Source of the DNA: an uncultured Gammaproteobacteria bacterium
GTDB taxonomy: Bacteria > Pseudomonadota > Gammaproteobacteria > CAMYKB01
Assembly: GCA_947258875.1 (NCBI GenBank)
Contig: CAMYKB010000010.1
Coordinates: forward strand, 1-63,941
DNA length: 63,941 bases
Direction of reading: 5' to 3'
Position numbers and translations under genes: made by a program. Below the pieces are notes generated by a model. It did not search any database, had not been told where the DNA came from, and worked only from the letters and a program-made list of their open reading frames with translations. This document shows positions 1 through 63,941 of this stretch, one piece after another; within the stretch, counting starts at the first letter, position 1; each line of letters starts with the position of its first letter.

Positions 1-114
1 GCAATCAATAAGGCCCGCGCCACGAATAGCGTATTTCCTATCCTCGGTGGCTGCGAGACCGCTCAATGGAACCAAGCTAGTCAAAAAGATAGTACAGATT
101 AGTAACTGTTTCAT
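1..114 (-). CDS. Secreted protein, N-terminal fragment (cut by window edge)
   Basis: A reading frame begins with ATG at 114 and runs off the left edge, giving 38 residues. It opens with a clear Sec signal peptide: Lys at position 3, then a hydrophobic stretch, then a likely signal peptidase I site after SGLAA. The mature part starts TEDRKYAIRGAGLIDC. A GAGG ribosome-binding site sits six bases before the ATG, which supports the start. The Arg-Gly-Ala-Gly...Cys opening resembles small periplasmic proteins of unknown function in proteobacteria, but too little is present to name a family. The export call is firm; the function is unknown. Confidence 0.6.
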   Translation of the reverse strand, partial: MKQLLICTIFLTSLVPLSGLAATEDRKYAIRGAGLIDC

Positions 115-664
115 AGTAGGCCTCATGTCTTGTAATCTCTCTATTATTCTGCCGATACTAACACGGTACCGCCTTCGCCGCCGCCCTGTATAACTTTCGA
201 ATTTATGCGAATCTATTACCCCGGCGCATACCTAAATTCAATTTGCAAATGCAACTCTAGCTGCCGGCAACAGGGCGAAGTAAGAAGTGTGTCGCAGTCT
301 ATGGTGACATATTCAAACGTTATGGATGGTTTACCCCGTGGATTCTTGGAGTGACCCGATTCTGCCGGATTCGCTGCGTTAGATTCGACTCGCTTCAGGA
401 GGAAATGTTGACGACGGAGACGATTAAGAAAGATACGCTTGCCGGCCCGCAGCGTAGAGAAGTCATCCGAGACATGTATGATCCTCACGTTGCACGAACA
501 CCCCATCGATCAAATAAGGGGAATCGTTCCTCGATCACGGCACTTCCGAGCAACAACAACGCTCTTTTTAACTTCACCTGCAGGACGCTCAAACCCAGAC
601 TCACTGAGCCTGGAGATCTACCCACAGATCTCCAGGCTCGGATTGAGCACTACGGGCCTAATTT
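115..664. other. Non-coding stretch between two secreted-protein genes
   Basis: No convincing gene is visible in these 550 bases. Short frames on both strands have no recognisable domain, and the longest plus-strand one runs into the antisense of the PEP-CTERM gene. The left end must carry the promoter and ribosome-binding site of the incomplete gene at 1-114. The right end holds a perfect 14-bp inverted repeat just past the stop of the PEP-CTERM gene. Confidence 0.6.
606..639 (-). terminator. Perfect 14-bp hairpin downstream of the PEP-CTERM gene
   Basis: The arms at 606-619 and 626-639 are exact reverse complements (GAGCCTGGAGATCT and AGATCTCCAGGCTC) around a six-base loop. The structure lies about 25 bases past the stop codon of the minus-strand gene at 665. 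No T-run follows on the minus strand, so it is not a textbook intrinsic terminator. It may be a 3'-end stabilising hairpin or act with Rho. Confidence 0.5.
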
Positions 665-2230
665 CTATACGATCGTTCGACGACGACTGACCAGCCCTAT
701 CAGAACGAATCCGATACCGAACAGGAACAGGATTCCGGGTTCCGGAACCTGAACATCGAATGATGTACCAACAATCGGATCAAACCCCGCCATGGCAAAG
801 GTGCTACTAAACAAAGGCGGTGTGCTAAAGAGATCAAATGACTCATTGATCAGATTGCCGATACCGATGCTCTCATCGCCAAAGGGCGTGCCGAAAGTAG
901 CAGTCAACAGATCAACTGTGATATTACCGTCGATGTCAAGAAACAACTGGTTGACCAACTCGCCGGCGTTCATTGTGAACTCATCACCAATCATCGCTCC
1001 CAGGTAAAACGTTGGCATTACACTGGTGATACCGCCACTGAATGCCATCGTGGGTAGATCATCCCATGTAAGGCCACTAACCGATGTAACCCTGCCAAAG
1101 CCCGTGACGTCGACGGGTTGTGTAAATTCGAGGTCTACCATTAATGTCGGTGTGAATTCAAAAGATTGCACCAAGTCAATCTGAGGGCCCAATTCGACAT
1201 TAATCAAATCGTAGGAGATGCTAAAACCAGCACCAAGATCTGCACTGCCTCCAAAGAGCCCGCCAACACCGGTTGCCGCTACTGAAAGTATGTTGTCAAC
1301 GTCGAGGCTGATATCTAATAAGTCATCCTGCCCTTGAGAAACAAGTTGTGTGCCCGTGCTATCTAGCCCGCCCGAGGTATTGGGTTCCGGCAAATAGGCT
1401 GTAATCGTTCCCAGATTTCCCAAACCGACTGGTACCGGGATTTCCAGTTCAGCTGGAAAGCCTGTGGGTAGATCGACCGCACCGACAGCAACTGCTGCGT
1501 CCAACGCATCGCTCAAAATGCCTGAGCCTCCAAAATATTCAATTCCACCCTCTCCATCCTGGTTGAAGGATATGAGCTCTTGAGTGCCGCCCAGCGTACC
1601 GGTGCCAAATGATGCGGTATCACACGCGCCGAGAAGACATCCCGTGGCTGCAAATGTCGCGGATACCTCCATCACGACAGATAAAGAAGCTGACATGGTC
1701 GGGAACTGAGTGTTCAGGCTATCGCCGGTGAGCGAACTGGTCGGATTCAGGCTGACAAGTTGTCCGGGTACGATATCGCTTACCTCAGGAACAATGACTT
1801 GCGTATTGTAATTCACTAGCGCATCCACTGATCCACTATCAGCCGTAACACCTAACTCGAAACCTATCCTTCCCTGTGTGTTCGCCGAAACCTCAAGTCC
1901 CGTCGAAGTGTCAACATTGAAGTATTGGGTCGGCTCAGAACCACACAAGAAAGGGCAAATGTTCCAGGCTACCCACAAGGGGTTGAGAACCTGAGTATTA
2001 CCGCCAACGAATCCACCGACTGATCCACTTTCATTCCATGTCGTTCCGTAGAAGTTTGGCTCGTCCGGCTCCAGCTGCAAAGCGGTACCCGTACCCCACA
2101 TGCTTTGGTCTTGAGAGGAAAAAGACAGATTCGACTCGACCGGGACTGCCCAAGTCGCGCTGCTAAAGATTAAGAGAAGTGCTACTGATGCGATGCTGTT
2201 TATCAGCTTTCTTATGCTTTTGATACTCAT
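665..2230 (-). CDS. PEP-CTERM sorting-domain surface protein
   Basis: A 521-residue exported protein. Residues 1-28 form a signal peptide ending near SSATWA. The body is rich in Gly, Ser, Thr, Asp and Asn with almost no Lys, typical of extracellular beta-rich proteins. The C-terminus has the three-part PEP-CTERM signal: VPEP, a hydrophobic helix (GILFLFGIGFVLIGLV) and an Arg cluster (SRRR). In known systems an exosortase cuts at this signal and the protein is delivered to the surface or into exopolysaccharide. The body matches no catalytic family I recognise; it has four Cys clustered in two places (near CPFLC and CLLGAC). GGAG eight bases before the ATG supports the start. It stands alone, with long gaps on both sides, so the exosortase must be elsewhere in the genome. 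Confidence 0.88.
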   Translation of the reverse strand: MSIKSIRKLINSIASVALLLIFSSATWAVPVESNLSFSSQDQSMWGTGTALQLEPDEPNFYGTTWNESGSVGGFVGGNTQVLNPLWVAWNICPFLCGSEPTQYFNVDTSTGLEVSANTQGRIGFELGVTADSGSVDALVNYNTQVIVPEVSDIVPGQLVSLNPTSSLTGDSLNTQFPTMSASLSVVMEVSATFAATGCLLGACDTASFGTGTLGGTQELISFNQDGEGGIEYFGGSGILSDALDAAVAVGAVDLPTGFPAELEIPVPVGLGNLGTITAYLPEPNTSGGLDSTGTQLVSQGQDDLLDISLDVDNILSVAATGVGGLFGGSADLGAGFSISYDLINVELGPQIDLVQSFEFTPTLMVDLEFTQPVDVTGFGRVTSVSGLTWDDLPTMAFSGGITSVMPTFYLGAMIGDEFTMNAGELVNQLFLDIDGNITVDLLTATFGTPFGDESIGIGNLINESFDLFSTPPLFSSTFAMAGFDPIVGTSFDVQVPEPGILFLFGIGFVLIGLVSRRRTIV

Positions 2231-3144
2231 GATTGCTCTCCATTAAACCCTGATGACTTATCGTTGTTGTACGCGAGGCGTGGTGCTGACGCGCGCTATG
2301 CCTACCTTACTTATTTTGGGTCTACCTGCTTTCTACCGGTAAAGGCCACTTGCACAGAACAGGCCTCAATCGGGAGGATCAGCACCGAACGTATATCCCC
2401 TGTTGTTTGCGACGCCACTAAACTGCGAGCTAACGCGATTGGGGGCAGCGGTTGAATATGTGAAGCACAAATCACGCCACCTAAGAAAATGTGTGTATTA
2501 TCAGGGCGTTGAGAAGGAAGGACCCGAAACAAGGTCTGGGTGCATGGCGAAACTGTAAACAATTTCGACACATCTCAGCCCATTCCTGGGCCAAGATCAC
2601 CGAAAAACCCGACGTAATCTGAAAATACACTTAATTATCAATGTATTGACGCATTTTCAGAAAAAAAGACTTTAAAATAAATAAGTTAAGACATGAAGCA
2701 CGCTAAAAACTCAGCATGAGTAGCACTGCTTTTACTTCCTTCGAGCTGTGACTACTAAAGAAGGAACAATACCGCGCCACTCGATTATTGTGTAAGCATC
2801 TCGCGATTGTATGTCCTGATATTCACGCCAACACCTGGACACGATACTCAAGACCGCTGAAACCCTCAGTACCAAACAGAGTCTCGCAATTACCGCAATG
2901 AGCCCCCACCGCAAAACATAAGGTCAAGCGCAATGACCGGTTGGAGAGCAATCCGTTGATTACTAACTACAAACACAGCGGAAAACCTTTAAGCCATTGA
3001 TTTATATTGTTTATAAAGAAGCAAACAAGTGACCTGAAAAATGCTAAACCGACCCGAACGGACAGGCAGTCAATAATTGGTCAAAAATAGTCAAAAGAGA
3101 TGTGAAGGGATTTAATGAATCTAGCTCTTTTTTTGAAGGGATGT
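2231..3144. other. Long intergenic region, no gene recognised
   Basis: More than 900 bases lie between the PEP-CTERM gene and tRNA-Val. The short frames here (for example 2311-2571 minus and 2732-2914 minus) show no domain, no ribosome-binding site and no signal peptide. The left part must carry the promoter of the PEP-CTERM gene. I looked for a sigma-54 type TGGCAC/TTGC pair, since PEP-CTERM genes are often controlled that way, and did not find one. The part around 2620-2700 is A+T rich. Decayed sequence or a small RNA cannot be excluded. Confidence 0.5.
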
Positions 3145-3221
3145 TGGTAGGCGCGAGTGGACTCGAACCACCGACCCCCACCATGTCAAGGTGGTGCTCT
3201 AACCAACTGAGCTACGCGCCT
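3145..3221 (-). tRNA. tRNA-Val (anticodon GAC)
   Basis: The minus strand folds as a complete cloverleaf: acceptor AGGCGCG pairs with CGCGCCT; D arm TAGCTCAGTTGGTTAGAGC; anticodon stem CCACC/GGTGG around loop TTGACAT; T arm with TTCGAGT. The anticodon GAC reads GUC and GUU valine codons. The interior is nearly identical to the E. coli GAC valine tRNA. Discriminator A and the CCA end (3147-3145) are encoded. Confidence 0.95.
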
Positions 3222-3234
3222 AACGCAAGGTGCA

Positions 3235-3253
3235 GGAATTTATCATAAATTCC
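3235..3253. repeat. 19-bp palindrome upstream of tRNA-Val
   Basis: GGAATTTA and TAAATTCC flank a three-base centre, forming a perfect dyad whose edge lies 13 bases from the tRNA 5' end. It falls where the tRNA leader or promoter would be. The A+T-rich centre could hold a -10 element, but no convincing -35 stands at the right distance. Role unknown. Confidence 0.4.
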
Positions 3254-3365
3254 AGATAATGAACAGGACGCTCCTGAATTCAATAGTTAGTACGATTAAC
3301 TTGCCTGATATTATTTCGTTCTCCATGCGCAACATATCCCGAAACCTTCATACCCTAACGGGGGG

Positions 3366-5378
3366 TCATGCCTTTTCGAAAAGATGATTCCTGAGGTTTT
3401 CCATTTCATCGCGCAGTTTTGCGGCTTGTTCAAACTCCAGATTCTGTGCGTGCTCGAACATTTGTTGCTCAAGTTCTTTAATACGTTTTACGCCCTGCTC
3501 TTTTGACATCGTAGCATACTCGATATCCTCTTCAGCGACTTTGGCATATCGCAACGCCGAAGCCATCCCACTCTTGGCATAGGCCCCTTCCATGATATCG
3601 GCGATACGCTTTTGCACGCCCTTGGGCGTGATACCGTGTTGCTTGTTGAAGGCGAGCTGTTTGTCTCGGCGGCGGCTGGTTTCGTCGATGGCGCGTTGCA
3701 TGGAACCGGTAATTTTATCGGCATACATAATAGCTTTGCCGTTGATGTTGCGTGCGGCGCGACCGATGGTTTGAATCAGGGCTCGGTCGGAACGCAGGAA
3801 ACCTTCCTTGTCGGCATCGAGTATCGCTACCAGCGAAACTTCCGGTATATCCAGGCCCTCGCGTAACAGGTTAATACCGACCAGCACATCGAACTCACCC
3901 AACCTCAGGTCGCGGAGTATCTCTACACGCTCGACGGTGTCGATGTCTGAATGCAAATAACGCACTCTGACACCATGCTCCTGCACATAATCCGTCAAGT
4001 CCTCGGCCATGCGCTTGGTTAATGTGGTGACCAGGACACGTTCTTGTTTACCCGTACGTTCATTAATCTCCGACAACAGATCATCCACCTGGGTGGCAGC
4101 CGCACGAATCTCAATTTCCGGATCAACCAGCCCGGTTGGACGCACCACCTGCTCCACGACAGCATCGGCATGCTGCTCCTCGTATGCTCCCGGTGTTGCG
4201 GATACGAAAATGGCTTGCGGAATAGTGGTTTCGAATTCCTCAAACTTGAGTGGCCGGTTATCCAATGCGGAAGGTAGACGGAAACCGTATTCGACTAACG
4301 TTTCCTTACGCGAGCGATCACCCTTATACATGGCACCGAATTGCGGAATCGAAACATGGCTTTCATCGATCACCATGAGGCCGTCATCCGGCAGGTAATC
4401 CAGCAAACAGGGTGGCGGTTCCCCTGGCTGTCGCCCTGAGAGATAGCGCGAATAGTTTTCAATGCCGTTGCAATAGCCGAGCTCCTGGATCATTTCAATG
4501 TCGAAGCGTGTGCGCTGTTCCAGGCGTTGTGCCTCGACAAGCTTGTTGGCGTCGCGTAGTTGCGTCAAGCGGATCTGCAATTCTTCCTTGATGCTGTCAA
4601 GGGCCTCGAGCAGGGTATCGCGCGGCGTCACATAATGGGTCTTGGGATAAATCGTCAGACGCGGCACCCGTCGCAGAATTTCACCTGTCAGCGGATCGAA
4701 ATAACTCAATTGCTCAATTTCATCATCAAAGAGCTCGACACGCACGGCCTCGCGGTCAGAATCGGCTGGATGGACGTCAATCACTTCGCCCCGCACCCGG
4801 AACGTCCCACGGCGTAGCTCCACGTCATTACGCGCATATTGCAACTCGGCCAGCCGCCGCAACAGCTTACGTTGATCGATCTTGTCGCCACGATCCAGAT
4901 GCAGGACCATATTCAGATACGATCCCGGATCACCCAGGCCATAAATAGCCGATACCGTCGCCACGATAATGGTATCGTGACGCTCCAGCAGGGCCTTGGT
5001 CGCCGACAGGCGCATCTGTTCGATATGGTCATTCACCGAGGCATCTTTTTCGATAAAGGTATCGCTGGAGGGCACATAGGCTTCAGGCTGGTAGTAGTCG
5101 TAATACGAGACAAAATATTCAACCGCGTTATGCGGAAAAAACTCTTTCATCTCGCCGTAGAGCTGCGCGGCCAGAGTTTTATTGTGAGCCATGATGATCG
5201 TCGGCCGCTGCACTTGATGGATCACATTGGCAATGGTGAAGGTCTTGCCGGAACCCGTCACACCCAACAGGGTCTGGAACGCCAGCCCGTCCCGCAAACC
5301 CTCAATAAGTCCGGATATTGCCACAGGCTGATCGCCGGCAGGCTGGTACTCGGTTTCCAACTTAAAAAGCTCCGTCAC
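3366..5378 (-). CDS. uvrB: Excinuclease ABC subunit UvrB
   Basis: UvrB is the damage-verifying helicase-like subunit of nucleotide excision repair. It is loaded by UvrA and then recruits UvrC. At 670 residues it has normal length. Visible in order: Walker A GVTGSGKT (39-46); [20 protein letters not shown] (motif Ia); the Tyr-rich beta-hairpin [13 protein letters not shown] (91-103) that inserts between DNA strands; the DESH Walker B box near 340; the helicase motif [13 protein letters not shown]; and a C-terminal UVR domain (about 625-665) that contacts UvrC. The start is GTG at 5378. It is divergent from the aminotransferase gene at 5454, so the 75-bp gap must hold both promoters. Nothing in the product looks defective. 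Confidence 0.98.
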
Positions 5379-5453
5379 AGTCTTATCTCGGCCTGCAAGT
5401 TACAGTATGATTGGGTCCGTTTTTGAACCATTTACTATTTAGGAAATATCGCC

Positions 5454-6641
5454 TTGAGCACTAAACTCTCGAAACGCGTACAGCGCGTCAAGCCCTCACC
5501 CACTCTGGCAGTGACCGCGCTCGCCAATAAACTCCGTTCCGAAGGCCGTGATGTCATCGGTCTGGGTGCCGGGGAACCGGATTTTGACACCCCGGATCAC
5601 ATCAAAGAAGCGGCGATTGCTGCTATCCATGCCGGCAAGACCAAATACACGCCCGTTGACGGCACTGCCACGCTCAAGCAGGCCATTATAGATAAATTCC
5701 AGCGCGATAACGGACTCAGCTATGGAGCCGACCAGATCCTGGTATCCAGTGGCGGCAAACAGAGTTTCTACAACCTCTGCCAGGCCATGTTGGATGAAGG
5801 CGATGAGGTCATTATTCCGGCACCCTATTGGGTATCCTACCCGGATATGGTGCTACTGGCTGACGCTAAGCCCGTAATCGTCAGTGCCGGTCAGGAGCAA
5901 GGTTTCAAACTACGCCCTGAACAGCTGGAGGCGGCCATCACGCCACGCACGCGCCTGTTCGTGATCAACAGCCCCTCCAACCCTACCGGAGTCGCCTATA
6001 GCCAGAATGAATTGCAGGCACTTGCTGAGGTACTGCTGAAGCACCCGCAGGTACTGATCGCAACCGATGACATGTATGAGCACATCATGTTCGCAGGCAA
6101 AGCATTCGTGACCCTGCTGAATGCCTGCCCCGAGCTCTACGACCGCACTATCGTGCTCAATGGTGTATCAAAGGCTTACTCGATGACAGGCTGGCGCATA
6201 GGTTACGCAGGTGGTCCGGCAGATCTGATCAAGTCCATGAAAAAAATCCAGTCGCAAAGCACTTCGAATGCCAGCTCCATCTCGCAGGCTGCAGCCGAAG
6301 CAGCTCTCAACGGAGACCAGGACTGTGTCAGTACCATGCGCAAGGCCTTTGAGGAACGTCATGATTACGTGGTTGAAACCCTCAATAAAATGAAAGGCGT
6401 GAGCTGTATCCCTTCAGATGGCACGTTTTACAGCTTCCCTAATGTCAGTCAGGCAATAAAGGCTATGGATGGCATCGACACTGATGTGCAGCTGGCGGAA
6501 CAGTTGCTGGATAAGGCCGGTGTTGCACTGGTGCCGGGATCGGCATTCGGCCTCGATGGCCATATCCGGATTTCATTCGCCACCAGTATGGAAAACCTGC
6601 AAAATGCACTGGATCGTATCGCCAAGGCACTAGGCGGCTGA
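5454..6641 (+). CDS. aspC: Class I (type Ib) aspartate aminotransferase
   Basis: A pyridoxal-phosphate aminotransferase of 395 residues. It moves an amino group between aspartate/glutamate and the matching oxo acids, and many members also accept prephenate or aromatic substrates. The PLP-binding Lys is K240 in SKAYSMTGWRIGY. Other family marks are SPSNPTG (173-179), APYWVSYPDM near 123 and the C-terminal substrate Arg in HIRISFA. Length and motifs fit the subgroup Ib enzymes (often named aspC or aatA) rather than E. coli AspC. The start is TTG at 5454, preceded by AGGA nine bases upstream, and no ATG lies nearby in frame. Transcription is divergent from uvrB. Exact substrate preference cannot be read from sequence. 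Confidence 0.9.
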   Translation: MSTKLSKRVQRVKPSPTLAVTALANKLRSEGRDVIGLGAGEPDFDTPDHIKEAAIAAIHAGKTKYTPVDGTATLKQAIIDKFQRDNGLSYGADQILVSSGGKQSFYNLCQAMLDEGDEVIIPAPYWVSYPDMVLLADAKPVIVSAGQEQGFKLRPEQLEAAITPRTRLFVINSPSNPTGVAYSQNELQALAEVLLKHPQVLIATDDMYEHIMFAGKAFVTLLNACPELYDRTIVLNGVSKAYSMTGWRIGYAGGPADLIKSMKKIQSQSTSNASSISQAAAEAALNGDQDCVSTMRKAFEERHDYVVETLNKMKGVSCIPSDGTFYSFPNVSQAIKAMDGIDTDVQLAEQLLDKAGVALVPGSAFGLDGHIRISFATSMENLQNALDRIAKALGG

Positions 6642-6645
6642 AATG

Positions 6646-6680
6646 ATGCCCGCTCAAGAGCATTGCGCTTGACCGGGCAT
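6646..6680 (+). terminator. Hairpin after the aminotransferase, overlapping the tRNA-Asn promoter
   Basis: ATGCCCGCTCAAG (6646-6658) pairs with CTTGACCGGGCAT (6668-6680) with one mismatch and a nine-base loop. It starts five bases after the stop codon. There is no T-run. Its right arm contains the -35 hexamer of the tRNA promoter. It could end or stabilise the aminotransferase transcript. Confidence 0.45.
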
Positions 6681-6697
6681 TACGAGATCAGTACTAT
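6669..6697 (+). promoter_or_regulatory. Sigma-70 promoter of tRNA-Asn
   Basis: TTGACC (6669-6674) and TACTAT (6692-6697) are separated by 17 bases, close to the sigma-70 consensus. The following C-rich discriminator (CTGCCCC) is typical of stable-RNA promoters under stringent control. A start near 6704 would leave a leader of about nine bases before the tRNA. Confidence 0.7.
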
Positions 6698-6712
6698 CTG
6701 CCCCTCTTTGAT

Positions 6713-6788
6713 TCCCCGGTAGCTCAGTTGGTAGAGCGGGTGACTGTTAATCACTAGGTCGGCGGTTCGAGCCCGTCCCGGGGAGCCA
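6713..6788 (+). tRNA. tRNA-Asn (anticodon GTT)
   Basis: A full cloverleaf of 76 bases: acceptor TCCCCGG pairs with CCGGGGA; D arm TAGCTCAGTTGGTAGAGC; anticodon loop CTGTTAA with GTT; T loop TTCGAGC; discriminator G and an encoded CCA (6786-6788). It reads AAC and AAU codons. The convergent galU stop codon lies only 11 bases beyond its 3' end. Confidence 0.96.
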
Positions 6789-6799
6789 CTACTCTTTTT

Positions 6800-7684
6800 C
6801 TAGCTTTCTCCTAAGACCAGGTTTTTGAGGTATTCCCTGAAGCGAGCATTCAGATCAGGGTGCTTCAAGGCATACTCCACATTCGCCTGTAGATAACCCA
6901 ACTTGCTGCCACAATCATAACGTTTACCAGTAAACGGATAGGCCAGCAGGGTCTCGGTTTCCAGCTGCAACGCCAACGCATCGGTCAGTTGGATCTCACC
7001 ACCCGCGCCTTTTCCGGTTTGCTGTAAGCAATCAAAGATTGTTGGTTCCAATATGTAACGACCAACGACACCGATATTCGATGGCGCATTGACCGGTTTT
7101 GGTTTTTCAACGATTCCCTCAATCTTCCAAAGACTATTTTCGCCCTTTGTACCCCGTATAATGCCGTAATTGCTCACCTCGTCTTCGGCTACCGGCATCA
7201 CGCCAATAACACCGCATTGATGTTGCTCATACACCTCCACCATTTGCGAAAGACAGCCTTTATCATCACCATCGATCAGGTCGTCTGCTAACAAGACAGC
7301 AAAGGGTTCATCATCAACTATAGGGCGCGCGCATCCCACAGCATGGCCCAGTCCCAGAGGTTCAGATTGGCGCATGTATACACACGATACGTGCGGAGGT
7401 ACGATATCGCGCACCAGCTCGAGTGTTTCATCCTTGCCCTTGGCCGCCAACTCGGACTCTAGCTCATAGGCCTTATCAAAATGGTCCGCTATGGAACGCT
7501 TGTTACGGCCAGTAACAAAGATCAGGACCTCGATGCCCGCCTCTACGGCCTCTTTTGCCGCATATTGAATCAGTGGCTCATCAACCACGGTCATCATCTC
7601 TTTGGGATTCGCCTTGGTCGCCGGCAAAAACCGTGTCCCCATGCCACCGACCGGAAAAACCGCCTTTCGAACTCGCCTGTTCAT
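6800..7684 (-). CDS. galU: UTP-glucose-1-phosphate uridylyltransferase
   Basis: GalU makes UDP-glucose from UTP and glucose-1-phosphate, a precursor for LPS core, exopolysaccharide and trehalose. The protein is 294 residues. It starts with the nucleotide-binding loop FPVGGMGTRFLPATKA. Further marks are the NPKEMM segment, LLADDLID (metal-binding Asp pair region), EKPK (catalytic Lys) and GAGGEIQLTDA. I placed the start at the ATG at 7684, which has GGAAG about eight bases upstream. An in-frame ATG at 7720 is rejected because it lies in the loop of a strong terminator hairpin belonging to the gene upstream, and homologues start where I start. Expression therefore needs its own promoter in the short gap. 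Confidence 0.95.
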   Translation of the reverse strand: MNRRVRKAVFPVGGMGTRFLPATKANPKEMMTVVDEPLIQYAAKEAVEAGIEVLIFVTGRNKRSIADHFDKAYELESELAAKGKDETLELVRDIVPPHVSCVYMRQSEPLGLGHAVGCARPIVDDEPFAVLLADDLIDGDDKGCLSQMVEVYEQHQCGVIGVMPVAEDEVSNYGIIRGTKGENSLWKIEGIVEKPKPVNAPSNIGVVGRYILEPTIFDCLQQTGKGAGGEIQLTDALALQLETETLLAYPFTGKRYDCGSKLGYLQANVEYALKHPDLNARFREYLKNLVLGES

Positions 7685-7703
7685 TAGTCTGCTTCCATCA
7701 CAA

Positions 7704-7730
7704 TAAAAAAGGGGTAGCATAAACTACCCC
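7704..7730 (-). terminator. Intrinsic terminator after the ComEA-like gene
   Basis: On the minus strand GGGGTAG, loop TTTATG and CTACCCC (7730 to 7711) are followed directly by six T (7710-7705). This is a canonical Rho-independent terminator. It lies 40 bases past the stop of the gene at 7770 and separates it from galU. Confidence 0.88.
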
Positions 7731-7769
7731 TTCCAACAACGAAAGCTCCCGACGAGGGAGTGAGTCACA

Positions 7770-8033
7770 CTACGGCTTGAGCAGAAGATTCTTTCTGTTC
7801 TGCTCAATAGTCGCCTCGCCGATGCCCTTGATCTGCTTGAGATCATCAACCGACTCGAACTTGCCATGTTCGGTTCGGTAGGACACGATTGCTTCTGCCT
7901 TTGACGGGCCGATGCCCTGCAGGTTTTCAGCCAGCGTTTGTGCGTCTGCTGTATTGATATCAACCTGTCCCGCAAAACTCAACGAAGCGAACAACAGAGT
8001 TACTCCAACCACTACAGATTTCATTAAAGACAT
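7770..8033 (-). CDS. ComEA-like helix-hairpin-helix protein, exported
   Basis: A small protein of 87 residues with a signal peptide (1-21, ending SLSFA) and a ComEA-type tandem helix-hairpin-helix domain: VDINTADAQTLAENLQGIG, then LKQIKGIGEATIEQN. This domain binds double-stranded DNA without sequence preference. In transformable bacteria, periplasmic ComEA pulls incoming DNA through the outer membrane. Many gammaproteobacteria carry this short form alone, so competence is possible but not shown by this gene by itself. GGAG eight bases before the ATG at 8033 supports the start. A strong terminator follows. Confidence 0.88.
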   Translation of the reverse strand: MSLMKSVVVGVTLLFASLSFAGQVDINTADAQTLAENLQGIGPSKAEAIVSYRTEHGKFESVDDLKQIKGIGEATIEQNRKNLLLKP

Positions 8034-8142
8034 TCATGTCTCCTTTAGTTTGTTAATGGGTTAGAGCGTGCAAATTTAATAGACCGTTGAATCCTCCACA
8101 GTTAATTTATTCACAACCAAATCAGGTATTCTGACACCTTGG

Positions 8143-8859
8143 TCAAGTTGACAATACACTGTTAATTTCCGTATTTATTGTTGCAAGCATCTGCGCCGGA
8201 TCTGGTGCTCGCGTAATCGCCCTGCCTATTACCAGATAACTCGAACCACATGTAATAGCATTAGCCGGTGTCATCACACGTTTCTGGTCGTGCCCACCTA
8301 CACCTTGGGGACGGATGCCTGGTGTAACCAGTAGAAAATCACTACCGAATTGACTGCGTAACACCTGTGACTCATTTGCCGAACAGACGACGCCGTCCAG
8401 GCCGCAGTCACTAGTCAGCACTGCCATATCAAGCACTTGCTGCTGAACCCCCTTAACCACACCGATTTGCTTCAAATCGGTATTATCCATCGACGTGAGC
8501 ACGGTAACTGCGATCAGTTTGGGTGGCACCGGAGCCCTGTGAACGGCATCCCGCGCTGCTTCGAGCATTGCTTTACCGCCAACCGCGTGCACGTTCAGCA
8601 TCCACACCCCCAATCGCGCCGCCGCATCGCAGGCCGCTGCGACGGTGTTGGGAATATCATGATATTTCAGATCAAGAAATATATCGAAGCCGCTGTCCAC
8701 AAGTTCGCGCACAAGCTCTGGGCCGGCGGCAACGAACAGCTCAAAACCAATCTTGAGTTTACAGGCCCCGGGATCAAGACATGTGACTAAACGCCTGACT
8801 TCATCAGCATCCGGGAAATCCAGGGCTATAATAACTCGAGGATCATGTGATGTATTCAT
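8143..8859 (-). CDS. pyrF: Orotidine 5'-phosphate decarboxylase
   Basis: PyrF performs the last step of UMP synthesis, decarboxylating OMP. The protein is 238 residues with a TIM-barrel sequence. The catalytic tetrad region DLKYHDIPNT is present, with IALDF at the N-terminus, VTPGIRP near the C-terminus and IGRAIT for phosphate binding. I use the ATG at 8859; a TTG two codons upstream is also open but lacks better support. The start lies 11 bases past the lapB stop, so it is the last gene of the lapA-lapB-pyrF group. Pairing of pyrF with lapB is common in gammaproteobacteria. Confidence 0.96.
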   Translation of the reverse strand: MNTSHDPRVIIALDFPDADEVRRLVTCLDPGACKLKIGFELFVAAGPELVRELVDSGFDIFLDLKYHDIPNTVAAACDAAARLGVWMLNVHAVGGKAMLEAARDAVHRAPVPPKLIAVTVLTSMDNTDLKQIGVVKGVQQQVLDMAVLTSDCGLDGVVCSANESQVLRSQFGSDFLLVTPGIRPQGVGGHDQKRVMTPANAITCGSSYLVIGRAITRAPDPAQMLATINTEINSVLST

Positions 8860-8870
8860 AATCAAAATAT

Positions 8871-10058
8871 CTAGAATCGATAATGTGTAGGATGTTTTGC
8901 CGCAACGGACTGCTCATCAAAGGGTTTGGCTGTGCCCCAGCTGCGGCACCCGGGACATTGCCAGAAAAAACCCTTAGCCTCGTAGCCACAACGCCCGCAT
9001 ATATGGGACGGTGCATTTTCGAGATACGCATCAAGCGCTTCCAAGACCTTATGTAAATTTTCTGAACAGTCTATTCCATCGCGCTCAATCAATACCGCTA
9101 TATATTCACGCACCAGTTTCAACGGGACTTTGGTCCTGCAAAGCGCCTTATGCAGAATATTATCTGCATCCTGAAAGTTACCCTGCTCGGATAATATATT
9201 GATCAGACTTAGCACGGACGGAAGATTATTACTATTCTGATTTAGTTTTTCCAGAAAGCGTATGTAGCCCTTACTGTCATTCCTGCTCTCATAAGCCTGC
9301 CGGATATTTGGCAGAACGATAGACAACAATTCCGGTGTCTGTGTCTGCACATTGCTATAGTGCTTGATCGCCGCCTTGGCATCATTCCGACTGGCCGCGA
9401 CATCGCCCAGTAACACACTGGCGCGAGAACAGTTACGATCCTGACCAAGCGCCTTACGCGCATATTGACTCGCAGCTTCCTGGCGTCCCGCTGCAAGCTC
9501 GAGCCCGCCAAGCTCACAGTAATAATGTGCGACAACCTGCCCCATAGCCACACCCGAATTGGTTTGTAGGCGTGTCGCAGTATCAATGGCGTTCTGCCAC
9601 TCTTTTTCCTGCTCGTAGATTTCCAGTAAATGACGATATGCTTCAGCGTTTTTACTGCTTAGTTTTACGACCTCCTCGAACAGCGCCTCGGCCCTGTCCA
9701 GCAAACCGGCCTTCAGATAGTCCCTACCCAGTTCCAATAATGCATAAACCTTTAGTCGGTGTTCCAGGTTGGGACGGGCAATCAGGTTTTGGTGTATGCG
9801 GATCGCACGTTCGACCTCACCACGCTTCCTGAACAGATTACCCAGCACAAGATGCGTTTCAACTGTATCTGAATCGACCTCGACCAGCCGTATAAATACC
9901 TCTATCGCCTTGTCAGGCTGCTCATTAAGCAGAAAGTTGAGGCCCTTGATGTAGTCGCCGGGAAGTGTCCTGTCGCGTGGCGATTTGCCCGTGCGTTTGG
10001 CGGCATACCAACCTGACGCGGCCGCTACAGGCAGTAGCAGCCATAACAGACTTAACAT
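8871..10058 (-). CDS. lapB: Lipopolysaccharide assembly protein LapB (YciM)
   Basis: LapB is an inner-membrane TPR adaptor that controls LPS synthesis by directing FtsH to degrade LpxC. The protein is 395 residues. Residues 1-22 form a membrane anchor (LSLLWLLLPVAAASGWYAA). About nine TPR-like helical repeats follow. The C-terminus carries the rubredoxin-type metal site CGRCG ... CPGC, essential in the E. coli protein. The ATG at 10058 overlaps the lapA stop in the arrangement TGATG, indicating translational coupling. All key features are intact. Confidence 0.95.
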   Translation of the reverse strand: MLSLLWLLLPVAAASGWYAAKRTGKSPRDRTLPGDYIKGLNFLLNEQPDKAIEVFIRLVEVDSDTVETHLVLGNLFRKRGEVERAIRIHQNLIARPNLEHRLKVYALLELGRDYLKAGLLDRAEALFEEVVKLSSKNAEAYRHLLEIYEQEKEWQNAIDTATRLQTNSGVAMGQVVAHYYCELGGLELAAGRQEAASQYARKALGQDRNCSRASVLLGDVAASRNDAKAAIKHYSNVQTQTPELLSIVLPNIRQAYESRNDSKGYIRFLEKLNQNSNNLPSVLSLINILSEQGNFQDADNILHKALCRTKVPLKLVREYIAVLIERDGIDCSENLHKVLEALDAYLENAPSHICGRCGYEAKGFFWQCPGCRSWGTAKPFDEQSVAAKHPTHYRF

Positions 10059-10357
10059 CAATGCTCGCCTTTTATGGGGATTTCTCGCAGGTTCTGGATT
10101 TCCTGCTCAACCAGAGTAATTTTTTTACGTAACTTATTTGTCTCGATACGCCGCCTTATTAGATAACGGCCAGCTGCCACGAAACCGAGACACACTCCGA
10201 TACTTAGTGTGATCAGTACCAACAGGGCAAGAGAAATATCGCGTTGACCGAAGTAATAATTGACGGTTACAGTCTGATGATTCAGTAATATGAACGAGGA
10301 GCTTACAGAAATGAATATCAAAAACAGTATTATATAACCAATGCGTCGTATAGGCAT
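10058..10357 (-). CDS. lapA: Lipopolysaccharide assembly protein LapA (YciS, DUF1049)
   Basis: A 99-residue inner-membrane protein. It has two hydrophobic segments (about 8-25 and 42-64) and a charged helical C-terminal tail (about 68-95) likely to form a coiled coil. LapA works with LapB in LPS quality control, and their pairing with a one-base overlap is the usual arrangement. It lies 34 bases after ihfB, so it is probably read from the same transcript. Confidence 0.92.
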   Translation of the reverse strand: MPIRRIGYIILFLIFISVSSSFILLNHQTVTVNYYFGQRDISLALLVLITLSIGVCLGFVAAGRYLIRRRIETNKLRKKITLVEQEIQNLREIPIKGEH

Positions 10358-10391
10358 GAGCTTGCTTACCGGTATTTTCGATAATCAGGGC

Positions 10392-10688
10392 TCAGTCAGC
10401 AGCCTTCATCTCGATATTGACCCTGTCTCTGAGCTCTTTTCCAGGCTTGAAATGTGGCACATGCTTACCGGAAAGCGATACGGCTTCGCCCGTCTTCGGG
10501 TTCCTGCCTATCCTTGGTGGACGATAGTGCAGGGAAAAACTGCCAAAGCCTCTTATTTCGATGCGCTCTCCTGAAGCAAGCGTGCTGCTCATCTGCTCCA
10601 GGAGGCTCTTCACCGAAAGCTCGATATCCCTGAAAGCGAGGTGCTTCTGCTTCTGGGAAATTTGTTCAATAAGATCTGATTTGGTCAT
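10392..10688 (-). CDS. ihfB: Integration host factor beta subunit
   Basis: IHF beta pairs with IHF alpha (not in this window) to bend DNA sharply for replication, recombination and sigma-54 promoters. The 98-residue protein has the HU/IHF fold. The start MTKSDLIE, the [10 protein letters not shown] strand and the DNA-intercalating arm [10 protein letters not shown] (with the conserved Pro) are all present. It follows rpsA by 57 bases, as in most gammaproteobacteria, where it can be read from rpsA or from its own promoter. Confidence 0.97.
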
Positions 10689-10745
10689 TACTTCAACTGC
10701 GAGGTCCGTTTATCAGTATTATCAACAATGAACTTAAAAAAGATA

Positions 10746-12425
10746 TTATTCGTCTTCATTGTCACCCATGTGTTCTTTGAGGATATCACCCAACGAAGTC
10801 GTTGCCGCAGTGCCTGAGCTACTGTAATCCTGCAACACTTCGGCTTCCTCGGCAAACTCCTTGGCTTTAATCGACAGTGTTATGGCGCGCGTCTTACGAT
10901 CCACACCCATAAATTTCGCTTCCACCTCATCACCTTCCTTAAGCACGGTACGAACATCCTCCACCCGGTCACGAGCCAGCTCGGAGGCACGCAGTGTACC
11001 GTCTACACCGTCGCCTAAATCAATAATCGCAGCCTTGGCATCGACCTCACGGACTATACCCTTGACGATGCTGCCCTTGGCATGTTCAGCAACATAATTG
11101 GAGAAAGGATCTTTGTCCATCTGTTTGATACCGAGAGAAATCCGCTCACGCTCCGGATCTACTGACAATACCACTGCTTCCAGTTCTTCACCCTTCTTGT
11201 AATTACGGACGGCTTCTTCACCCGGAATATTCCATGAAATATCCGATAAATGAACCAGCCCGTCGATTCCACCATCCAGGCCTATGAATATACCGAAATC
11301 AGTAATTGATTTGATAGTACCGCTAACTTTGTCATTTTTATTGTGCAGGGCGGCGAACTCTTCCCAGGGATTACCCTGGCATTGCTTCATGCCCAGCGAG
11401 ATACGACGGCGTTCCTCGTCGATATCTAGGATCATCACCTCAACTTCCTGACCCAGTACAACCATCTTGGCAGGATTAACGTTCTTGTTGGTCCAATCCA
11501 TTTCGGAAACATGTACCAGACCTTCGACACCCTCTTCGATCTCGACAAAGCAGCCATAATCAGCAATGTTCGTAACCTTGCCGAAAAGTCGGGTACTTTC
11601 TGGATAGCGTCGGGCAAGTGCAACCCACGGATCATCGCCCAGTTGTTTGAGGCCCAGCGAAACACGGTTACGTTCACGATCGAACTTCAACACCTTGACA
11701 TCGATCTCGTCACCAATATTCACGATCTCTGAAGGATGCTTGACGCGTTTCCACGCCATATCGGTGATATGCAACAGACCATCGACACCACCGAGGTCGA
11801 GGAACGCGCCATAATCGGTAAGGTTCTTGACAATACCCTTGGCGACCTGACCTTCGTGCAGATTCTCCAGCAGCTCCTCACGTTCGGCGCTGTATTCTGA
11901 TTCCACCACAGCACGGCGTGAAACCACTACATTGTTACGTTTCTGGTCGAGCTTAATAACCTTGAATTCGAGTTCCTTGCCTTCCAGGTAGGTGGTATCG
12001 CGTACCGGACGTACATCAACAAGTGAACCCGGCAGGAATGCGCGGACTTCACCCAGTTCAACCGTAAAGCCACCCTTGACCTTACCAGTAATCAATCCCT
12101 GAACGGTCTCGTCGCTCTCAAAAGCTGTTTCGAGGGTCGACCAGACCTTGGCGCGCTTAGCCTTTTCGCGTGACAGACGTGTTTCACCAAAGCCATCTTC
12201 GATGGAGTCCAATGCCACTTCAACAACATCACCAACATCGACTTCGACTTCGCCGTTGTCGCTCTTGAATTGTTCTATGGGAATAACGCCTTCAGATTTA
12301 AGGCCTGCATTGACGATGACTGTATCGTTTCTGACTTCCACTACGGTACCGTTGATGATGGTACCAGGACGCATCTCGATATTGCTTAGGCTCTCTTCAA
12401 ATAACTGCGCGAAACTTTCACTCAT
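10746..12425 (-). CDS. rpsA: 30S ribosomal protein S1
   Basis: S1 binds mRNA and helps the 30S subunit unfold and recruit leaders. The protein is 559 residues with six S1 RNA-binding repeats of about 85 residues, as in E. coli. Repeats 3-6 show the usual [20 protein letters not shown] and related motifs. The N-terminal [15 protein letters not shown] is the ribosome-binding part. The ATG at 12425 has no strong Shine-Dalgarno sequence (TCCAATCAACCC precedes it). This agrees with the known weak, self-regulated rpsA start in E. coli. The order cmk-rpsA-ihfB is conserved. Confidence 0.98.
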
Positions 12426-12505
12426 GGGTTGATTGGACTCGTGTTAATAACTGGAAACAGGCTTTGCAAAACCAAGGCTCGTTTCCTGCCGGTTAAGTTA
12501 AAAAA

Positions 12506-13183
12506 TTATCCCGCCAGAATCAGTACTCTCGCAAGCACCTCATCAAGACTAATGCCGGTGGTATCGATGACAATCGCATCCTCCGCCGGTACCAGCGGCG
12601 CGACTTTGCGGTTTTTATCCCGCTCATCGCGCTTGGCGAGCTCGTCAAAAAGGGCGACAAGACTAGCACTAATTCCTTGATCCATCAACTGTTTATAGCG
12701 CCTGTTGGTCCTTTCCTCAAGGCTCGCGGTGAGAAATATTTTGCAGCTGGCCTGGGGGAACACCACCGTCCCCATATCCCGTCCATCAGCAACCAGTCCC
12801 GGTGGTCTGAGGAAGTCGCGCTGCCGCTGAAGCAAGGCTTCACGTACCGGTGGCAAGGCGCCCAAGATCGAGGCGGCGTTGCCGCAATCCACGGTACGAA
12901 TCGCCAGGCTGACATCCTCCTCCTCCAGCAGAATGCATTCTCCACCAGCCTCATCAGTGGTGAAGCGCACATCCAGGGTCACCGCCAGCCTGACCAACGC
13001 ATCCACATCATCAAGCGAGACCCTGTGCCGTTCAGCAGCCAACGCCAACAAGCGATACAAGGCACCACTGTCGAGCAACCCATAACCCAGCTTGTCTGCC
13101 AGCAGGCGACTGACCGCGCCCTTGCCGGAACCACTGGGGCCATCGATAGTAATGACTGGAATTTCCAACCCCTGGCTAGACAT
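12506..13183 (-). CDS. cmk: Cytidylate kinase
   Basis: Cmk phosphorylates CMP and dCMP using ATP. The 225-residue protein has the P-loop [13 protein letters not shown] (about 14-26), the CMP-binding [22 protein letters not shown] (nucleotide-binding Arg and Asp), and the LID segment [11 protein letters not shown]. The ATG at 13183 overlaps the aroA stop by eight bases, and GGAG ten bases upstream lies inside aroA. Translational coupling to aroA is therefore likely. It is of the normal bacterial long type. Confidence 0.97.
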
Positions 13184-14495
13184 TGATCGATATCTCCAGC
13201 CCCGCCTTCCGCGCCAGGACCATGAAACCGGGAAATGAGGTTTTCACGTTATCGCAGCCGTTGATAAGAATCTGGTCGTTTGCTCGTAAACCTGCCATTG
13301 CGAAGGCCATCGCAATGCGATGATCTCCCAGGCTATCAATTTCGCCACCCCCCATCTCACCACCGATGATCATGATGCCATCGTGTGTAGGCTGCGCCTG
13401 GATACCAAGGACCTGCAGACCATCAGCCATCGCTTGGATACGGTCACTTTCCTTGACCCTAAGTTCCTCCGCCCCTGTGAGAACCGTCGCCCCCTGGGCA
13501 CAGGCAGCTGCTACAAAGATCGCCGGGAATTCATCTATCGCCAGCGGCACCAGATGTGGAGGGATATTTATACCCTGGAGTGGCGCCGACTTTACGCGGA
13601 TGTCAGCCACCGGTTCACCACAGACTTCATGCTGATTCATTATCTGGATATCCGCACCCATTAACTGCAAAATATCGATGACTCCGGTACGGGTAGGATT
13701 GATTCCGACATGCTGTAACAAAACATCCGAGCCTGGGGCAATACTGGCGCCCACCATGAAGAACGCGGCTGAAGAAATATCGGCCGGTACATCGATGGGC
13801 ATACCCCTTAAAAATTCTCCACCCGCAATGCAGACTTCAGCATCGCTACGCTCAAGTTTATAACCCATACCCATGAGCATGCGCTCGGTATGATCACGTG
13901 TAATTGCTGGCTCATGGACACAGGTCCTGCCCTGCGCATACAGGCCGGCCAGCAATAGACTCGACTTAACTTGGGCGCTCGCAACCGGCATTCGGTAATC
14001 GATGGCCTTTAGCTTCTTGACAGGTTTGATTTCAAGTGGCGGGGTGCCACCCGCGGCGGTATTGATCCGTGCGCCCATTTCAAGTAGGGGATCACTGACA
14101 CGTCGCATTGGTCTCGTCGATAGCGAGGCATCCCCGATTAATGTCGACGCAAAAGACTGGCCGGCAAGCAAGCCGGTCATCAATCGCATCGAAGTACCTG
14201 AGTTACCCAAATCCAGCGACGTCTTAGGTGCCTGTAGACCGTGCAGACCTGCGCCATGTATGACGACCCGCCCCTTTTGCGGGCCTTCAATATCAACACC
14301 CATGGCGCGGAATGCATCAAGTGTCGCCAGACAGTCTTCCCCTTCCAGGAAGCCGCTGACTTCGGTATCACCTTCGGCGATTGCACCCAGCATGATCGAG
14401 CGATGAGAAATCGATTTGTCACCGGGCACCCGCAACTCGCCACCGAGTTGCCCACCCGGGGCAATGCGAAACTGTGTGTTATGACCGTCCCCCAT
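13176..14495 (-). CDS. aroA: 3-phosphoshikimate 1-carboxyvinyltransferase (EPSP synthase)
   Basis: AroA joins PEP to shikimate-3-phosphate, the sixth shikimate-pathway step and the target of glyphosate. The protein is 439 residues. Diagnostic segments: [16 protein letters not shown] (substrate Lys and Ser), [17 protein letters not shown] (PEP loop), RVKESDRI and [11 protein letters not shown]. The [10 protein letters not shown] loop, with Ser at the position that is Ala in E. coli (NAGTAMR), suggests class II rather than class I. That reading is from sequence only. AGGA six bases before the ATG supports the start. It is a separate gene here, whereas in Pseudomonas it is fused to tyrA. Confidence 0.96.
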
Positions 14496-14552
14496 GAATA
14501 TCCTGTCGTAATATAAATTCTAATGTGTGTTTGTAATGTTCTTAGACCAGGG

Positions 14553-15410
14553 TTATTTCACAAACTTATCTCGAGCCTGTTTTGCACGCGTAAAAATTTC
14601 CAGCAAGCTATCGCCATCTGCTGCGGTGATCGCATGTTTGATATCGTGCAGATCGTTTTCGTAACGCGCCATCATCTCAAGTAACGCTTCAGGATTGGCC
14701 AGGCAGATATCGCGCCACATGACCGGGTCACCTGACGCTATGCGTGTGAAGTCACGAAAACCGCCAGCGGCATAACGAAAGATCTCGTCGTGATCGTTCA
14801 TCCGTGCGAGGCTGTCGACGAGACCAAATGCCAGCATATGCGGCAGGTGGCTGGTGGCCGCCAGTACCAGATCATGATGTGCAACATCCATTTCCTCGAC
14901 GATTGCGCCAGCAGACTGCCACATCTCGCGGACCCTGGCCAATGCCTGAACATCGGTATCTGCAAGCGGTGTCAGGATGACACGCCTGCCATCGTATAAC
15001 TCGGAAAAAGCCGCCTCTACGCGGCTTTTTTCGGTGCCTGCAATAGGATGACCTGGCACAAACCGGGGCGGCACGTGTCCAAAAATACGTGCCACATCGT
15101 TGACCACACTCTGCTTGGCACTGCCCACATCGGTCAACACCACTGCCGGATCAAGAGCAGGTTTAATGAGCTCACAAACTGTTGCTATCGCGCCCAGCGG
15201 CACCGCCAGCACTACAACATCGGCTCCGGCAACTGCCTTGCAAGGATCCAGTTCGTAAGCATCGATCACACCCAGTTCGAGCGCCTTTTGCAGGTGCGCG
15301 GCATCACGACTATGCCCAATGACTTGTTTTACATGGCCACTGCGTCGCAACGCCAATGCAAGTGACCCACCGATCAGACCTACTCCGATAATGCACAGGC
15401 GATTAATCAC
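14553..15410 (-). CDS. tyrA: Prephenate dehydrogenase
   Basis: Oxidatively decarboxylates prephenate (or arogenate) on the tyrosine branch. The protein is 285 residues. It has a Rossmann motif IIGVGLIGGSLALAL at the N-terminus, VGSAKQ, the catalytic HPIAGTEKSRVEAA segment and ATSHLPHMLAFGLV. No chorismate mutase or ACT domain is attached. The start is GTG at 15410, which overlaps the hisC stop by four bases (GTGA) and implies coupling. NAD or NADP preference was not resolved. Together with the next genes it completes tyrosine synthesis. Confidence 0.94.
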   Translation of the reverse strand: MINRLCIIGVGLIGGSLALALRRSGHVKQVIGHSRDAAHLQKALELGVIDAYELDPCKAVAGADVVVLAVPLGAIATVCELIKPALDPAVVLTDVGSAKQSVVNDVARIFGHVPPRFVPGHPIAGTEKSRVEAAFSELYDGRRVILTPLADTDVQALARVREMWQSAGAIVEEMDVAHHDLVLAATSHLPHMLAFGLVDSLARMNDHDEIFRYAAGGFRDFTRIASGDPVMWRDICLANPEALLEMMARYENDLHDIKHAITAADGDSLLEIFTRAKQARDKFVK

Positions 15411-16528
15411 AATCCCAGCACCTTATCCAGTGCCTGCAGCACACGCTGATTCTGCTCGTCTGTAGCAATGGTGATCCGCAAATGATGCGGCAAACCATAG
15501 TTAGCAATCGGCCTGACAATCACGGCCTCGTGCAGCAAGGCATCATAAACAGGTAAAGCAGGTCTGCCTACATCTACGCTAATAAAGTTAGCTACTGAAG
15601 GGATATGGTTCAGATGACGTGCTGCACACTCTTCAACCCAGTATTGCAGCCCCAGTGAATTGATTTCACGACTGCGTATGACATGCGCTTTGTCGGACAA
15701 GGCAGCCAGGGCCGCGGCCTGTGCCAAATGGTTTGTATTAAATGGCTGGCGCACACGATTGAGCAGATCTGCAACCTCGGGACTGGATATCGAATAGCCA
15801 ATGCGCACACCAGCAATGCCATAGATTTTGGAAAAAGTCTGGGTTACTACCAGATTAGGGAACTCACTAATCCAATTGCTGGCATCGGGATAATCCTCCT
15901 CCTGCACATACTCGCTATAGGCCTGATCGACGACTACCAGCACATTCCCGGGAACCGATTTGATGAACGCATAAAGCGTATCGTGCCGTAACCATGTGCC
16001 CGTCGGATTGTTCGGGTTGGCGATAAAAATCAAACGTGTCGCATCATTGATATGGGATTCAAATGCCGCAAGGTCGTCTCCATGCGGCATATCATGGTCA
16101 GCCGGGTTGGCCTTGGCCACGCGTGCCGTGGCCCCGACAGCACGGGTAACAAGCGGATACACAGCAAAGCCATGCTCCGAAAACACAACCTCATCAACCG
16201 GCGTCACAAAGGTGCGCGCCATTAACTCCAGGATTTCGTTGGAACCATTACCCAGGGTGATGTTTTCAACTTTAAAGCTATGTAATTCAGCCAAAGCTTG
16301 CTTCAAGGCAAAACCATTCCCATCAGGATAACGCTCGATGCCTTCAGCTGCATTGCGGATCGCGGCAACCGCCAGCGGACTGGGTCCAAGCGGATTTTCG
16401 TTAGATGCCAGCTTGAGTGAATCGCTGATACCCAGTTCACGCTCCAGCTCTTCGACAGGCTTACCCGGTTCGTAGGGTTGCAGTGTGCGCACACCACCTG
16501 CTGTTAACGTTGTAAAGTCGCAGCTCAA
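15407..16528 (-). CDS. hisC: Histidinol-phosphate aminotransferase
   Basis: A PLP enzyme that transaminates histidinol phosphate. In this gene context it probably also acts on aromatic amino acids, as suggested for the hisC2-type genes next to pheA and tyrA. The protein is 373 residues. It contains LASNENPLGPSP, IFIANPNNPTGTW, VDQAYSEY and the PLP-Lys region TQTFSKIYGIAGVRIGY. I chose the TTG at 16528, which gives the family's standard beginning SCDFTTLTAGGVRTLQPY and has an AGG nine bases upstream. The open frame extends to 16630, but that would overlap pheA and shows no homology. A genome-wide check would show whether a second hisC exists in the his operon. Confidence 0.92.
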   Translation of the reverse strand: MSCDFTTLTAGGVRTLQPYEPGKPVEELERELGISDSLKLASNENPLGPSPLAVAAIRNAAEGIERYPDGNGFALKQALAELHSFKVENITLGNGSNEILELMARTFVTPVDEVVFSEHGFAVYPLVTRAVGATARVAKANPADHDMPHGDDLAAFESHINDATRLIFIANPNNPTGTWLRHDTLYAFIKSVPGNVLVVVDQAYSEYVQEEDYPDASNWISEFPNLVVTQTFSKIYGIAGVRIGYSISSPEVADLLNRVRQPFNTNHLAQAAALAALSDKAHVIRSREINSLGLQYWVEECAARHLNHIPSVANFISVDVGRPALPVYDALLHEAVIVRPIANYGLPHHLRITIATDEQNQRVLQALDKVLGL

Positions 16529-16586
16529 AGCATCAAGCCTGTTGGCGTTAGGGGACCTCTTAACATGAGTAGAATCGCCTGTCGGT

Positions 16587-17681
16587 CTACAAGACCGCCT
16601 TGGGATAGGAGCCCAGGACATTGAATACATCCGCTTCCTGGCTTAGCTCGGCAAACGCAGTCTTGACGTTGTCCTCGTCGACATGGCCTTCAATATCCAG
16701 GAAGAACACATACTCCCAGTTCGCGCAATGTGAAGGACGCGATTCAATACTCGTCATGCTGACATTATTACGCGCCAGCGGCTCCAGCATACGGAACAGT
16801 GACCCCGGTTTATTGTGTGCAGAAATCAGTACGCTGGTCTTGTCCTTGCCGCAGGGCGGCACCGGCATGCTTTGGCGTCCTATGATTAAAAACCGAGTGG
16901 TGTTATCGGGATGGTCCTCAATACAGCTGTGCAGGATTTTCAAATCGTATATCTCGGCAGCGGCATCACCGGCAATCGCTGCATTGCCGACCTCATCCTC
17001 GATACGCCGCGCCGCTTCGGCATTACTGTTAACCGTTACTCGTTCTGCCTGTGGCAAATTTGCATCCAGCCATTCCCTGCACTGCGCCAGAGATTGCTGA
17101 TGTGAATACACACGTTCGATTTTCTCCAACTGAAGATCGCTGCTCGCCATCAAATGGTGGTGGATACGTAATTCAACCTCACCCGAGATCTTCAGCGGCG
17201 ATTGCAGGAACATGTCCAGGGTGTGATTCACTACACCTTCAGTGGAATTCTCAATTGGCACCACACCGTAGTTACAGGTGCCCGCCTCCACTTCGCGGAA
17301 TACTTCATCAATGGAAGCCAGGGAAACAGTGTTGACTGAATGACCAAAGTGCTTGAGAGCGGCTTGCTGGGTGAAGGTTCCTTCCGGGCCCAGAAAAGCG
17401 ACATTCAGCGGTTGTTCCAGGGCGAGGCAGGCGGACATAATTTCTCTGAACAAACGCGCCATTTCCTCATCACTGAGCGGGCCTTTGTTATTTTCAAGGA
17501 TACGACGTAACACGTAGGCCTCACGCTCTGGCCGGTAAAAAGTCACGTCCGGGTCAGTTTCACGCTTGACCAGCGCCACATCCTGCGCACAACGCGCACG
17601 TTCACTGATCAGCCTGAGAATATCCTCATCAAGCTGATCAATGCATTTCCGCAGTGTTGCAAGTCTGTCCTGATCGCTCAT
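16587..17681 (-). CDS. pheA: Bifunctional chorismate mutase / prephenate dehydratase
   Basis: Makes phenylpyruvate from chorismate through prephenate. The 364-residue protein has an AroQ-type chorismate mutase helix bundle (about 1-85; CIDQLDEDILRLISERARCA), a prephenate dehydratase domain (about 93-270; FLGPEGTFTQQAALKHFG, VVPIENSTEGVVNHTLD, the NTTRFLIIG motif) and a C-terminal ACT domain (about 283-360; HNKPGSLFRMLEPLARN and the ESRPS phenylalanine-sensing motif). Feedback inhibition by phenylalanine is expected. It begins 11 bases after the serA stop and belongs to the serC-serA-pheA-hisC-tyrA-aroA series. Confidence 0.97.
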   Translation of the reverse strand: MSDQDRLATLRKCIDQLDEDILRLISERARCAQDVALVKRETDPDVTFYRPEREAYVLRRILENNKGPLSDEEMARLFREIMSACLALEQPLNVAFLGPEGTFTQQAALKHFGHSVNTVSLASIDEVFREVEAGTCNYGVVPIENSTEGVVNHTLDMFLQSPLKISGEVELRIHHHLMASSDLQLEKIERVYSHQQSLAQCREWLDANLPQAERVTVNSNAEAARRIEDEVGNAAIAGDAAAEIYDLKILHSCIEDHPDNTTRFLIIGRQSMPVPPCGKDKTSVLISAHNKPGSLFRMLEPLARNNVSMTSIESRPSHCANWEYVFFLDIEGHVDEDNVKTAFAELSQEADVFNVLGSYPKAVL

Positions 17682-17692
17682 GTTTATTCTGC

Positions 17693-18859
17693 TTACAATA
17701 CCCGTACCTTAAGCACGCCTTCAACAGCGGCAATTTGCTCAACGACATCATCAGGAAGCCTGGATTCAGTATCCATCAGGGTATAAGCGATATCACCATT
17801 GGATTCATTAACCATATGTATGATATTGACACTACTCTTACCCAGATAATGTGAGATTCTGGCTACCATATCCGGCACATTGCGGTTGACCACTGAAAGG
17901 CGCGCGTTACCCTTGCGCGGCAACTTTACTTCCGGAAAGTTTACTGAATTACGCACAGTACCGTTTTCCATAAATTCACGCACCTGCTCGGCAACCATTA
18001 TGGCGCAATTTTCTTCCGCTTCCCCGGTAGACGCCCCCAAATGCGGCAGGGTAATCACCCTCGGTTTGCCCTTCAGGTAGCTGGTAGGGAAGTCTGTGAT
18101 GTAGGCATAGACCTTGCCTTGATCTATCGCTTCGCACACGGCTTCGTCATCGACTATCCCGCCACGGGCAAAATTGAGGACAACAACACCCTCGCGCATG
18201 TTCGTCAGTCGTTCACGGTGAATCATATTACGTGTTGCATCGATAAGCGGCACATGAAACGTTACGAAATCAACACGCGTCAGCAAATCGTCGGCACTGC
18301 TCGCCTGCTCCACATCGGCAGACAATTGCCAGGCGCGTTTAACGGTTATCGTCGGATCAAATCCGACGACACGCATACCCAACGACAAGGCGGCATTTGC
18401 GACCTCCACACCGATAGCACCCAGGCCTATTACACCAAGAGTGCGCCCAGGCAATTCGAAACCAACATACTGCTTCTTGCCTTCTTCGACCTTTTTATTG
18501 AGAGCAGCATCGCCTTCTTCATCAAGCCGGGTGGTGTAATCCCAGGCCTGGCATATATTACGACTGGCGATCAACATCCCAGCCATGACCAGTTCTTTCA
18601 CTGCATTGGCATTTGCGCCCGGCGCATTAAATACCGGGATACCGAGGGCACTCATTTTGTCAACGGGAATATTATTGACGCCCGCGCCGGCACGCGCCAC
18701 CGCCACCAGGCTGGGTGGAATATCCATATCATGCATTTTGAATGAACGCAGCATGATGATATCCGGGTGCACTATCTCGGATGCGACCTCGTACCGGTCG
18801 CGTGGTAATCGCTCCAGACCTTTGGCAGAGATATTGTTGAGGGTAAGAACTTTAAACAT
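17693..18859 (-). CDS. serA: D-3-phosphoglycerate dehydrogenase
   Basis: First step of serine synthesis: oxidation of 3-phosphoglycerate to 3-phosphohydroxypyruvate. The protein is 388 residues, a short form. The substrate domain is followed by the NAD-binding motif GVIGLGAIGVEVANAA (about 138-153). Catalytic residues are seen in LNFARGGIVDDEAV (Arg) and LPHLGASTGEAEENCA (His). An ACT domain fills roughly 318-388. The protein starts MFKVLTLNNISAKGLERL. Its place between serC and pheA is convenient metabolically but is not part of the Pseudomonas arrangement. A 230-bp gap with a repeat separates it from serC, so it may have its own promoter. Confidence 0.95.
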   Translation of the reverse strand: MFKVLTLNNISAKGLERLPRDRYEVASEIVHPDIIMLRSFKMHDMDIPPSLVAVARAGAGVNNIPVDKMSALGIPVFNAPGANANAVKELVMAGMLIASRNICQAWDYTTRLDEEGDAALNKKVEEGKKQYVGFELPGRTLGVIGLGAIGVEVANAALSLGMRVVGFDPTITVKRAWQLSADVEQASSADDLLTRVDFVTFHVPLIDATRNMIHRERLTNMREGVVVLNFARGGIVDDEAVCEAIDQGKVYAYITDFPTSYLKGKPRVITLPHLGASTGEAEENCAIMVAEQVREFMENGTVRNSVNFPEVKLPRKGNARLSVVNRNVPDMVARISHYLGKSSVNIIHMVNESNGDIAYTLMDTESRLPDDVVEQIAAVEGVLKVRVL

Positions 18860-18885
18860 TAGGCATATGACCTATCTAGTGATTT

Positions 18886-19087
18886 GAACCGCAAAGCCGC
18901 AAAGGACGCAAAGATTAAAGATCAAACCTGAAATAATGTGCTTGGCAGCTATTCATAAGCATTAAACTATATTTCAATTTAAAAATACGAATTCTGCATT
19001 TAATCCAATCGCAAATGATTTACATTCATCGCAGGCTATTGTTCATAAAGTCTTAATCTTTGTAAACTCTGCGCCTCTGTGGTGAAC
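18886..19087. repeat. Imperfect inverted repeat of CGCAAAG type flanking an A+T-rich core
   Basis: The left arm (18886-18923) contains three copies of CGCAAAG and ends AAGATTAA. The right arm (about 19046-19087), read in reverse complement, is CCACAGAGGCGCAGAG, then ACAAAGATTAA. The two arms match at 22 of 30 aligned positions and point inward. The roughly 120-bp core is A+T rich and codes for nothing. The right end touches the serC stop codon. Such CGCAAAG-rich segments are known as dispersed intergenic repeats in many bacteria. A miniature mobile element or a folded RNA are both possible. Confidence 0.5.
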
Positions 19088-19089
19088 GC

Positions 19090-20172
19090 TTAACCATTAC
19101 GGCGCTCGAAGTCAGCCATAAATTCGATGAGTATATCGACACCTGATTCGGGCATCGCGTTATATATGCTGGCACGCATACCACCCACCGAGCGGTGCCC
19201 CTTCAGGGTTAACAAACCAGCAGTTCTGGCTTCAGACAGGAAGTCACGATCCAGTGACGCGTCCGCTAGTGTGAACGGCACATTCATGCGTGAACGACAG
19301 GCAGGATCAACTGGGTTGGCATAGAATTCCGAAGCATCAATCGCTGCATAGAGCTTTTGCGATTTACGTTCGTTGATTTCAGCCATTGCCCGCAGTCCAC
19401 CTCGCTGTTTCAGCCAATCGAACACCAGCCCAGCTAGATACCAGCTATAGGTCGGTGGTGTATTGGCCATCGAGTCGCTATCTGCATACGTCTTATAATC
19501 GAACATGGCTGGCATACCTGGTAGCGGCTCACCGATCAAATCATCGCGTACTATCACAACAGTCAGTCCGGCCGGACCGATATTCTTTTGCGCGCCCGCA
19601 TAGATCACGCCGTACTTGTTGACATCAACAGGACGCGAAAGGATCGTCGATGACATGTCAGCTACCAGCGGCACGTCTCCGGTTTCAGGTATCCAGTGAA
19701 ACTCGACACCACCTATCGTCTCATTGGGCGTATAGTGTACATACGCCGCATCAGCGTTTAGCTGCCAGTTGTCAAATGCGGGAACAGTCATGAATTTTTG
19801 CGCTTCGCTGCTGGCTGCAACACCAACCTCACAAAAGCGTTTGGCTTCTGCAATCGCTTTCTTCGACCAGGCGCCGGTATTGATGTAATCTGCCTTGCCT
19901 CGCCCGCGTAGCAGATTGATCGGCACCATAGCAAACTGACTTGTAGCCCCTCCTTGCAGGAATAGCACCTTGTAATTTGCCGGGATCGACATTAATTCAC
20001 GCAGATCCGCCTCAGCGCGTTCGGCGATAGATATGAATTCCTTGCCTCGATGACTCATTTCCATCACCGACATACCACTGCCCTGCCAGTCCAGCAGCTC
20101 ATCACGGGCACGTTCCAGCACTTCTACGGGCAACACCGCAGGGCCGGCACTAAAGTTGTATTTTCTGTTCAT
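19090..20172 (-). CDS. serC: Phosphoserine aminotransferase
   Basis: A PLP enzyme converting 3-phosphohydroxypyruvate to phosphoserine. It also acts in pyridoxine synthesis. The protein is 360 residues. Diagnostic parts: NFSAGPAVLPVEVLE at the start, FLQGGATSQFAMVPINL, VADMSSTILSRPVDV and the PLP-Lys in GAQKNIGPAG. A GGTGA purine stretch stands upstream of the ATG at 20172. The gene follows gyrA by about 170 bases, the usual order in gammaproteobacteria. With serA it gives two of the three steps of serine synthesis in this window; serB is not here. Confidence 0.97.
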   Translation of the reverse strand: MNRKYNFSAGPAVLPVEVLERARDELLDWQGSGMSVMEMSHRGKEFISIAERAEADLRELMSIPANYKVLFLQGGATSQFAMVPINLLRGRGKADYINTGAWSKKAIAEAKRFCEVGVAASSEAQKFMTVPAFDNWQLNADAAYVHYTPNETIGGVEFHWIPETGDVPLVADMSSTILSRPVDVNKYGVIYAGAQKNIGPAGLTVVIVRDDLIGEPLPGMPAMFDYKTYADSDSMANTPPTYSWYLAGLVFDWLKQRGGLRAMAEINERKSQKLYAAIDASEFYANPVDPACRSRMNVPFTLADASLDRDFLSEARTAGLLTLKGHRSVGGMRASIYNAMPESGVDILIEFMADFERRNG

Positions 20173-20340
20173 CTATTTTCACCACAGGGCCGTAAAAATC
20201 GCGAAATTGTTTATTCCAACAAGGCGTTACCCTGGTTGCAGTTCGTTAACATTGAAAGCGGGAAATCAGTTACGGCGCTATAAAATTCACCCATTACAGT
20301 CCCTGTATCCCTGATGCACTTACCACCTCTGGAGGTGCAA

Positions 20341-22929
20341 TTAGTCAGCGGGTGGGTTGTCTTCGTCGTCATCCTCGTTTTCACCGCCAAGGCTTTCGAT
20401 GTGTTCCACCTCAACAAGACGCTCATCTTCACTGAGTCTGATAAGACGCACACCCTGGGTATTGCGGCCCATCACCGAAACGCCGTCTACGGCAGTACGC
20501 ACCAGGGTGCCATTATCGGTGATCAGCATAATTTCGTCATTGTCTTCCACCAGGTCAGCACCCACAACACGGCCATTGCGCGTCGTGGTCTGAATCGCAA
20601 TCACACCCTGACCACCGCGTTTCTGCAATGGAAAGTCAGCCACGCTGGTACGCTTGCCATAGCCAAACTCGCTGGCAACCAGCACAGTCCCTTCCTGGCT
20701 ACCGCCAGCAACAATAATAAGAGCAATAAGTTGCTGACCATCACCCAGTTTGATCCCACGCACGCCACTGGCGGTGCGACCCATCGCGCGCACCTGCGCT
20801 TCATCAAATCGAATCGATTTACCACCATTACTGATAAGAATAATATCCTGATGACCATCAGTAATCGCAACATCTATCAACTGGTCACCCTCGCGCAGAT
20901 CGACGGCAATGATGCCACTGGCTCGCGGACGTGAAAAATCAGACAATGGCGTTTTCTTTATGCGTCCACTACTGGCCGCCATGAGAATATATTTATCTGT
21001 ATCGAATTCACGGATCGGTAGCACTGCATTAATGCGTTCGCCTTCTTCCAAAGGCAGCAGATTAATGATCGGCTTACCGCGTGCTGCGCGTCCGGCCTGT
21101 GGTAACTCATAAACCTTAAGCCAGTAGACCTTGCCGCGGCTCGAAAAACACAAAATCGTATCGTGTGTATTGGCAACAAACAGCTTATCTACGAAGTCCT
21201 CGTCCTTGACTGAGGTCGCGGCCTTGCCGCGACCTCCGCGACGTTGTGCGCGATAGGTATCCAGAGGCTGGGATTTGGCATATCCGGCATGTGAAAGCGT
21301 TACGACCACGTCTTCCTCTGTAATGAGGTCTTCCATAGTCAGGTCTAGCTGATTCACCAGGATCTCGGTACGCCGTGTATCGCCGTACTGATCCCGGACA
21401 GCTGTTAGTTCATCACGTATAACCTGCATCAGACGTTCGGGATTACCGAGAATATCGAGCAGGTCGGCGATCACATCGAGCAATTCACCATAGTCTTTGA
21501 CAATCTTGTCCTGCTCAAGCCCGGTCAATCGGTGCAAGCGTAAATCAAGAATGGCTTGCGCCTGTGTCTCTGACAAGCGGTACTCACCATCGACGAGACC
21601 ATATTCGGGACCAATATTATCCGGACGCGAGGCCTCCGCCCCTGTGCGTGACAGCATGTCGGTCACCGCCCCCGGTTTCCAGCGACCCGCTACCAGCGCC
21701 GCTTTGGCCTCAGCCGGGCTTGGTGACGCCTTTATGAGGGCAATAATCTCGTCGATATTGGTCAGTGCAACGGCCTGACCTTCCAGGATATGCGCACGTT
21801 CGCGCGCCTTGCGTAGTTCAAATACCGTACGCCGCGTTACGACATCACGCCGATGACGTACAAATGCCTGCAGGACTTGTTTCAGGTTCACCAGCTTCGG
21901 CTGGCCATCCATCAGCGCCACCATATTGATGCCAAAAACATTCTGCATCTGAGTCTGCTGATAGAGATTGTTTAGCATGACCTCACCGACCTCGCCACGC
22001 CGCAACTCGATCACGATCCGCATGCCGTCCTTGTCAGACTCATCACGCAATCCATCCCGGGCTATACCATCAATCTTCTGCTCCTTAACCAGCTCGGCAA
22101 TTTTCTGGATCAATCTTGCCTTGTTTACCTGGTAAGGTAATTCGGTGATGATGATGGTTTCTTTTCCGCTTTTCTCATCGGTCTCGATTTGCGTGCGGGC
22201 ACGTACATAGATGCGTCCTCGCCCGCTACGGTACGCCTCGTGGATCCCGCGTGTGCCGTTGATGATACCGGCGGTGGGGAAATCGGGGCCTGGAACATGC
22301 TCCATCAAGCCCGCAATATCAATCTCCGGATTATCGATCAAGGCAAGACAGGCATTGGTAATTTCTGCCAGATTATGTGGCGGGATATTGGTCGCCATAC
22401 CCACCGCAATACCAGACGAACCATTAACCAGAAGATTGGGAATACGTGTCGGCAGTACCGTCGGCTCCAGCTCCTTGGCGTCATAATTGGGAACGAAGTC
22501 GACCGTTTCTTTCTCGATATCGCCCAGCATCTCAGACGAGAGCTGTCTCATACGGCATTCGGTATAGCGATAGGCCGCCGGTGGATCGCCGTCGATGGAA
22601 CCGAAGTTGCCCTGGCCATCGATCAATACATACCGCATGGAAAAATCTTGCGCCATACGTACCAGGGCATCATAAGTCGCAGTATCACCATGCGGGTGAT
22701 ACTTACCTAACACGTCACCGACGACGCGCGCGCATTTCACATAGGGACGGTTCCAGACGTTACTGTTCTCATGCATGGCGAACAGAATGCGCCGGTGTAC
22801 CGGCTTGAGACCATCGCGAATATCGGGTAAGGCTCGACCAATGATGACACTCATTGCGTAGTCCAGATAGGACTGACGCATTTCATCTTCGAGATTGACG
22901 GGCAGGACTTCTTTGGCGAATTCAGCCAT
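20341..22929 (-). CDS. gyrA: DNA gyrase subunit A
   Basis: The cutting-rejoining subunit of gyrase. From the ATG at 22929 it has 862 residues and begins [17 protein letters not shown], in line with homologues; an in-frame TTG at 22953 is not needed. The active-site Tyr lies in [10 protein letters not shown]. The gyrase-specific C-terminal GyrA box QRRGGRGK is present, so this is GyrA and not ParC. The protein ends in an acidic tail ([13 protein letters not shown]). In the quinolone-resistance region, HGDTATYD shows Thr at the position of E. coli Ser83 and keeps Asp87. Thr here is the native residue in several genera. An extended -10 promoter lies upstream. Confidence 0.98.
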
Positions 22930-22978
22930 TATGACGCTTAGATCCCCAAGCAATTTAGATTAGGTAAATTAAACGATT

Positions 22979-23008
22979 ATTATATCACGCTCTCCCCCAC
23001 TTTCTAAA
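22979..23008 (-). promoter_or_regulatory. Probable gyrA promoter (extended -10)
   Basis: On the minus strand TGATATAAT (-10 TATAAT at 22984-22979 with the upstream TG of an extended -10) follows a weak -35 (TTTAGA) after 18 bases. The distance to the gyrA ATG is about 50 bases. Confidence 0.6.
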
Positions 23009-23107
23009 TCTTTAATACGTATAAATCGCGACTCATTAGGCCTGAGCGAAAATTAATCAATGGAAACCCTCTGAAACCTGGTTTGGCTGCCGAAAATATC
23101 GGAGAAA

Positions 23108-24145
23108 TCAGTTCCGCAGGTGTGCGGCAATTTTTGCAGCATCCGGTTGCCATATCACCCCTTTTTCGGTGACCAGCACATCGACGAGCTGGGCAGGCGT
23201 GACATCGAATGCGGGATTCCAGGCAGTCGCCGCTTTTTCTGTCAGCATGCGGCCCTGGAATTCACAAATTTCACCCGCTGGACGCATCTCGACCGGGATG
23301 TCATCACCACATGCAGTCTGTACGTCCAGGGTGCTGCTTGGCGCCACAACCATAAATTTCACACCATGATGACGAGCATTCACGGCAAGACTATAGGTGC
23401 CGATCTTGTTCGCCACGTCGCCGTTGGCTGCCACACGGTCAGCGCCTACGATGACCCAACCCAGATCACCACGGTGCATGAGGCTAGCGGCAGCCCCTTC
23501 ACAAATCAGGGTTACTGGAATTTCATCATGTACCAACTCCCAGGCAGTAAGACGTGAACCCTGCAACCAGGGGCGGGTCTCGTCGGCATACACCAATTCA
23601 ATCACACCACGTGTATAAGCATTACGGATCACACCCAATGCTGTACCGTAACCGCCGGTGGCGAGCGAACCCGTATTACAATGTGTCAGCACCTTGCGGG
23701 CATCGATCAAGCTGCCACCCAGTTCCCCCATACGGTAATTGGCGGCGATATCCTCATCATGGATACGCCGCGCCTCCTGTAGCAGGGCATCAAAAGGGTC
23801 ATTATCCACTCCAGCGAGGCATTCCCGCATGAGCTCCAGCGCCCAAAACAGGTTTACCGCCGTGGGTCTGGATGCAGCCAGCACCTGTAGATCGGCCTCC
23901 AGCAGCGCCTGCCACTCAACAGCGGACTCACGATACCGCTGCCGAGCTGCCAAGGCCACAGCATAGGCGGCCGTGATACCGATTGCCGGGGCCCCTCGCA
24001 CAACCATATCAGCAATGGCCGATGCCACTCCGGTGGCATCTTCAAACTCCAGATACGTTACTTCAGTGGGTAGTCTGCGTTGGTCCAACAGCCGCAGATG
24101 ATCACCTGTCCACTGTATCGCCCTCACCTGATCATGCCGGCTCAT
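23108..24145 (-). CDS. mtnA: S-methyl-5-thioribose-1-phosphate isomerase
   Basis: MtnA turns methylthioribose-1-phosphate into methylthioribulose-1-phosphate in methionine salvage. It belongs to the eIF-2B-like fold. The protein is 345 residues. Marks: [17 protein letters not shown], the active-site Cys in [18 protein letters not shown] and the catalytic Asp in [18 protein letters not shown]. The closing segment [20 protein letters not shown] is also typical. It reads in the same direction as gyrA with a 180-bp gap that holds the gyrA promoter. Its neighbour mtaD on the other strand supplies the deaminase branch that leads towards its substrate. Confidence 0.95.
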
Positions 24146-24223
24146 TACGGAAAAATCCTCATGTCAGATTAAGAAACCTCGCCCAAGTGATTAATTGTGA
24201 TAGGATTCACGGATAATAAAAAC

Positions 24224-24252
24224 TTGACATTCATTATGGCATAGTTGATATA
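24224..24252 (+). promoter_or_regulatory. Promoter of the OmpA-like gene
   Basis: A perfect TTGACA (24224-24229) is followed after 17 bases by GATATA, with overlapping TATATA registers one or two bases later. The ATG is about 80 bases downstream. The long untranslated leader is A+T rich, and AAGGA precedes the start codon. Confidence 0.6.
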
Positions 24253-24333
24253 TACGGGTAGAAAATCTATCTGAAGACGCTAAACTATTACGTAACTATT
24301 AATTCAACAAGAAACAAATAAAGGATGAGTCCT

Positions 24334-24981
24334 ATGAAGGTCGCAACGAAATCTTTAATTCCTCTGGCACTGACAGCCGCAATGTTTGCAGCGCCCAGTG
24401 TTTACGCCGGTGAAAGCGGTTACTGGAACTGCCCCAACGGCACCCCAATCAAGAGTGGCGCTGGCGAATGCGTGCGTGATGCAGGCTGGAAAAAAGGCAT
24501 GCCCGCCTGTGGCCAGAAGGTCGCCATGGCTAAACCCAAACCGGAATCTCGCGTAATGCCGGCAGTACCTATCGCCAAGGCACCACCTCCGGCACCACCG
24601 GCTCCCAAGCCTGTTGTTGAAACCCTCAGCCTGAGTGCCGGCGCCCTGTTCGCCTCGAACAGCAGCACCCTGACAGCCGAAGGTAAGCGCGAAGTCAGTG
24701 ACCTGGCCAGCAAACTACGTCAATACGACTCTGTCACAGCGATCAATGTCGCTGGACATGCCGACAGCCGCGGCGCCGCAGCTTACAACCAGCAACTATC
24801 AGAGCGACGCGCCAATTCGGTCAAGAACGAATTGATCCGCCTTGGTGTTAACCCGGGTATCGTCACAGCTGTCGGTTATGGTGAAACCAGCCCGATTGCC
24901 AGTAATGATACTTCCGCTGGTCGCGCACAGAATCGCCGTGTTGAAGTATCAGTAACGGCTAGCAAGAAAACCTTCCGCTAA
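24334..24981 (+). CDS. OmpA-family peptidoglycan-binding protein
   Basis: A 215-residue exported protein. The signal peptide (about 1-25) ends SVYA. Residues 26-65 form a small Cys-containing domain (Trp-Asn-Cys, Gly-Glu-Cys, Ala-Cys-Gly) seen at the N-terminus of many proteobacterial OmpA-like proteins. A Pro/Ala/Lys linker (about 70-95) leads to the OmpA C-terminal domain (about 100-212) with GALFASNSSTLTAEGK, INVAGHADSRG and LSERRANSVKNEL, which bind diaminopimelate of peptidoglycan. There is no eight-stranded barrel of the E. coli OmpA size. The ATG at 24334 is preferred over 24325 because AAGGA then lies at the right distance. A strong promoter and a strong terminator bracket this single-gene unit. 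Confidence 0.92.
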   Translation: MKVATKSLIPLALTAAMFAAPSVYAGESGYWNCPNGTPIKSGAGECVRDAGWKKGMPACGQKVAMAKPKPESRVMPAVPIAKAPPPAPPAPKPVVETLSLSAGALFASNSSTLTAEGKREVSDLASKLRQYDSVTAINVAGHADSRGAAAYNQQLSERRANSVKNELIRLGVNPGIVTAVGYGETSPIASNDTSAGRAQNRRVEVSVTASKKTFR

Positions 24982-25003
24982 TAGCAGTCTGAGCCAGGCA
25001 AAT

Positions 25004-25038
25004 AACCCGTGACTCCGCAAGGAGTCACGGGTTTTTTT
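25004..25038 (+). terminator. Intrinsic terminator of the OmpA-like gene
   Basis: AACCCGTGACTCC and GGAGTCACGGGTT pair perfectly over 13 bases around a GCAA tetraloop and run into a T-tract (25032-25038). This is a very stable Rho-independent terminator about 20 bases after the stop codon. Confidence 0.95.
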
Positions 25039-25096
25039 ATGTGCGTATAATAATCAGCTTGCGGTTACATTGCCGCAGGCTGTATCTTTCATCAAC

Positions 25097-26419
25097 ATGC
25101 AAAATATCAATACCTTAATCAAGGCGCGCTATGTTATTCCTGTCGAGCCTCTAGCGTGCGTATTACAGGATCACGCTATCGCGATTAACGATGGCCGCAT
25201 CATCGATATCCTGCCAAGCGCGGTCGCCTCACAGCGTTATCAGGCCGACAACACACTTGCCTTTGAAGAACACGCCCTGATCCCGGGCCTCATCAATACC
25301 CATACACATGCCAGTATGAGCCTGTTCCGCGGCCTGGCCGACGATCTGCCATTGATGGAGTGGCTAAACAAACATATCTGGCCAGCGGAGTCCCGTTGGG
25401 TCAATGAAGAATTTATCCATGACGGCACCCAGTTAGCAATCGCGGAAATGTTACGCGGCGGCACCACTTGTTTTAATGATATGTATTTCTTTCCCGAGAT
25501 CACTGCCCGGCTTGCTGCTGATATCGGAATGCGCGCCGTTGTTGGCTTGATCGCCATCGAATTTCCGACGGTGTATGCCAATGATGCCAACGAATACATT
25601 AGCAAGGGACTTGAAGTACATGACAGTCTGAAAGCCGAAACACTCATTACCACGGCGTTTGCGCCTCATGCCCCTTACACGGTATCCGATAGCACCCTGC
25701 AGGACATCGCCAAATATGCCAATGAACTTGACATCCCGATCCATACTCATCTGCACGAAACCAAGGATGAAATCACACAAGGTATTGAGCACAACGGCAA
25801 GCGCCCGCTGGCGCGTCTGGCAGAATTGGGGCTGATTTCACCGGCATTAATTGGCGTACATATGACGCAACTCAGCGATGATGAAATCGGTAACCTGGCC
25901 GCACAAGGCGCACATGTAGTGCACTGCCCTGAATCGAACCTCAAACTGGCCAGTGGCTTCTGTCCGGTACAAAAATTGTTGGATGCCGGCATCAACGTGG
26001 CACTGGGTACCGACAGTGCCGCCAGCAATAACGATCTGGACATGCTGGCCGAAATGCGTACCGCGGCACTGCTCGCGAAAGCCGTGGCGAATGATGCCAC
26101 TGCCCTGCCCGCAGCTTCGGCATTGCGTATGGCGACACTCAATGGTGCCATTGCACTGGGGCTCGCTGAGGAAACCGGTTCGCTCGAGGTCGGCAAGTCA
26201 GCCGATATCGTAGCCTTGCACCTTGGCGAAGTCGAAACCCAGCCGCTGTATAATGTGCACTCACATATTGTCTACGCTGTCGGACGCGACAAGGTCAGTG
26301 ATGTCTGGATCGCCGGCCAACACCTGCTCAAGGAACGTCGACTCGTTAAAATGAACGAGCAGACCCTCAAGGGAAAGGTCAATAACTGGAACCATAAGAT
26401 ACAAACCAGCAGCCACTGA
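25097..26419 (+). CDS. mtaD: 5-methylthioadenosine / S-adenosylhomocysteine deaminase
   Basis: A zinc- or iron-dependent amidohydrolase of the TRZ/ATZ branch, 440 residues from the ATG at 25097. Metal-binding and catalytic residues are visible: NTHTHASMSLFRGLADDLP (HxH), HLHETKDEITQG (His, Glu), the third His in LIGVHMTQL or HVVHCPESN, and GTDSAASNNDLDM (Asp). In Pseudomonas a homologue beside mtnA deaminates methylthioadenosine to methylthioinosine. The mtnA neighbour points the same way here. The longer frame from a TTG at 25070 has no support. The strong upstream terminator means this gene needs its own promoter in a very short gap. Confidence 0.9.
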   Translation: MQNINTLIKARYVIPVEPLACVLQDHAIAINDGRIIDILPSAVASQRYQADNTLAFEEHALIPGLINTHTHASMSLFRGLADDLPLMEWLNKHIWPAESRWVNEEFIHDGTQLAIAEMLRGGTTCFNDMYFFPEITARLAADIGMRAVVGLIAIEFPTVYANDANEYISKGLEVHDSLKAETLITTAFAPHAPYTVSDSTLQDIAKYANELDIPIHTHLHETKDEITQGIEHNGKRPLARLAELGLISPALIGVHMTQLSDDEIGNLAAQGAHVVHCPESNLKLASGFCPVQKLLDAGINVALGTDSAASNNDLDMLAEMRTAALLAKAVANDATALPAASALRMATLNGAIALGLAEETGSLEVGKSADIVALHLGEVETQPLYNVHSHIVYAVGRDKVSDVWIAGQHLLKERRLVKMNEQTLKGKVNNWNHKIQTSSH

Positions 26420-26469
26420 TTCATCTGAAACAGATATACTGAAGCCTGTTGCTTCTACCGGAAATAACC

Positions 26470-27177
26470 ATGCGCAATAACGCACAAAATTTCGATCCTG
26501 CGGAAATCGCCAAATTCGAGGAACTGGCACATCGCTGGTGGGATACCAACAGCGAATTCAAGCCCCTGCATGCCATCAACCCCCTACGGCTGAATTTCAT
26601 CGACGACCGTGTGCCACTTACCGGCAAAAAGGTACTCGATGTCGGTTGCGGCGGCGGCATTCTTGCGGAAGCAATGGCGCAGCGCGGTGCTCAGGTAGTC
26701 GGCATCGATATGGGCGAAACGCCCTTGTCTGTAGCGAGGTTGCACATGCTTGAGTCCGAAGTCGAGGTTGACTACCGGCAAATCACTGCCGAAGAACTGG
26801 CTACACAGGAAGCGGGACAATATGATGCCGTAACCTGTATGGAAATGCTGGAACACGTGCCTGACCCTGGTTCTGTTATTCAGGCCTGCGCGACGCTGGT
26901 AAAACCCGACGGACATGTCTTCTTCGCCACTATTAATCGCAACCCAAAATCCTTCCTGTTCGCCATTGTCGGTGCTGAATATATCCTCAAACTTTTGCCC
27001 AAAGGCACGCACGAGTTCGCTAAATTGATTCGCCCGGCAGAACTGGAACGCTGGGCACGCGAAGCCGGACTGCACACCGAGACGCTAAACGGCATGAGTT
27101 ATAACCCCTTTTCCCAGACTTATACATTAGGCCGCGATGTCTCCGTCAATTATCTCATGCACACACGCAAGGATTGA
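26470..27177 (+). CDS. ubiG: Ubiquinone biosynthesis O-methyltransferase UbiG
   Basis: UbiG performs both O-methylations of ubiquinone synthesis using S-adenosylmethionine. The protein is 235 residues from the ATG at 26470, which has GGA eight bases upstream. The N-terminal block [19 protein letters not shown] is diagnostic. The SAM-binding motif is [17 protein letters not shown], followed by [11 protein letters not shown] and SYNPFSQTY near the end. It is followed five bases later by the phosphatase gene, the same pair as in Pseudomonas. Confidence 0.96.
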
Positions 27178-27182
27178 TATCC

Positions 27183-27872
27183 ATGCAGATCGATAGAGGC
27201 GGCATCAAAACGCTGTTGTTCGATCTGGATGGCACGCTTGCTGATACTGCGCCAGATATGGCTAATGCACTTAACAAGCTACTGCAAAGACACGGCAAAC
27301 TACCACTCCCTTATGAAGCAATCCGTAACTATGTGTCGCGTGGCGGCGCAGCACTGGTACAACTGGGATTCGGCAACGATCTGGAGCCTTCCCAGTTTGA
27401 GAAACTCCGCCTTGAGTTTCTCGATATCTATGCACAGAACCTGTGCGTCGAAACACGCGTATTCCCCGGACTGCGCACAGCGCTCGATCACATCGACAGC
27501 AACGGGATGAACTGGGGTGTCGTGACCAACAAACCGGGCTGGCTAACTGATCCCTTAATGAAGGCACTTGGTATTTACTCTAATGCCGCCTGCGTCATCA
27601 GCGGCGACACACTCGAGCAGCGTAAACCACATCCCGGACCGGTATTACATGCCTGCGAGCAGGCTGGCAGCAAGGCGCATGAATGCCTATTTATTGGTGA
27701 TGATCAACGCGACATTGAAGCCGGTAATGCAGCTGGCACAGCAACTGCGGTTGCCCTCTATGGCTATATAGACGACAGCGAGCAACCCGCGGACTGGGGC
27801 GCCACTGTCATGTTGGAAAGTGTCTCTAATCTCGTGGCCTGGTTACTCAGTACCGATGAGGCGACCCTCTGA
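27183..27872 (+). CDS. HAD phosphatase: MupP (MurNAc-6-phosphate) or Gph (phosphoglycolate)
   Basis: A haloacid dehalogenase-type phosphatase of 229 residues. All four catalytic motifs are seen: LLFDLDGTLADT (nucleophile Asp), VVTNKPGW (Thr), QRKPHPGPVL (Lys) and FIGDDQRDIEAGNAAG (Asp pair). It is often annotated as phosphoglycolate phosphatase. The place directly after ubiG matches the Pseudomonas mupP gene, whose product removes phosphate from N-acetylmuramic acid 6-phosphate in a peptidoglycan recycling route. I favour MupP from context, but sequence alone does not separate the two. AAGGA upstream of the ATG at 27183 fixes the start; the end overlaps rmuC by one base (TGATG). Confidence 0.85.
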   Translation: MQIDRGGIKTLLFDLDGTLADTAPDMANALNKLLQRHGKLPLPYEAIRNYVSRGGAALVQLGFGNDLEPSQFEKLRLEFLDIYAQNLCVETRVFPGLRTALDHIDSNGMNWGVVTNKPGWLTDPLMKALGIYSNAACVISGDTLEQRKPHPGPVLHACEQAGSKAHECLFIGDDQRDIEAGNAAGTATAVALYGYIDDSEQPADWGATVMLESVSNLVAWLLSTDEATL

Positions 27873-29170
27873 TGACATGGCAACAACGATTTCCATGGCT
27901 GCTGGAAATACCTGTGGAATATCTGCTGATTACGCTCAGCCTGTTCCTGCTGGGTATCGGTATCGGTGCACTTGTCATCAGGAGCAGGCTGCAAAAAGTA
28001 AACGCGGCCCTGAACGAGGAAAATACCCAACTCAACACCCGTTTGGAGATCGAGCACAATCGCCACCAGGAGCGGCTTGCCGCCATTGAGGACTCACGCC
28101 ATCAGCTACAGGAAAGTTTCCTCTCACTCTCACAACGCGCATTGAAAGAAAACAATGATTCCTTCCTGCGCCTGGCCAATGAGAATTTGAAACAATTTCA
28201 ACAACACGCTGAAAGTAATCTTGATAAAAAAGAAAAAGCGGTTGAAACACTCGTAAAACCCATCCAGGAAGCATTACAAAAGACTGAGCAACAAATCCAG
28301 AATATCGAAAAAGAGCGCATCGCCTCCTACAGCTCTTTGGCCCAGCACCTCAAACTCGTTGCCGAGAGCCAGCACTCACTGCGCAGCGAAACCCGTAATC
28401 TTGTACAGGCATTACGCCGCCCCGAGGTACGAGGCCAGTGGGGTGAAATGACCCTAAAACGCCTCGCAGAATTATCCGGTATGGTCGAGCATTGCGATTT
28501 TGTCGAGCAAGAGCATCGTACTACCAGCGAAGGAGCCATGCGTCCTGATATGATCGTGCGCATGCCGGACAGCCGCGAAATTATCGTCGATGCCAAAACT
28601 CCACTGGATGCCTACCTCAGCGCTATGGAGGCGAGTGATGATGAGCAACGCGACAACTATCTTGCACACCATGCACGCAAGGTCCGTGAGCGCATGAAAG
28701 AACTGGCCAGCAAGGCCTATTGGACCCAATTCAAAAATTCACCTGATTTTGTGGTGTTGTTCATCCCCGGCGATCAATTCCTGTCTGCAGCACTTGAACA
28801 TGATCCTGCCCTGTTGGAAGACGCACTCAACAATAAAGTGATCCTGGCGACGCCTACCAGTCTGATCGCTCTGTTACGCGCGGTCGCATTCGGCTGGCGT
28901 CAGATGGTGGTAGCTGAGAATGCGGAAAAGATACGCGATCTGGGCGAAGACCTATATAAGCGTGTGGTTAATTTCACCGAACACCTGATACGCATGGGCA
29001 AAAGCCTTGGCAGTAGCGTGGACCAGTACAACAAAGCGATTGGCTCACTGGAACATCAAGTACTTCCGGGTGCCCGCAAATTCACCGAGCTTGGCATTCA
29101 CACGAAAAAAGAAATTACCGACCTGGAGCAACTTGATAAAACCGCGCGCATGCCTGCTAACAAAGAATGA
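27872..29170 (+). CDS. rmuC: DNA recombination protein RmuC
   Basis: RmuC proteins limit inversions at short inverted repeats; a nuclease role is suspected. The protein is 432 residues. A membrane anchor lies at about 14-35 (YLLITLSLFLLGIGIGALVI). A long coiled coil runs from about 36 to 180, followed by the conserved domain with RRPEVRGQWGEMTLKRLAEL, the DAKTPLDAYL strand and FIPGDQFLSAAL. A charged C-terminus follows. It overlaps the phosphatase stop (TGATG), so the ubiG-phosphatase-rmuC genes form an operon. Confidence 0.95.
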   Translation: MTWQQRFPWLLEIPVEYLLITLSLFLLGIGIGALVIRSRLQKVNAALNEENTQLNTRLEIEHNRHQERLAAIEDSRHQLQESFLSLSQRALKENNDSFLRLANENLKQFQQHAESNLDKKEKAVETLVKPIQEALQKTEQQIQNIEKERIASYSSLAQHLKLVAESQHSLRSETRNLVQALRRPEVRGQWGEMTLKRLAELSGMVEHCDFVEQEHRTTSEGAMRPDMIVRMPDSREIIVDAKTPLDAYLSAMEASDDEQRDNYLAHHARKVRERMKELASKAYWTQFKNSPDFVVLFIPGDQFLSAALEHDPALLEDALNNKVILATPTSLIALLRAVAFGWRQMVVAENAEKIRDLGEDLYKRVVNFTEHLIRMGKSLGSSVDQYNKAIGSLEHQVLPGARKFTELGIHTKKEITDLEQLDKTARMPANKE

Positions 29171-29268
29171 TATATTCATAACAGGTTGCGTAGTCACACG
29201 CATCGAATCATTTCATCATAGGCGTAAAACTGCTCTTCATACTCGTTACACCAATCTCCCAAACCTGA

Positions 29269-30147
29269 ATGGATCCAGAACACGGTATGCCAGCCTCAGA
29301 ATTACAAGTTAAAGCCGCTTACGCTCACTGCCTTGCCATTAGCCGGGATCACTACGAAAATTTCCCCGTGGCATCTATGTTATTGCCGCAAAGATTGCGC
29401 CATCCTGTAGCAGCGATATATGCATTTGCCCGCCGTGCCGACGATTTCGCAGATGAAGGGGATATCGACAACGACACGCGGATTAAATCCTTACAGGCGA
29501 TGGGCACCTCACTTGATGCCATTATCAATCGCGAAGCGACAGATGATCCGGTTTTTATCGCTGTCAATGATGCAATAGTACGCTTTCAGCTGCCTATTGA
29601 GTTATTCCACGAGTTGCTATCGGCCTTTACACAGGATGTTACCAAGCACCGCTATGCTCACTTCGGCGAAGTTATGGAGTATTGCAAACGTTCCGCCAAC
29701 CCTGTCGGCAGGCTGTTATTGCATCTGACGAATCAGGCCACAAAGCAGAATATCGCGTACTCAGATGGCGTTTGCAGCGCATTACAACTCATTAATTTTT
29801 ACCAGGACCTTGCTCAGGATTACCATGAACAGGGGCGTATATATATACCCGCTGATGAAATGATGGATTATGGCGTCAGCGAAAGCCATTTTCGCGATAC
29901 TATTAGTGATAGCGCCATGGCGGCATTGATGCAAAAACAATATCAGCGTGCTGACAAAATCCTCAGGGCAGGCGCCCCGTTGGGAAAACAACTCAAGGGA
30001 AGGTTCGGCATAGAGATCCGTGCCGTTATTCTTGGCGGCGCACGCGTGCTATACCGATTACGACAGCAGGACAAGATATTTTCGCGCCCAAGGCTGAACT
30101 ACCAGGACTGGTTTTCAATCTTAAAGGGTGCTTTTTTGAAGAAATAG
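29269..30147 (+). CDS. hpnC: Hydroxysqualene synthase HpnC
   Basis: HpnC converts presqualene diphosphate into hydroxysqualene in the three-step bacterial squalene route. The 292-residue protein belongs to the squalene/phytoene synthase fold. The first Asp-rich motif is FARRADDFADE and the second is NFYQDLAQDY. HYENFPVASMLLP near the N-terminus is typical of HpnC and separates it from HpnD. No clear ribosome-binding site marks the ATG at 29269; the ATG at 29287 is an alternative. It opens the hpnC-hydrolase-hpnD-hpnE-SDR group, about 100 bases after rmuC. Confidence 0.93.
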   Translation: MDPEHGMPASELQVKAAYAHCLAISRDHYENFPVASMLLPQRLRHPVAAIYAFARRADDFADEGDIDNDTRIKSLQAMGTSLDAIINREATDDPVFIAVNDAIVRFQLPIELFHELLSAFTQDVTKHRYAHFGEVMEYCKRSANPVGRLLLHLTNQATKQNIAYSDGVCSALQLINFYQDLAQDYHEQGRIYIPADEMMDYGVSESHFRDTISDSAMAALMQKQYQRADKILRAGAPLGKQLKGRFGIEIRAVILGGARVLYRLRQQDKIFSRPRLNYQDWFSILKGAFLKK

Positions 30148-30243
30148 CATAAACAATGCATCTGCGCACTCGCATGTCTGCGTATGAAATATTAAAATTG
30201 GTATTCAATTACAACTTGTCACACAACAACTCATTCATAAATC

Positions 30244-31014
30244 ATGTTTAGCCCATCTCGCATGCTTGGTAAATTGCTTGCCAGGTATCTGCAAAAGCAA
30301 ATCAAGACCTATAATATGTTCGCTGCCTCTGACCCGGACGCGCTCGAAGCCATTTTACAACCTGGTGATATCCTGCTTGTCGAGGGTAACCTGCGGATCA
30401 GTACGGCAATCAAATACCTGACCCAGTCGACCTGGTCACATTCAGCGATGTATGTGGGTGACGTCGTTGGCAGCAAGGACAAAGATGGCAACGCCAAGGT
30501 ATTGATAGAGGCAGATATCATCAAAGGCGTAATCGCATCACCTCTCGCCAAATACAAATCCTTCAACATCCGTATTTGCAGACCACTAGGCGTTACATCT
30601 GAGGACAAGATGAAAATCCTCAATTACATGATGAAAAGCCTTGGCAACTCCTACGATTTGAAGAATGTTATCGACCTGATGCGTTACCTGTTACCACAAC
30701 CACCGGTACCCAGCCGCTTCCGGCGCCGTATGATTGCTCTCGGCAGCGGCGACCCGACTCGCGCGATCTGTTCGAGCCTGATCGCACAGGCCTATCAGGC
30801 AGTAAATTACCCTATTCTGCCTACAAGGGTCGTCAGGCAGAATCAAATTGACTACTCAGACAAGGAAATTCTCAAAATTCGTCACCACAGCCTGTTTACG
30901 CCGCGCGATTTCGACCTGTCACCCTACTTTGAAGTCGTCAAACCCACCATCAACCAAGGCTTTGATTACCAAACCATAGTCTGGGCTGATACAGATGCCA
31001 CTGATAATAACTGA
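30244..31014 (+). CDS. Permuted NlpC/P60 (YiiX-like) cysteine hydrolase
   Basis: A 256-residue protein without a signal peptide. The motif order fits the permuted papain-like family typified by YiiX: GDILLVEGN, then the His box STWSHSAMYVGD (His66), an acidic IEAD (Glu89) and finally the Cys box AICSSLIAQAY (Cys176). Placing His before Cys is the mark of the circularly permuted group, which includes amidases and lipid acyl-transfer enzymes. The substrate is unknown. The gene sits between hpnC and hpnD in the same direction, with gaps of about 96 and 49 bases, so a link to lipid or hopanoid chemistry is an inference. The N-terminal 30 residues are basic and amphipathic, which could favour membrane contact. 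Confidence 0.8.
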   Translation: MFSPSRMLGKLLARYLQKQIKTYNMFAASDPDALEAILQPGDILLVEGNLRISTAIKYLTQSTWSHSAMYVGDVVGSKDKDGNAKVLIEADIIKGVIASPLAKYKSFNIRICRPLGVTSEDKMKILNYMMKSLGNSYDLKNVIDLMRYLLPQPPVPSRFRRRMIALGSGDPTRAICSSLIAQAYQAVNYPILPTRVVRQNQIDYSDKEILKIRHHSLFTPRDFDLSPYFEVVKPTINQGFDYQTIVWADTDATDNN

Positions 31015-31063
31015 TGACAGACTGTGCTAGGATCGAGTCATTATATCTGTAAGCATCAATACT

Positions 31064-31909
31064 ATGACACCTGATAAATACTGCCAGGAAAAGACCGCAA
31101 AAAGCGGTTCCAGCTTTTATTACAGCTTTTTATTTCTGCCACTGGAACAACGCCGCGCTATCACAGCGCTGTATGCATTCTGCCGTGAAGTGGACGATAT
31201 TGTAGATGAGTGCAACGAACCTGCCGTTGCTGCTGCTAAATTAGGCTGGTGGCGAGAGGAAATCAAGCATACCTTTCAGGGAAACCCCTCTCATCCCGTT
31301 ACCAAGGCCTTGTCACCATTTCTTGAAAGTCGCAATCTTCCAGAAGAGTATTTTCAGGAAATCATTGATGGCATGCAGATGGATTTGGAATTCGATGCTT
31401 ATCCGAGTTTCAAGGAACTTTCTCTATACTGCTATCGTGTCGCCGGTGTTGTTGGTTTACTGGCAGCAGAAATTTTTGGTTATCAAAATAGGCGCACACC
31501 CCAATACGCACACTATCTCGGCATCGCCTTCCAACTCACCAATATTCTCAGGGACGTGCGTGAAGATGCAGACCGGGGCCGTATGTACATCCCACTAGAC
31601 GAACTTGAGGAATTCAAGGTCAAGCCCGAAGACCTGAGAGTCGGCATTTCGTCCAGTAAGACACATGAATTATTTGCGCATCAGGCGCAACGCGCACAGG
31701 ACTATTATCGGCGCGCATTCGACTCTTTACCTGATGAAGATCGATACCCACAACGCAGTGGTATCATCATGGCAGAAATCTATCAGGCCCTGCTCAAGGA
31801 AATTGAGGACGATGGCTTTCGCGTATTGGAACAACGGACATCGCTGACACCATTACGCAAATTCTGGCTCGCATGGCGTACCTCCCGACGTGAAAGAAAA
31901 TACCGCTAA
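31064..31909 (+). CDS. hpnD: Presqualene diphosphate synthase HpnD
   Basis: HpnD condenses two farnesyl diphosphates to presqualene diphosphate, the first committed step. The protein is 281 residues. Motifs: SFYYSFLFLPLEQRRAITAL, the Asp-rich CREVDDIVDE, YCYRVAGVVGLL and the second Asp motif NILRDVREDADRGRMYIP. It differs from HpnC by the SFYYSF start and the intact DxxxD helix pair. It lies in the hpn group with a 39-bp gap to hpnE. Confidence 0.95.
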   Translation: MTPDKYCQEKTAKSGSSFYYSFLFLPLEQRRAITALYAFCREVDDIVDECNEPAVAAAKLGWWREEIKHTFQGNPSHPVTKALSPFLESRNLPEEYFQEIIDGMQMDLEFDAYPSFKELSLYCYRVAGVVGLLAAEIFGYQNRRTPQYAHYLGIAFQLTNILRDVREDADRGRMYIPLDELEEFKVKPEDLRVGISSSKTHELFAHQAQRAQDYYRRAFDSLPDEDRYPQRSGIIMAEIYQALLKEIEDDGFRVLEQRTSLTPLRKFWLAWRTSRRERKYR

Positions 31910-31948
31910 TCCATCTACCACCAAACTGACTGATCCAATACCTACGAG

Positions 31949-33271
31949 ATGCATAAACCGGTAATCATCGCAGGTGGCGGCTGGGCTGGCATAGCCGCAA
32001 CAATCCAGCTTACGCATCACGGTATCCCCGTTACACTGCTTGAGGCTGCATCGACACTCGGCGGACGAGCGCGCTGCGTCAACCACAATGATCAGGAGTT
32101 TGACAATGGGCAACACCTGTTCATTGGTGCATACCGTTCGCTGCTTAAGATCCTGCGCATCCTCGATATCGAGGAGGATGATATTTTCATTCGTCAGCCA
32201 TTATCCTTGTTAACCAAGACATCCAGTACAAAACATGTCAGGTTAACCACACCCAGGTTACTGCCTGCACCCCTGCACCTGCTTGTCGGACTGGTGTGCA
32301 CTCAAGGCATCGTTTTAAATGACAAATGCCGTGCACTTTCCCGCCTCAACAGCATGCTGGCCTGGAAAGACCCACATGATATCAGTGTGTCGGCCCTGCT
32401 CAATGAGTTCAGTCAACCCCGTGCACTACGTGAATACCTATGGGAACCAATCTGCCTGGCATCACTAAATACACCGATCGAACACGCCTCTGCCAAGGTA
32501 TTTATAGAAACGTTGAGAGAATCATTCACAGGTAATCGCGCAAATTCCGATTTGCTGATCCCTAAGAAAAATATCTGCGAAATATTTCCCTCCCCTGCAC
32601 AACAGTATCTCAAGAAGCATAATATCGATGTTCACTTTTGCGAACGAGTGAAACACCTCGACATATCAAATAATACTGTCAAAGGCTTGAGTACTAGGCA
32701 TGCAAGCTTCGATGCGGATCACATCATTCTAGCAACAGCGCCACGTCAAACGCTGCGTCTCATCAATGGCATACAACCCTTGGACTCGATCAGCAAAAAA
32801 CTTGGCAACTTTGAGTATGAACCCATCTGCACAGTCTATTTACAATATCCACAACAGACACAATTGGGAAGGCCGTTCCTGGCAATATCTGCTGCTACTG
32901 CGCAATGGATTTTCGATCGCCGCATCACTGGGACACCCGGGATGATGGCAGCCGTCATCAGCGCTGACGGTCCACACATGGCACTGTCAAATGAGCAGTT
33001 GATTGAAAATGTAAAAGCAGAATTGGCAATATTTTTCCCACATTGGCCTTCTGCACAAAGCGCAAATGTTATCCGTGAAAAGCGTGCCACCTTCCGCTGT
33101 AGCCTGGATATTGATAAACAACGCCCAGCTAATGTGACTGATCTCAAAGGCCTGTGGTTGGCCGGTGATTACACTGACACAAAATTGCCTGCCACGCTGG
33201 AGGGGGCGGTACGTAGCGGTATACAATGTGCTAACCGAATTATTGATCATTATCAGAAAACAGACTCATGA
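31949..33271 (+). CDS. hpnE: Hydroxysqualene dehydroxylase HpnE (FAD-dependent)
   Basis: HpnE reduces hydroxysqualene to squalene with FAD. The 440-residue protein has the FAD-binding dinucleotide motif VIIAGGGWAGIAATIQL at its start, LLEAASTLGGRAR, the FDNGQHLFIGAY segment common in this family, and a C-terminal FAD contact GLWLAGDYTDTKLPATLEGAVRSG. It resembles carotenoid desaturases in fold, but the hpnC-hpnD context makes the squalene role clear. Its end overlaps the SDR start by four bases (ATGA). With HpnC and HpnD it completes squalene synthesis; the squalene-hopene cyclase is not in the window. Confidence 0.93.
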   Translation: MHKPVIIAGGGWAGIAATIQLTHHGIPVTLLEAASTLGGRARCVNHNDQEFDNGQHLFIGAYRSLLKILRILDIEEDDIFIRQPLSLLTKTSSTKHVRLTTPRLLPAPLHLLVGLVCTQGIVLNDKCRALSRLNSMLAWKDPHDISVSALLNEFSQPRALREYLWEPICLASLNTPIEHASAKVFIETLRESFTGNRANSDLLIPKKNICEIFPSPAQQYLKKHNIDVHFCERVKHLDISNNTVKGLSTRHASFDADHIILATAPRQTLRLINGIQPLDSISKKLGNFEYEPICTVYLQYPQQTQLGRPFLAISAATAQWIFDRRITGTPGMMAAVISADGPHMALSNEQLIENVKAELAIFFPHWPSAQSANVIREKRATFRCSLDIDKQRPANVTDLKGLWLAGDYTDTKLPATLEGAVRSGIQCANRIIDHYQKTDS

Positions 33272-34014
33272 CTCCTGAAGAAATAGAACACTACAGTGCA
33301 CCCATAGATCTGTTACAGGATCGCGTCATAATCGTCACTGGTGCTGGGGATGGCATTGGCAAGGCTGTTGCCAAGACCTATGCGGCACATGGCGCCACAG
33401 TAGTACTGGTCTCCAAAACCATCAAGAAACTCGAAGCTGTTTATGACGAAATCGAGGCGGCCGGAGGACCCACACCTGCAATCTATCCAATGAATTTTGA
33501 GGGTTGTACCGTGAAGGATTATGAAGATATGGCGACCGCCATAGAAAAGGAATTCAACCGTCTTGATGGGCTTCTCAATAATGCAGGGTGGGTTGGAGCA
33601 TTTACAGCTTTGAGTCAATATGACGTGGAACTTTGGTCCCGCGTTATTACTGTCAATCTTCACGCAACCTTCCTGATGACCCAAGCCTGTATCCCATTGC
33701 TTGAAAGAGCCAGCGACCCGGCTATAGTATTTTCGACTCATGATTGTGCGAGAGCATATTGGGGTGCGTTTGGCATTGCCAAACAGGGGCAGCAGGCCAT
33801 GATGCAAATGCTGGCATCTGAACTCGATACTGACAAAAACAAAGTGCGCGTTAACGGCATCGATACTGGCCCGGTACGCACCACCATGCGCATTCAGAAT
33901 TTCCCGGGCGAAGACCCGAACACCCTACGGCGCCCGGAAGAAATCACTGCGCCCTATCTATACTATATGGGGCCCGATAGCCGTAATTTGACAGGTGAGA
34001 ATTTCACATTTTGA
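33268..34014 (+). CDS. YciK-like short-chain dehydrogenase with altered active site
   Basis: A 248-residue SDR closest in character to YciK. The cofactor site is intact: VTGAGDGIGKAVAKTYAAHG (the GxxxGxG pattern) and LLNNAGWVG. The catalytic site is not. The YxxxK motif reads FGIAK (TTT codon for Phe), and the Ser normally found about 13 residues earlier lies in VFSTHDCAR with no clear match. YciK of E. coli keeps Tyr and Lys. The protein may bind NADP without normal SDR catalysis, or use another residue. It overlaps hpnE by four bases, so it is translated with the squalene genes. In Pseudomonas, yciK follows ubiG-mupP, so this may be the same neighbour after an insertion of hpn genes. Confidence 0.85.
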   Translation: MTPEEIEHYSAPIDLLQDRVIIVTGAGDGIGKAVAKTYAAHGATVVLVSKTIKKLEAVYDEIEAAGGPTPAIYPMNFEGCTVKDYEDMATAIEKEFNRLDGLLNNAGWVGAFTALSQYDVELWSRVITVNLHATFLMTQACIPLLERASDPAIVFSTHDCARAYWGAFGIAKQGQQAMMQMLASELDTDKNKVRVNGIDTGPVRTTMRIQNFPGEDPNTLRRPEEITAPYLYYMGPDSRNLTGENFTF

Positions 34015-34092
34015 CAACTAAAACAAACCATCTAACAAGCTATATCCGCGTCGAGTCTTCAACCTGGTTTTCGTGCATAAAGAGTAAAGCCT

Positions 34093-34632
34093 GTGAATAA
34101 AAAGTCAGCGTTACTGACAATGCTGCTGGGTACCTTTGCTACCCTCAATTTCACCAACGCAAAAGCGATGGATGCTGACGCCATTATTGGTTCGTGGATC
34201 ACAGCAGGCGAGGCCTCACGCGTTGTAATTAGCAAACGAGACGGATTGTATTTCGGAGTTATCGCTGCGTTAAAAGATCCAACCTATCATACCGGTGAAA
34301 TTGAGGGCATGGACGGCAAATCACGTACTGACCATAACAATCCCGATTCCCGGTTTCGTACCGAACCGTTAAAAGGCCTGGTATTAATGCAGGGATTCAG
34401 ATACCAAAACGATAAATGGCAGGGTGGAACAATTTATGATCCAAACAATGGTAAAACCTACAAGGGGGTACTCTCACTTGCAGCCAATGGCAACCTGCAG
34501 GTGCGCGGCTATATCGGTGTATCGCTCATAGGCAGGACCACTATCTGGGAGCCGCTAGGATTGTACCGCGACAAGCAGTTTAGGTTTCTCGGAATCAGGG
34601 ATTGCGATTGTGGAACCCCGAATTCACACTAG
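34093..34632 (+). CDS. DUF2147 exported protein
   Basis: A 179-residue protein with a signal peptide ending near TNAKA (about 25). The mature part shows the DUF2147 pattern: IIGSWITAGEASRVVIS, DHNNPDSRFRTEPLKGLVLMQGF, the GGTIYDPNNGKTYKGVLSL strand and LQVRGYIGVSLIGRTTIWEPL. Proteins of this family are small beta-barrels of unknown function, some near lipid or membrane genes. The start codon is GTG at 34093. It follows the SDR gene by 78 bases and may be its own unit. Confidence 0.88.
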   Translation: MNKKSALLTMLLGTFATLNFTNAKAMDADAIIGSWITAGEASRVVISKRDGLYFGVIAALKDPTYHTGEIEGMDGKSRTDHNNPDSRFRTEPLKGLVLMQGFRYQNDKWQGGTIYDPNNGKTYKGVLSLAANGNLQVRGYIGVSLIGRTTIWEPLGLYRDKQFRFLGIRDCDCGTPNSH

Positions 34633-34669
34633 CATGGCAACAAGTGCTTATACGCCTTTTTTTCCTATA

Positions 34670-35644
34670 TCACATTTTATCCGCAATCAAAGCCTCGAGT
34701 TTAACGATATCTACCGCGAAACGGCGGATACCCTCAGCGGTTTTTTCGGTTGCCATGGCATCTTCGTTGAATAAATAGCGAAAGGTTTTCTCATCCAAGG
34801 TCATGCGCTCGGCATCACTGTTGATTGCATTCTCCATCGTTAGCTTTGCGGGCACAGGATCATACGACGCCTGCAGCTCATCGAGCAGTCCGGGACTAAT
34901 AGTTAGTAAGTCACAACCTGCCAGTTCTGTGATTTGCCCTTTATTGCGAAAGCTGGCGCCCATGACCTCGGTTTTATAATTGAATTTCTTATAATAGTTA
35001 TAGATACCTGTTACAGACTGTACTCCTGGGTCATCTGCACCCACATACTCTTTGCCCGTTTGTTTTTTATACCAATCGTAAATGCGGCCAACAAAAGGTG
35101 AAATCAACTGCACTTTTGCATCCGCGCAGGCGATAGCCTGCGTCATGGAAAACAGCAATGTCAGATTACAATGTATGCCCTCTTTCTCCAACATCTCGGC
35201 GGCCCGGATACCTTCCCAGGTAGAGGCTATCTTGATCAATACCCGATCACGCGAAATGCCATGCTGCTCATACAAACCAATGATCTCACGGGCCTTGTTA
35301 AGTGTACCCGTAACATCAAAAGACAGGCGCGCATCAACCTCTGTAGATACCCGGCATGGCACGATATTTAATATCTCCAGTCCGAATAAGACCAGCAGCT
35401 TATCGATAACCCCATTAATGAGCGCCTGCCCAGATAATGCGGAACACTTGCTGTCAGCAATCGCCCTCTCTATGAGGTGTTGGTACTCTGCTTTCTGTGC
35501 AGCTTTGTAGATCAATGAGGGGTTGGTGGTTGCGCCAGTCGTATTGTAGGCCTTGATTGCCTCGAAATCCCCGGTATCCGCGACAATCTTCGTGTAGCGC
35601 CTTAATTGTTCAAGCTGGTTTTCTTGCTGTTTTAGCTCGCCCAT
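34670..35644 (-). CDS. tal: Transaldolase
   Basis: Transfers dihydroxyacetone units between sugar phosphates in the non-oxidative pentose phosphate pathway. The protein is 324 residues, TalB-like. The Schiff-base Lys lies in [27 protein letters not shown] and [17 protein letters not shown] are further family marks. The second ATG (35644) has GAGG eight bases upstream, whereas the first (35650) would be too close, so I use the second. It is divergent from gnd-zwf-opcA-pgl across 171 bases, which suggests shared control of the pathway. Confidence 0.96.
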
Positions 35645-35815
35645 TACCATTACCTCGCTGATATCTCTCGCCGGCTGACCTGATTGTTAATAATAACCGA
35701 TTAATTGTCGGACGAAAGTGATTGATACACAGTATCATTTTGGCTGGTTGCACAGGTATTCTACAGCTACAATGTAGTTAACTAGCAATATATTGGCTCA
35801 CTTGAGGGGATACTA

Positions 35816-36793
35816 ATGCAATTGGGTATGATCGGCTTGGGGCGTATGGGCTCCAACATGGTGCGTAGACTGATGCATGATGGACATGATTGCGTCGGCT
35901 ATGACCTCGACCCGGAAAGCGTCGCGCAGATCGCTTCAGAAGGCGCCATTGGTGCAACCACGCTGGATGAATTTGTCGCTAGACTGGAAAAACCGCGCAT
36001 AGTCTGGATGATGGTTCCCTCTGGAAACCCTACCGAGCAAACCGTGCTGGCACTCGCCGGACATCTGGACTCTGGCGATATTCTCATAGACGGCGGCAAT
36101 TCCTATTTCAAAGACGATGTGCGTCGCGCCAGCCTATTATCTGATAAAGGCATTCACTATGTCGATGCCGGCACTAGCGGCGGCATCTGGGGACTGGAGC
36201 GTGGTTATTGTCTGATGCTGGGAGGCAATAAAGCGATTATTGAACACCTCGACCCCATCCTCAAAACTCTCGCTCCTGGGATGGGTGATATCGAACGCAC
36301 AACTGGTCGCGAGCACATGGGAGGCACTGCGGAACAGGGCTATCTCTATTGCGGCCCGAATGGCGCAGGTCACTTCGTCAAAATGGTACATAACGGCATT
36401 GAATATGGTGTGATGCAAGCTTATGCGGAAGGCTTTGATATCATGCGCAACGCTAATAAGGACAACCTCTCTGATGATTACCGTTATGAGCTGAATCTAC
36501 CCGATATTGCAGAGCTTTGGCGGCGTGGCAGTGTTGTAGGTTCCTGGTTGCTCGATCTGACTGCGATCGCATTAGCGGGCAATCCCGATCTCTCCAATTA
36601 TTCCGGCCATGTGCAAGATTCAGGCGAAGGCCGCTGGACGGTGATGACCGCCATCGAGGAAGCCGTACCGGCAGATGTTTTGTCAGCCGCCCTCTACACT
36701 CGTTTTCGTTCGCGTCAAGAACATACCTTTGCGGAAAAAGTGTTATCCGCGATGCGCCATCAGTTCGGTGGCCATGTGGAAACAAAAAAATAA
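35816..36793 (+). CDS. gnd: 6-phosphogluconate dehydrogenase, decarboxylating (short form)
   Basis: Oxidises 6-phosphogluconate to ribulose-5-phosphate and CO2. The protein is 325 residues, which is the short bacterial type and is often NAD-dependent, compared with about 470 for E. coli Gnd. The cofactor motif is [34 protein letters not shown] binds substrate, and the catalytic Lys and Asn lie in [20 protein letters not shown] stands about eight bases before the ATG. It leads the gnd-zwf-opcA-pgl operon, with 16 bases to zwf. Confidence 0.95.
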
Positions 36794-36809
36794 CGAATAA
36801 TAAACAATC

Positions 36810-38354
36810 ATGACTGACAGCAGACAGCAAAACCCACTCACTGCCGGGTTGTCGGAAACCTTGCTGCCGCAGCCCTGTACACTGATTATCTTTGGTGCAA
36901 GTGGTGACCTGACACGCAGGAAGCTGCTCCCCGCGGTATATAATCAGATGCTTGACGGCATACTGCCTGCCAACTTTGCGGTCCTTGGTTCGTCGCGTTC
37001 GGTCATGGATGATCAAGCTTTTCGCGAGTTCGCACATGAGGGTATTGAACGCTATTCGCGCCAGGCCATAGACAATCACCACTGGCCAGACTACGAACAT
37101 CGATTATTCTATGAACCTGGCTCACTGGATGACCCTCAATGCTACGAGCGCATCAAACAACGTCTCAGTGAGATCGAACATGAGTTCGGCATTCCCGGTA
37201 ACCGGATTTTTTACCTTGCCATCCCACCATCACTGATCGAAGTCACAGTTGAACAACTCAGGACGGCCGGTTTGATAATGCCCATCAATGAGCCTGGCCC
37301 CTTCTCACGCGTCATCGTAGAAAAACCGATCGGGCATGATCTCGTCAGCGCAAAGAAAATTAATGAAACCCTGGCGCGCAGTTTTAACGAGGAACAAACC
37401 TTCCGTATTGATCATTATCTCGGTAAGGAAACCGTGCAGAATATCCTGGTGATGCGCTTTGGCAATGCCATATTTGAGCCCTTATGGAATAAAAAATATA
37501 TCGATCACGTACAGATAACCGTCGCCGAGGAGGAAGGTGTGGGTACTCGTGCCGGCTATTACGACCGCGCCGGTGCGCTACGCGACATGATACAAAATCA
37601 TCTTTTGCAACTATTGTCACTCATCGCCATGGAACCCCCATGGTCCATGGATGCTGACGTGATCCGTGATCACCGCATGGACGTACTGAATTGCCTGCGC
37701 CCGGTTGCCACTGACAATATTGATCAACACGTCATTCGTGCTCAATATGGTCCGGGCACCTCACATGGTGCGGGAGTGCCTGGCTACCGCCGCGAGCAAG
37801 ACGTGGACCCCGAATCCATCACTGAAACCTACGTTGCCATCAGGGCATTTATAGATAACTGGCGCTGGTCAGGCGTACCTTTTTACATCCGCACCGGTAA
37901 AAGACTACCCAAGCGCTCCAGTGAAATCGCCATACACTTCAAAGCTGTACCTCCGATCCTCTTCAATGCGGATACCAACAATCCACTGGAACCGAATGTA
38001 TTGGCATTAAGCATTCAACCCGATGAAGGACTTTCACTACGCATTGCCACCAAACTACCGGGTCCGAAAGTGCGCATCTATCCTGTAAAGATGGATTTCC
38101 GTTATGGCTCCACCTTTGGCAACCCATCACCGGAAGCCTATGAACGCCTGCTACTGGACGTCATGGCTGGCGACGCCACCCTGTTCATGCGCCGTGATGC
38201 TGTAGAAGCATCCTGGGCATGGATAGAGAATATCCTGAATGCCTGGAAGAGCAGTGGCGCACGTTGGCTACCGGAGTATCCGGCTGGCAGTTGGGGCCCA
38301 CTGGAAGCCGATCGCCTGGTTGAGTCCAGCAATCATAGCTGGCGAAAATTATAA
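36810..38354 (+). CDS. zwf: Glucose-6-phosphate 1-dehydrogenase
   Basis: First step of the oxidative pentose phosphate pathway, giving NADPH or NADH. The 514-residue protein has the cofactor loop IIFGASGDLTRRKLLPAVYN, EKPIGHDL, the active-site RIDHYLGKETVQN (with catalytic His and Lys), and the RDMIQNHLLQLL helix. Length is normal. opcA starts five bases after the stop, which fits a need for stoichiometric production with its assembly factor. Confidence 0.98.
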   Translation: MTDSRQQNPLTAGLSETLLPQPCTLIIFGASGDLTRRKLLPAVYNQMLDGILPANFAVLGSSRSVMDDQAFREFAHEGIERYSRQAIDNHHWPDYEHRLFYEPGSLDDPQCYERIKQRLSEIEHEFGIPGNRIFYLAIPPSLIEVTVEQLRTAGLIMPINEPGPFSRVIVEKPIGHDLVSAKKINETLARSFNEEQTFRIDHYLGKETVQNILVMRFGNAIFEPLWNKKYIDHVQITVAEEEGVGTRAGYYDRAGALRDMIQNHLLQLLSLIAMEPPWSMDADVIRDHRMDVLNCLRPVATDNIDQHVIRAQYGPGTSHGAGVPGYRREQDVDPESITETYVAIRAFIDNWRWSGVPFYIRTGKRLPKRSSEIAIHFKAVPPILFNADTNNPLEPNVLALSIQPDEGLSLRIATKLPGPKVRIYPVKMDFRYGSTFGNPSPEAYERLLLDVMAGDATLFMRRDAVEASWAWIENILNAWKSSGARWLPEYPAGSWGPLEADRLVESSNHSWRKL

Positions 38355-38359
38355 CTGCG

Positions 38360-39496
38360 ATGAGCACATCACAAAGTAAAGCGCCACACATCATCGCGCA
38401 TCCGCCGCGACCAGTGGATGTTGCCGCTATCGAGCGTGAGCTAATACAGGTCTGGGACGAATTTCGTGACGGCGCCAACGATAAACAAGCTATCATGCGC
38501 GCCTGCATGTCGAACCTTATGATTTTTTGTTCGACGGAACAACAGGCCACTGAAGTTGCAGCAGAAATCCCAACCATTGCGCAATTACACCCTGCGCGGG
38601 TTATCTTGTTGGTTAAAAAAGATGCACACAAGGATGCACCCATTGAGGCATCAGTCTCCGCCTTTTGCCGGCAACTCGGTAGCGGCAGGCAAGTCTGTTC
38701 CGAACATATCCGCATTGAAGCCAATGACAGCAATTGGCGACATCTGTCACCGGTTGCACGCTCACTACTGATAGGCGATTTACCTACGACTTTATGGTGG
38801 TTCGAACACCAACCTCCGGTGATACAAGGCAAACTATTCAATGAACTGATAAAGATGGCCGATCAACTTGTTTATGACAGCATCGGTTGGCCTAATCCTG
38901 CGGAAGGTATTCTGGCAATGACGCGTTGGGTCAGTGGCGATGGACATACCAATCAAGTCGTGTATAACCTGGCATGGCGACGCATGCGACCCTGGAGACG
39001 ATTGATTGCCGAGGCCTTAGCTCCAGAGGTTGTACCCAACGCCCTGGATTCCATCAACGACATCACCATTGAACATGGCCCTCATGCACTACCCATGATC
39101 TGGTTATTAATCGGCTGGATGGCCACACGGCTAGGCTGGCAGCTGATCAAAGGCAAACTGGTTTCAGGCTCAGAAATTAGCTGGCATTTCAAATCTGGTA
39201 GTCGCGCCTTGCAGGTATGCTTACATCGCATGGATAGTGGTGAACCTGAAATGCAGCGCTTAATGATTCGCTGGCAGGGAGACGGCGCACCCGGCCATGC
39301 CAACTTTGCCAAACTCGATGCGCACCGTATGGGTATCGTTGCAGAATCTTCAACGATACCACCAAGCGTCATTTCGATCTCACATGAGTCCAGCGCCACC
39401 ATGGTGGCAAGGCAACTCGCTCACCGCGAACGTGACCCCCTGTTCACTAATACTCTGGAGGTGTCACGCAGCATGGCCGAGGTTCTGCATCTGTGA
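38360..39496 (+). CDS. opcA: Glucose-6-phosphate dehydrogenase assembly protein OpcA
   Basis: OpcA is known in cyanobacteria and actinobacteria as a factor that promotes assembly and activity of glucose-6-phosphate dehydrogenase, under redox control in cyanobacteria. This 378-residue protein matches the family: RACMSNLMIFCS near residue 50, HPARVILLV, RSLLIGDLPTTLWWFEHQPPV and DQLVYDSIGWPNP. Several Cys are present (in RACMSN, IFCST, FCRQL, VCSEH), but I cannot say whether they match the cyanobacterial redox pair. It is set between zwf and pgl, overlapping pgl by four bases. There is no clear ribosome-binding site, so translation may depend on zwf. Confidence 0.9.
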   Translation: MSTSQSKAPHIIAHPPRPVDVAAIERELIQVWDEFRDGANDKQAIMRACMSNLMIFCSTEQQATEVAAEIPTIAQLHPARVILLVKKDAHKDAPIEASVSAFCRQLGSGRQVCSEHIRIEANDSNWRHLSPVARSLLIGDLPTTLWWFEHQPPVIQGKLFNELIKMADQLVYDSIGWPNPAEGILAMTRWVSGDGHTNQVVYNLAWRRMRPWRRLIAEALAPEVVPNALDSINDITIEHGPHALPMIWLLIGWMATRLGWQLIKGKLVSGSEISWHFKSGSRALQVCLHRMDSGEPEMQRLMIRWQGDGAPGHANFAKLDAHRMGIVAESSTIPPSVISISHESSATMVARQLAHRERDPLFTNTLEVSRSMAEVLHL

Positions 39497-40272
39497 AGAC
39501 TGATAAACGCTGCATAGAAATATACGATACACCCGAAAAAGTATGTCATGCCGCAGCAGAAAAATTCACCCGGATTGCAAATGACTCAATCAAGGTGCAT
39601 GGACGATTCACCGTTGCGTTAGCAGGCGGCTCCACCCCAAAACGCCTCTATGAATTACTGGCTCTGGAACCCTACAATGGACAGATTGAGTGGCCCAAGG
39701 TACATTTTTTTTGGGGTGATGAACGCGCTGTACCACCTGATCACCCTGACTCGAACTTCCGCATGACTTACAATGCGCTACTCGGCAAACTCGACATCCC
39801 ACAAGACCACATTCACCGCATGCCTTCCGATCGTAAAAACAGGGATCAGGCCGCTATGGACTATCAACGAGAGATAGCAGAGACCTTTAATAGCTCGTCT
39901 GACGGCGAACCACCCTGCTTTGATCTCATTCTGCTTGGTATGGGTAATGACGGGCACACCGCCTCGCTTTTCCCCCACACCGAGGCATTAGCAGAATCCA
40001 CACGTTGGGTAGTCGCCAATTATATCGCTCTACTCGACACCTGGCGTATGACATTTACATCCGGCCTCATTAACCATGCGAAACACATCCTTATCTTGGT
40101 AACAGGGAGCAAAAAAGCCAAAGCGCTCGAACAGGTACTGCATGGTCCTCAAAACCCCGACCTATTGCCCTCGCAATTAATCAAACCGCTAGACGGGGAC
40201 CTATTGTGGCTCATCGACAAAACTGCCAACGCTAATAAAGCGCTTACAAGGTCAACTTATCTGGAAAGATAG
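39493..40272 (+). CDS. pgl: 6-phosphogluconolactonase
   Basis: Hydrolyses 6-phosphogluconolactone, the second step of the oxidative branch. The protein is 259 residues, DevB type. Motifs: LAGGSTPKRLYELL, FFWGDERAVPPDHPDSNF and LGMGNDGHTASLFPHT. The start is GTG at 39493, inside the last codons of opcA (GTGA overlap). The last 16 bases overlap the end of the oppositely oriented M49 peptidase gene, so no terminator can lie between them. Confidence 0.96.
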   Translation: MKTDKRCIEIYDTPEKVCHAAAEKFTRIANDSIKVHGRFTVALAGGSTPKRLYELLALEPYNGQIEWPKVHFFWGDERAVPPDHPDSNFRMTYNALLGKLDIPQDHIHRMPSDRKNRDQAAMDYQREIAETFNSSSDGEPPCFDLILLGMGNDGHTASLFPHTEALAESTRWVVANYIALLDTWRMTFTSGLINHAKHILILVTGSKKAKALEQVLHGPQNPDLLPSQLIKPLDGDLLWLIDKTANANKALTRSTYLER

Positions 40273-42380
40273 CTGTAATTCTTGTCGTAATAAAGCATCT
40301 GTTCAGCAAAATCATCGACATAAACGAGTTCGATATCGGTCATATTGCCTTCACTATCGACAACGGGTTTCAGCAGCGGATTAATAAAACCGCCATAAGG
40401 GGCAATATCAAGCCTCTCGGCACGCTCCAGAACCTCTTTGTGGATCTCCGAATCAACTTTGATACCGTAGTTTTCCACCAGCGCTTTTACAGCCTTGTAG
40501 TCGCCTTGCGATTTGATGCGTTGCACTTCACGCAGCAACAGACCGAACAATTCGCGTAATTTCTGGTAGTCACGAATGTCGTAATAAGTTTTCCCATCAC
40601 GTTTCACTTTGACGATCACATTATCGGGCATGCCTTTTTCAAATACCCAACGCGATATCCATGCGCGATTGCGCATATGCGATTCTTCAATGTCGGCGCC
40701 AAGTTCAAGGCGTCGCAATTGAGCCAACAAGCCATTGCGTATGAAGCGGTCATAACCATACCTCGCGGCATCCAGTGACTGCAGCAAACCCATTTCGACC
40801 ATCTTGGGATCAAGCGAGTAATACAGTGCGATCAAATCGGCCCGCCCCTCTTCTAGAGTAGAACTGTAGCTCTTAAGTGTTTCCTTAGGAGTACCGACAC
40901 CCGCTTCAATTTTTCCGGATGCATGGCCAATCACCTCATGTAATGCTGTATTAAGCGGCCTGGAAATTGCGCCATAAGCTTTATGCCAGTCGATCTCCTG
41001 TTGATCATGAGCAAACTCCTCAACCAGCTTGCTGCCTGATGATTCACGATAAGCATTTTGCACATTTCCCAGACTGACTGACTTGGAGCCATGTCTCGCC
41101 CTGATCCAGTCAGCATTCGGTAGATTCACGCCACTAGGCGAGCTCGGGGAGGCGTCACCCGATTCACTGACGATATTCACAACATTGTAAGAAACCCCCA
41201 CGACCGCCTTACGTTTATGTTCATGCATGATGGGTGAATTACGTTCGAACCAATCTGCATTATCCATCAGTACTTTCATGCGAGAGGAGCTCTCAAAGTC
41301 TTTAATCTGTACAATACTTTCGAAGGAGCCATGATACCCGAGGGGATCATCATAGACCTCAACAAATCCATTAATGTAATCGATATCACCTTCGGTGGCG
41401 TTGGTCCAAAGTATGTTGTACTCATCCCAGCTCTTGAGATCGCCGCTGCGGTAATATTTGATCAATTTTTTTAGCGTCCTTTCCTGCGGCTCGTTTTCGG
41501 CAACGACTACCGCTCGTTCCAACCAGCTGATGATCTCTGCGATCGCATCACTGTACATAGCGCCCAGTTTCCACACATGTTCATGTATCTGCCCCTCACT
41601 GTTCTTCACCAGACGTGAATTCAAGCCATAGGAAATAGGTGTTAGGTCACCTCGATGGATCATTTCCTTGTAGTAGGTTTCTACATCAGCCGTAGTTATA
41701 TCCGACGCATAAAAATTGACAGCAGAATTTTCGACTAACCCTTTATCAGGGTCCAGCTCAACTTTCTTTGCATCAAGTTCAGGATTGAATATCACCTCCA
41801 TAAGTATATCGCTAACGATTACGCCACTAGCCTTGGCAATATCCTCAAAATATGTGCGCGAAAATTCCGGCACAAACTTCAGCATAGAGTAGTGATGATG
41901 TATGCCGTTCGAAAACCAGACGCGTTTCAAATAGGTCTCGAATCGCTGCCAGCCCAAGGTGCTTTTGTTACCATTGTATTGCGTATAAATCGATACAAGA
42001 ATCTCGCGTATGGCAAGATTATGCCTGTAATTCTGATCCCACATGATATCGCGCCCGGCAAGACCTGCCTGAGTCAAATAATATGCCAGTTGTTTTTGTT
42101 TTAAACTCAAACGCTCCCATCCCGGAACCTGATAACGAATAATACGAATGTCGGAAAACTGTTCTGTTTGCCAGACAAAGCCATCCTTACCAACCACTTG
42201 CTGTGGTTCGATAGCTGCTACCTGACGCCAGTCAGGCTTATCGTCGAGATTTCCTAGAACAGTTTTTACTATAGGTACTACTTGTTCTTTTTCTAGAGAT
42301 GGTGCCTGCGGTCTATCTCCACAACCTGACAATATGACACTAAAAACGATACACAAAGAATGTTTTTTTAACCCTGGCAT
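40257..42380 (-). CDS. M49-family dipeptidyl peptidase III-like lipoprotein
   Basis: A zinc peptidase of 707 residues. Residues 1-20 form a lipoprotein signal with lipobox LSGC (Cys20), followed by Gly-Asp; the Asp at position +2 could favour inner-membrane retention. The metal motif is HEVIGH (481-486), the HEXXGH form seen in bacterial family members rather than the HELLGH form of eukaryotes. The second motif EEGRAD (510-515) supplies the third ligand and is intact. DPP III removes dipeptides from short peptides. A membrane lipoprotein form suggests periplasmic peptide processing. GGGAAG before the ATG supports the start. The tail overlaps pgl by 16 bases. Confidence 0.9.
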   Translation of the reverse strand: MPGLKKHSLCIVFSVILSGCGDRPQAPSLEKEQVVPIVKTVLGNLDDKPDWRQVAAIEPQQVVGKDGFVWQTEQFSDIRIIRYQVPGWERLSLKQKQLAYYLTQAGLAGRDIMWDQNYRHNLAIREILVSIYTQYNGNKSTLGWQRFETYLKRVWFSNGIHHHYSMLKFVPEFSRTYFEDIAKASGVIVSDILMEVIFNPELDAKKVELDPDKGLVENSAVNFYASDITTADVETYYKEMIHRGDLTPISYGLNSRLVKNSEGQIHEHVWKLGAMYSDAIAEIISWLERAVVVAENEPQERTLKKLIKYYRSGDLKSWDEYNILWTNATEGDIDYINGFVEVYDDPLGYHGSFESIVQIKDFESSSRMKVLMDNADWFERNSPIMHEHKRKAVVGVSYNVVNIVSESGDASPSSPSGVNLPNADWIRARHGSKSVSLGNVQNAYRESSGSKLVEEFAHDQQEIDWHKAYGAISRPLNTALHEVIGHASGKIEAGVGTPKETLKSYSSTLEEGRADLIALYYSLDPKMVEMGLLQSLDAARYGYDRFIRNGLLAQLRRLELGADIEESHMRNRAWISRWVFEKGMPDNVIVKVKRDGKTYYDIRDYQKLRELFGLLLREVQRIKSQGDYKAVKALVENYGIKVDSEIHKEVLERAERLDIAPYGGFINPLLKPVVDSEGNMTDIELVYVDDFAEQMLYYDKNYSYLSR

Positions 42381-42584
42381 ATACTTCCCATAATTCGATC
42401 GTCATCTCTAATCAATTATTACTATTATTTGAACAAGCTAATTTTGTCCGTAAAATCAAGCACATTAATTGGAAATATTACTTACCTAAAATAGCATACA
42501 GCTTTGGGAACATCCGACTGTGCATAATTTCAGGAAATATACCATTGCTGCATCGATCTATCTTCAATGAGCAGATTCTACACG

Positions 42585-44237
42585 TTACAAATGATCAATA
42601 ATGACGACGCGATTACGTCCCTTTCGCTTGGCCTGCAGCAGAGCATCATCAGCAGTGTGGATCAGACTACTTGTATCCATGTGGGGCGGCGTACAGGCTA
42701 TACCTATACTGCTTGTACAGGAAAACTTCTCACCTTGATGAGTATGAACAATCTCAGAAAAATGCTTACGCACATCTTCCAGAATATCCCTGGCTGATTG
42801 AATTGTTGTGTCAGGCAATATCACGACAAACTCATCACCCCCATAACGTCCAACGATATCCGATTTTCGAAAACGTTGTAATAACAATCGCGCCATGCCA
42901 ATGATAGCGTTATCACCCGCGGGATGCCCATAATTGTCATTTACTGCCTTGAAGTTGTCGATATCCAGCATCGCCAACACTAGAGAGGTTTGCTGGCGTA
43001 ATGTTCGTTTAATCTCTGACTCAAGATGCAATTTAATCGTTGTGTGGTTAAACAGGCCAGTCAGGCCATCACGATGCATGTACATACGCAGTTTTCGAAA
43101 TCTCTCAATGCGAATTCTTACTAAATTAACCAAATGATAATCTGAAATCGGTTTTTGGAGGAAATCATCAGCACCCTGCTCCATAGCAGTAAGTTGTTGC
43201 TGCGGGTCCGACTCAGTCGAAAGATAGACAATGGGGATGCTGAGCAACTCAGCTTTATGTCTGAGTACCTGGGCAGCTTCCAGGCCCGAACATCCCGGCA
43301 TATAGATATCCATCAAAATCAATTCCGGTTTAAACTCAGCAACCTTTTCAAGCAATTCAGATGGATTTGTGATGAACTCAGCCTGCATGCCCGCCTCTCG
43401 CAATGTCCATACGTAGTGCTCTGCGAGAATTTCCATATCTTCCACAACGAGAACCCGATATGACTCGATCTCGCGCAAGCATGTCAGCAGGTCCAAGCGA
43501 TCCAGCAATGTGCCAAAATCTACCGGTTTTGTGAAGTAGGCATCACCACCTGAGCGAACTGCTGCCAACCTCGCGTCCCAGTCATCTCGTGCAGAAATAA
43601 AAAGCAATGGAATATCTCGATCCGAGAATGACCTGAATTTTTCCGCAAGATCTGCACCTTCAAGAGATTCTTCAGGGAGTTGAAGATCAATAATCATAGC
43701 GAGGGGAACATACTCTTTTATCCCGCCGATCGCCTGGGTGGCGTTGGAAAACACGACGACCTCGTAGCCGAAGTGTTTGAGCTGCGCTGCGATATCTTTT
43801 GCAACCAACGCATCATCCTCTACGACATATAACAATCTTTCTCTGGCAGCCATCTCTATAGCTACGGCTTCGTGATCAGGCAGGAGCTGTTGCTCTGAAT
43901 CAGGACCTTTTTCAACCAGAAAATCAATACCCTCCAGGGCATGAGTTATGGCATCAAGCTCCTCTTTACCCAGATCATTGATATTGGATAGGCGGGTAAG
44001 TAATTGTTCCAATTTTCTTGATTGTTCACTTAGTTGCGCAAAGCCAAAAGTGCCGGCAGAGCCAGCCAGATTATGCACTTGACGGCTAAGATCACGTAAC
44101 GCTTCGACCTCGCCACTATATTTGCAAACGGCTGACCAGCTCTTATGAATAACAGACAAGCGCTCTGGCAACTGTGAAATATATGCCCTCTGCAATTTCC
44201 ACAGTTTTTCGAGCTTGTCTTGTTTTGCATCAGCCAT
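42585..44237 (-). CDS. Hpt-REC-REC-GGDEF diguanylate cyclase
   Basis: A 550-residue cytoplasmic signal protein. Domains in order: Hpt (about 10-110) with the phospho-accepting His55 in HNLAGSAGTFG; REC1 (about 134-250) with Asp184 in IIDLQLP and Lys in FTKPV; REC2 (about 260-380) with Asp310 in LMDIYMPG and Lys in LQKPI; GGDEF (about 390-548) with the intact GGDEF (466-470) and the RKSD inhibitory I-site (457-460). It should make cyclic di-GMP when its receivers are phosphorylated and is likely to be product-inhibited. No EAL domain. The ATG at 44237 overlaps the single-REC gene by eight bases. Carrying Hpt and two REC on the cyclase itself is unusual. Confidence 0.92.
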   Translation of the reverse strand: MADAKQDKLEKLWKLQRAYISQLPERLSVIHKSWSAVCKYSGEVEALRDLSRQVHNLAGSAGTFGFAQLSEQSRKLEQLLTRLSNINDLGKEELDAITHALEGIDFLVEKGPDSEQQLLPDHEAVAIEMAARERLLYVVEDDALVAKDIAAQLKHFGYEVVVFSNATQAIGGIKEYVPLAMIIDLQLPEESLEGADLAEKFRSFSDRDIPLLFISARDDWDARLAAVRSGGDAYFTKPVDFGTLLDRLDLLTCLREIESYRVLVVEDMEILAEHYVWTLREAGMQAEFITNPSELLEKVAEFKPELILMDIYMPGCSGLEAAQVLRHKAELLSIPIVYLSTESDPQQQLTAMEQGADDFLQKPISDYHLVNLVRIRIERFRKLRMYMHRDGLTGLFNHTTIKLHLESEIKRTLRQQTSLVLAMLDIDNFKAVNDNYGHPAGDNAIIGMARLLLQRFRKSDIVGRYGGDEFVVILPDTTIQSARDILEDVRKHFSEIVHTHQGEKFSCTSSIGIACTPPHMDTSSLIHTADDALLQAKRKGRNRVVIIDHL

Positions 44238-44613
44238 TGCAACGCCCAAGTATTTCTCTAATTAGGTCAGCCAATTTCATTGCATCAAAAGGCTTTGAAA
44301 TCACATCCACAGCACCCAGTCCCAGGAATTGACTGATTTCATTCGGCTGTATTTTTGCCGTCAAAAAAACTATCGGAACTTTCTCCATAGCAGGTAGCTC
44401 ACGAAGACGTTTTAATGTCGTTGGTCCATCCATACCGGGCATCATGACATCAAGCAAGATCATATCAGGAGAAAAATTCAACACCTTTTGTAAAGCTTCT
44501 TCGCCAGAGGCACATAACAGTAATTCAAACCCCTCACCCTCTAGAGCAAATTCAGCAACTTCACGAATATCTGCTTCATCCTCGACATAAAGAATACGTT
44601 TTTCGTCTGCCAT
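44230..44613 (-). CDS. Single-domain response regulator (REC)
   Basis: A 127-residue receiver domain with no output domain. The acidic pocket is YVEDEAD, the phosphorylated residue is Asp55 in LLDVMMPG, the switch Thr lies in FLTAK and the Lys in SKPFD (Lys107). Stand-alone receivers often shuttle phosphate between kinases and an Hpt protein. This fits here, since the next gene supplies Hpt and the preceding one is a hybrid kinase without Hpt. Eight bases overlap the next gene, and 11 bases separate it from the preceding kinase gene. Confidence 0.94.
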   Translation of the reverse strand: MADEKRILYVEDEADIREVAEFALEGEGFELLLCASGEEALQKVLNFSPDMILLDVMMPGMDGPTTLKRLRELPAMEKVPIVFLTAKIQPNEISQFLGLGAVDVISKPFDAMKLADLIREILGRCNG

Positions 44614-44624
44614 TATTTAAACCC

Positions 44625-47600
44625 CTAGTTTTGATTCAAGACATTCTTTATAGCGCTGATCAGTTCATCACCACTGGTCACAGACTTTGTTAATGCCGCC
44701 TCCACTTTATCGCAGACTTCCCGGCTTGGCTCCTTTCCAGAAAAAATCACAACAGGGCAACAACCGCTTAGCTCATCCAATAGCTCAAGTCCTGAACCAT
44801 CAGGTAATGTTATATCAAGTAATACTAAATCGTAATTATTATGCCTGAATAATTGCCGTGCCTCGCCGAGTGACCTTGCGTATTCCACATCAGCCACACC
44901 CTCTAATAACGCCTGCGCAACCTGAATAACATCCAGCTCATCTTCCACATGCAGCACTCTGGAGCGCCCGTTGTCGTGTAAAGCCTGCTGCAGGGCATTT
45001 GACAGCCTGTCCTTGTCAATCGGTTTTTGCAACCAATCCACAACAGTTACTGCATCACCGTTAAACTCTTTACGGCCTTCGTCGGCGCGGCCAGAGACAA
45101 CAATGACGGGCAATTTCTTGATAGCCCGATCTTCTCGCAGCTCCCGCAGCAGTTGTAGGCCATCATAATCAGGCAAGGTAAGGTCAAGTAACATAAGTCG
45201 ATAATCATTAGTCGCTAGTAAAGTTTTAGCGCTATTACCGGTCGATGCAATATCGCTCGTAAACCCTTCCTGTTCGAGTAGACTGGCTAACACATAGGCA
45301 ACATCCGCATTGTCTTCACAAACAAGCACTTTGTGTATTGCTGGATCGTGGTTTATAGACTCTGTGATTTCATGCCACATAGGAAGGTCAAAATAAAATT
45401 CCGTACCCATAGCTTGCTGGCTATTGAAACCGATATAACCTTCATGTTTCTCGATAATTGCTCTGCTGATCATCAGACCCAGTCCAGTGCCACCTTTTTC
45501 GCGTGAATCTGAGCTATCGGCCTGGGCAAAACGCTCAAAAATCCGTTTACGGAAGGCTTCGGGAATACCATGTCCGTGATCACACACCGAAACACGTACC
45601 AAACCATTTGAACCAGCCACCTTCACTTCTACAGTAGTGTTTTCCGGTGAAAATTTCACCGCATTGGATATCAAGTTGGCATATACCTGTAACAACCGGC
45701 GCTTGTCCCCGCGCACGATCGCCTCACATCCGGTTGTATCTTCGAATTTCAGTTGCACATTGCGCGTGCGCGCATACGCTTCATTTTCTTCAATAGCCTG
45801 GCGTGTCAGGGAAATGATATTCAACACTTCGAATTCAAAATCGAGTTGCCCGGCTTCTATTTTCTCCAAGTCGAGAATATCATTTATGAGATAGGTTAAA
45901 CGCTCACTATTGCGGTTGGCTGTCTCCAGCATGCGCCGCACCTTGGAAGGCAAGCCATCTGCGCCTTTTCCCAGAACGACACTAAGTGCCCCACGGATTG
46001 ACGTTAATGGCGTACGCAATTCATGACTGACCGTAGAAATAAATTCGTTTTGCATACGTTCAACTTTTTTCCGATCAGAGATGTCGCGTATGACCGCGGT
46101 AAAGTATGCCTTACCTCTTATAGACATTTCATTGACAGCAAACTCAATAGGCATTAATTCACCATTATATCGACGGCCTTCTGACTCGACGCGTTGCCCC
46201 AAAATCGTTGGCTTGCCGGTGAGAGTGTACTCTTCAAGTAACTTAAGATATTTTGATCGCTGTGCTTCGGACAATAAAATTCCGAAGTTTTTACCTACAA
46301 GTTCGTCAGGATCGTAGTCAAATAATTTCGCACCGGCCATATTAGATGATTCAATGTTTCCCTTGCTATCCAGCGTAATTATTGCGTCTGCTACGGTATC
46401 GAATATAGCCGTTAAGCGTGCCGCATTATCTTGCAAGGCATCCTCAACATTTTTTCGTTCAGAGATGTCGCGTGTGATGCCGATAAACACACGACGATCA
46501 TCCAGATTTAATTCACTGACGGCCAAGTCGAGCGGAAAGATCGATCCATCTTTACGCAATCCTTTTACTTCCCTGCCAATACCGATGATCTTGTTTACAT
46601 CCGTGGATAAATAGTTATATAGATAGCCATCATGTTCCCTCTGATAAGGTGCTGGCATAAGCATTTTCACATTATTACCGATCACTTCGTTCGCTGAATA
46701 ACCAAAAATATGCTCAGCTGCCGGGTTAAATGACTGTACAGTACCAAGCGTATCTATCGTTATAAGACCATCAAGCACATTATCGACAATAGATTGGTAT
46801 CGTATTTCACTTCTATGCAATGACTCAGTCCTTTCAACAACTAATTTCTCAACATATTCCTTTCTTTTCAAAGAAGTAAAGAGATAACTGGATAGCAATC
46901 CCGTAAATGACAGTATCACCAATAATGAAATCCAGGATGACCAGGGTATCCCCCCGCCAAATTCCGCACTGACTGGTCTGGCGACTGCAAGCCACGTTCT
47001 ACCACCCAGTTCGAGCTCATGCGCCAGGTGGGGTCCAGTAGTGGCGGATACCAGGTCTAACGATGGTGCCTTATCATTAATACGGGAGAGGGACGAATGA
47101 ACGTATAACAAACTATCTGCCTCATCCGCACTTTTGTCATATAAATAAAAATCGATACCGCTTAACTGATAGAATGTCTCTTGTTCCGTGGCATACAGCG
47201 TTTCAGCCAAGTCTTTGATACGAAGCACACCTAATGCGAAGCCCAAAAGATTCTGGCGACGTTGCTCAATCGTGTCATGAACTGAATCTGAACTGTAAAT
47301 CGGCGCAAAAACCAGAACACCGTGTTGTTTCTCTGCTTGCTGCACCAAGGTTATGCGCCCGCTGAAAATCATCTCAGCGTTATCACGCGCTTTTTCAAGC
47401 GCCGCAGCTCGAACCGGATTGGAACCGAGATCGAAACCAAGCGCGGCCTCATTTCCTTCATAGGGTTCAATGAAATAAACAGGAAAATATTCATCCCGCA
47501 GCTCTGCCGGAACGATTCGTCCCTGGGGTGTGCGTTCAGTGATTTGGAAACCTGTATACCCCTCATTGCGTGCAGCCAGCTCATATTCTTTGCGCTCGGC

Positions 47601-47927
47601 AAGGGGAATACGCGGGATCCATTCGAGCGCTTGGAAAATATTAGTGCGCGATAATGTTGGCGCTACGAATTTTCTAAACATATCGCGATTAACAAATTCC
47701 GAACTCTCATAAAAAGACACAACAGATCGCAGCGCTTCAATATCTGTATCAACCCTGCTTTCTAGGGATGAAATACGATCAAATGCTACCCGTTCGAAAT
47801 TATTCTCAGCTTGTCTATTTTCAATATTCAGCATAATGATAAATACAAATATAGCAAGCAACACACCCACCAGTACAACCATAGTGATTGGAGTGTAACG
47901 GCGTGAAAATATCATGTTAAACAGCAT
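44625..47927 (-). CDS. CHASE-PAS-PAS hybrid histidine kinase with two receivers
   Basis: A 1100-residue membrane sensor kinase. TM1 lies at about 14-35. A periplasmic CHASE domain fills about 75-290 (FQALEWIPRIPLAERKEYE is diagnostic). TM2 lies at about 331-352. Two PAS domains follow (about 370-490, 500-620). HisKA has His635 in [13 protein letters not shown]. The HATPase has NAVKFS, DHGHGIP and GGTGLGL. REC1 (about 866-985) has Asp915 in LLDLTLPD, and REC2 (about 989-1100) has Asp1038 in LLDITLPD. There is no Hpt, so relay must go through the downstream Hpt protein. CHASE domains bind small molecules outside the membrane; the ligand is unknown. The start has little ribosome-binding support and follows the previous kinase by 24 bases. 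Confidence 0.93.
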   Translation of the reverse strand: MLFNMIFSRRYTPITMVVLVGVLLAIFVFIIMLNIENRQAENNFERVAFDRISSLESRVDTDIEALRSVVSFYESSEFVNRDMFRKFVAPTLSRTNIFQALEWIPRIPLAERKEYELAARNEGYTGFQITERTPQGRIVPAELRDEYFPVYFIEPYEGNEAALGFDLGSNPVRAAALEKARDNAEMIFSGRITLVQQAEKQHGVLVFAPIYSSDSVHDTIEQRRQNLLGFALGVLRIKDLAETLYATEQETFYQLSGIDFYLYDKSADEADSLLYVHSSLSRINDKAPSLDLVSATTGPHLAHELELGGRTWLAVARPVSAEFGGGIPWSSWISLLVILSFTGLLSSYLFTSLKRKEYVEKLVVERTESLHRSEIRYQSIVDNVLDGLITIDTLGTVQSFNPAAEHIFGYSANEVIGNNVKMLMPAPYQREHDGYLYNYLSTDVNKIIGIGREVKGLRKDGSIFPLDLAVSELNLDDRRVFIGITRDISERKNVEDALQDNAARLTAIFDTVADAIITLDSKGNIESSNMAGAKLFDYDPDELVGKNFGILLSEAQRSKYLKLLEEYTLTGKPTILGQRVESEGRRYNGELMPIEFAVNEMSIRGKAYFTAVIRDISDRKKVERMQNEFISTVSHELRTPLTSIRGALSVVLGKGADGLPSKVRRMLETANRNSERLTYLINDILDLEKIEAGQLDFEFEVLNIISLTRQAIEENEAYARTRNVQLKFEDTTGCEAIVRGDKRRLLQVYANLISNAVKFSPENTTVEVKVAGSNGLVRVSVCDHGHGIPEAFRKRIFERFAQADSSDSREKGGTGLGLMISRAIIEKHEGYIGFNSQQAMGTEFYFDLPMWHEITESINHDPAIHKVLVCEDNADVAYVLASLLEQEGFTSDIASTGNSAKTLLATNDYRLMLLDLTLPDYDGLQLLRELREDRAIKKLPVIVVSGRADEGRKEFNGDAVTVVDWLQKPIDKDRLSNALQQALHDNGRSRVLHVEDELDVIQVAQALLEGVADVEYARSLGEARQLFRHNNYDLVLLDITLPDGSGLELLDELSGCCPVVIFSGKEPSREVCDKVEAALTKSVTSGDELISAIKNVLNQN

Positions 47928-47951
47928 ATATGCAGGCCTGGGATTATTGCG

Positions 47952-50729
47952 TTACATCGCAGCAACGTCTTTTATGATCGGCAGGTCTATGTAAAAGGTG
48001 GCTCCATGTCCGGGCGTGCTATTGAAGCTCACCTGGCCACCATGCCTTTCAACCAACTCTTTAGTTATAGCTAATCCCAGACCGGTACCACCCTTCTGTC
48101 GGCTATCTGAAGCATCTGCTTGAGAAAAGCGCTCAAAAATACGATCCTGGAACTCTAGCGGGATTCCCGTTCCGTTATCATCTACACACAGGCGGACCAT
48201 TTCATCATTCCTGGTTGCTGAAAGCCTTACCACGCCTCCTTGTTGCGAAAATTTTATCGCATTTGAAAGCAGGTTGGCCAAAACCTGCATGAGTCTGTTT
48301 TCATCTGCATAAATACATATATTGTCACTGTCACAGCTTTGCCATGATAGTGAGACTTCAAATTTATCCGCATAAGCTTGATTGGCTGTTATTGCTTTAT
48401 CAATTAGCTCACCGATAACCAACGACTTTTTTTCCAAATTTATTTTTCCTGACTGCATCTTCTCAATATCTAGAAGATCATTAATAAGCGTGACCAAGCG
48501 CTCACTATTCTCGTAAGCAATTTCCAACATACGAATAGTTTTATTGGGAAGCGTTCCATTCGCACGTCCAATAATTAAACTCAATGCTCCTTTGATAGAC
48601 GTCAAAGGGGTACGCAGCTCATGATTTACACTGGAGATAAACTCACTCTTCAACTTCTCCAGTTTCTTGCGTTCGGTAATATCCTGAACGATACCTACCA
48701 TTCGCTCAGGCTTGCCGTCTGCGTCCCGCTTAACAGTGGAACCATGGATAGCCTGCCACCTGGTCGTGCCTGCATCGGTGATGACCCGGTACTCAATTTC
48801 ATATCGATCCGCACCAGAAGCGCTATACGCGCGCTCAGATTCGCGCATCCTTATACGGTCATCAGGGTGAGTATGCTGGTACCATAACTCACGAGGATCA
48901 GTGTCATCGGTGCTGTCGTGACCCAGCATTTCATTCCATCCTTCGCTGGCAATGATACGACCCCGATGTATATCATAGTCCCACGCGACCATTTCCCCGC
49001 CTTGTAGTGCGAGCGTCAGGCGCTGTTCACTTTCATAGAGTGCCCGTGTCTGTTGCCCAACTTCACGCATAAGACGGTTACGTTGCTGACGAAGAGCTGC
49101 AATCCAGCTAATACCTATGAGAAATGCCAGCAAGGCTATAAGTACCCCTAAACCTATCACCCTCTCCCTGGTTAATAGTGGCCGGGGCGGTAAATCAAGC
49201 CACTTGTTCCGCAGGATTTCCATTTCATATTCAGTTATGGATTCCATTCCTTTCTGGATAATAGCCAGCAATTCGGGCCTGTCATTACGCACAGCAATAT
49301 GAAGTTTTTCCCCTGTCTTTAATTCAGGGATATTGACACTGCCCGCTTGTCTGACCCCCTGCATCAAATGCTGTTTGATTAAATAGTTAGCAACCGCTGT
49401 GTCGCCGATGAATAGGTCGGCATCGCCGGTAAGTACAGCCTTGAGGCCATCATGAACCGAGTCGACACCAACAACATTGATTTCCGGGTATGTCGTAGTG
49501 ATGAAGTGATAATTATCAAAACCTTTAACCAACGCCACGCGGTATGGCTGGAGTTGGGATGGATTGTCAATGCTACCAAGCCTGGTACCTTCCAGCGCGT
49601 AGTAAGCCACAACATTATTCACATAAACGTCAGAAAATAATAAATAATTCTGGCGCTCTGCATTCTTTATGATAACAGGGAAAACATCGATCTCTCTCTC
49701 GCGGCCCTTCAGCAAAAGCTGTTCCCAAGTGTAACCATTGACCCAGTTGACTCGAAGACCCACTTTAGCTGCGACCAGGCGAAAATAATCGATAGAGAAC
49801 CCAGAAGCATTACCATTCTTATTAACGAAATCAAATGGCGGCCAATCAATTTCGTTGGCGACCAGGATGGTAGGATGGGCTTCGATAAAGTCCCGTTCTG
49901 ATTTACTCAACGAAACCTGGCCGGTCACGCCAGTAACTTCCTCACTCCTGATTGGAATCCATTTCTGCATGACCGCCAATTTATCCGCTTCAGGTATAGC
50001 ATTAAGCGCTTTATCCAGTATACGCGCCAACTCTGGCCAATCATTTCGAATCGCAAGACGTTGTCCATTGGTCTCGATGTCGTATCGACTGGCAACCTTG
50101 AGGTTGTTGATTCCATATTTATTAGTCTGATAAATATTAATCCCCAGCACACCTACATAGGCATCAGCTTCACCCGTCGAAACGTCCACTAGACCTTCCA
50201 ATGGAGTTTTAACTATGGATCCCTCGATACCTGGGTGCTCCTTTAGCACGCGTTGGCTGGAGGAATAGCCTTCTACGAGAGCAACAGTCTTGCCATGCAT
50301 ATCTGATGCGGTGTTAATACTGTTATTGTCCTGACGAGTCATGACAACAAGAGGGGTGGGTATATAGATTTGTGTGAAGTCGAGAAATGTTCTACGCTCA
50401 TCAGTAATAACAGCCGTGGCAATTACATCGAGATCGCGATTCTTCGCAGCTTCCACGATCTCAGGCCAACTCAGACCAGGCACTGCCTCAAATCGAATGC
50501 CCAGCTGCTTCTCTACCAGGACGAGCATCTCTGGAGCCACACCGGCAAACTCACCGTCACTCCCGATAAAGCTGTAAGGGGCATAATTAGCGTCAACGCC
50601 TATCCGAACGACAGGGTGCCGGCTGAGCCAGGCGCGCTCATCCGCAGTCAGCTTTAGTTCAGCTGCCTGCGCTATTGAAGAGGAAATGAAGACAAAGGTA
50701 GCCCCAATGATTGCCAACACAAATTTCAT
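47952..50729 (-). CDS. BvgS-like histidine kinase with two periplasmic solute-binding domains
   Basis: A 925-residue sensor from the ATG at 50729 (GGA eight bases upstream). The signal segment (1-22) is followed by two bacterial family-3 solute-binding (Venus flytrap) domains: about 35-255 ([16 protein letters not shown]) and about 280-510 ([16 protein letters not shown]). A TM helix at about 523-546 leads to one PAS/PAC domain (about 570-690) and a HisKA with His703 in [13 protein letters not shown]. The HATPase has [14 protein letters not shown] and GGTGLGL. Unlike BvgS it lacks REC and Hpt. Amino acids or similar small molecules are likely ligands. It heads the four-gene relay operon. Confidence 0.93.
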
Positions 50730-50943
50730 GAGCATCATCCAGGCTGGCTTATAGTATTACAGGATAACAGTTGAGCACCCTTTGAGTTCACAAAAATTAT
50801 TCACTGAATCGTGGTATAGCAATCAATCGGAGATAATAGTATGAATAAATTTAATAACGTTTAAAAAAATGATGATTGAGTACTGATCCCATACGCACCA
50901 TAAAGATTGAGCATTATGTATAGTGCTAATAATTATTACCGAC

Positions 50944-52083
50944 TCAATCCATTAAATTGACCTCAACACCCCGCTCTCTCAGATGTGCCGCTCGAACATC
51001 AATGAAACGCTGGAATTCCGGCTCATCTTTATAAGCACCTGAAGCGACATAATCCATAACAGATTGAATATGGAAACTCTTGAAATAAGCTTCAATTCGG
51101 ATAATTTCGTTACCCTCAGTATCGAAATATAGCATGCTGGGGGCATTATTGACCTTAACCTGCTTAGCCCAATCGGAAACAGTCATATTCTTACCATCAG
51201 GTGTTTGTATTTTTTCATCCGACCACATATCCAGTAGTACTACATCGAAGCGCTTAAGTTGTTGCTGGCTTCCCTCACGCTTGAGTATGTCACCATGTAG
51301 TTCATCGCAGGCAGCACACTGTTGTTGTTCAAACATAACCAGCATAGGTTTTTGATTTTGTCGCAGCGTATCTGCCAGTTGATAAGGGGCCTGCAAATAA
51401 TCAGTTTCAATATGTAGCTTCCCGGAAGCGGGTTCTGGCGCCAGCTTCGCCAGGTATTCACGGAAAGTGGATTCTTTGTCCATATTTTGGCCGACAAAAT
51501 CCAATGCTGCAGTAAATTTATGTGGTGGGAAGTAGCCATTGATACGCAGCACTTCGCTACCCTGCTCGTCGAGCAGTTGCAGAGTAGGTGTAAACATAAC
51601 CCTCTGGGCAACAGCAAAGGCTTTTTCTGTCGTTTCACCACCCTCAAAATCGGTTACCTCTCGGTCTCCCCATATATTAATTGCAATTACGTCAAAATAT
51701 TGGCGGGTTTTATCAGAGATGGCCAGCTGTCCAAAGTTATCTTGTAGCAACATTTTACAATAAGGACAGCCATCCTGATAGAAGTACAGCATAACGCGTT
51801 TATCGCGTTCGGCGGCTTCGGCAACATCATCACGAATATCCAGAAATGAATTCTTAAACCACTCAGGTTTTTCTTCATAACCAGGATTAACCATGTCTTC
51901 TGTCAATGCGGACTCGGTAACGCTCTGGTGTTGCTGTTGTTGGATATCTTCAGGGGCTAGAGGCGGGGCACTGATTGCTGGTTGTTCCACTACCGTTGTT
52001 TCCTCACCTTCTCTGCAGCCCGAGACAAGCATGTTCAACAAAAGCATAGATAATAATAGGAGTGCTTGGAAAAACGATTTCAT
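50944..52083 (-). CDS. Lipoprotein with two thioredoxin-like domains
   Basis: A 379-residue exported lipoprotein. The signal and lipobox end at LVSGC (Cys23), followed by a disordered Glu/Gln-rich linker (about 24-70). The first thioredoxin-like domain (about 75-205) has the redox site CPYC (106-109) and cis-Pro in FTPTLQL. The second (about 225-370) has CAAC (256-259) and cis-Pro in NAPSMLYF. The sequence resembles SoxW-type and related periplasmic reductants. The start at 52083 is chosen over a longer frame because GGAGG lies nine bases upstream and a signal peptide begins exactly there. The partner protein is unknown, and no dsbD-like gene is near. Confidence 0.88.
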   Translation of the reverse strand: MKSFFQALLLLSMLLLNMLVSGCREGEETTVVEQPAISAPPLAPEDIQQQQHQSVTESALTEDMVNPGYEEKPEWFKNSFLDIRDDVAEAAERDKRVMLYFYQDGCPYCKMLLQDNFGQLAISDKTRQYFDVIAINIWGDREVTDFEGGETTEKAFAVAQRVMFTPTLQLLDEQGSEVLRINGYFPPHKFTAALDFVGQNMDKESTFREYLAKLAPEPASGKLHIETDYLQAPYQLADTLRQNQKPMLVMFEQQQCAACDELHGDILKREGSQQQLKRFDVVLLDMWSDEKIQTPDGKNMTVSDWAKQVKVNNAPSMLYFDTEGNEIIRIEAYFKSFHIQSVMDYVASGAYKDEPEFQRFIDVRAAHLRERGVEVNLMD

Positions 52084-52142
52084 GTTGCATACCTCCAGGC
52101 AAATCTGCTTCAATCATTACACCCAGGGTTTATGCACAAAGG

Positions 52143-52790
52143 CTAATCAACACTTGGGCATTTGTTGCGTAAGTAGCAATCATCACAACAAGGTTTAACC
52201 TTACATACATTTTTTGCGTGAACAACCACAAGCGCGTGATATTCATTATAGAGTATAGCCTCTGCTTTCATGGCGTGCTCTACACTCAACCTGATGGTTT
52301 CGTAGTGCTCACCACCGCGTAATACACCCAGCCTGGAAAACAACCTGCGTGTGTATGCATCGACAACGAATACGGCACGATCAAAGGCATACAAAAGCAT
52401 GTCATCGGCTGTTTCTGGACCGATCCCCTTGATACCAAGCAATGTAGATCGCAGTTCATCCGTCGGCATGCGCTGCAGCGCCTCGAACCCCCCTTGCCGC
52501 AGATACCAGTGACAGAATTCACGAAGCCTTGCGGCCTTTACATTAAAATAGCCGGATGGTCTCAGTAGTTTAGCAAGTGTAGCCATACGGCAGCGCGTGA
52601 TACGCTGCGGCGAAAGCTTATCCGCCGCCTTGAGGTTATTGATTGCCTTTTCGACATTGGACCATGCAGTATTTTGCGTGAGTATCGCGCCGACCATGAC
52701 TTCAAAGGCGGTCTCACCAGGCCACCATCCTTGTGGGCCATGCTGTGCCAGTAATCTGTCATAGATTGTTCTAAGACGCTCCGCCTTCAT
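52143..52790 (-). CDS. Endonuclease III-related DNA glycosylase (MagIII-like)
   Basis: A 215-residue helix-hairpin-helix/GPD protein. The hairpin is LLGIKGIGPETADDMLLYA, and the catalytic Asp is in VVDAYTRR. At the place of the Lys that gives endonuclease III its lyase activity (GRKTA), this protein has Glu (GPETA), so it should be a glycosylase without beta-lyase action. This matches the group containing the H. pylori 3-methyladenine glycosylase MagIII. A C-terminal cluster of Cys (C-X5-C-X2-C-X5-C, plus one adjacent Cys) probably holds a 4Fe-4S cluster. It overlaps rluB by four bases. Confidence 0.87.
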   Translation of the reverse strand: MKAERLRTIYDRLLAQHGPQGWWPGETAFEVMVGAILTQNTAWSNVEKAINNLKAADKLSPQRITRCRMATLAKLLRPSGYFNVKAARLREFCHWYLRQGGFEALQRMPTDELRSTLLGIKGIGPETADDMLLYAFDRAVFVVDAYTRRLFSRLGVLRGGEHYETIRLSVEHAMKAEAILYNEYHALVVVHAKNVCKVKPCCDDCYLRNKCPSVD

Positions 52791-53593
52791 CGTCTCTTGA
52801 TACGGCGTGCACGTGTAGGCACTTTGATCGGGCGGCGCCGGACCGGCTTGGGTATTTCAAATTTCAGGTCTACCTCCCGATAAAGTGCAGCCATCTCCTT
52901 GACCTCCAGATCACGCCACCGCCCGGGCCGCAATGACCTGCCCAACTCAATAGCACCGTATCGCACACGAATGAGACGGCTTACTTTAACGCCTTGCGCC
53001 TCCCATAGGCGACGCACTTCTCGATTACGCCCTTCTCTCAAGGTCACGTGGTACCAGTGATTGGCACCCGTACCACCCGCATCCCGAATATCGTCAAAAC
53101 TTGCAACGCCATCCTCCAACATGACGCCGTCCCTCATAGCCTGCAGCTGTCCATTGTTGACAGCGCCGAGCACCCGTACCGCATATTCACGCTCGACCTC
53201 GTGCGATGGATGCATCAAGGCATTTGCCAGGGCGCCATCATTGGTAAACAACAACAGCCCCGAGGTGTTGTAATCCAGACGACCAACAGCAATCCAGCGT
53301 CCTTCCCTTAGTCTGGGCAGGTGATCGAAGACGGTAAAGCGCCCCTGCGGGTCCTTGCGCGTCGTGACTTCGCCTTCCGGTTTGTGGTAAGCAATCACTC
53401 GTGAACGCTGTTGCACGGAAGAGAAACGCACCGGTTTGCCTTTCACCGTGATGCGGTCATCCTTATCAGCCTTGTCACCGAGTTTGGCTGGTTGACCGTT
53501 GAGCGTGATGAGACCCTGTTCTATCCAGCCTTCGATTTCGCGCCGAGAACCCAATCCCGCAGTGGCGAGTAGTTTTTGTAACCGCTCTTTCAT
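52787..53593 (-). CDS. rluB: 23S rRNA pseudouridine synthase RluB
   Basis: RluB makes pseudouridine 2605 in 23S rRNA (E. coli numbering). The 268-residue protein has an N-terminal S4 RNA-binding domain (about 3-60; RLQKLLATAGLGSRREIE) and the RsuA/RluB-family catalytic domain with Asp in GRLDYNTSGLLLFTNDG. LREGRNREVRRLWEAQG is a further family mark. It ends in a very basic tail (Arg/Lys-rich, last 20 residues), as is common for RluB. The stop overlaps the glycosylase start (ATGA). Placement next to scpA/scpB is widespread. Confidence 0.95.
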   Translation of the reverse strand: MKERLQKLLATAGLGSRREIEGWIEQGLITLNGQPAKLGDKADKDDRITVKGKPVRFSSVQQRSRVIAYHKPEGEVTTRKDPQGRFTVFDHLPRLREGRWIAVGRLDYNTSGLLLFTNDGALANALMHPSHEVEREYAVRVLGAVNNGQLQAMRDGVMLEDGVASFDDIRDAGGTGANHWYHVTLREGRNREVRRLWEAQGVKVSRLIRVRYGAIELGRSLRPGRWRDLEVKEMAALYREVDLKFEIPKPVRRRPIKVPTRARRIKRR

Positions 53594-53606
53594 ATTAAAA
53601 TATCAA

Positions 53607-54422
53607 TTATTTACAGTACTGCATCGGTCGTTGCTTAGACGGCCACATCCTGCATATATCGCCCGACACAGCAGTTAATGCCACATCGCCACTATATTTT
53701 TCCAGCCGTTCCACAACAGAAGCATCAGGGTAGCCACGTATATTATCGCGGTTGACCGATATTACGCTCAGCCCGGGCGCGAGCCTTTTAATGAATGCCT
53801 CGCTGTTACTATCCGCTGCGCCATGGTGACCCGCAACATATAAATCAACCTCATCCACTATATCGGATTTCAGCAAGTACGCCTCTGCCTCATGACCCGC
53901 ATCGCCCATGATAAGCACCCGGGTTTGTCCATAGGTCAAACGGACGACCAGTGAATTGCGGTTAAGATTATTTCCCGAAAAACCTGGCGGCCACAGAAAT
54001 TCCAGTTTTGCATCTCGCCATATCTTTGCATCTCCCGCCATGACACGCAGTCTTACTTGATCTTTTATCAATGCCTCAGCCACCCAGCGCACGGTATCCG
54101 TCTGTTGCCCGGCTATGGGTTGATGATGATCGAGTACGACAGCCTCTGGAAATGCCTCTCTTACACGGAAATATCCGCTGGCATGATCAGGATGCAGGTG
54201 CGTGATAACGATATACTCCAGGCTTCGCACACCATAATGTGTCAGTCGCTGCAGAATATGTGGCGCCGCACCCAGGTGACCCAAATCGACTAATATGCCC
54301 TCACTACCTTGTTGCAATAAAACCGCCTGTCCTTCATCTACATCCAGCACCACTACGCGCAGCTCGGCATTTATCGGCGTAGATACACAAAGCAAGAACC
54401 CTATAACGATATACTGCCTCAT
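53607..54422 (-). CDS. Exported metallo-beta-lactamase-fold hydrolase (ComEC C-terminal type)
   Basis: A 271-residue protein with a signal peptide ending near TPINA (about 20). The metal-binding motif is THLHPDHASGY, with further His and Asp in LIMGDAGHEAE and VAGHHGAADSNS. It resembles the C-terminal beta-lactamase domain of ComEC, but has no membrane part. Some such proteins act on DNA or nucleotides; here the substrate is unknown. The start at 54422 overlaps the stop of the VanZ gene in the arrangement ATGA, which decides it over a frame opening 21 bases earlier. It follows the VanZ gene and precedes rluB by 13 bases. Confidence 0.87.
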   Translation of the reverse strand: MRQYIVIGFLLCVSTPINAELRVVVLDVDEGQAVLLQQGSEGILVDLGHLGAAPHILQRLTHYGVRSLEYIVITHLHPDHASGYFRVREAFPEAVVLDHHQPIAGQQTDTVRWVAEALIKDQVRLRVMAGDAKIWRDAKLEFLWPPGFSGNNLNRNSLVVRLTYGQTRVLIMGDAGHEAEAYLLKSDIVDEVDLYVAGHHGAADSNSEAFIKRLAPGLSVISVNRDNIRGYPDASVVERLEKYSGDVALTAVSGDICRMWPSKQRPMQYCK

Positions 54423-54913
54423 GACTTGCGCGTTCCAAGCCACGCCAACAGGGCACCACCTCCACTTGCCAGCAGATTCATGCTGACGTCATTCCAGTCA
54501 CCCACCCTGTTCGGCAACCACCATTGCAACAATTCATCGCCCATTGCCAAACCAACACATAACAACACTAGCGGTATCCAGGCAAATAACAAAGCACTTA
54601 GAAAACCGTAGAGACCAAAGGTAATAAAATGCAGCACCTCCTCCGGCCTGCCCGGTACTATCATTGCCAGGAGTACTAACAAACCGCATACCAGCCATAA
54701 TCCAGGCCGCCTCTTGGCCGAAGCCGCAACGGATGTAATGTAAACCAGGCCAACAAGCACCAGCAAACCCAGGACAGCTATCAACAACCAAAAGAGCATA
54801 CGCTCATTCAGCAAACGGGTTATTGCTTGTTGCCATGGCCTGCCAAACACAGACAACACGAGAATTGACACAATACTCAATATCCATGCGATGCGATGAA
54901 TGAGATCAGACAT
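54419..54913 (-). CDS. VanZ-family membrane protein
   Basis: A 164-residue protein with about five hydrophobic segments. The conserved motif of the VanZ family lies near the C-terminus: ELLQWWLPNRVGDWNDVSMNLLASGGG, in two parts, with the acidic residue, Pro-x-Arg and Asp-x-x-x-Asn. The molecular role of chromosomal VanZ-like proteins is poorly known; the founding member lowers teicoplanin susceptibility in enterococci. Its stop overlaps the start of the beta-lactamase-fold gene by four bases, so the two are translationally coupled. It starts close to the divergent amidohydrolase gene. Confidence 0.86.
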   Translation of the reverse strand: MSDLIHRIAWILSIVSILVLSVFGRPWQQAITRLLNERMLFWLLIAVLGLLVLVGLVYITSVAASAKRRPGLWLVCGLLVLLAMIVPGRPEEVLHFITFGLYGFLSALLFAWIPLVLLCVGLAMGDELLQWWLPNRVGDWNDVSMNLLASGGGALLAWLGTRKS

Positions 54914-54937
54914 TTTTCAGTTATTATCAAACATAAG

Positions 54938-55879
54938 ATGATGAACTGTTATTCAATCCCAGGTGATTTGCCATCAGTCGTTTTGGCATCGATTCTGATG
55001 CTAACATTAGCCACCGGTTGTGCAAATATCGTTGCTACAGTTCAGGAGCAGCCGCCAATTGCAGATGCCCATGCACACTACAACTGGAATCAAGGCGAAG
55101 CACTGCCTCCTGCCGCAATCATAGAACGCTTGAAGACGCAAAATGTCACACTCGCGGTCATCTCCAGTACCCCACCGGAGCTGGCGTTACAGCTTAAACA
55201 CCAGGATCCACGGCGGATCATCGCATTATTCAGTCCCTATCTGTCACCCGCATACCGCCGTGGTGACTGGTATTCTGACATAACCTTGATCGACAAAACC
55301 CGGCACGCACTTCAAAGCGGCGACTATCAGGGTATCGGCGAAGTTCACCTGATTCCTGGGTTAGGACCGCGGAGGGACAACCCGGTGTTGACCTCTTTGA
55401 TCGAGCTTGCCGGTAAATTTCAGGTGCCATTCCTGTTGCATACCGATGCCTCGAGTTACCGCTACCTGCTTCCTGTTTGCCAGCGATACTCCCATGTGCA
55501 GTTTGTCTGGGCACATGCCGGCGGCATACTGCCTCCAACACAGGTCGGAAGGTTGCTCCACGCTTGCCCGAATGTCATGGTTGACCTGTCGGCCCGTGAT
55601 CCATTGCGCTATATCGACAGTCCTATTACGAATGACGATGGCTCGTTGTTACCTGGCTGGCGAACACTGGTGCTGAAGTATCCTGATCGTTTCATGGTGG
55701 GCTCAGATGCATTATGGCCGGTTTATCAGATGCATGGCTGGTTCGAACAGGATACCGGCTGGGAGCGCCTGGCAGAGTTCCTGGATTTTCACCGCCGTTG
55801 GTTAAATGACTTGCCCCCCGGAATAGCCGAAAAAATACGGCTCACTAATGCATTGCGCACCTACAGGAAGACGCAGTAA
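54938..55879 (+). CDS. Amidohydrolase-family lipoprotein (TIM-barrel metal-dependent)
   Basis: A 313-residue protein, starting at the ATG at 54938 or the one directly after it. The signal ends in the lipobox LATGC. Metal-binding motifs of the amidohydrolase-2 type are visible: DAHAHYNW (HxH), FLLHTDAS, FVWAHAGG and VGSDALWP (catalytic Asp). The substrate is unknown; relatives decarboxylate or hydrolyse ring compounds. A longer frame from 54896 would overlap the divergent VanZ gene and lacks support. Being a lipoprotein, it acts outside the cytoplasm, unusual for the family. Confidence 0.85.
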   Translation: MMNCYSIPGDLPSVVLASILMLTLATGCANIVATVQEQPPIADAHAHYNWNQGEALPPAAIIERLKTQNVTLAVISSTPPELALQLKHQDPRRIIALFSPYLSPAYRRGDWYSDITLIDKTRHALQSGDYQGIGEVHLIPGLGPRRDNPVLTSLIELAGKFQVPFLLHTDASSYRYLLPVCQRYSHVQFVWAHAGGILPPTQVGRLLHACPNVMVDLSARDPLRYIDSPITNDDGSLLPGWRTLVLKYPDRFMVGSDALWPVYQMHGWFEQDTGWERLAEFLDFHRRWLNDLPPGIAEKIRLTNALRTYRKTQ

Positions 55880-55907
55880 CTATGATATCAGCGATATTAT
55901 CTAGCAC

Positions 55908-56618
55908 TCAGTGCTGGGTGTCGCTGTGTGGCAGCGTGACTACGGTATCATCCTTGGCCAGTTCTTCAGCTACGGCATCCACGCTGACTTGCATGCCATC
56001 AGCTGCTGCTTGTTCCGCAGTTTCCGCATGGTCTTCGGCGACACTGGCCTCGTCACGCGGCTCTCCGAGATCGAGTTCGGGATGCGCCTTGTCGAGATCC
56101 TTGATTTCCGCCAGCGTCGGCAGCTCATCAAGCGACTTGAGGTTGAAATAATCCAGTAATTGACGGGTACTGCCATACATGGCGGGTTTGCCGGGAACAT
56201 CACGATGCCCGACGATACGCACCCATTCACGCTCCAGCAGTGTCTTCATAATACTGCTACTGACACCGACTCCGCGGATATCCTCGATTTCAGCACGCGT
56301 AATGGGCTGGCGATATGCAATCAGCGCCAGGGTTTCCAGCAACGCACGCGAGTAACGCGGCGGCCTTTCTTCCCATAAACGAGACACCCAGGGTTCCATA
56401 TCCTGTTTCACTTGGTAGCGGTAACCGCTGGCGATACGCTTGAGTTCATAACCGCGTTCAGCGCATTCTTCAGTCAAACGAGCGAGCGCCTCACGAATGT
56501 CGTCACGATTAGGCCGGTCGTTATCATCGAACAGTTTCTCGATGTTACTGACACTCATCGGGCGATTCGCTGCCAGCAAAACTGCTTCGATAATATTTTT
56601 TAGTTTCGACTTGTCCAT
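55908..56618 (-). CDS. scpB: Segregation and condensation protein B
   Basis: ScpB joins ScpA and the SMC protein in the bacterial condensin. The protein is 236 residues from the ATG at 56618 (MDKSKLKNIIEAVLLAANRP). Two winged-helix domains cover about 5-170. YSRALLETLALIAYRQPITRAEIEDIRG is diagnostic, in its two halves. The C-terminus beyond about 175 is acidic and Ala-rich and probably disordered. Frame upstream of 56618 overlaps scpA and is not needed. The gene follows scpA with a small gap or overlap, the usual order. Confidence 0.94.
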   Translation of the reverse strand: MDKSKLKNIIEAVLLAANRPMSVSNIEKLFDDNDRPNRDDIREALARLTEECAERGYELKRIASGYRYQVKQDMEPWVSRLWEERPPRYSRALLETLALIAYRQPITRAEIEDIRGVGVSSSIMKTLLEREWVRIVGHRDVPGKPAMYGSTRQLLDYFNLKSLDELPTLAEIKDLDKAHPELDLGEPRDEASVAEDHAETAEQAAADGMQVSVDAVAEELAKDDTVVTLPHSDTQH

Positions 56619-56643
56619 GGTATTGTCTTGAATAAGTTTTAGG

Positions 56644-57468
56644 CTAGTTATCTTCCGCCGCGGTGACGGGCTTGAGGTATAACGGCGCAAACGGCTCCGA
56701 CTGGACGATTTCGATGATACGGCCTTTCAGCAGTTCAAGGATCGCCAACAGGGTTACCACTACACCCCTACGCCCTTCTTCCGGTGTGAATAATACGGTG
56801 AACTCTGTGAAATCGTCCACACTCAAACTATTCAATACCCCTGACATGCGTTCCCGTACGGATAAAGGCTCGCGCTGTATATGATGATGCGAAAACATCT
56901 CTGCGCGATTCACGACATCCCTGAATGCCATTAATAATTCCTTGAGCTGGATCTCCGGCAGAGACCTGGTTTTTTTCAGTTCAGGCGGTGCGATAGCGAA
57001 GGGAAAGGTATCACGACCGACACGCGGCATCTCGTCGATGTCAGCGGCGGCTTTCTTGAAACGTTCATATTCCTGCAAACGGCGTATCAGTTCTGCGCGC
57101 GGGTCCTCCTCCATGCCCTCTTCCACGGGACGCGGCAGTAACATGCGGGACTTGATCTCGGCCAGCATCGCCGCCATTACCAGATATTCTGCGGCCAGTT
57201 CCAGCTGCATATCCTGCATCAACTCAATATACTGCATGTACTGACGAGTGATATCAGCTACCGGGATATCGAGAATATCGAGGTTTTGCCGTTTGATCAG
57301 GTAAAGCAACATGTCCAGTGGGCCTTCAAAGGCCTCCAGGAACACCTCCAGCGCATCCGGTGGTATATAGAGGTCATGAGGCAAGGTACTTACAGGCTCG
57401 CCCAGCACTACGGCGAAGGGCATCTCAGCCTGCTGATTTTCGCTAAGCGGTTGCTCATTATCCGACAT
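56644..57468 (-). CDS. scpA: Segregation and condensation protein A
   Basis: ScpA is the kleisin that bridges the heads of SMC. The protein is 274 residues. It has the N-terminal FEGPLDMLLYLIKRQNLDIL helix, AAEYLVMAAMLAEIKSRMLLP and the C-terminal winged-helix region with VTLLAILELLKGRIIEIVQ. The first 30 residues are variable. SMC itself is not here; gammaproteobacteria with ScpAB rather than MukBEF include Pseudomonas and Xanthomonas relatives, consistent with the genome type. trpS precedes by 50 bases. Confidence 0.96.
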   Translation of the reverse strand: MSDNEQPLSENQQAEMPFAVVLGEPVSTLPHDLYIPPDALEVFLEAFEGPLDMLLYLIKRQNLDILDIPVADITRQYMQYIELMQDMQLELAAEYLVMAAMLAEIKSRMLLPRPVEEGMEEDPRAELIRRLQEYERFKKAAADIDEMPRVGRDTFPFAIAPPELKKTRSLPEIQLKELLMAFRDVVNRAEMFSHHHIQREPLSVRERMSGVLNSLSVDDFTEFTVLFTPEEGRRGVVVTLLAILELLKGRIIEIVQSEPFAPLYLKPVTAAEDN

Positions 57469-57517
57469 GTTGCACTCTCTATAATTGGGCTCGACGATCA
57501 GGTTCGTAACACACGCA

Positions 57518-58735
57518 TTAGCGGTACAGCAGGCCTACGGCTTTGCGGACATCATCCATGGTATCGCGGGCGATGTCACGTGCCGCTTCGTTCCCTTCCG
57601 CTATGATGTTACGTACTGCAGCCGGATCATTGGTGTATTCCTCGGCACGTTCACGGATGGGTTTAAGTTCAGCCAGCACCGCATCAATGATGGGCTGCTT
57701 GCACTCAATACAGCCAATATCAGCCGAACGGCAGCCTTGCTGCACCCAGCTGCGGGTATCATCGCCGGAATAGACCTGGTGCAACTCCCACACTGGACAT
57801 TTTTCAGGATCTCCCGGATCCGTACGCCGCACACGGGCTGGATCGGTCGGCATGGTGCGCAGTTTTTTCTCGACACTCTCCGCGTCTTCGCGTAGTCCGA
57901 TGGTGTTGCCATAGGATTTGGACATTTTTTGACCATCGAGTCCCGGCATCTTGGCGATCTTGGTCAACAGGGCCTGGGGCTCCGGGAGAATAATCTTGCC
58001 TGAGCCTTCGAGATAACCAAACAGACGCTCGCGATCTCCAACAGAAATATTCTGCTGCGACTCCAATAATGCGCGCGCAACGTCCAAGGACTGAATATCA
58101 CCTTTTTCCTGATAATTCTTTCGTAACTCTCTGTAAAGCTTTGCGTTTTTCTTGCCCATCTTGGTGATGGCATTCTCTGCCTTGGCTTCGAAACCCGGCT
58201 CACGGCCATACAGATGATTGAAGCGGCGTGCAACTTCACGGGTCAATTCGACATGGGCCACCTGATCCTCACCGACTGGCACATGTCCGGCCTTATAAAT
58301 CAGGATATCTGCGCTCTGCAGTAAGGGATAACCCAAAAAACCATAAGTAGCGAGATCACGTTCCTTGAGCTTTTCCTGCTGATCTTTGTAGCTCGGCACG
58401 CGCTCAAGCCACCCCAGTGGTGTGATCATCGACAACAATAGATGCAATTCCGCATGCTCGGGTACCCGTGACTGGATAAAGAGCTTGGCAGCCCCGGGGC
58501 TCACACCCGCAGACAGCCAGTCGATGACCATTTCCCACACGCTGTCGCTTATGCCTGCAGACTCTTCGTAATGTGTGGTGAGTGCATGCCAATCTGCAAC
58601 GAAGAAAAAACATTCATGGCTGTGCTGCAGCTCAATCCAGTTTTTTAGTACACCGTGATAATGGCCCAGGTGTAACGCCCCAGTGGGTCGCATGCCTGAC
58701 ACGACACGTTGGTTTTGGGAAGGGACCGAACTCAA
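57518..58735 (-). CDS. trpS: Tryptophanyl-tRNA synthetase
   Basis: Charges tRNA-Trp. The 405-residue protein is the longer proteobacterial type, about 70 residues longer than E. coli TrpRS. The class I signatures are PTGALHLGHYHG (HIGH) and GQKMSKSYGN (KMSKS). VAHVELTREVARRFN and the Cys-containing insert (CPVWELHQVYS ... GCIECKQP) are usual for the longer type. The start is TTG at 58735 with AAGGA seven bases upstream, a well-supported non-ATG start. The M50 gene ends 9 bases upstream. Confidence 0.97.
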   Translation of the reverse strand: MSSVPSQNQRVVSGMRPTGALHLGHYHGVLKNWIELQHSHECFFFVADWHALTTHYEESAGISDSVWEMVIDWLSAGVSPGAAKLFIQSRVPEHAELHLLLSMITPLGWLERVPSYKDQQEKLKERDLATYGFLGYPLLQSADILIYKAGHVPVGEDQVAHVELTREVARRFNHLYGREPGFEAKAENAITKMGKKNAKLYRELRKNYQEKGDIQSLDVARALLESQQNISVGDRERLFGYLEGSGKIILPEPQALLTKIAKMPGLDGQKMSKSYGNTIGLREDAESVEKKLRTMPTDPARVRRTDPGDPEKCPVWELHQVYSGDDTRSWVQQGCRSADIGCIECKQPIIDAVLAELKPIRERAEEYTNDPAAVRNIIAEGNEAARDIARDTMDDVRKAVGLLYR

Positions 58736-58744
58736 TGTTTTTCC

Positions 58745-59398
58745 TTATGAAGGTAGCGCAAATATCTGATAAATAACATTTTGAAATAAACTGATCGGTG
58801 GCCCAAGGATCAAACTCAACCCTCCCAAGACGAGCAGACCAATGAGTATGAAAAAGCCGTAGGGCTCAATCCGGCTATAGCTGCGGGCAAGGTGATCCGG
58901 TAACAAGCCCGTCACGACACGCCCGCCGTCGAGCGGCGGCAAAGGCAGCAAATTAAGCACCATTAAAACGAGATTAATAATGATGCCGGCCTGACCCATC
59001 AAGAATAGTGGCACTGCCAATCCTTCCATCGTACCAGGCAACAAAGTACTTATTTTTGCGAGCATAGCCCACGCAATTGCCATGACAAGATTTGAGAATG
59101 GTCCCGCCGCTGCCACGATCGCCATATCTCGCTTGGGATTTCTCAATTGCGCCATGTTAACGGGTACCGGCTTAGCCCAGCCGAAAAGAAAGGGTGCATG
59201 ACTAACCACCAACAAGAGCGGTATTAACACAGTGCCGATCGGGTCGATGTGCTTGATTGGATTGATACTGAGGCGACCCAGCATATGCGCAGTGGAATCG
59301 CCGAAATAGCGCGCGGTCCAGCCGTGTGCTACTTCGTGTAAGGTGATGGCAAACAGGACAGGAATTGCCCAGATACTGATCGTTTGAATGATATTCAT
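58745..59398 (-). CDS. Site-2 protease family (M50) membrane protein
   Basis: A 217-residue intramembrane metalloprotease. HEVAHG (HExxH, near residue 21) supplies two zinc ligands in the first transmembrane segment. The third lies in NLLPLPPLDGG (Asp, near 158). About five or six hydrophobic helices are seen. This small soluble-domain-free type, next to trpS, is widespread in bacteria. Its substrate is unknown. The ATG at 59398 has no Shine-Dalgarno sequence and a -10-like TATAAT lies only ten bases upstream. Confidence 0.92.
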   Translation of the reverse strand: MNIIQTISIWAIPVLFAITLHEVAHGWTARYFGDSTAHMLGRLSINPIKHIDPIGTVLIPLLLVVSHAPFLFGWAKPVPVNMAQLRNPKRDMAIVAAAGPFSNLVMAIAWAMLAKISTLLPGTMEGLAVPLFLMGQAGIIINLVLMVLNLLPLPPLDGGRVVTGLLPDHLARSYSRIEPYGFFILIGLLVLGGLSLILGPPISLFQNVIYQIFALPS

Positions 59399-59408
59399 GT
59401 GTGGGGGG

Positions 59409-59414
59409 ATTATA
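59409..59414 (-). promoter_or_regulatory. Possible -10 element just before the M50 gene
   Basis: TATAAT on the minus strand ends ten bases before the ATG at 59398. A start six or seven bases further would leave a leader of about four bases. No good -35 is visible 16-18 bases upstream, so the element may be accidental. Confidence 0.3.
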
Positions 59415-59428
59415 CGATAAGCCGACTG

Positions 59429-60055
59429 CTAAGTGGGCGTCAGCCAATCAATTTTTCCCTTGCCATGACGCACGATCTGTGGCTCACCGGTCACCAGGTC
59501 CACCACTGTGGTCGGTTCAATTCCACAATACCCGCCATCGATCACTAAATCGATTTCATGTTCGAGCCGCTCACGCATGTCATAAGGTTCGGTTAAAGGC
59601 AGGTTCTCACCCGGTAACAACAACGTGCTACTCATTAGTGGTTGCCCCAGCTCGTGCAATACGGCCTCGGCAATCGCATTATCCGGCACCCGAATCCCGA
59701 TGGTCTTGCGTTTCGGTGACTGCAGGCGGCGCGGCACCTCGTTGGTTGCCTTGAGCAGGAAGGTATAGGGGCCCGGCGTCAGCATCTTGATCAAGCGGTA
59801 GGCGCTATTATCGACCTTGGCATAAGTGGCAATATCAGATAGATCACGACATACTAACGTGAACTGATGCTTGTCACCTACCTGCCGGATGCGCCGGATG
59901 CGCTCCATCGCAGCCTTGTCGCCGATATGACAGCCAAGGGCATAACAGGAATCAGTAGGATAGACGATGAGGCCACCCTGATTGACAATCTCTACCGCCT
60001 GATGAATCAGGCGTTTTTGCGGATTCTGGGGATGAATTTCAAAAAACTGGCTCAC
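59429..60055 (-). CDS. yciO: YciO/YrdC family protein (threonylcarbamoyl-AMP synthase-like)
   Basis: A 208-residue protein of the Sua5/YrdC/YciO family, starting SQFFEIHPQNPQKRLI. The conserved nucleotide-binding core LIVYPTDSCYALGCHIG, KRKTIGIRVPDN, PLMSSTLLLPGEN and the C-terminal PTTVVDL are present. YrdC and Sua5 make threonylcarbamoyl-AMP for the t6A modification of tRNA; YciO is a related group whose role is less certain. The start is GTG at 60055 with GGGAA eight bases upstream; the open frame to 60187 is only 5' extension. Divergent from yciB. Confidence 0.9.
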   Translation of the reverse strand: MSQFFEIHPQNPQKRLIHQAVEIVNQGGLIVYPTDSCYALGCHIGDKAAMERIRRIRQVGDKHQFTLVCRDLSDIATYAKVDNSAYRLIKMLTPGPYTFLLKATNEVPRRLQSPKRKTIGIRVPDNAIAEAVLHELGQPLMSSTLLLPGENLPLTEPYDMRERLEHEIDLVIDGGYCGIEPTTVVDLVTGEPQIVRHGKGKIDWLTPT

Positions 60056-60199
60056 GGCCCGTTCCCGGATGACAAGCAAAAGTGCAGCGCGGCATTCTAC
60101 TCCGAATACCCGGGGCAACCAATGCCCACAGCACAGCATATACTCCAGCCGGGAAAGTTGCGTTACTATAGCGCCTCGCAACCACATAGATCAGACTTG

Positions 60200-60835
60200 A
60201 TGAAATTTCTTTATGATTTTTTCCCGGTTATGCTGTTTTTTGTCGCCTATATGTTCTATGGGCACATACCAGACGGTGTGATCGATACTATTAATAATGC
60301 ACTGCCGATCATGCGCTTGACTGCTGACAACAAGAGCGATGCCATTTACCTGGCGACTGCAGTTGGCATCTTGGCAGCTTTTTTACAGGTTTGCCTTTAC
60401 TGGTTACGCAATCGTCGTTTCGAGAAGATGCACCTCATTTCATTTGCACTGTTTCTTTTTATCGGTGGCACTACCATCATCCTTAAGAACCCCCTCATCA
60501 TAAAATGGAAGCCGACCATCGTGAACGGACTGTTCGCACTGGTATTCCTGGGTAGCCAGTTCATCGGCGAAAAAACGCTGGTGGAACGCATGATGAGCCA
60601 CGCCATCGATGCGCCAACTGCCGTGTGGAGACACCTCAATCTGGCCTGGGTCGGCTTCTTCATCTTTTCCGGTCTGGCCAATCTCTATGTGGCTTATAAT
60701 TTCAGCGAATCAACCTGGGTAAGCTTCAAGTTATTCGGTCTGCTTGGCCTGAGTTTTATATTTGTCATCGCACAGGGTTTTTTCCTCATGAAGTATATCG
60801 ATGCTGACAAATTAGACTCAAACGGGAAAAAATAA
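60200..60835 (+). CDS. yciB: Inner-membrane septation protein A (YciB/IspZ)
   Basis: A 211-residue membrane protein with five hydrophobic helices. It starts [18 protein letters not shown], the standard beginning of the family. [17 protein letters not shown] and the segment [20 protein letters not shown] follow. YciB interacts with envelope and division proteins in E. coli, and mutants in other species show septation defects. The ATG at 60200 is chosen for the match to the family; the open frame upstream to 59867 overlaps yciO. The stop overlaps the yciI ATG (TAATG). Confidence 0.95.
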
Positions 60836-61134
60836 TGCTCTACGCAATTACCGGAACAGACATAGAACACAGCCTGGAGCGTAGATTATCGGTAAGAACG
60901 GAACATTTACTGCGTATTGAGGCCCTTAAGCTACAAGGCCGCCTGATTCTCGCCGGCCCGTTCCCGGCTATAGATGCCGAAGATCCCGGTGCAAATGGGT
61001 TTACCGGTAGCCTGATTGTGGCAGAATTCGACTCACTGGAGGATGCCATAACCTGGGCTGATGCAGACCCTTACGTCAAAGCCGGCGTTTTTCAGGCGGT
61101 TTCAGTTAAGCCTTTTAAACAGGTCTTACCGTAA
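60835..61134 (+). CDS. yciI: YciI family protein
   Basis: A 99-residue protein of the YciI/YCII fold (dimeric alpha-beta barrel). It opens [20 protein letters not shown], followed by [20 protein letters not shown] (His-dependent active site region), then [21 protein letters not shown]. The function is uncertain; a relative acts as a hydrolase on chlorinated metabolites. Its ATG shares a base with the yciB stop, so the pair is coupled. The yciB-yciI neighbourhood is conserved in gammaproteobacteria. Confidence 0.93.
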
Positions 61135-61184
61135 GTTTTACAGTCAATCAACCTAAATCCACATATTATAATCAAGGATCTGCC

Positions 61185-62078
61185 ATGCAACAGTCACCAT
61201 CTTCTTTACTAGCATTAATCACCATATGCGTGATAGCAGTTAATGGCTGCAAGCAGCAAACAGCCGAGCAGCAAGCAACAAATAGCAGTGATCTCGCTGC
61301 AGAAACCTCGTCTCCTGTTTCTGGCAAATCCGCTGCGGTCGTGAATGGACAGACGATAACCGACAAGCAACTCGACACCTTCATCGCCCGCAGACAAATG
61401 GCACAACCGAACCTGAAGCAGAATCGTAATATTGCATTAACAGAGATGATAAACCGCGAACTGATCAAGCAGGCCGCCACTGAAAAAGGCATTACGAAAC
61501 GCGATGAATTTATAGATGAACTGGAATATCAGAAAACCGACTTGCTTGTGAATTTATTTCTGCGCGATCATCTGGAAAATCTTTCTTTTAGTGATGAAGA
61601 TTTGAAGAAAGAATATGACGAACAAGTAGCCAACCACAAAAACAAGGAATATAAAGCACGCCACATCCTTAGTGAAAAACAGGAAGAAGCAACCGAAATC
61701 ATTAAGCTTCTGGATGCAGGGGGTGATTTTGCAGGACTTGCTAAAGAGAAATCAACAGGCCCATCAGGCCCACAGGGTGGTGACCTCGGCTGGTTTAATG
61801 CCGGCGCCATGGTTCCCGAATTCAGCCAGGCGGTACAGAAAATGGAAAAGGGCAACTACTCAAAAGAACCCGTCAAAACTGATTTTGGCTGGCATGTCAT
61901 CCTCCTTGAGGATATCAAAGATATACAGCCTCCAGCATTCGAAGACACCAAAGAAACACTGGAAACCATATTGCGCAACAAAAATCTGCAGCAGCTGATC
62001 GCGAATATGCGCATGCAAGCGCAAATTCAGCTTGGTGAAAACTCTGAAGAGTTAACAACCCCTAGCGCAGATAAATAA
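61185..62078 (+). CDS. PpiC-type peptidyl-prolyl isomerase lipoprotein
   Basis: A 297-residue protein of SurA/PrsA organisation. The signal ends in the lipobox VNGC (Cys22). Residues 23-50 are low-complexity Gln/Thr/Ser-rich. A SurA-like N-terminal helical region covers about 50-150 (AAVVNGQTITDKQLD). The parvulin domain lies at about 155-250 (EYKARHILSEKQEEA, GGDLGWFNAGAMVPEFSQAV, FGWHVILLED). It probably helps folding in the periplasm. Its last 17 bases overlap the opposite-strand DUF389 gene. Confidence 0.92.
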   Translation: MQQSPSSLLALITICVIAVNGCKQQTAEQQATNSSDLAAETSSPVSGKSAAVVNGQTITDKQLDTFIARRQMAQPNLKQNRNIALTEMINRELIKQAATEKGITKRDEFIDELEYQKTDLLVNLFLRDHLENLSFSDEDLKKEYDEQVANHKNKEYKARHILSEKQEEATEIIKLLDAGGDFAGLAKEKSTGPSGPQGGDLGWFNAGAMVPEFSQAVQKMEKGNYSKEPVKTDFGWHVILLEDIKDIQPPAFEDTKETLETILRNKNLQQLIANMRMQAQIQLGENSEELTTPSADK

Positions 62079-63036
62079 TTACTGATAGCACAACAAGTGA
62101 TACTAGCCAGGCAAGGATGGTGATCAGGGACGATTGCCTTGCCTTTTGTTTTTCAAACCAATTGCGAGGCTTGATACCTCTTGCCACAAAGACAATGTTT
62201 GCAGAAAGATTAACACAGACAATATTCACCGTAAGCAACATACCGGCACCAGCAGCCAAAGACCATTGACCACTGGCCAGCATCAAACCAACTGCGACGG
62301 CAGGCGGTAACAATGCAACCGCCACCATTACGCCAACCAGAACACTGGACAGACCGGTTGTCAAGGAAAGCACACCCGCAGCACCGGCAGCGAGTGCCAG
62401 AGCGACATCTTCAAGACCAACTGTGGTGCGCGCCATCAATTCCACACTTTCCGGGCTGACAGGCCAGGCGATGCCGATCAGCAGCGTCAGTAACAAGGTA
62501 AATAGAAAACCGATAAGATTAGTTCTCAATGATTCGCTAATGAGCTTGCGGTCACCCAGCGCAGTACCAAGCGCCAACGCAATGTTTGGCCCGAGGAATG
62601 GCGCGATAACCATAGCACCCACCAGCACCGCAACGCTATCTTTCAGCAAGCCAATCGCTGCAACAATAGTCGAGAGTACGACTAGCAACAAAAAATTACT
62701 ACTTAAGCGAGCTGAATTTTTTACGTCATCGTAAAGTTGTTCACGCGTCAGCGCAGTCGCTGTGCCGAACAACCTTCCGGGTTGGTCTAGTTTGGTCCGG
62801 GATAAAACCAGGTCGACCGGAGTTACTATAATCCGCGAATTGCTTTCTGAACCGAGCGCCTTCTGTAATCGATCAAGCGTGGTTTGTAATCGGCTATATG
62901 GCAATACAAAGCGCGCCGTCCAGCGCCCGCTGATTTCATCTTGCTGCCATTCCACATCGGGGATCTCTAATTGCTCAATGAGACCCTTCACTGTATCCAG
63001 ATAGCCGGAATCGGCCATAACTTCAATAATTTTCAC
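62062..63036 (-). CDS. DUF389 membrane protein
   Basis: A 324-residue protein of the TIGR00341/DUF389 type. The N-terminal 90 residues are soluble and begin KIIEVMADSGYLDTV. Then come about six or seven membrane helices (SSNFLLLVVLSTIVAAIGLL, VLVGAMVIAPFLGPNIALALG, LLPPAVAVGLMLASG). Transport or envelope roles have been suggested for this family, without proof. The start is GTG at 63036 and follows family alignment; a Met seven codons later is an alternative. The tail overlaps the PpiC gene. Confidence 0.92.
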   Translation of the reverse strand: MKIIEVMADSGYLDTVKGLIEQLEIPDVEWQQDEISGRWTARFVLPYSRLQTTLDRLQKALGSESNSRIIVTPVDLVLSRTKLDQPGRLFGTATALTREQLYDDVKNSARLSSNFLLLVVLSTIVAAIGLLKDSVAVLVGAMVIAPFLGPNIALALGTALGDRKLISESLRTNLIGFLFTLLLTLLIGIAWPVSPESVELMARTTVGLEDVALALAAGAAGVLSLTTGLSSVLVGVMVAVALLPPAVAVGLMLASGQWSLAAGAGMLLTVNIVCVNLSANIVFVARGIKPRNWFEKQKARQSSLITILAWLVSLVVLSVIIYLR

Positions 63037-63076
63037 GATCAGGTCAGTCTGTTGCTATGGTTCTGGCGCATGACAC

Positions 63077-63454
63077 TCAAACTTTCATATTCTCCAGAGC
63101 GAACGTCTCAATAGAGCGTAAACTGGCCTGATCAGGATCCCTGTACTCAAGATTAATCTGATAAATATTTTCTGCTAATCGAATCGAATTGATCACCTCG
63201 CATAGGAGCTGTATCAATTCAGGCGATTCATTCATCACAGGCAATGTTAGGTGCACATCGATAACCGGATTACCTCTAGAACTTGATTTGGAATTTGCGC
63301 TCACCTGCTTCGCCGAAAGACGATCAGTTTCCACCATTAAACCATGTAGTGACACATTCACTGACGTCGCATGTAACACAAAACCATCTGCCGTGATTAA
63401 CTCCACTGGCAAACGGCTCGAGAATCGCAGCAACTTACGTCGATCAAATTTCAC
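63077..63454 (-). CDS. PilZ domain protein (cyclic di-GMP receptor)
   Basis: A 125-residue stand-alone PilZ domain. The cyclic di-GMP-binding pair is visible: RxxxR in RRKLLRFSSR (Arg6, Arg10) and the (D/N)xSxxG motif as NVSLHG. Both parts are intact, so binding is expected. Typical outputs are motility, pili or exopolysaccharide. It stands beside the DUF389 gene, and the GGDEF cyclase of this window is about 20 kb away. The downstream partner cannot be inferred. Confidence 0.87.
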   Translation of the reverse strand: MKFDRRKLLRFSSRLPVELITADGFVLHATSVNVSLHGLMVETDRLSAKQVSANSKSSSRGNPVIDVHLTLPVMNESPELIQLLCEVINSIRLAENIYQINLEYRDPDQASLRSIETFALENMKV

Positions 63455-63695
63455 GAATACAACATCTATGCATGAATTAAGTATAGTAATACTAACCTAA
63501 AATACCATAAATACTACCAGCCTGATAAAACGTTCTTCTACCAGGGAGAATATATCGATAGAAAGTTGATCGTATTCCAGTTTCGAATCGACCGGTGCGC
63601 TTTATTCTAGCTACGCTCGCACAAAATCTTTCAATCCACTTACCCATGAAATCTACAACTGTCAGCATATACAGTCAGTAATAAATTACACCAGA

Positions 63696-63941
<246 letters not shown>

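Follow-up and report, generated by a model that had tools for sequence, protein, structure and literature searches.

The YciK family of short-chain dehydrogenases (SDRs; NF006509) is widespread: of 369 genomes sampled from the class, 210 contain a match (E<=1e-25). It is represented by several crystal structures, among them those of Escherichia coli (3f1k and 3f1l) and Pseudomonas syringae (3i1j); the open-licence literature that we found does not give its function. In the passages available to us, a paper of January 2025 calls E. coli YciK uncharacterised and describes no growth advantage with pCbl on its overexpression (PMC11841063). No paper among the open-licence literature on SDRs with natural loss of the catalytic Tyr was titled on YciK, and no report of a YciK variant with Phe and His was found in open-licence literature.

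Departures from the textbook Ser-Tyr-Lys triad have been described elsewhere among SDRs, and two of them are compared here by description. According to the excerpts consulted, the pteridine reductase PTR1 has an acid/base residue, Asp181, 13 residues before Tyr194, with Lys198 kept, and the proton of its second step is taken from water (PMC8996148); from this spacing, we infer that Asp181 occupies the position of the catalytic Ser. Eugenol synthase has the SDR fold and keeps the Lys, which its activity needs, and is still an NADPH reductase with the catalytic Tyr absent. However, it is isoflavone-reductase-like and so belongs to a different SDR subfamily, and the phenol of its substrate sits about where the Tyr hydroxyl would be (excerpts of PMC1991597). 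MAT2B was considered as a further precedent for Tyr loss and dropped, as its triad is retained according to the part of the source available (PMC3793261).

We identified a YciK-family SDR with both catalytic columns altered in the window, that is, the whole stretch of 63,941 nucleotides analysed here. The gene and its active-site features are as follows.

33268 to 34014, forward strand: YciK-family SDR with His158, Phe168 and Lys172, 248 aa (ATG start; NF006509, 282.8 bits against a cut-off of 269; PF00106)
33337 to 33360, forward strand: glycine-rich dinucleotide-binding motif TGAGDGIG, residues 24-31 (from the translation)
33739 to 33741, forward strand: codon CAT of His158, in the catalytic Ser column (from the family alignment)
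33769 to 33771, forward strand: codon TTT of Phe168, at the catalytic Tyr position (FGIAK being residues 168-172)
33781 to 33783, forward strand: codon AAA of Lys172 of the YxxxK motif, retained (from the sequence)
33865 to 33867, forward strand: codon ACT of Thr200, replacing the Pro of the SDR 'PG' motif (from the sequence)

The protein thus combines retained and lost features of classical SDRs. The cofactor motif (TGxxxGxG), the NNAG motif and the Lys are present; the Tyr, the Ser and PG are not. A PG motif after beta6 is a feature of SDRs, and this protein has Thr200-Gly201 there. An earlier note on this DNA had read an intact Rossmann cofactor motif and a Phe in place of the Tyr of YxxxK, and both readings hold. 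It had also described the Ser as out of its normal place; the normal Ser is indeed lost, but it is not simply missing, as its column is occupied by His158 and the adjoining loop is shortened. In the family alignment the window SDR has 9 residues between the Ser and Tyr columns instead of 12, and pairwise alignments with solved YciK proteins locate the three absent residues directly ahead of the Tyr site, although the alignments disagree by one or two residues on where the gap after His158 lies. Whereas PTR1 keeps the Tyr in an Asp-Tyr-Lys triad, the window SDR has His-Phe-Lys.

The solved YciK proteins resemble the window SDR over the whole length (40-45% identity) and in the glycine-rich motif, the Asn and Lys positions and the fold; they differ at the Ser, Tyr and PG Pro positions, where the window SDR has His, Phe and Thr, respectively, and in the loop, which is three residues shorter in the window SDR. 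The best seven solved chains by sequence are all from the YciK family. An AlphaFold2 model, built from four sequences, reached a mean pLDDT of 76.8 and a pTM of 0.81, with low confidence at residues 159-164 and 201-219, so that it leaves the active-site geometry uncertain. The closest structural matches of this model were 3i1j (Z 31.7) and E. coli YciK 3f1l (Z 30.4). Ranks 1 to 10 were YciK-family chains (Z 29.5-31.7), some of which bear just the title 'short chain dehydrogenase', and other SDRs followed at rank 11 with Z 29.4, a tie with the YciK-family ranks. By their titles, the matches 3f1k, 3gz4 and 3gy0 are YciK-family structures with bound NADP+ or NADPH, and the window SDR probably binds NADP(H) as these solved proteins do.

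Relatives were drawn from stretches fetched from part of the 210 matching genomes, all among the best matches listed, with the weakest YciK matches outside the fetched set. Three orders (around genomes G009, G074 and G089) were searched deliberately and are over-represented, and the sample leans toward window-like sequences. Removal of identical or contained proteins reduced 254 loci to 205 distinct YciK proteins with 83 family codes. The window's own order is represented by no second genome in the set searched for relatives, a scan of genome contigs returned distant SDRs only (28-31% identity), and a scan of viral sequences detected none.

Among the 205 proteins, the Tyr site is occupied by Tyr in 144 and by Phe in 61, and loss of the Ser is also common to many relatives. 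All 61 Phe proteins have the three Gly of the glycine-rich motif, and their Phe codons are TTT in 42 cases and TTC in 19. The earlier note had allowed for a sequencing error at the TTT codon or for an isolated variant among relatives that keep Tyr; both are excluded, because many relatives also have Phe and lack the normal Ser, and conservation of the cofactor site is strict. Judged from sequence, the variant with Phe and His is therefore an evolved form and not an isolated mutation. The triads most often found were Asp-Tyr-Lys (75), His-Phe-Lys (48), Ser-Tyr-Lys (38) and His-Tyr-Lys (10), with others fewer. The combination of Ser or Thr with Tyr and Lys is complete in just 41 of the 205 proteins, and the textbook triad is a minority in this window-leaning sample (about 19/83 when weighted by family).

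In a quick maximum-likelihood tree, from which the trait columns were left out and in which several rows lie on long branches, the window protein falls in a clade of 76 proteins (SH-aLRT 99) spanning 12 family codes, with 51 of the 76 rows from one order (f75). Phe occupies the Tyr site in 56 members and Tyr in the other 20, compared with Phe in 5 of the 129 proteins outside the clade. The Ser column holds His in 58 members, Asp in 13, Gln in 4 and Glu in 1, and all 58 His rows belong to a nested clade of 71 rows (SH-aLRT 92). Outside the clade, His is absent from this column (0/129), Ser is lost in 85/129 and Asp is the commonest residue (69/129). The Lys172 column is Lys in 76/76 clade members, compared with 113/129 proteins outside; the 16 losses include loci L048, L053, L060, L065, L071, L227 and L237.

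The clade is also marked by changes at other positions. The Pro column of the PG motif holds Thr or Ser in 68/76 members and Pro in 129/129 proteins outside. Asn196 is kept in 76/76 members and Asn130 in 71/76, being lost in 5/76, and in the nested 71-member clade Asn105, Asn196, Thr205 and Pro213 are fully conserved. Residues unlike the outside majority are W108 (63/76), F112 (49/76), H132 (60/76) and N211 (57/76); judging by where they lie in the SDR fold, positions 108, 112, 132 and 211 probably line the pocket. Tyr164 was rejected as a replacement for the catalytic Tyr, as it is present in 58/76 clade members but in 120/129 proteins outside and so offers no specific compensation.

The exchange of Tyr and Phe is frequent. 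The tree requires no fewer than 13 such changes, 7 of them forced by starred branches, and therefore the hydroxyl looks dispensable; His against other residues in the Ser column takes 5 changes and loop length 12. The proton donor that the earlier note regarded as lost is missing from many relatives too, but Tyr and Phe interchange within the clade, so that the loss is not uniform. Both residues occur within the genus codes g10 and g75. Clade members with His or Gln in the Ser column have Phe and Tyr in a ratio of 52/10 and those with Asp or Glu in a ratio of 4/10 (p=1e-4), a count that ignores shared ancestry; a tree-based independent-pairs test did not support a coupling of Phe and His. With pairs filtered at dN<0.12 and dS<1.5, dN/dS was 0.028-0.099 (median 0.065) in 50 close Phe pairs and 0.031-0.22 in 34 close Tyr pairs outside the clade; with the dN limit dropped, 115 Phe pairs gave a median of 0.10 and a maximum of 0.90. 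These values point to the Phe clade being a constrained, diverged subfamily and not the decay of an unused gene, and the active-site pocket looks like one rebuilt under constraint.

The gene stands at the end of a cluster whose HpnC, HpnD and HpnE products all pass curated cut-offs; yciK is not among the three named enzymes of that pathway.

29269 to 30147, forward strand: hpnC, squalene synthase component (TIGR03464, 303.2 bits against a cut-off of 250.45)
30244 to 31014, forward strand: C92 permuted papain-like (YaeF/YiiX) protein inside the hpn cluster (PF05708)
31064 to 31909, forward strand: hpnD, presqualene diphosphate synthase, both Asp motifs intact (TIGR03465, 367.9 bits against a cut-off of 278.6)
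31949 to 33271, forward strand: hpnE, hydroxysqualene dehydroxylase (TIGR03467, 396.3 bits against a cut-off of 283.05)
33268 to 33271, forward strand: ATGA, the four-base overlap of the hpnE stop and the yciK start (from the sequence)

The four-base overlap had been noted before and stands as described, the hpnE stop ending at 33271 and the SDR starting at 33268. The next gene after yciK, at 34093-34632 on the same strand, encodes a DUF2147 protein (PF09917). A C92 YaeF/YiiX-type gene occurs in the hpn cluster of the window and of 3/154 other loci (L170, L172 and L226), placed after hpnC, or after gph in L226.

The order mtaD-ubiG-gph-rmuC-hpnC-hpnD-hpnE-yciK recurs, whole or in part, among relatives. 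Upstream genes were counted in 155 loci, 2 of which had too little upstream DNA. In the 153 scored, yciK is directly preceded by hpnE in 45 loci, by an SQS_PSY gene in 30, by rmuC in 11 and by gph in 10, with none detected in 57; inside the clade the numbers are hpnE 8, SQS_PSY 5, rmuC 3 and none 29. The gap in the 45 hpnE-yciK pairs is mostly within about 30 bases, and it is -4 in 7 of them, including the window, as measured from the start of homology rather than from a checked start codon. In the f75 order (L059, L150-L169 and L209), 19 of the 22 loci shown have a cmoA-type gene after yciK, and a cmoB-type gene and a 2OG-Fe dioxygenase gene (PF10014) follow in many; one representative each of CmoA and CmoB from these loci passed the NCBIfam cut-offs.

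The presence of SQS_PSY and that of YciK are not associated across the 369 genomes (both 133, YciK only 77, SQS_PSY only 87, neither 72; p=0.11). The earlier placement of the gene at the end of a squalene operon is borne out as a recurring gene order but finds no support as a functional clue, with 77 of the 210 YciK genomes lacking an SQS_PSY match. The squalene link is one of gene order, and the squalene pathway as sole context was rejected for want of co-variation in presence.

We identified 75 HpnD-type genes within 6 kb of yciK. Where hpnE lies in the fetched stretch, both Asp motifs are kept in 44/45 of these genes; where it does not, 25/30 are without at least one Asp motif and 23/30 without both, hpnE being scored as absent from the stretch and possibly lying elsewhere in the genome. 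The Asp-poor genes of L047, L045 and L060 score above the SQS_PSY cut-off and below the HpnD cut-off. Asp-motif-poor HpnD-type genes include those at 5687-6547 in L047, 5705-6541 in L052 and 7150-8232 in L060. As described in part of one source, NDUFAF6/NDU1 resembles these HpnD homologues (not the SDR) in having the SQS_PSY fold without DxxxD motifs (PMC8007014). It differs in being a mitochondrial complex I assembly factor, whereas the presence of YciK shows no association with that of NuoD (182/28/130/29, p=0.24). A role in complex I assembly through an NDUFAF6-like HpnD was considered, but this result speaks against it; genome G056 (L052), moreover, is without a NuoD match at E<=1e-100 although it encodes YciK together with an Asp-less homologue of HpnD. 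Where it lies near yciK, the degenerate HpnD homologue is a candidate partner of YciK.

What the window SDR does can be read in several ways, of which we favour one at roughly even confidence, namely that it remains active, with altered chemistry, on a small ligand next to the nicotinamide. In the clade the catalytic Ser column has changed to His, with Asp, common in the clade and in the rest of the family, as a possible intermediate; the beta5-alpha5 loop is shortened, the Pro of the PG motif exchanged for Thr or Ser, and Tyr relaxed to Phe, while the glycine-rich motif, Asn105 and Lys172 are retained. In the active site thus rebuilt, a water molecule bound to Lys172 or His158 would probably give the proton, or the ligand itself would, instead of the tyrosine hydroxyl. 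PTR1 and eugenol synthase offer precedents for the two missing elements. Points that weigh against this reading are that His is not universal in the clade, that Asn130 is lost in 5/76 members and that most of the clade rows come from one order. Alternatively, the protein may be a YciK reductase of the ordinary kind, with Tyr and Phe as nearly neutral alternatives since another group already does the acid catalysis. The occurrence of both residues within single genus codes and the frequent changes on the tree agree with this, but the concentration of Phe in one clade (56/76 against 5/129) speaks against it, as does the company of Phe with His or Gln, a count that ignores shared ancestry and that the independent-pairs test leaves without support; we regard it as improbable. 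We think it equally doubtful that yciK works with HpnCDE in squalene or hopanoid synthesis, for example by providing reducing power for HpnE. The hpnE or SQS_PSY gene directly upstream in 45 and 30 of 153 loci, with hpnE mostly close by, would fit such a role; against it stand the lack of association in presence (p=0.11), the cmoA and cmoB neighbours in the f75 order, the loci with gph or rmuC upstream, and the often degenerate HpnD copy near yciK when hpnE is absent.

A tentative reading, to which we give less weight than to altered chemistry, is that of a pseudoenzyme, in which an NADP(H)-binding SDR shell would serve as a scaffold or as an assembly or redox-sensing partner without hydride transfer. 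Each residue of the Ser-Tyr-Lys triad is dispensed with in some part of the YciK family, the full triad with Ser or Thr is found in just 41/205, and the neighbouring HpnD homologue is often stripped of Asp motifs where hpnE is absent (25/30), as in NDUFAF6/NDU1 according to the excerpt cited above (PMC8007014). The strict conservation of Lys and Gly would equally follow from cofactor binding alone, and the losses of Lys (16/129) and Ser (85/129) outside the clade suggest that classical catalysis may be unnecessary for the family as a whole. On the other side, the Lys is kept in every member of the window clade and in fewer of the proteins outside, a new conserved set of pocket residues arose, the HpnD of the window is intact, and YciK presence shows no association with NuoD (p=0.24). 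Both readings, which correspond to the different chemistry and to the binding or regulatory role suggested in the earlier note, fit the sequence; altered chemistry is favoured over a pseudoenzyme because the pocket combines novelty with conservation. We further speculate, as an unlikely but slightly less doubtful possibility than the reductase and squalene readings, that the clade moved acid-base catalysis from Ser-Tyr to His-Lys-water, and that in relatives YciK and an Asp-less squalene-synthase homologue might form a conserved non-isoprenoid module of repurposed enzymes.

The family to which the window SDR belongs is known but functionally uncharacterised, and the form described here is a new variant within it. 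A clade that swaps the SDR proton donor for Phe, with the Lys and a new pocket kept, is a natural experiment on the role of YciK and on the rewiring of SDRs. It also calls for caution, in that such genes should not be called oxidoreductases by fold alone.
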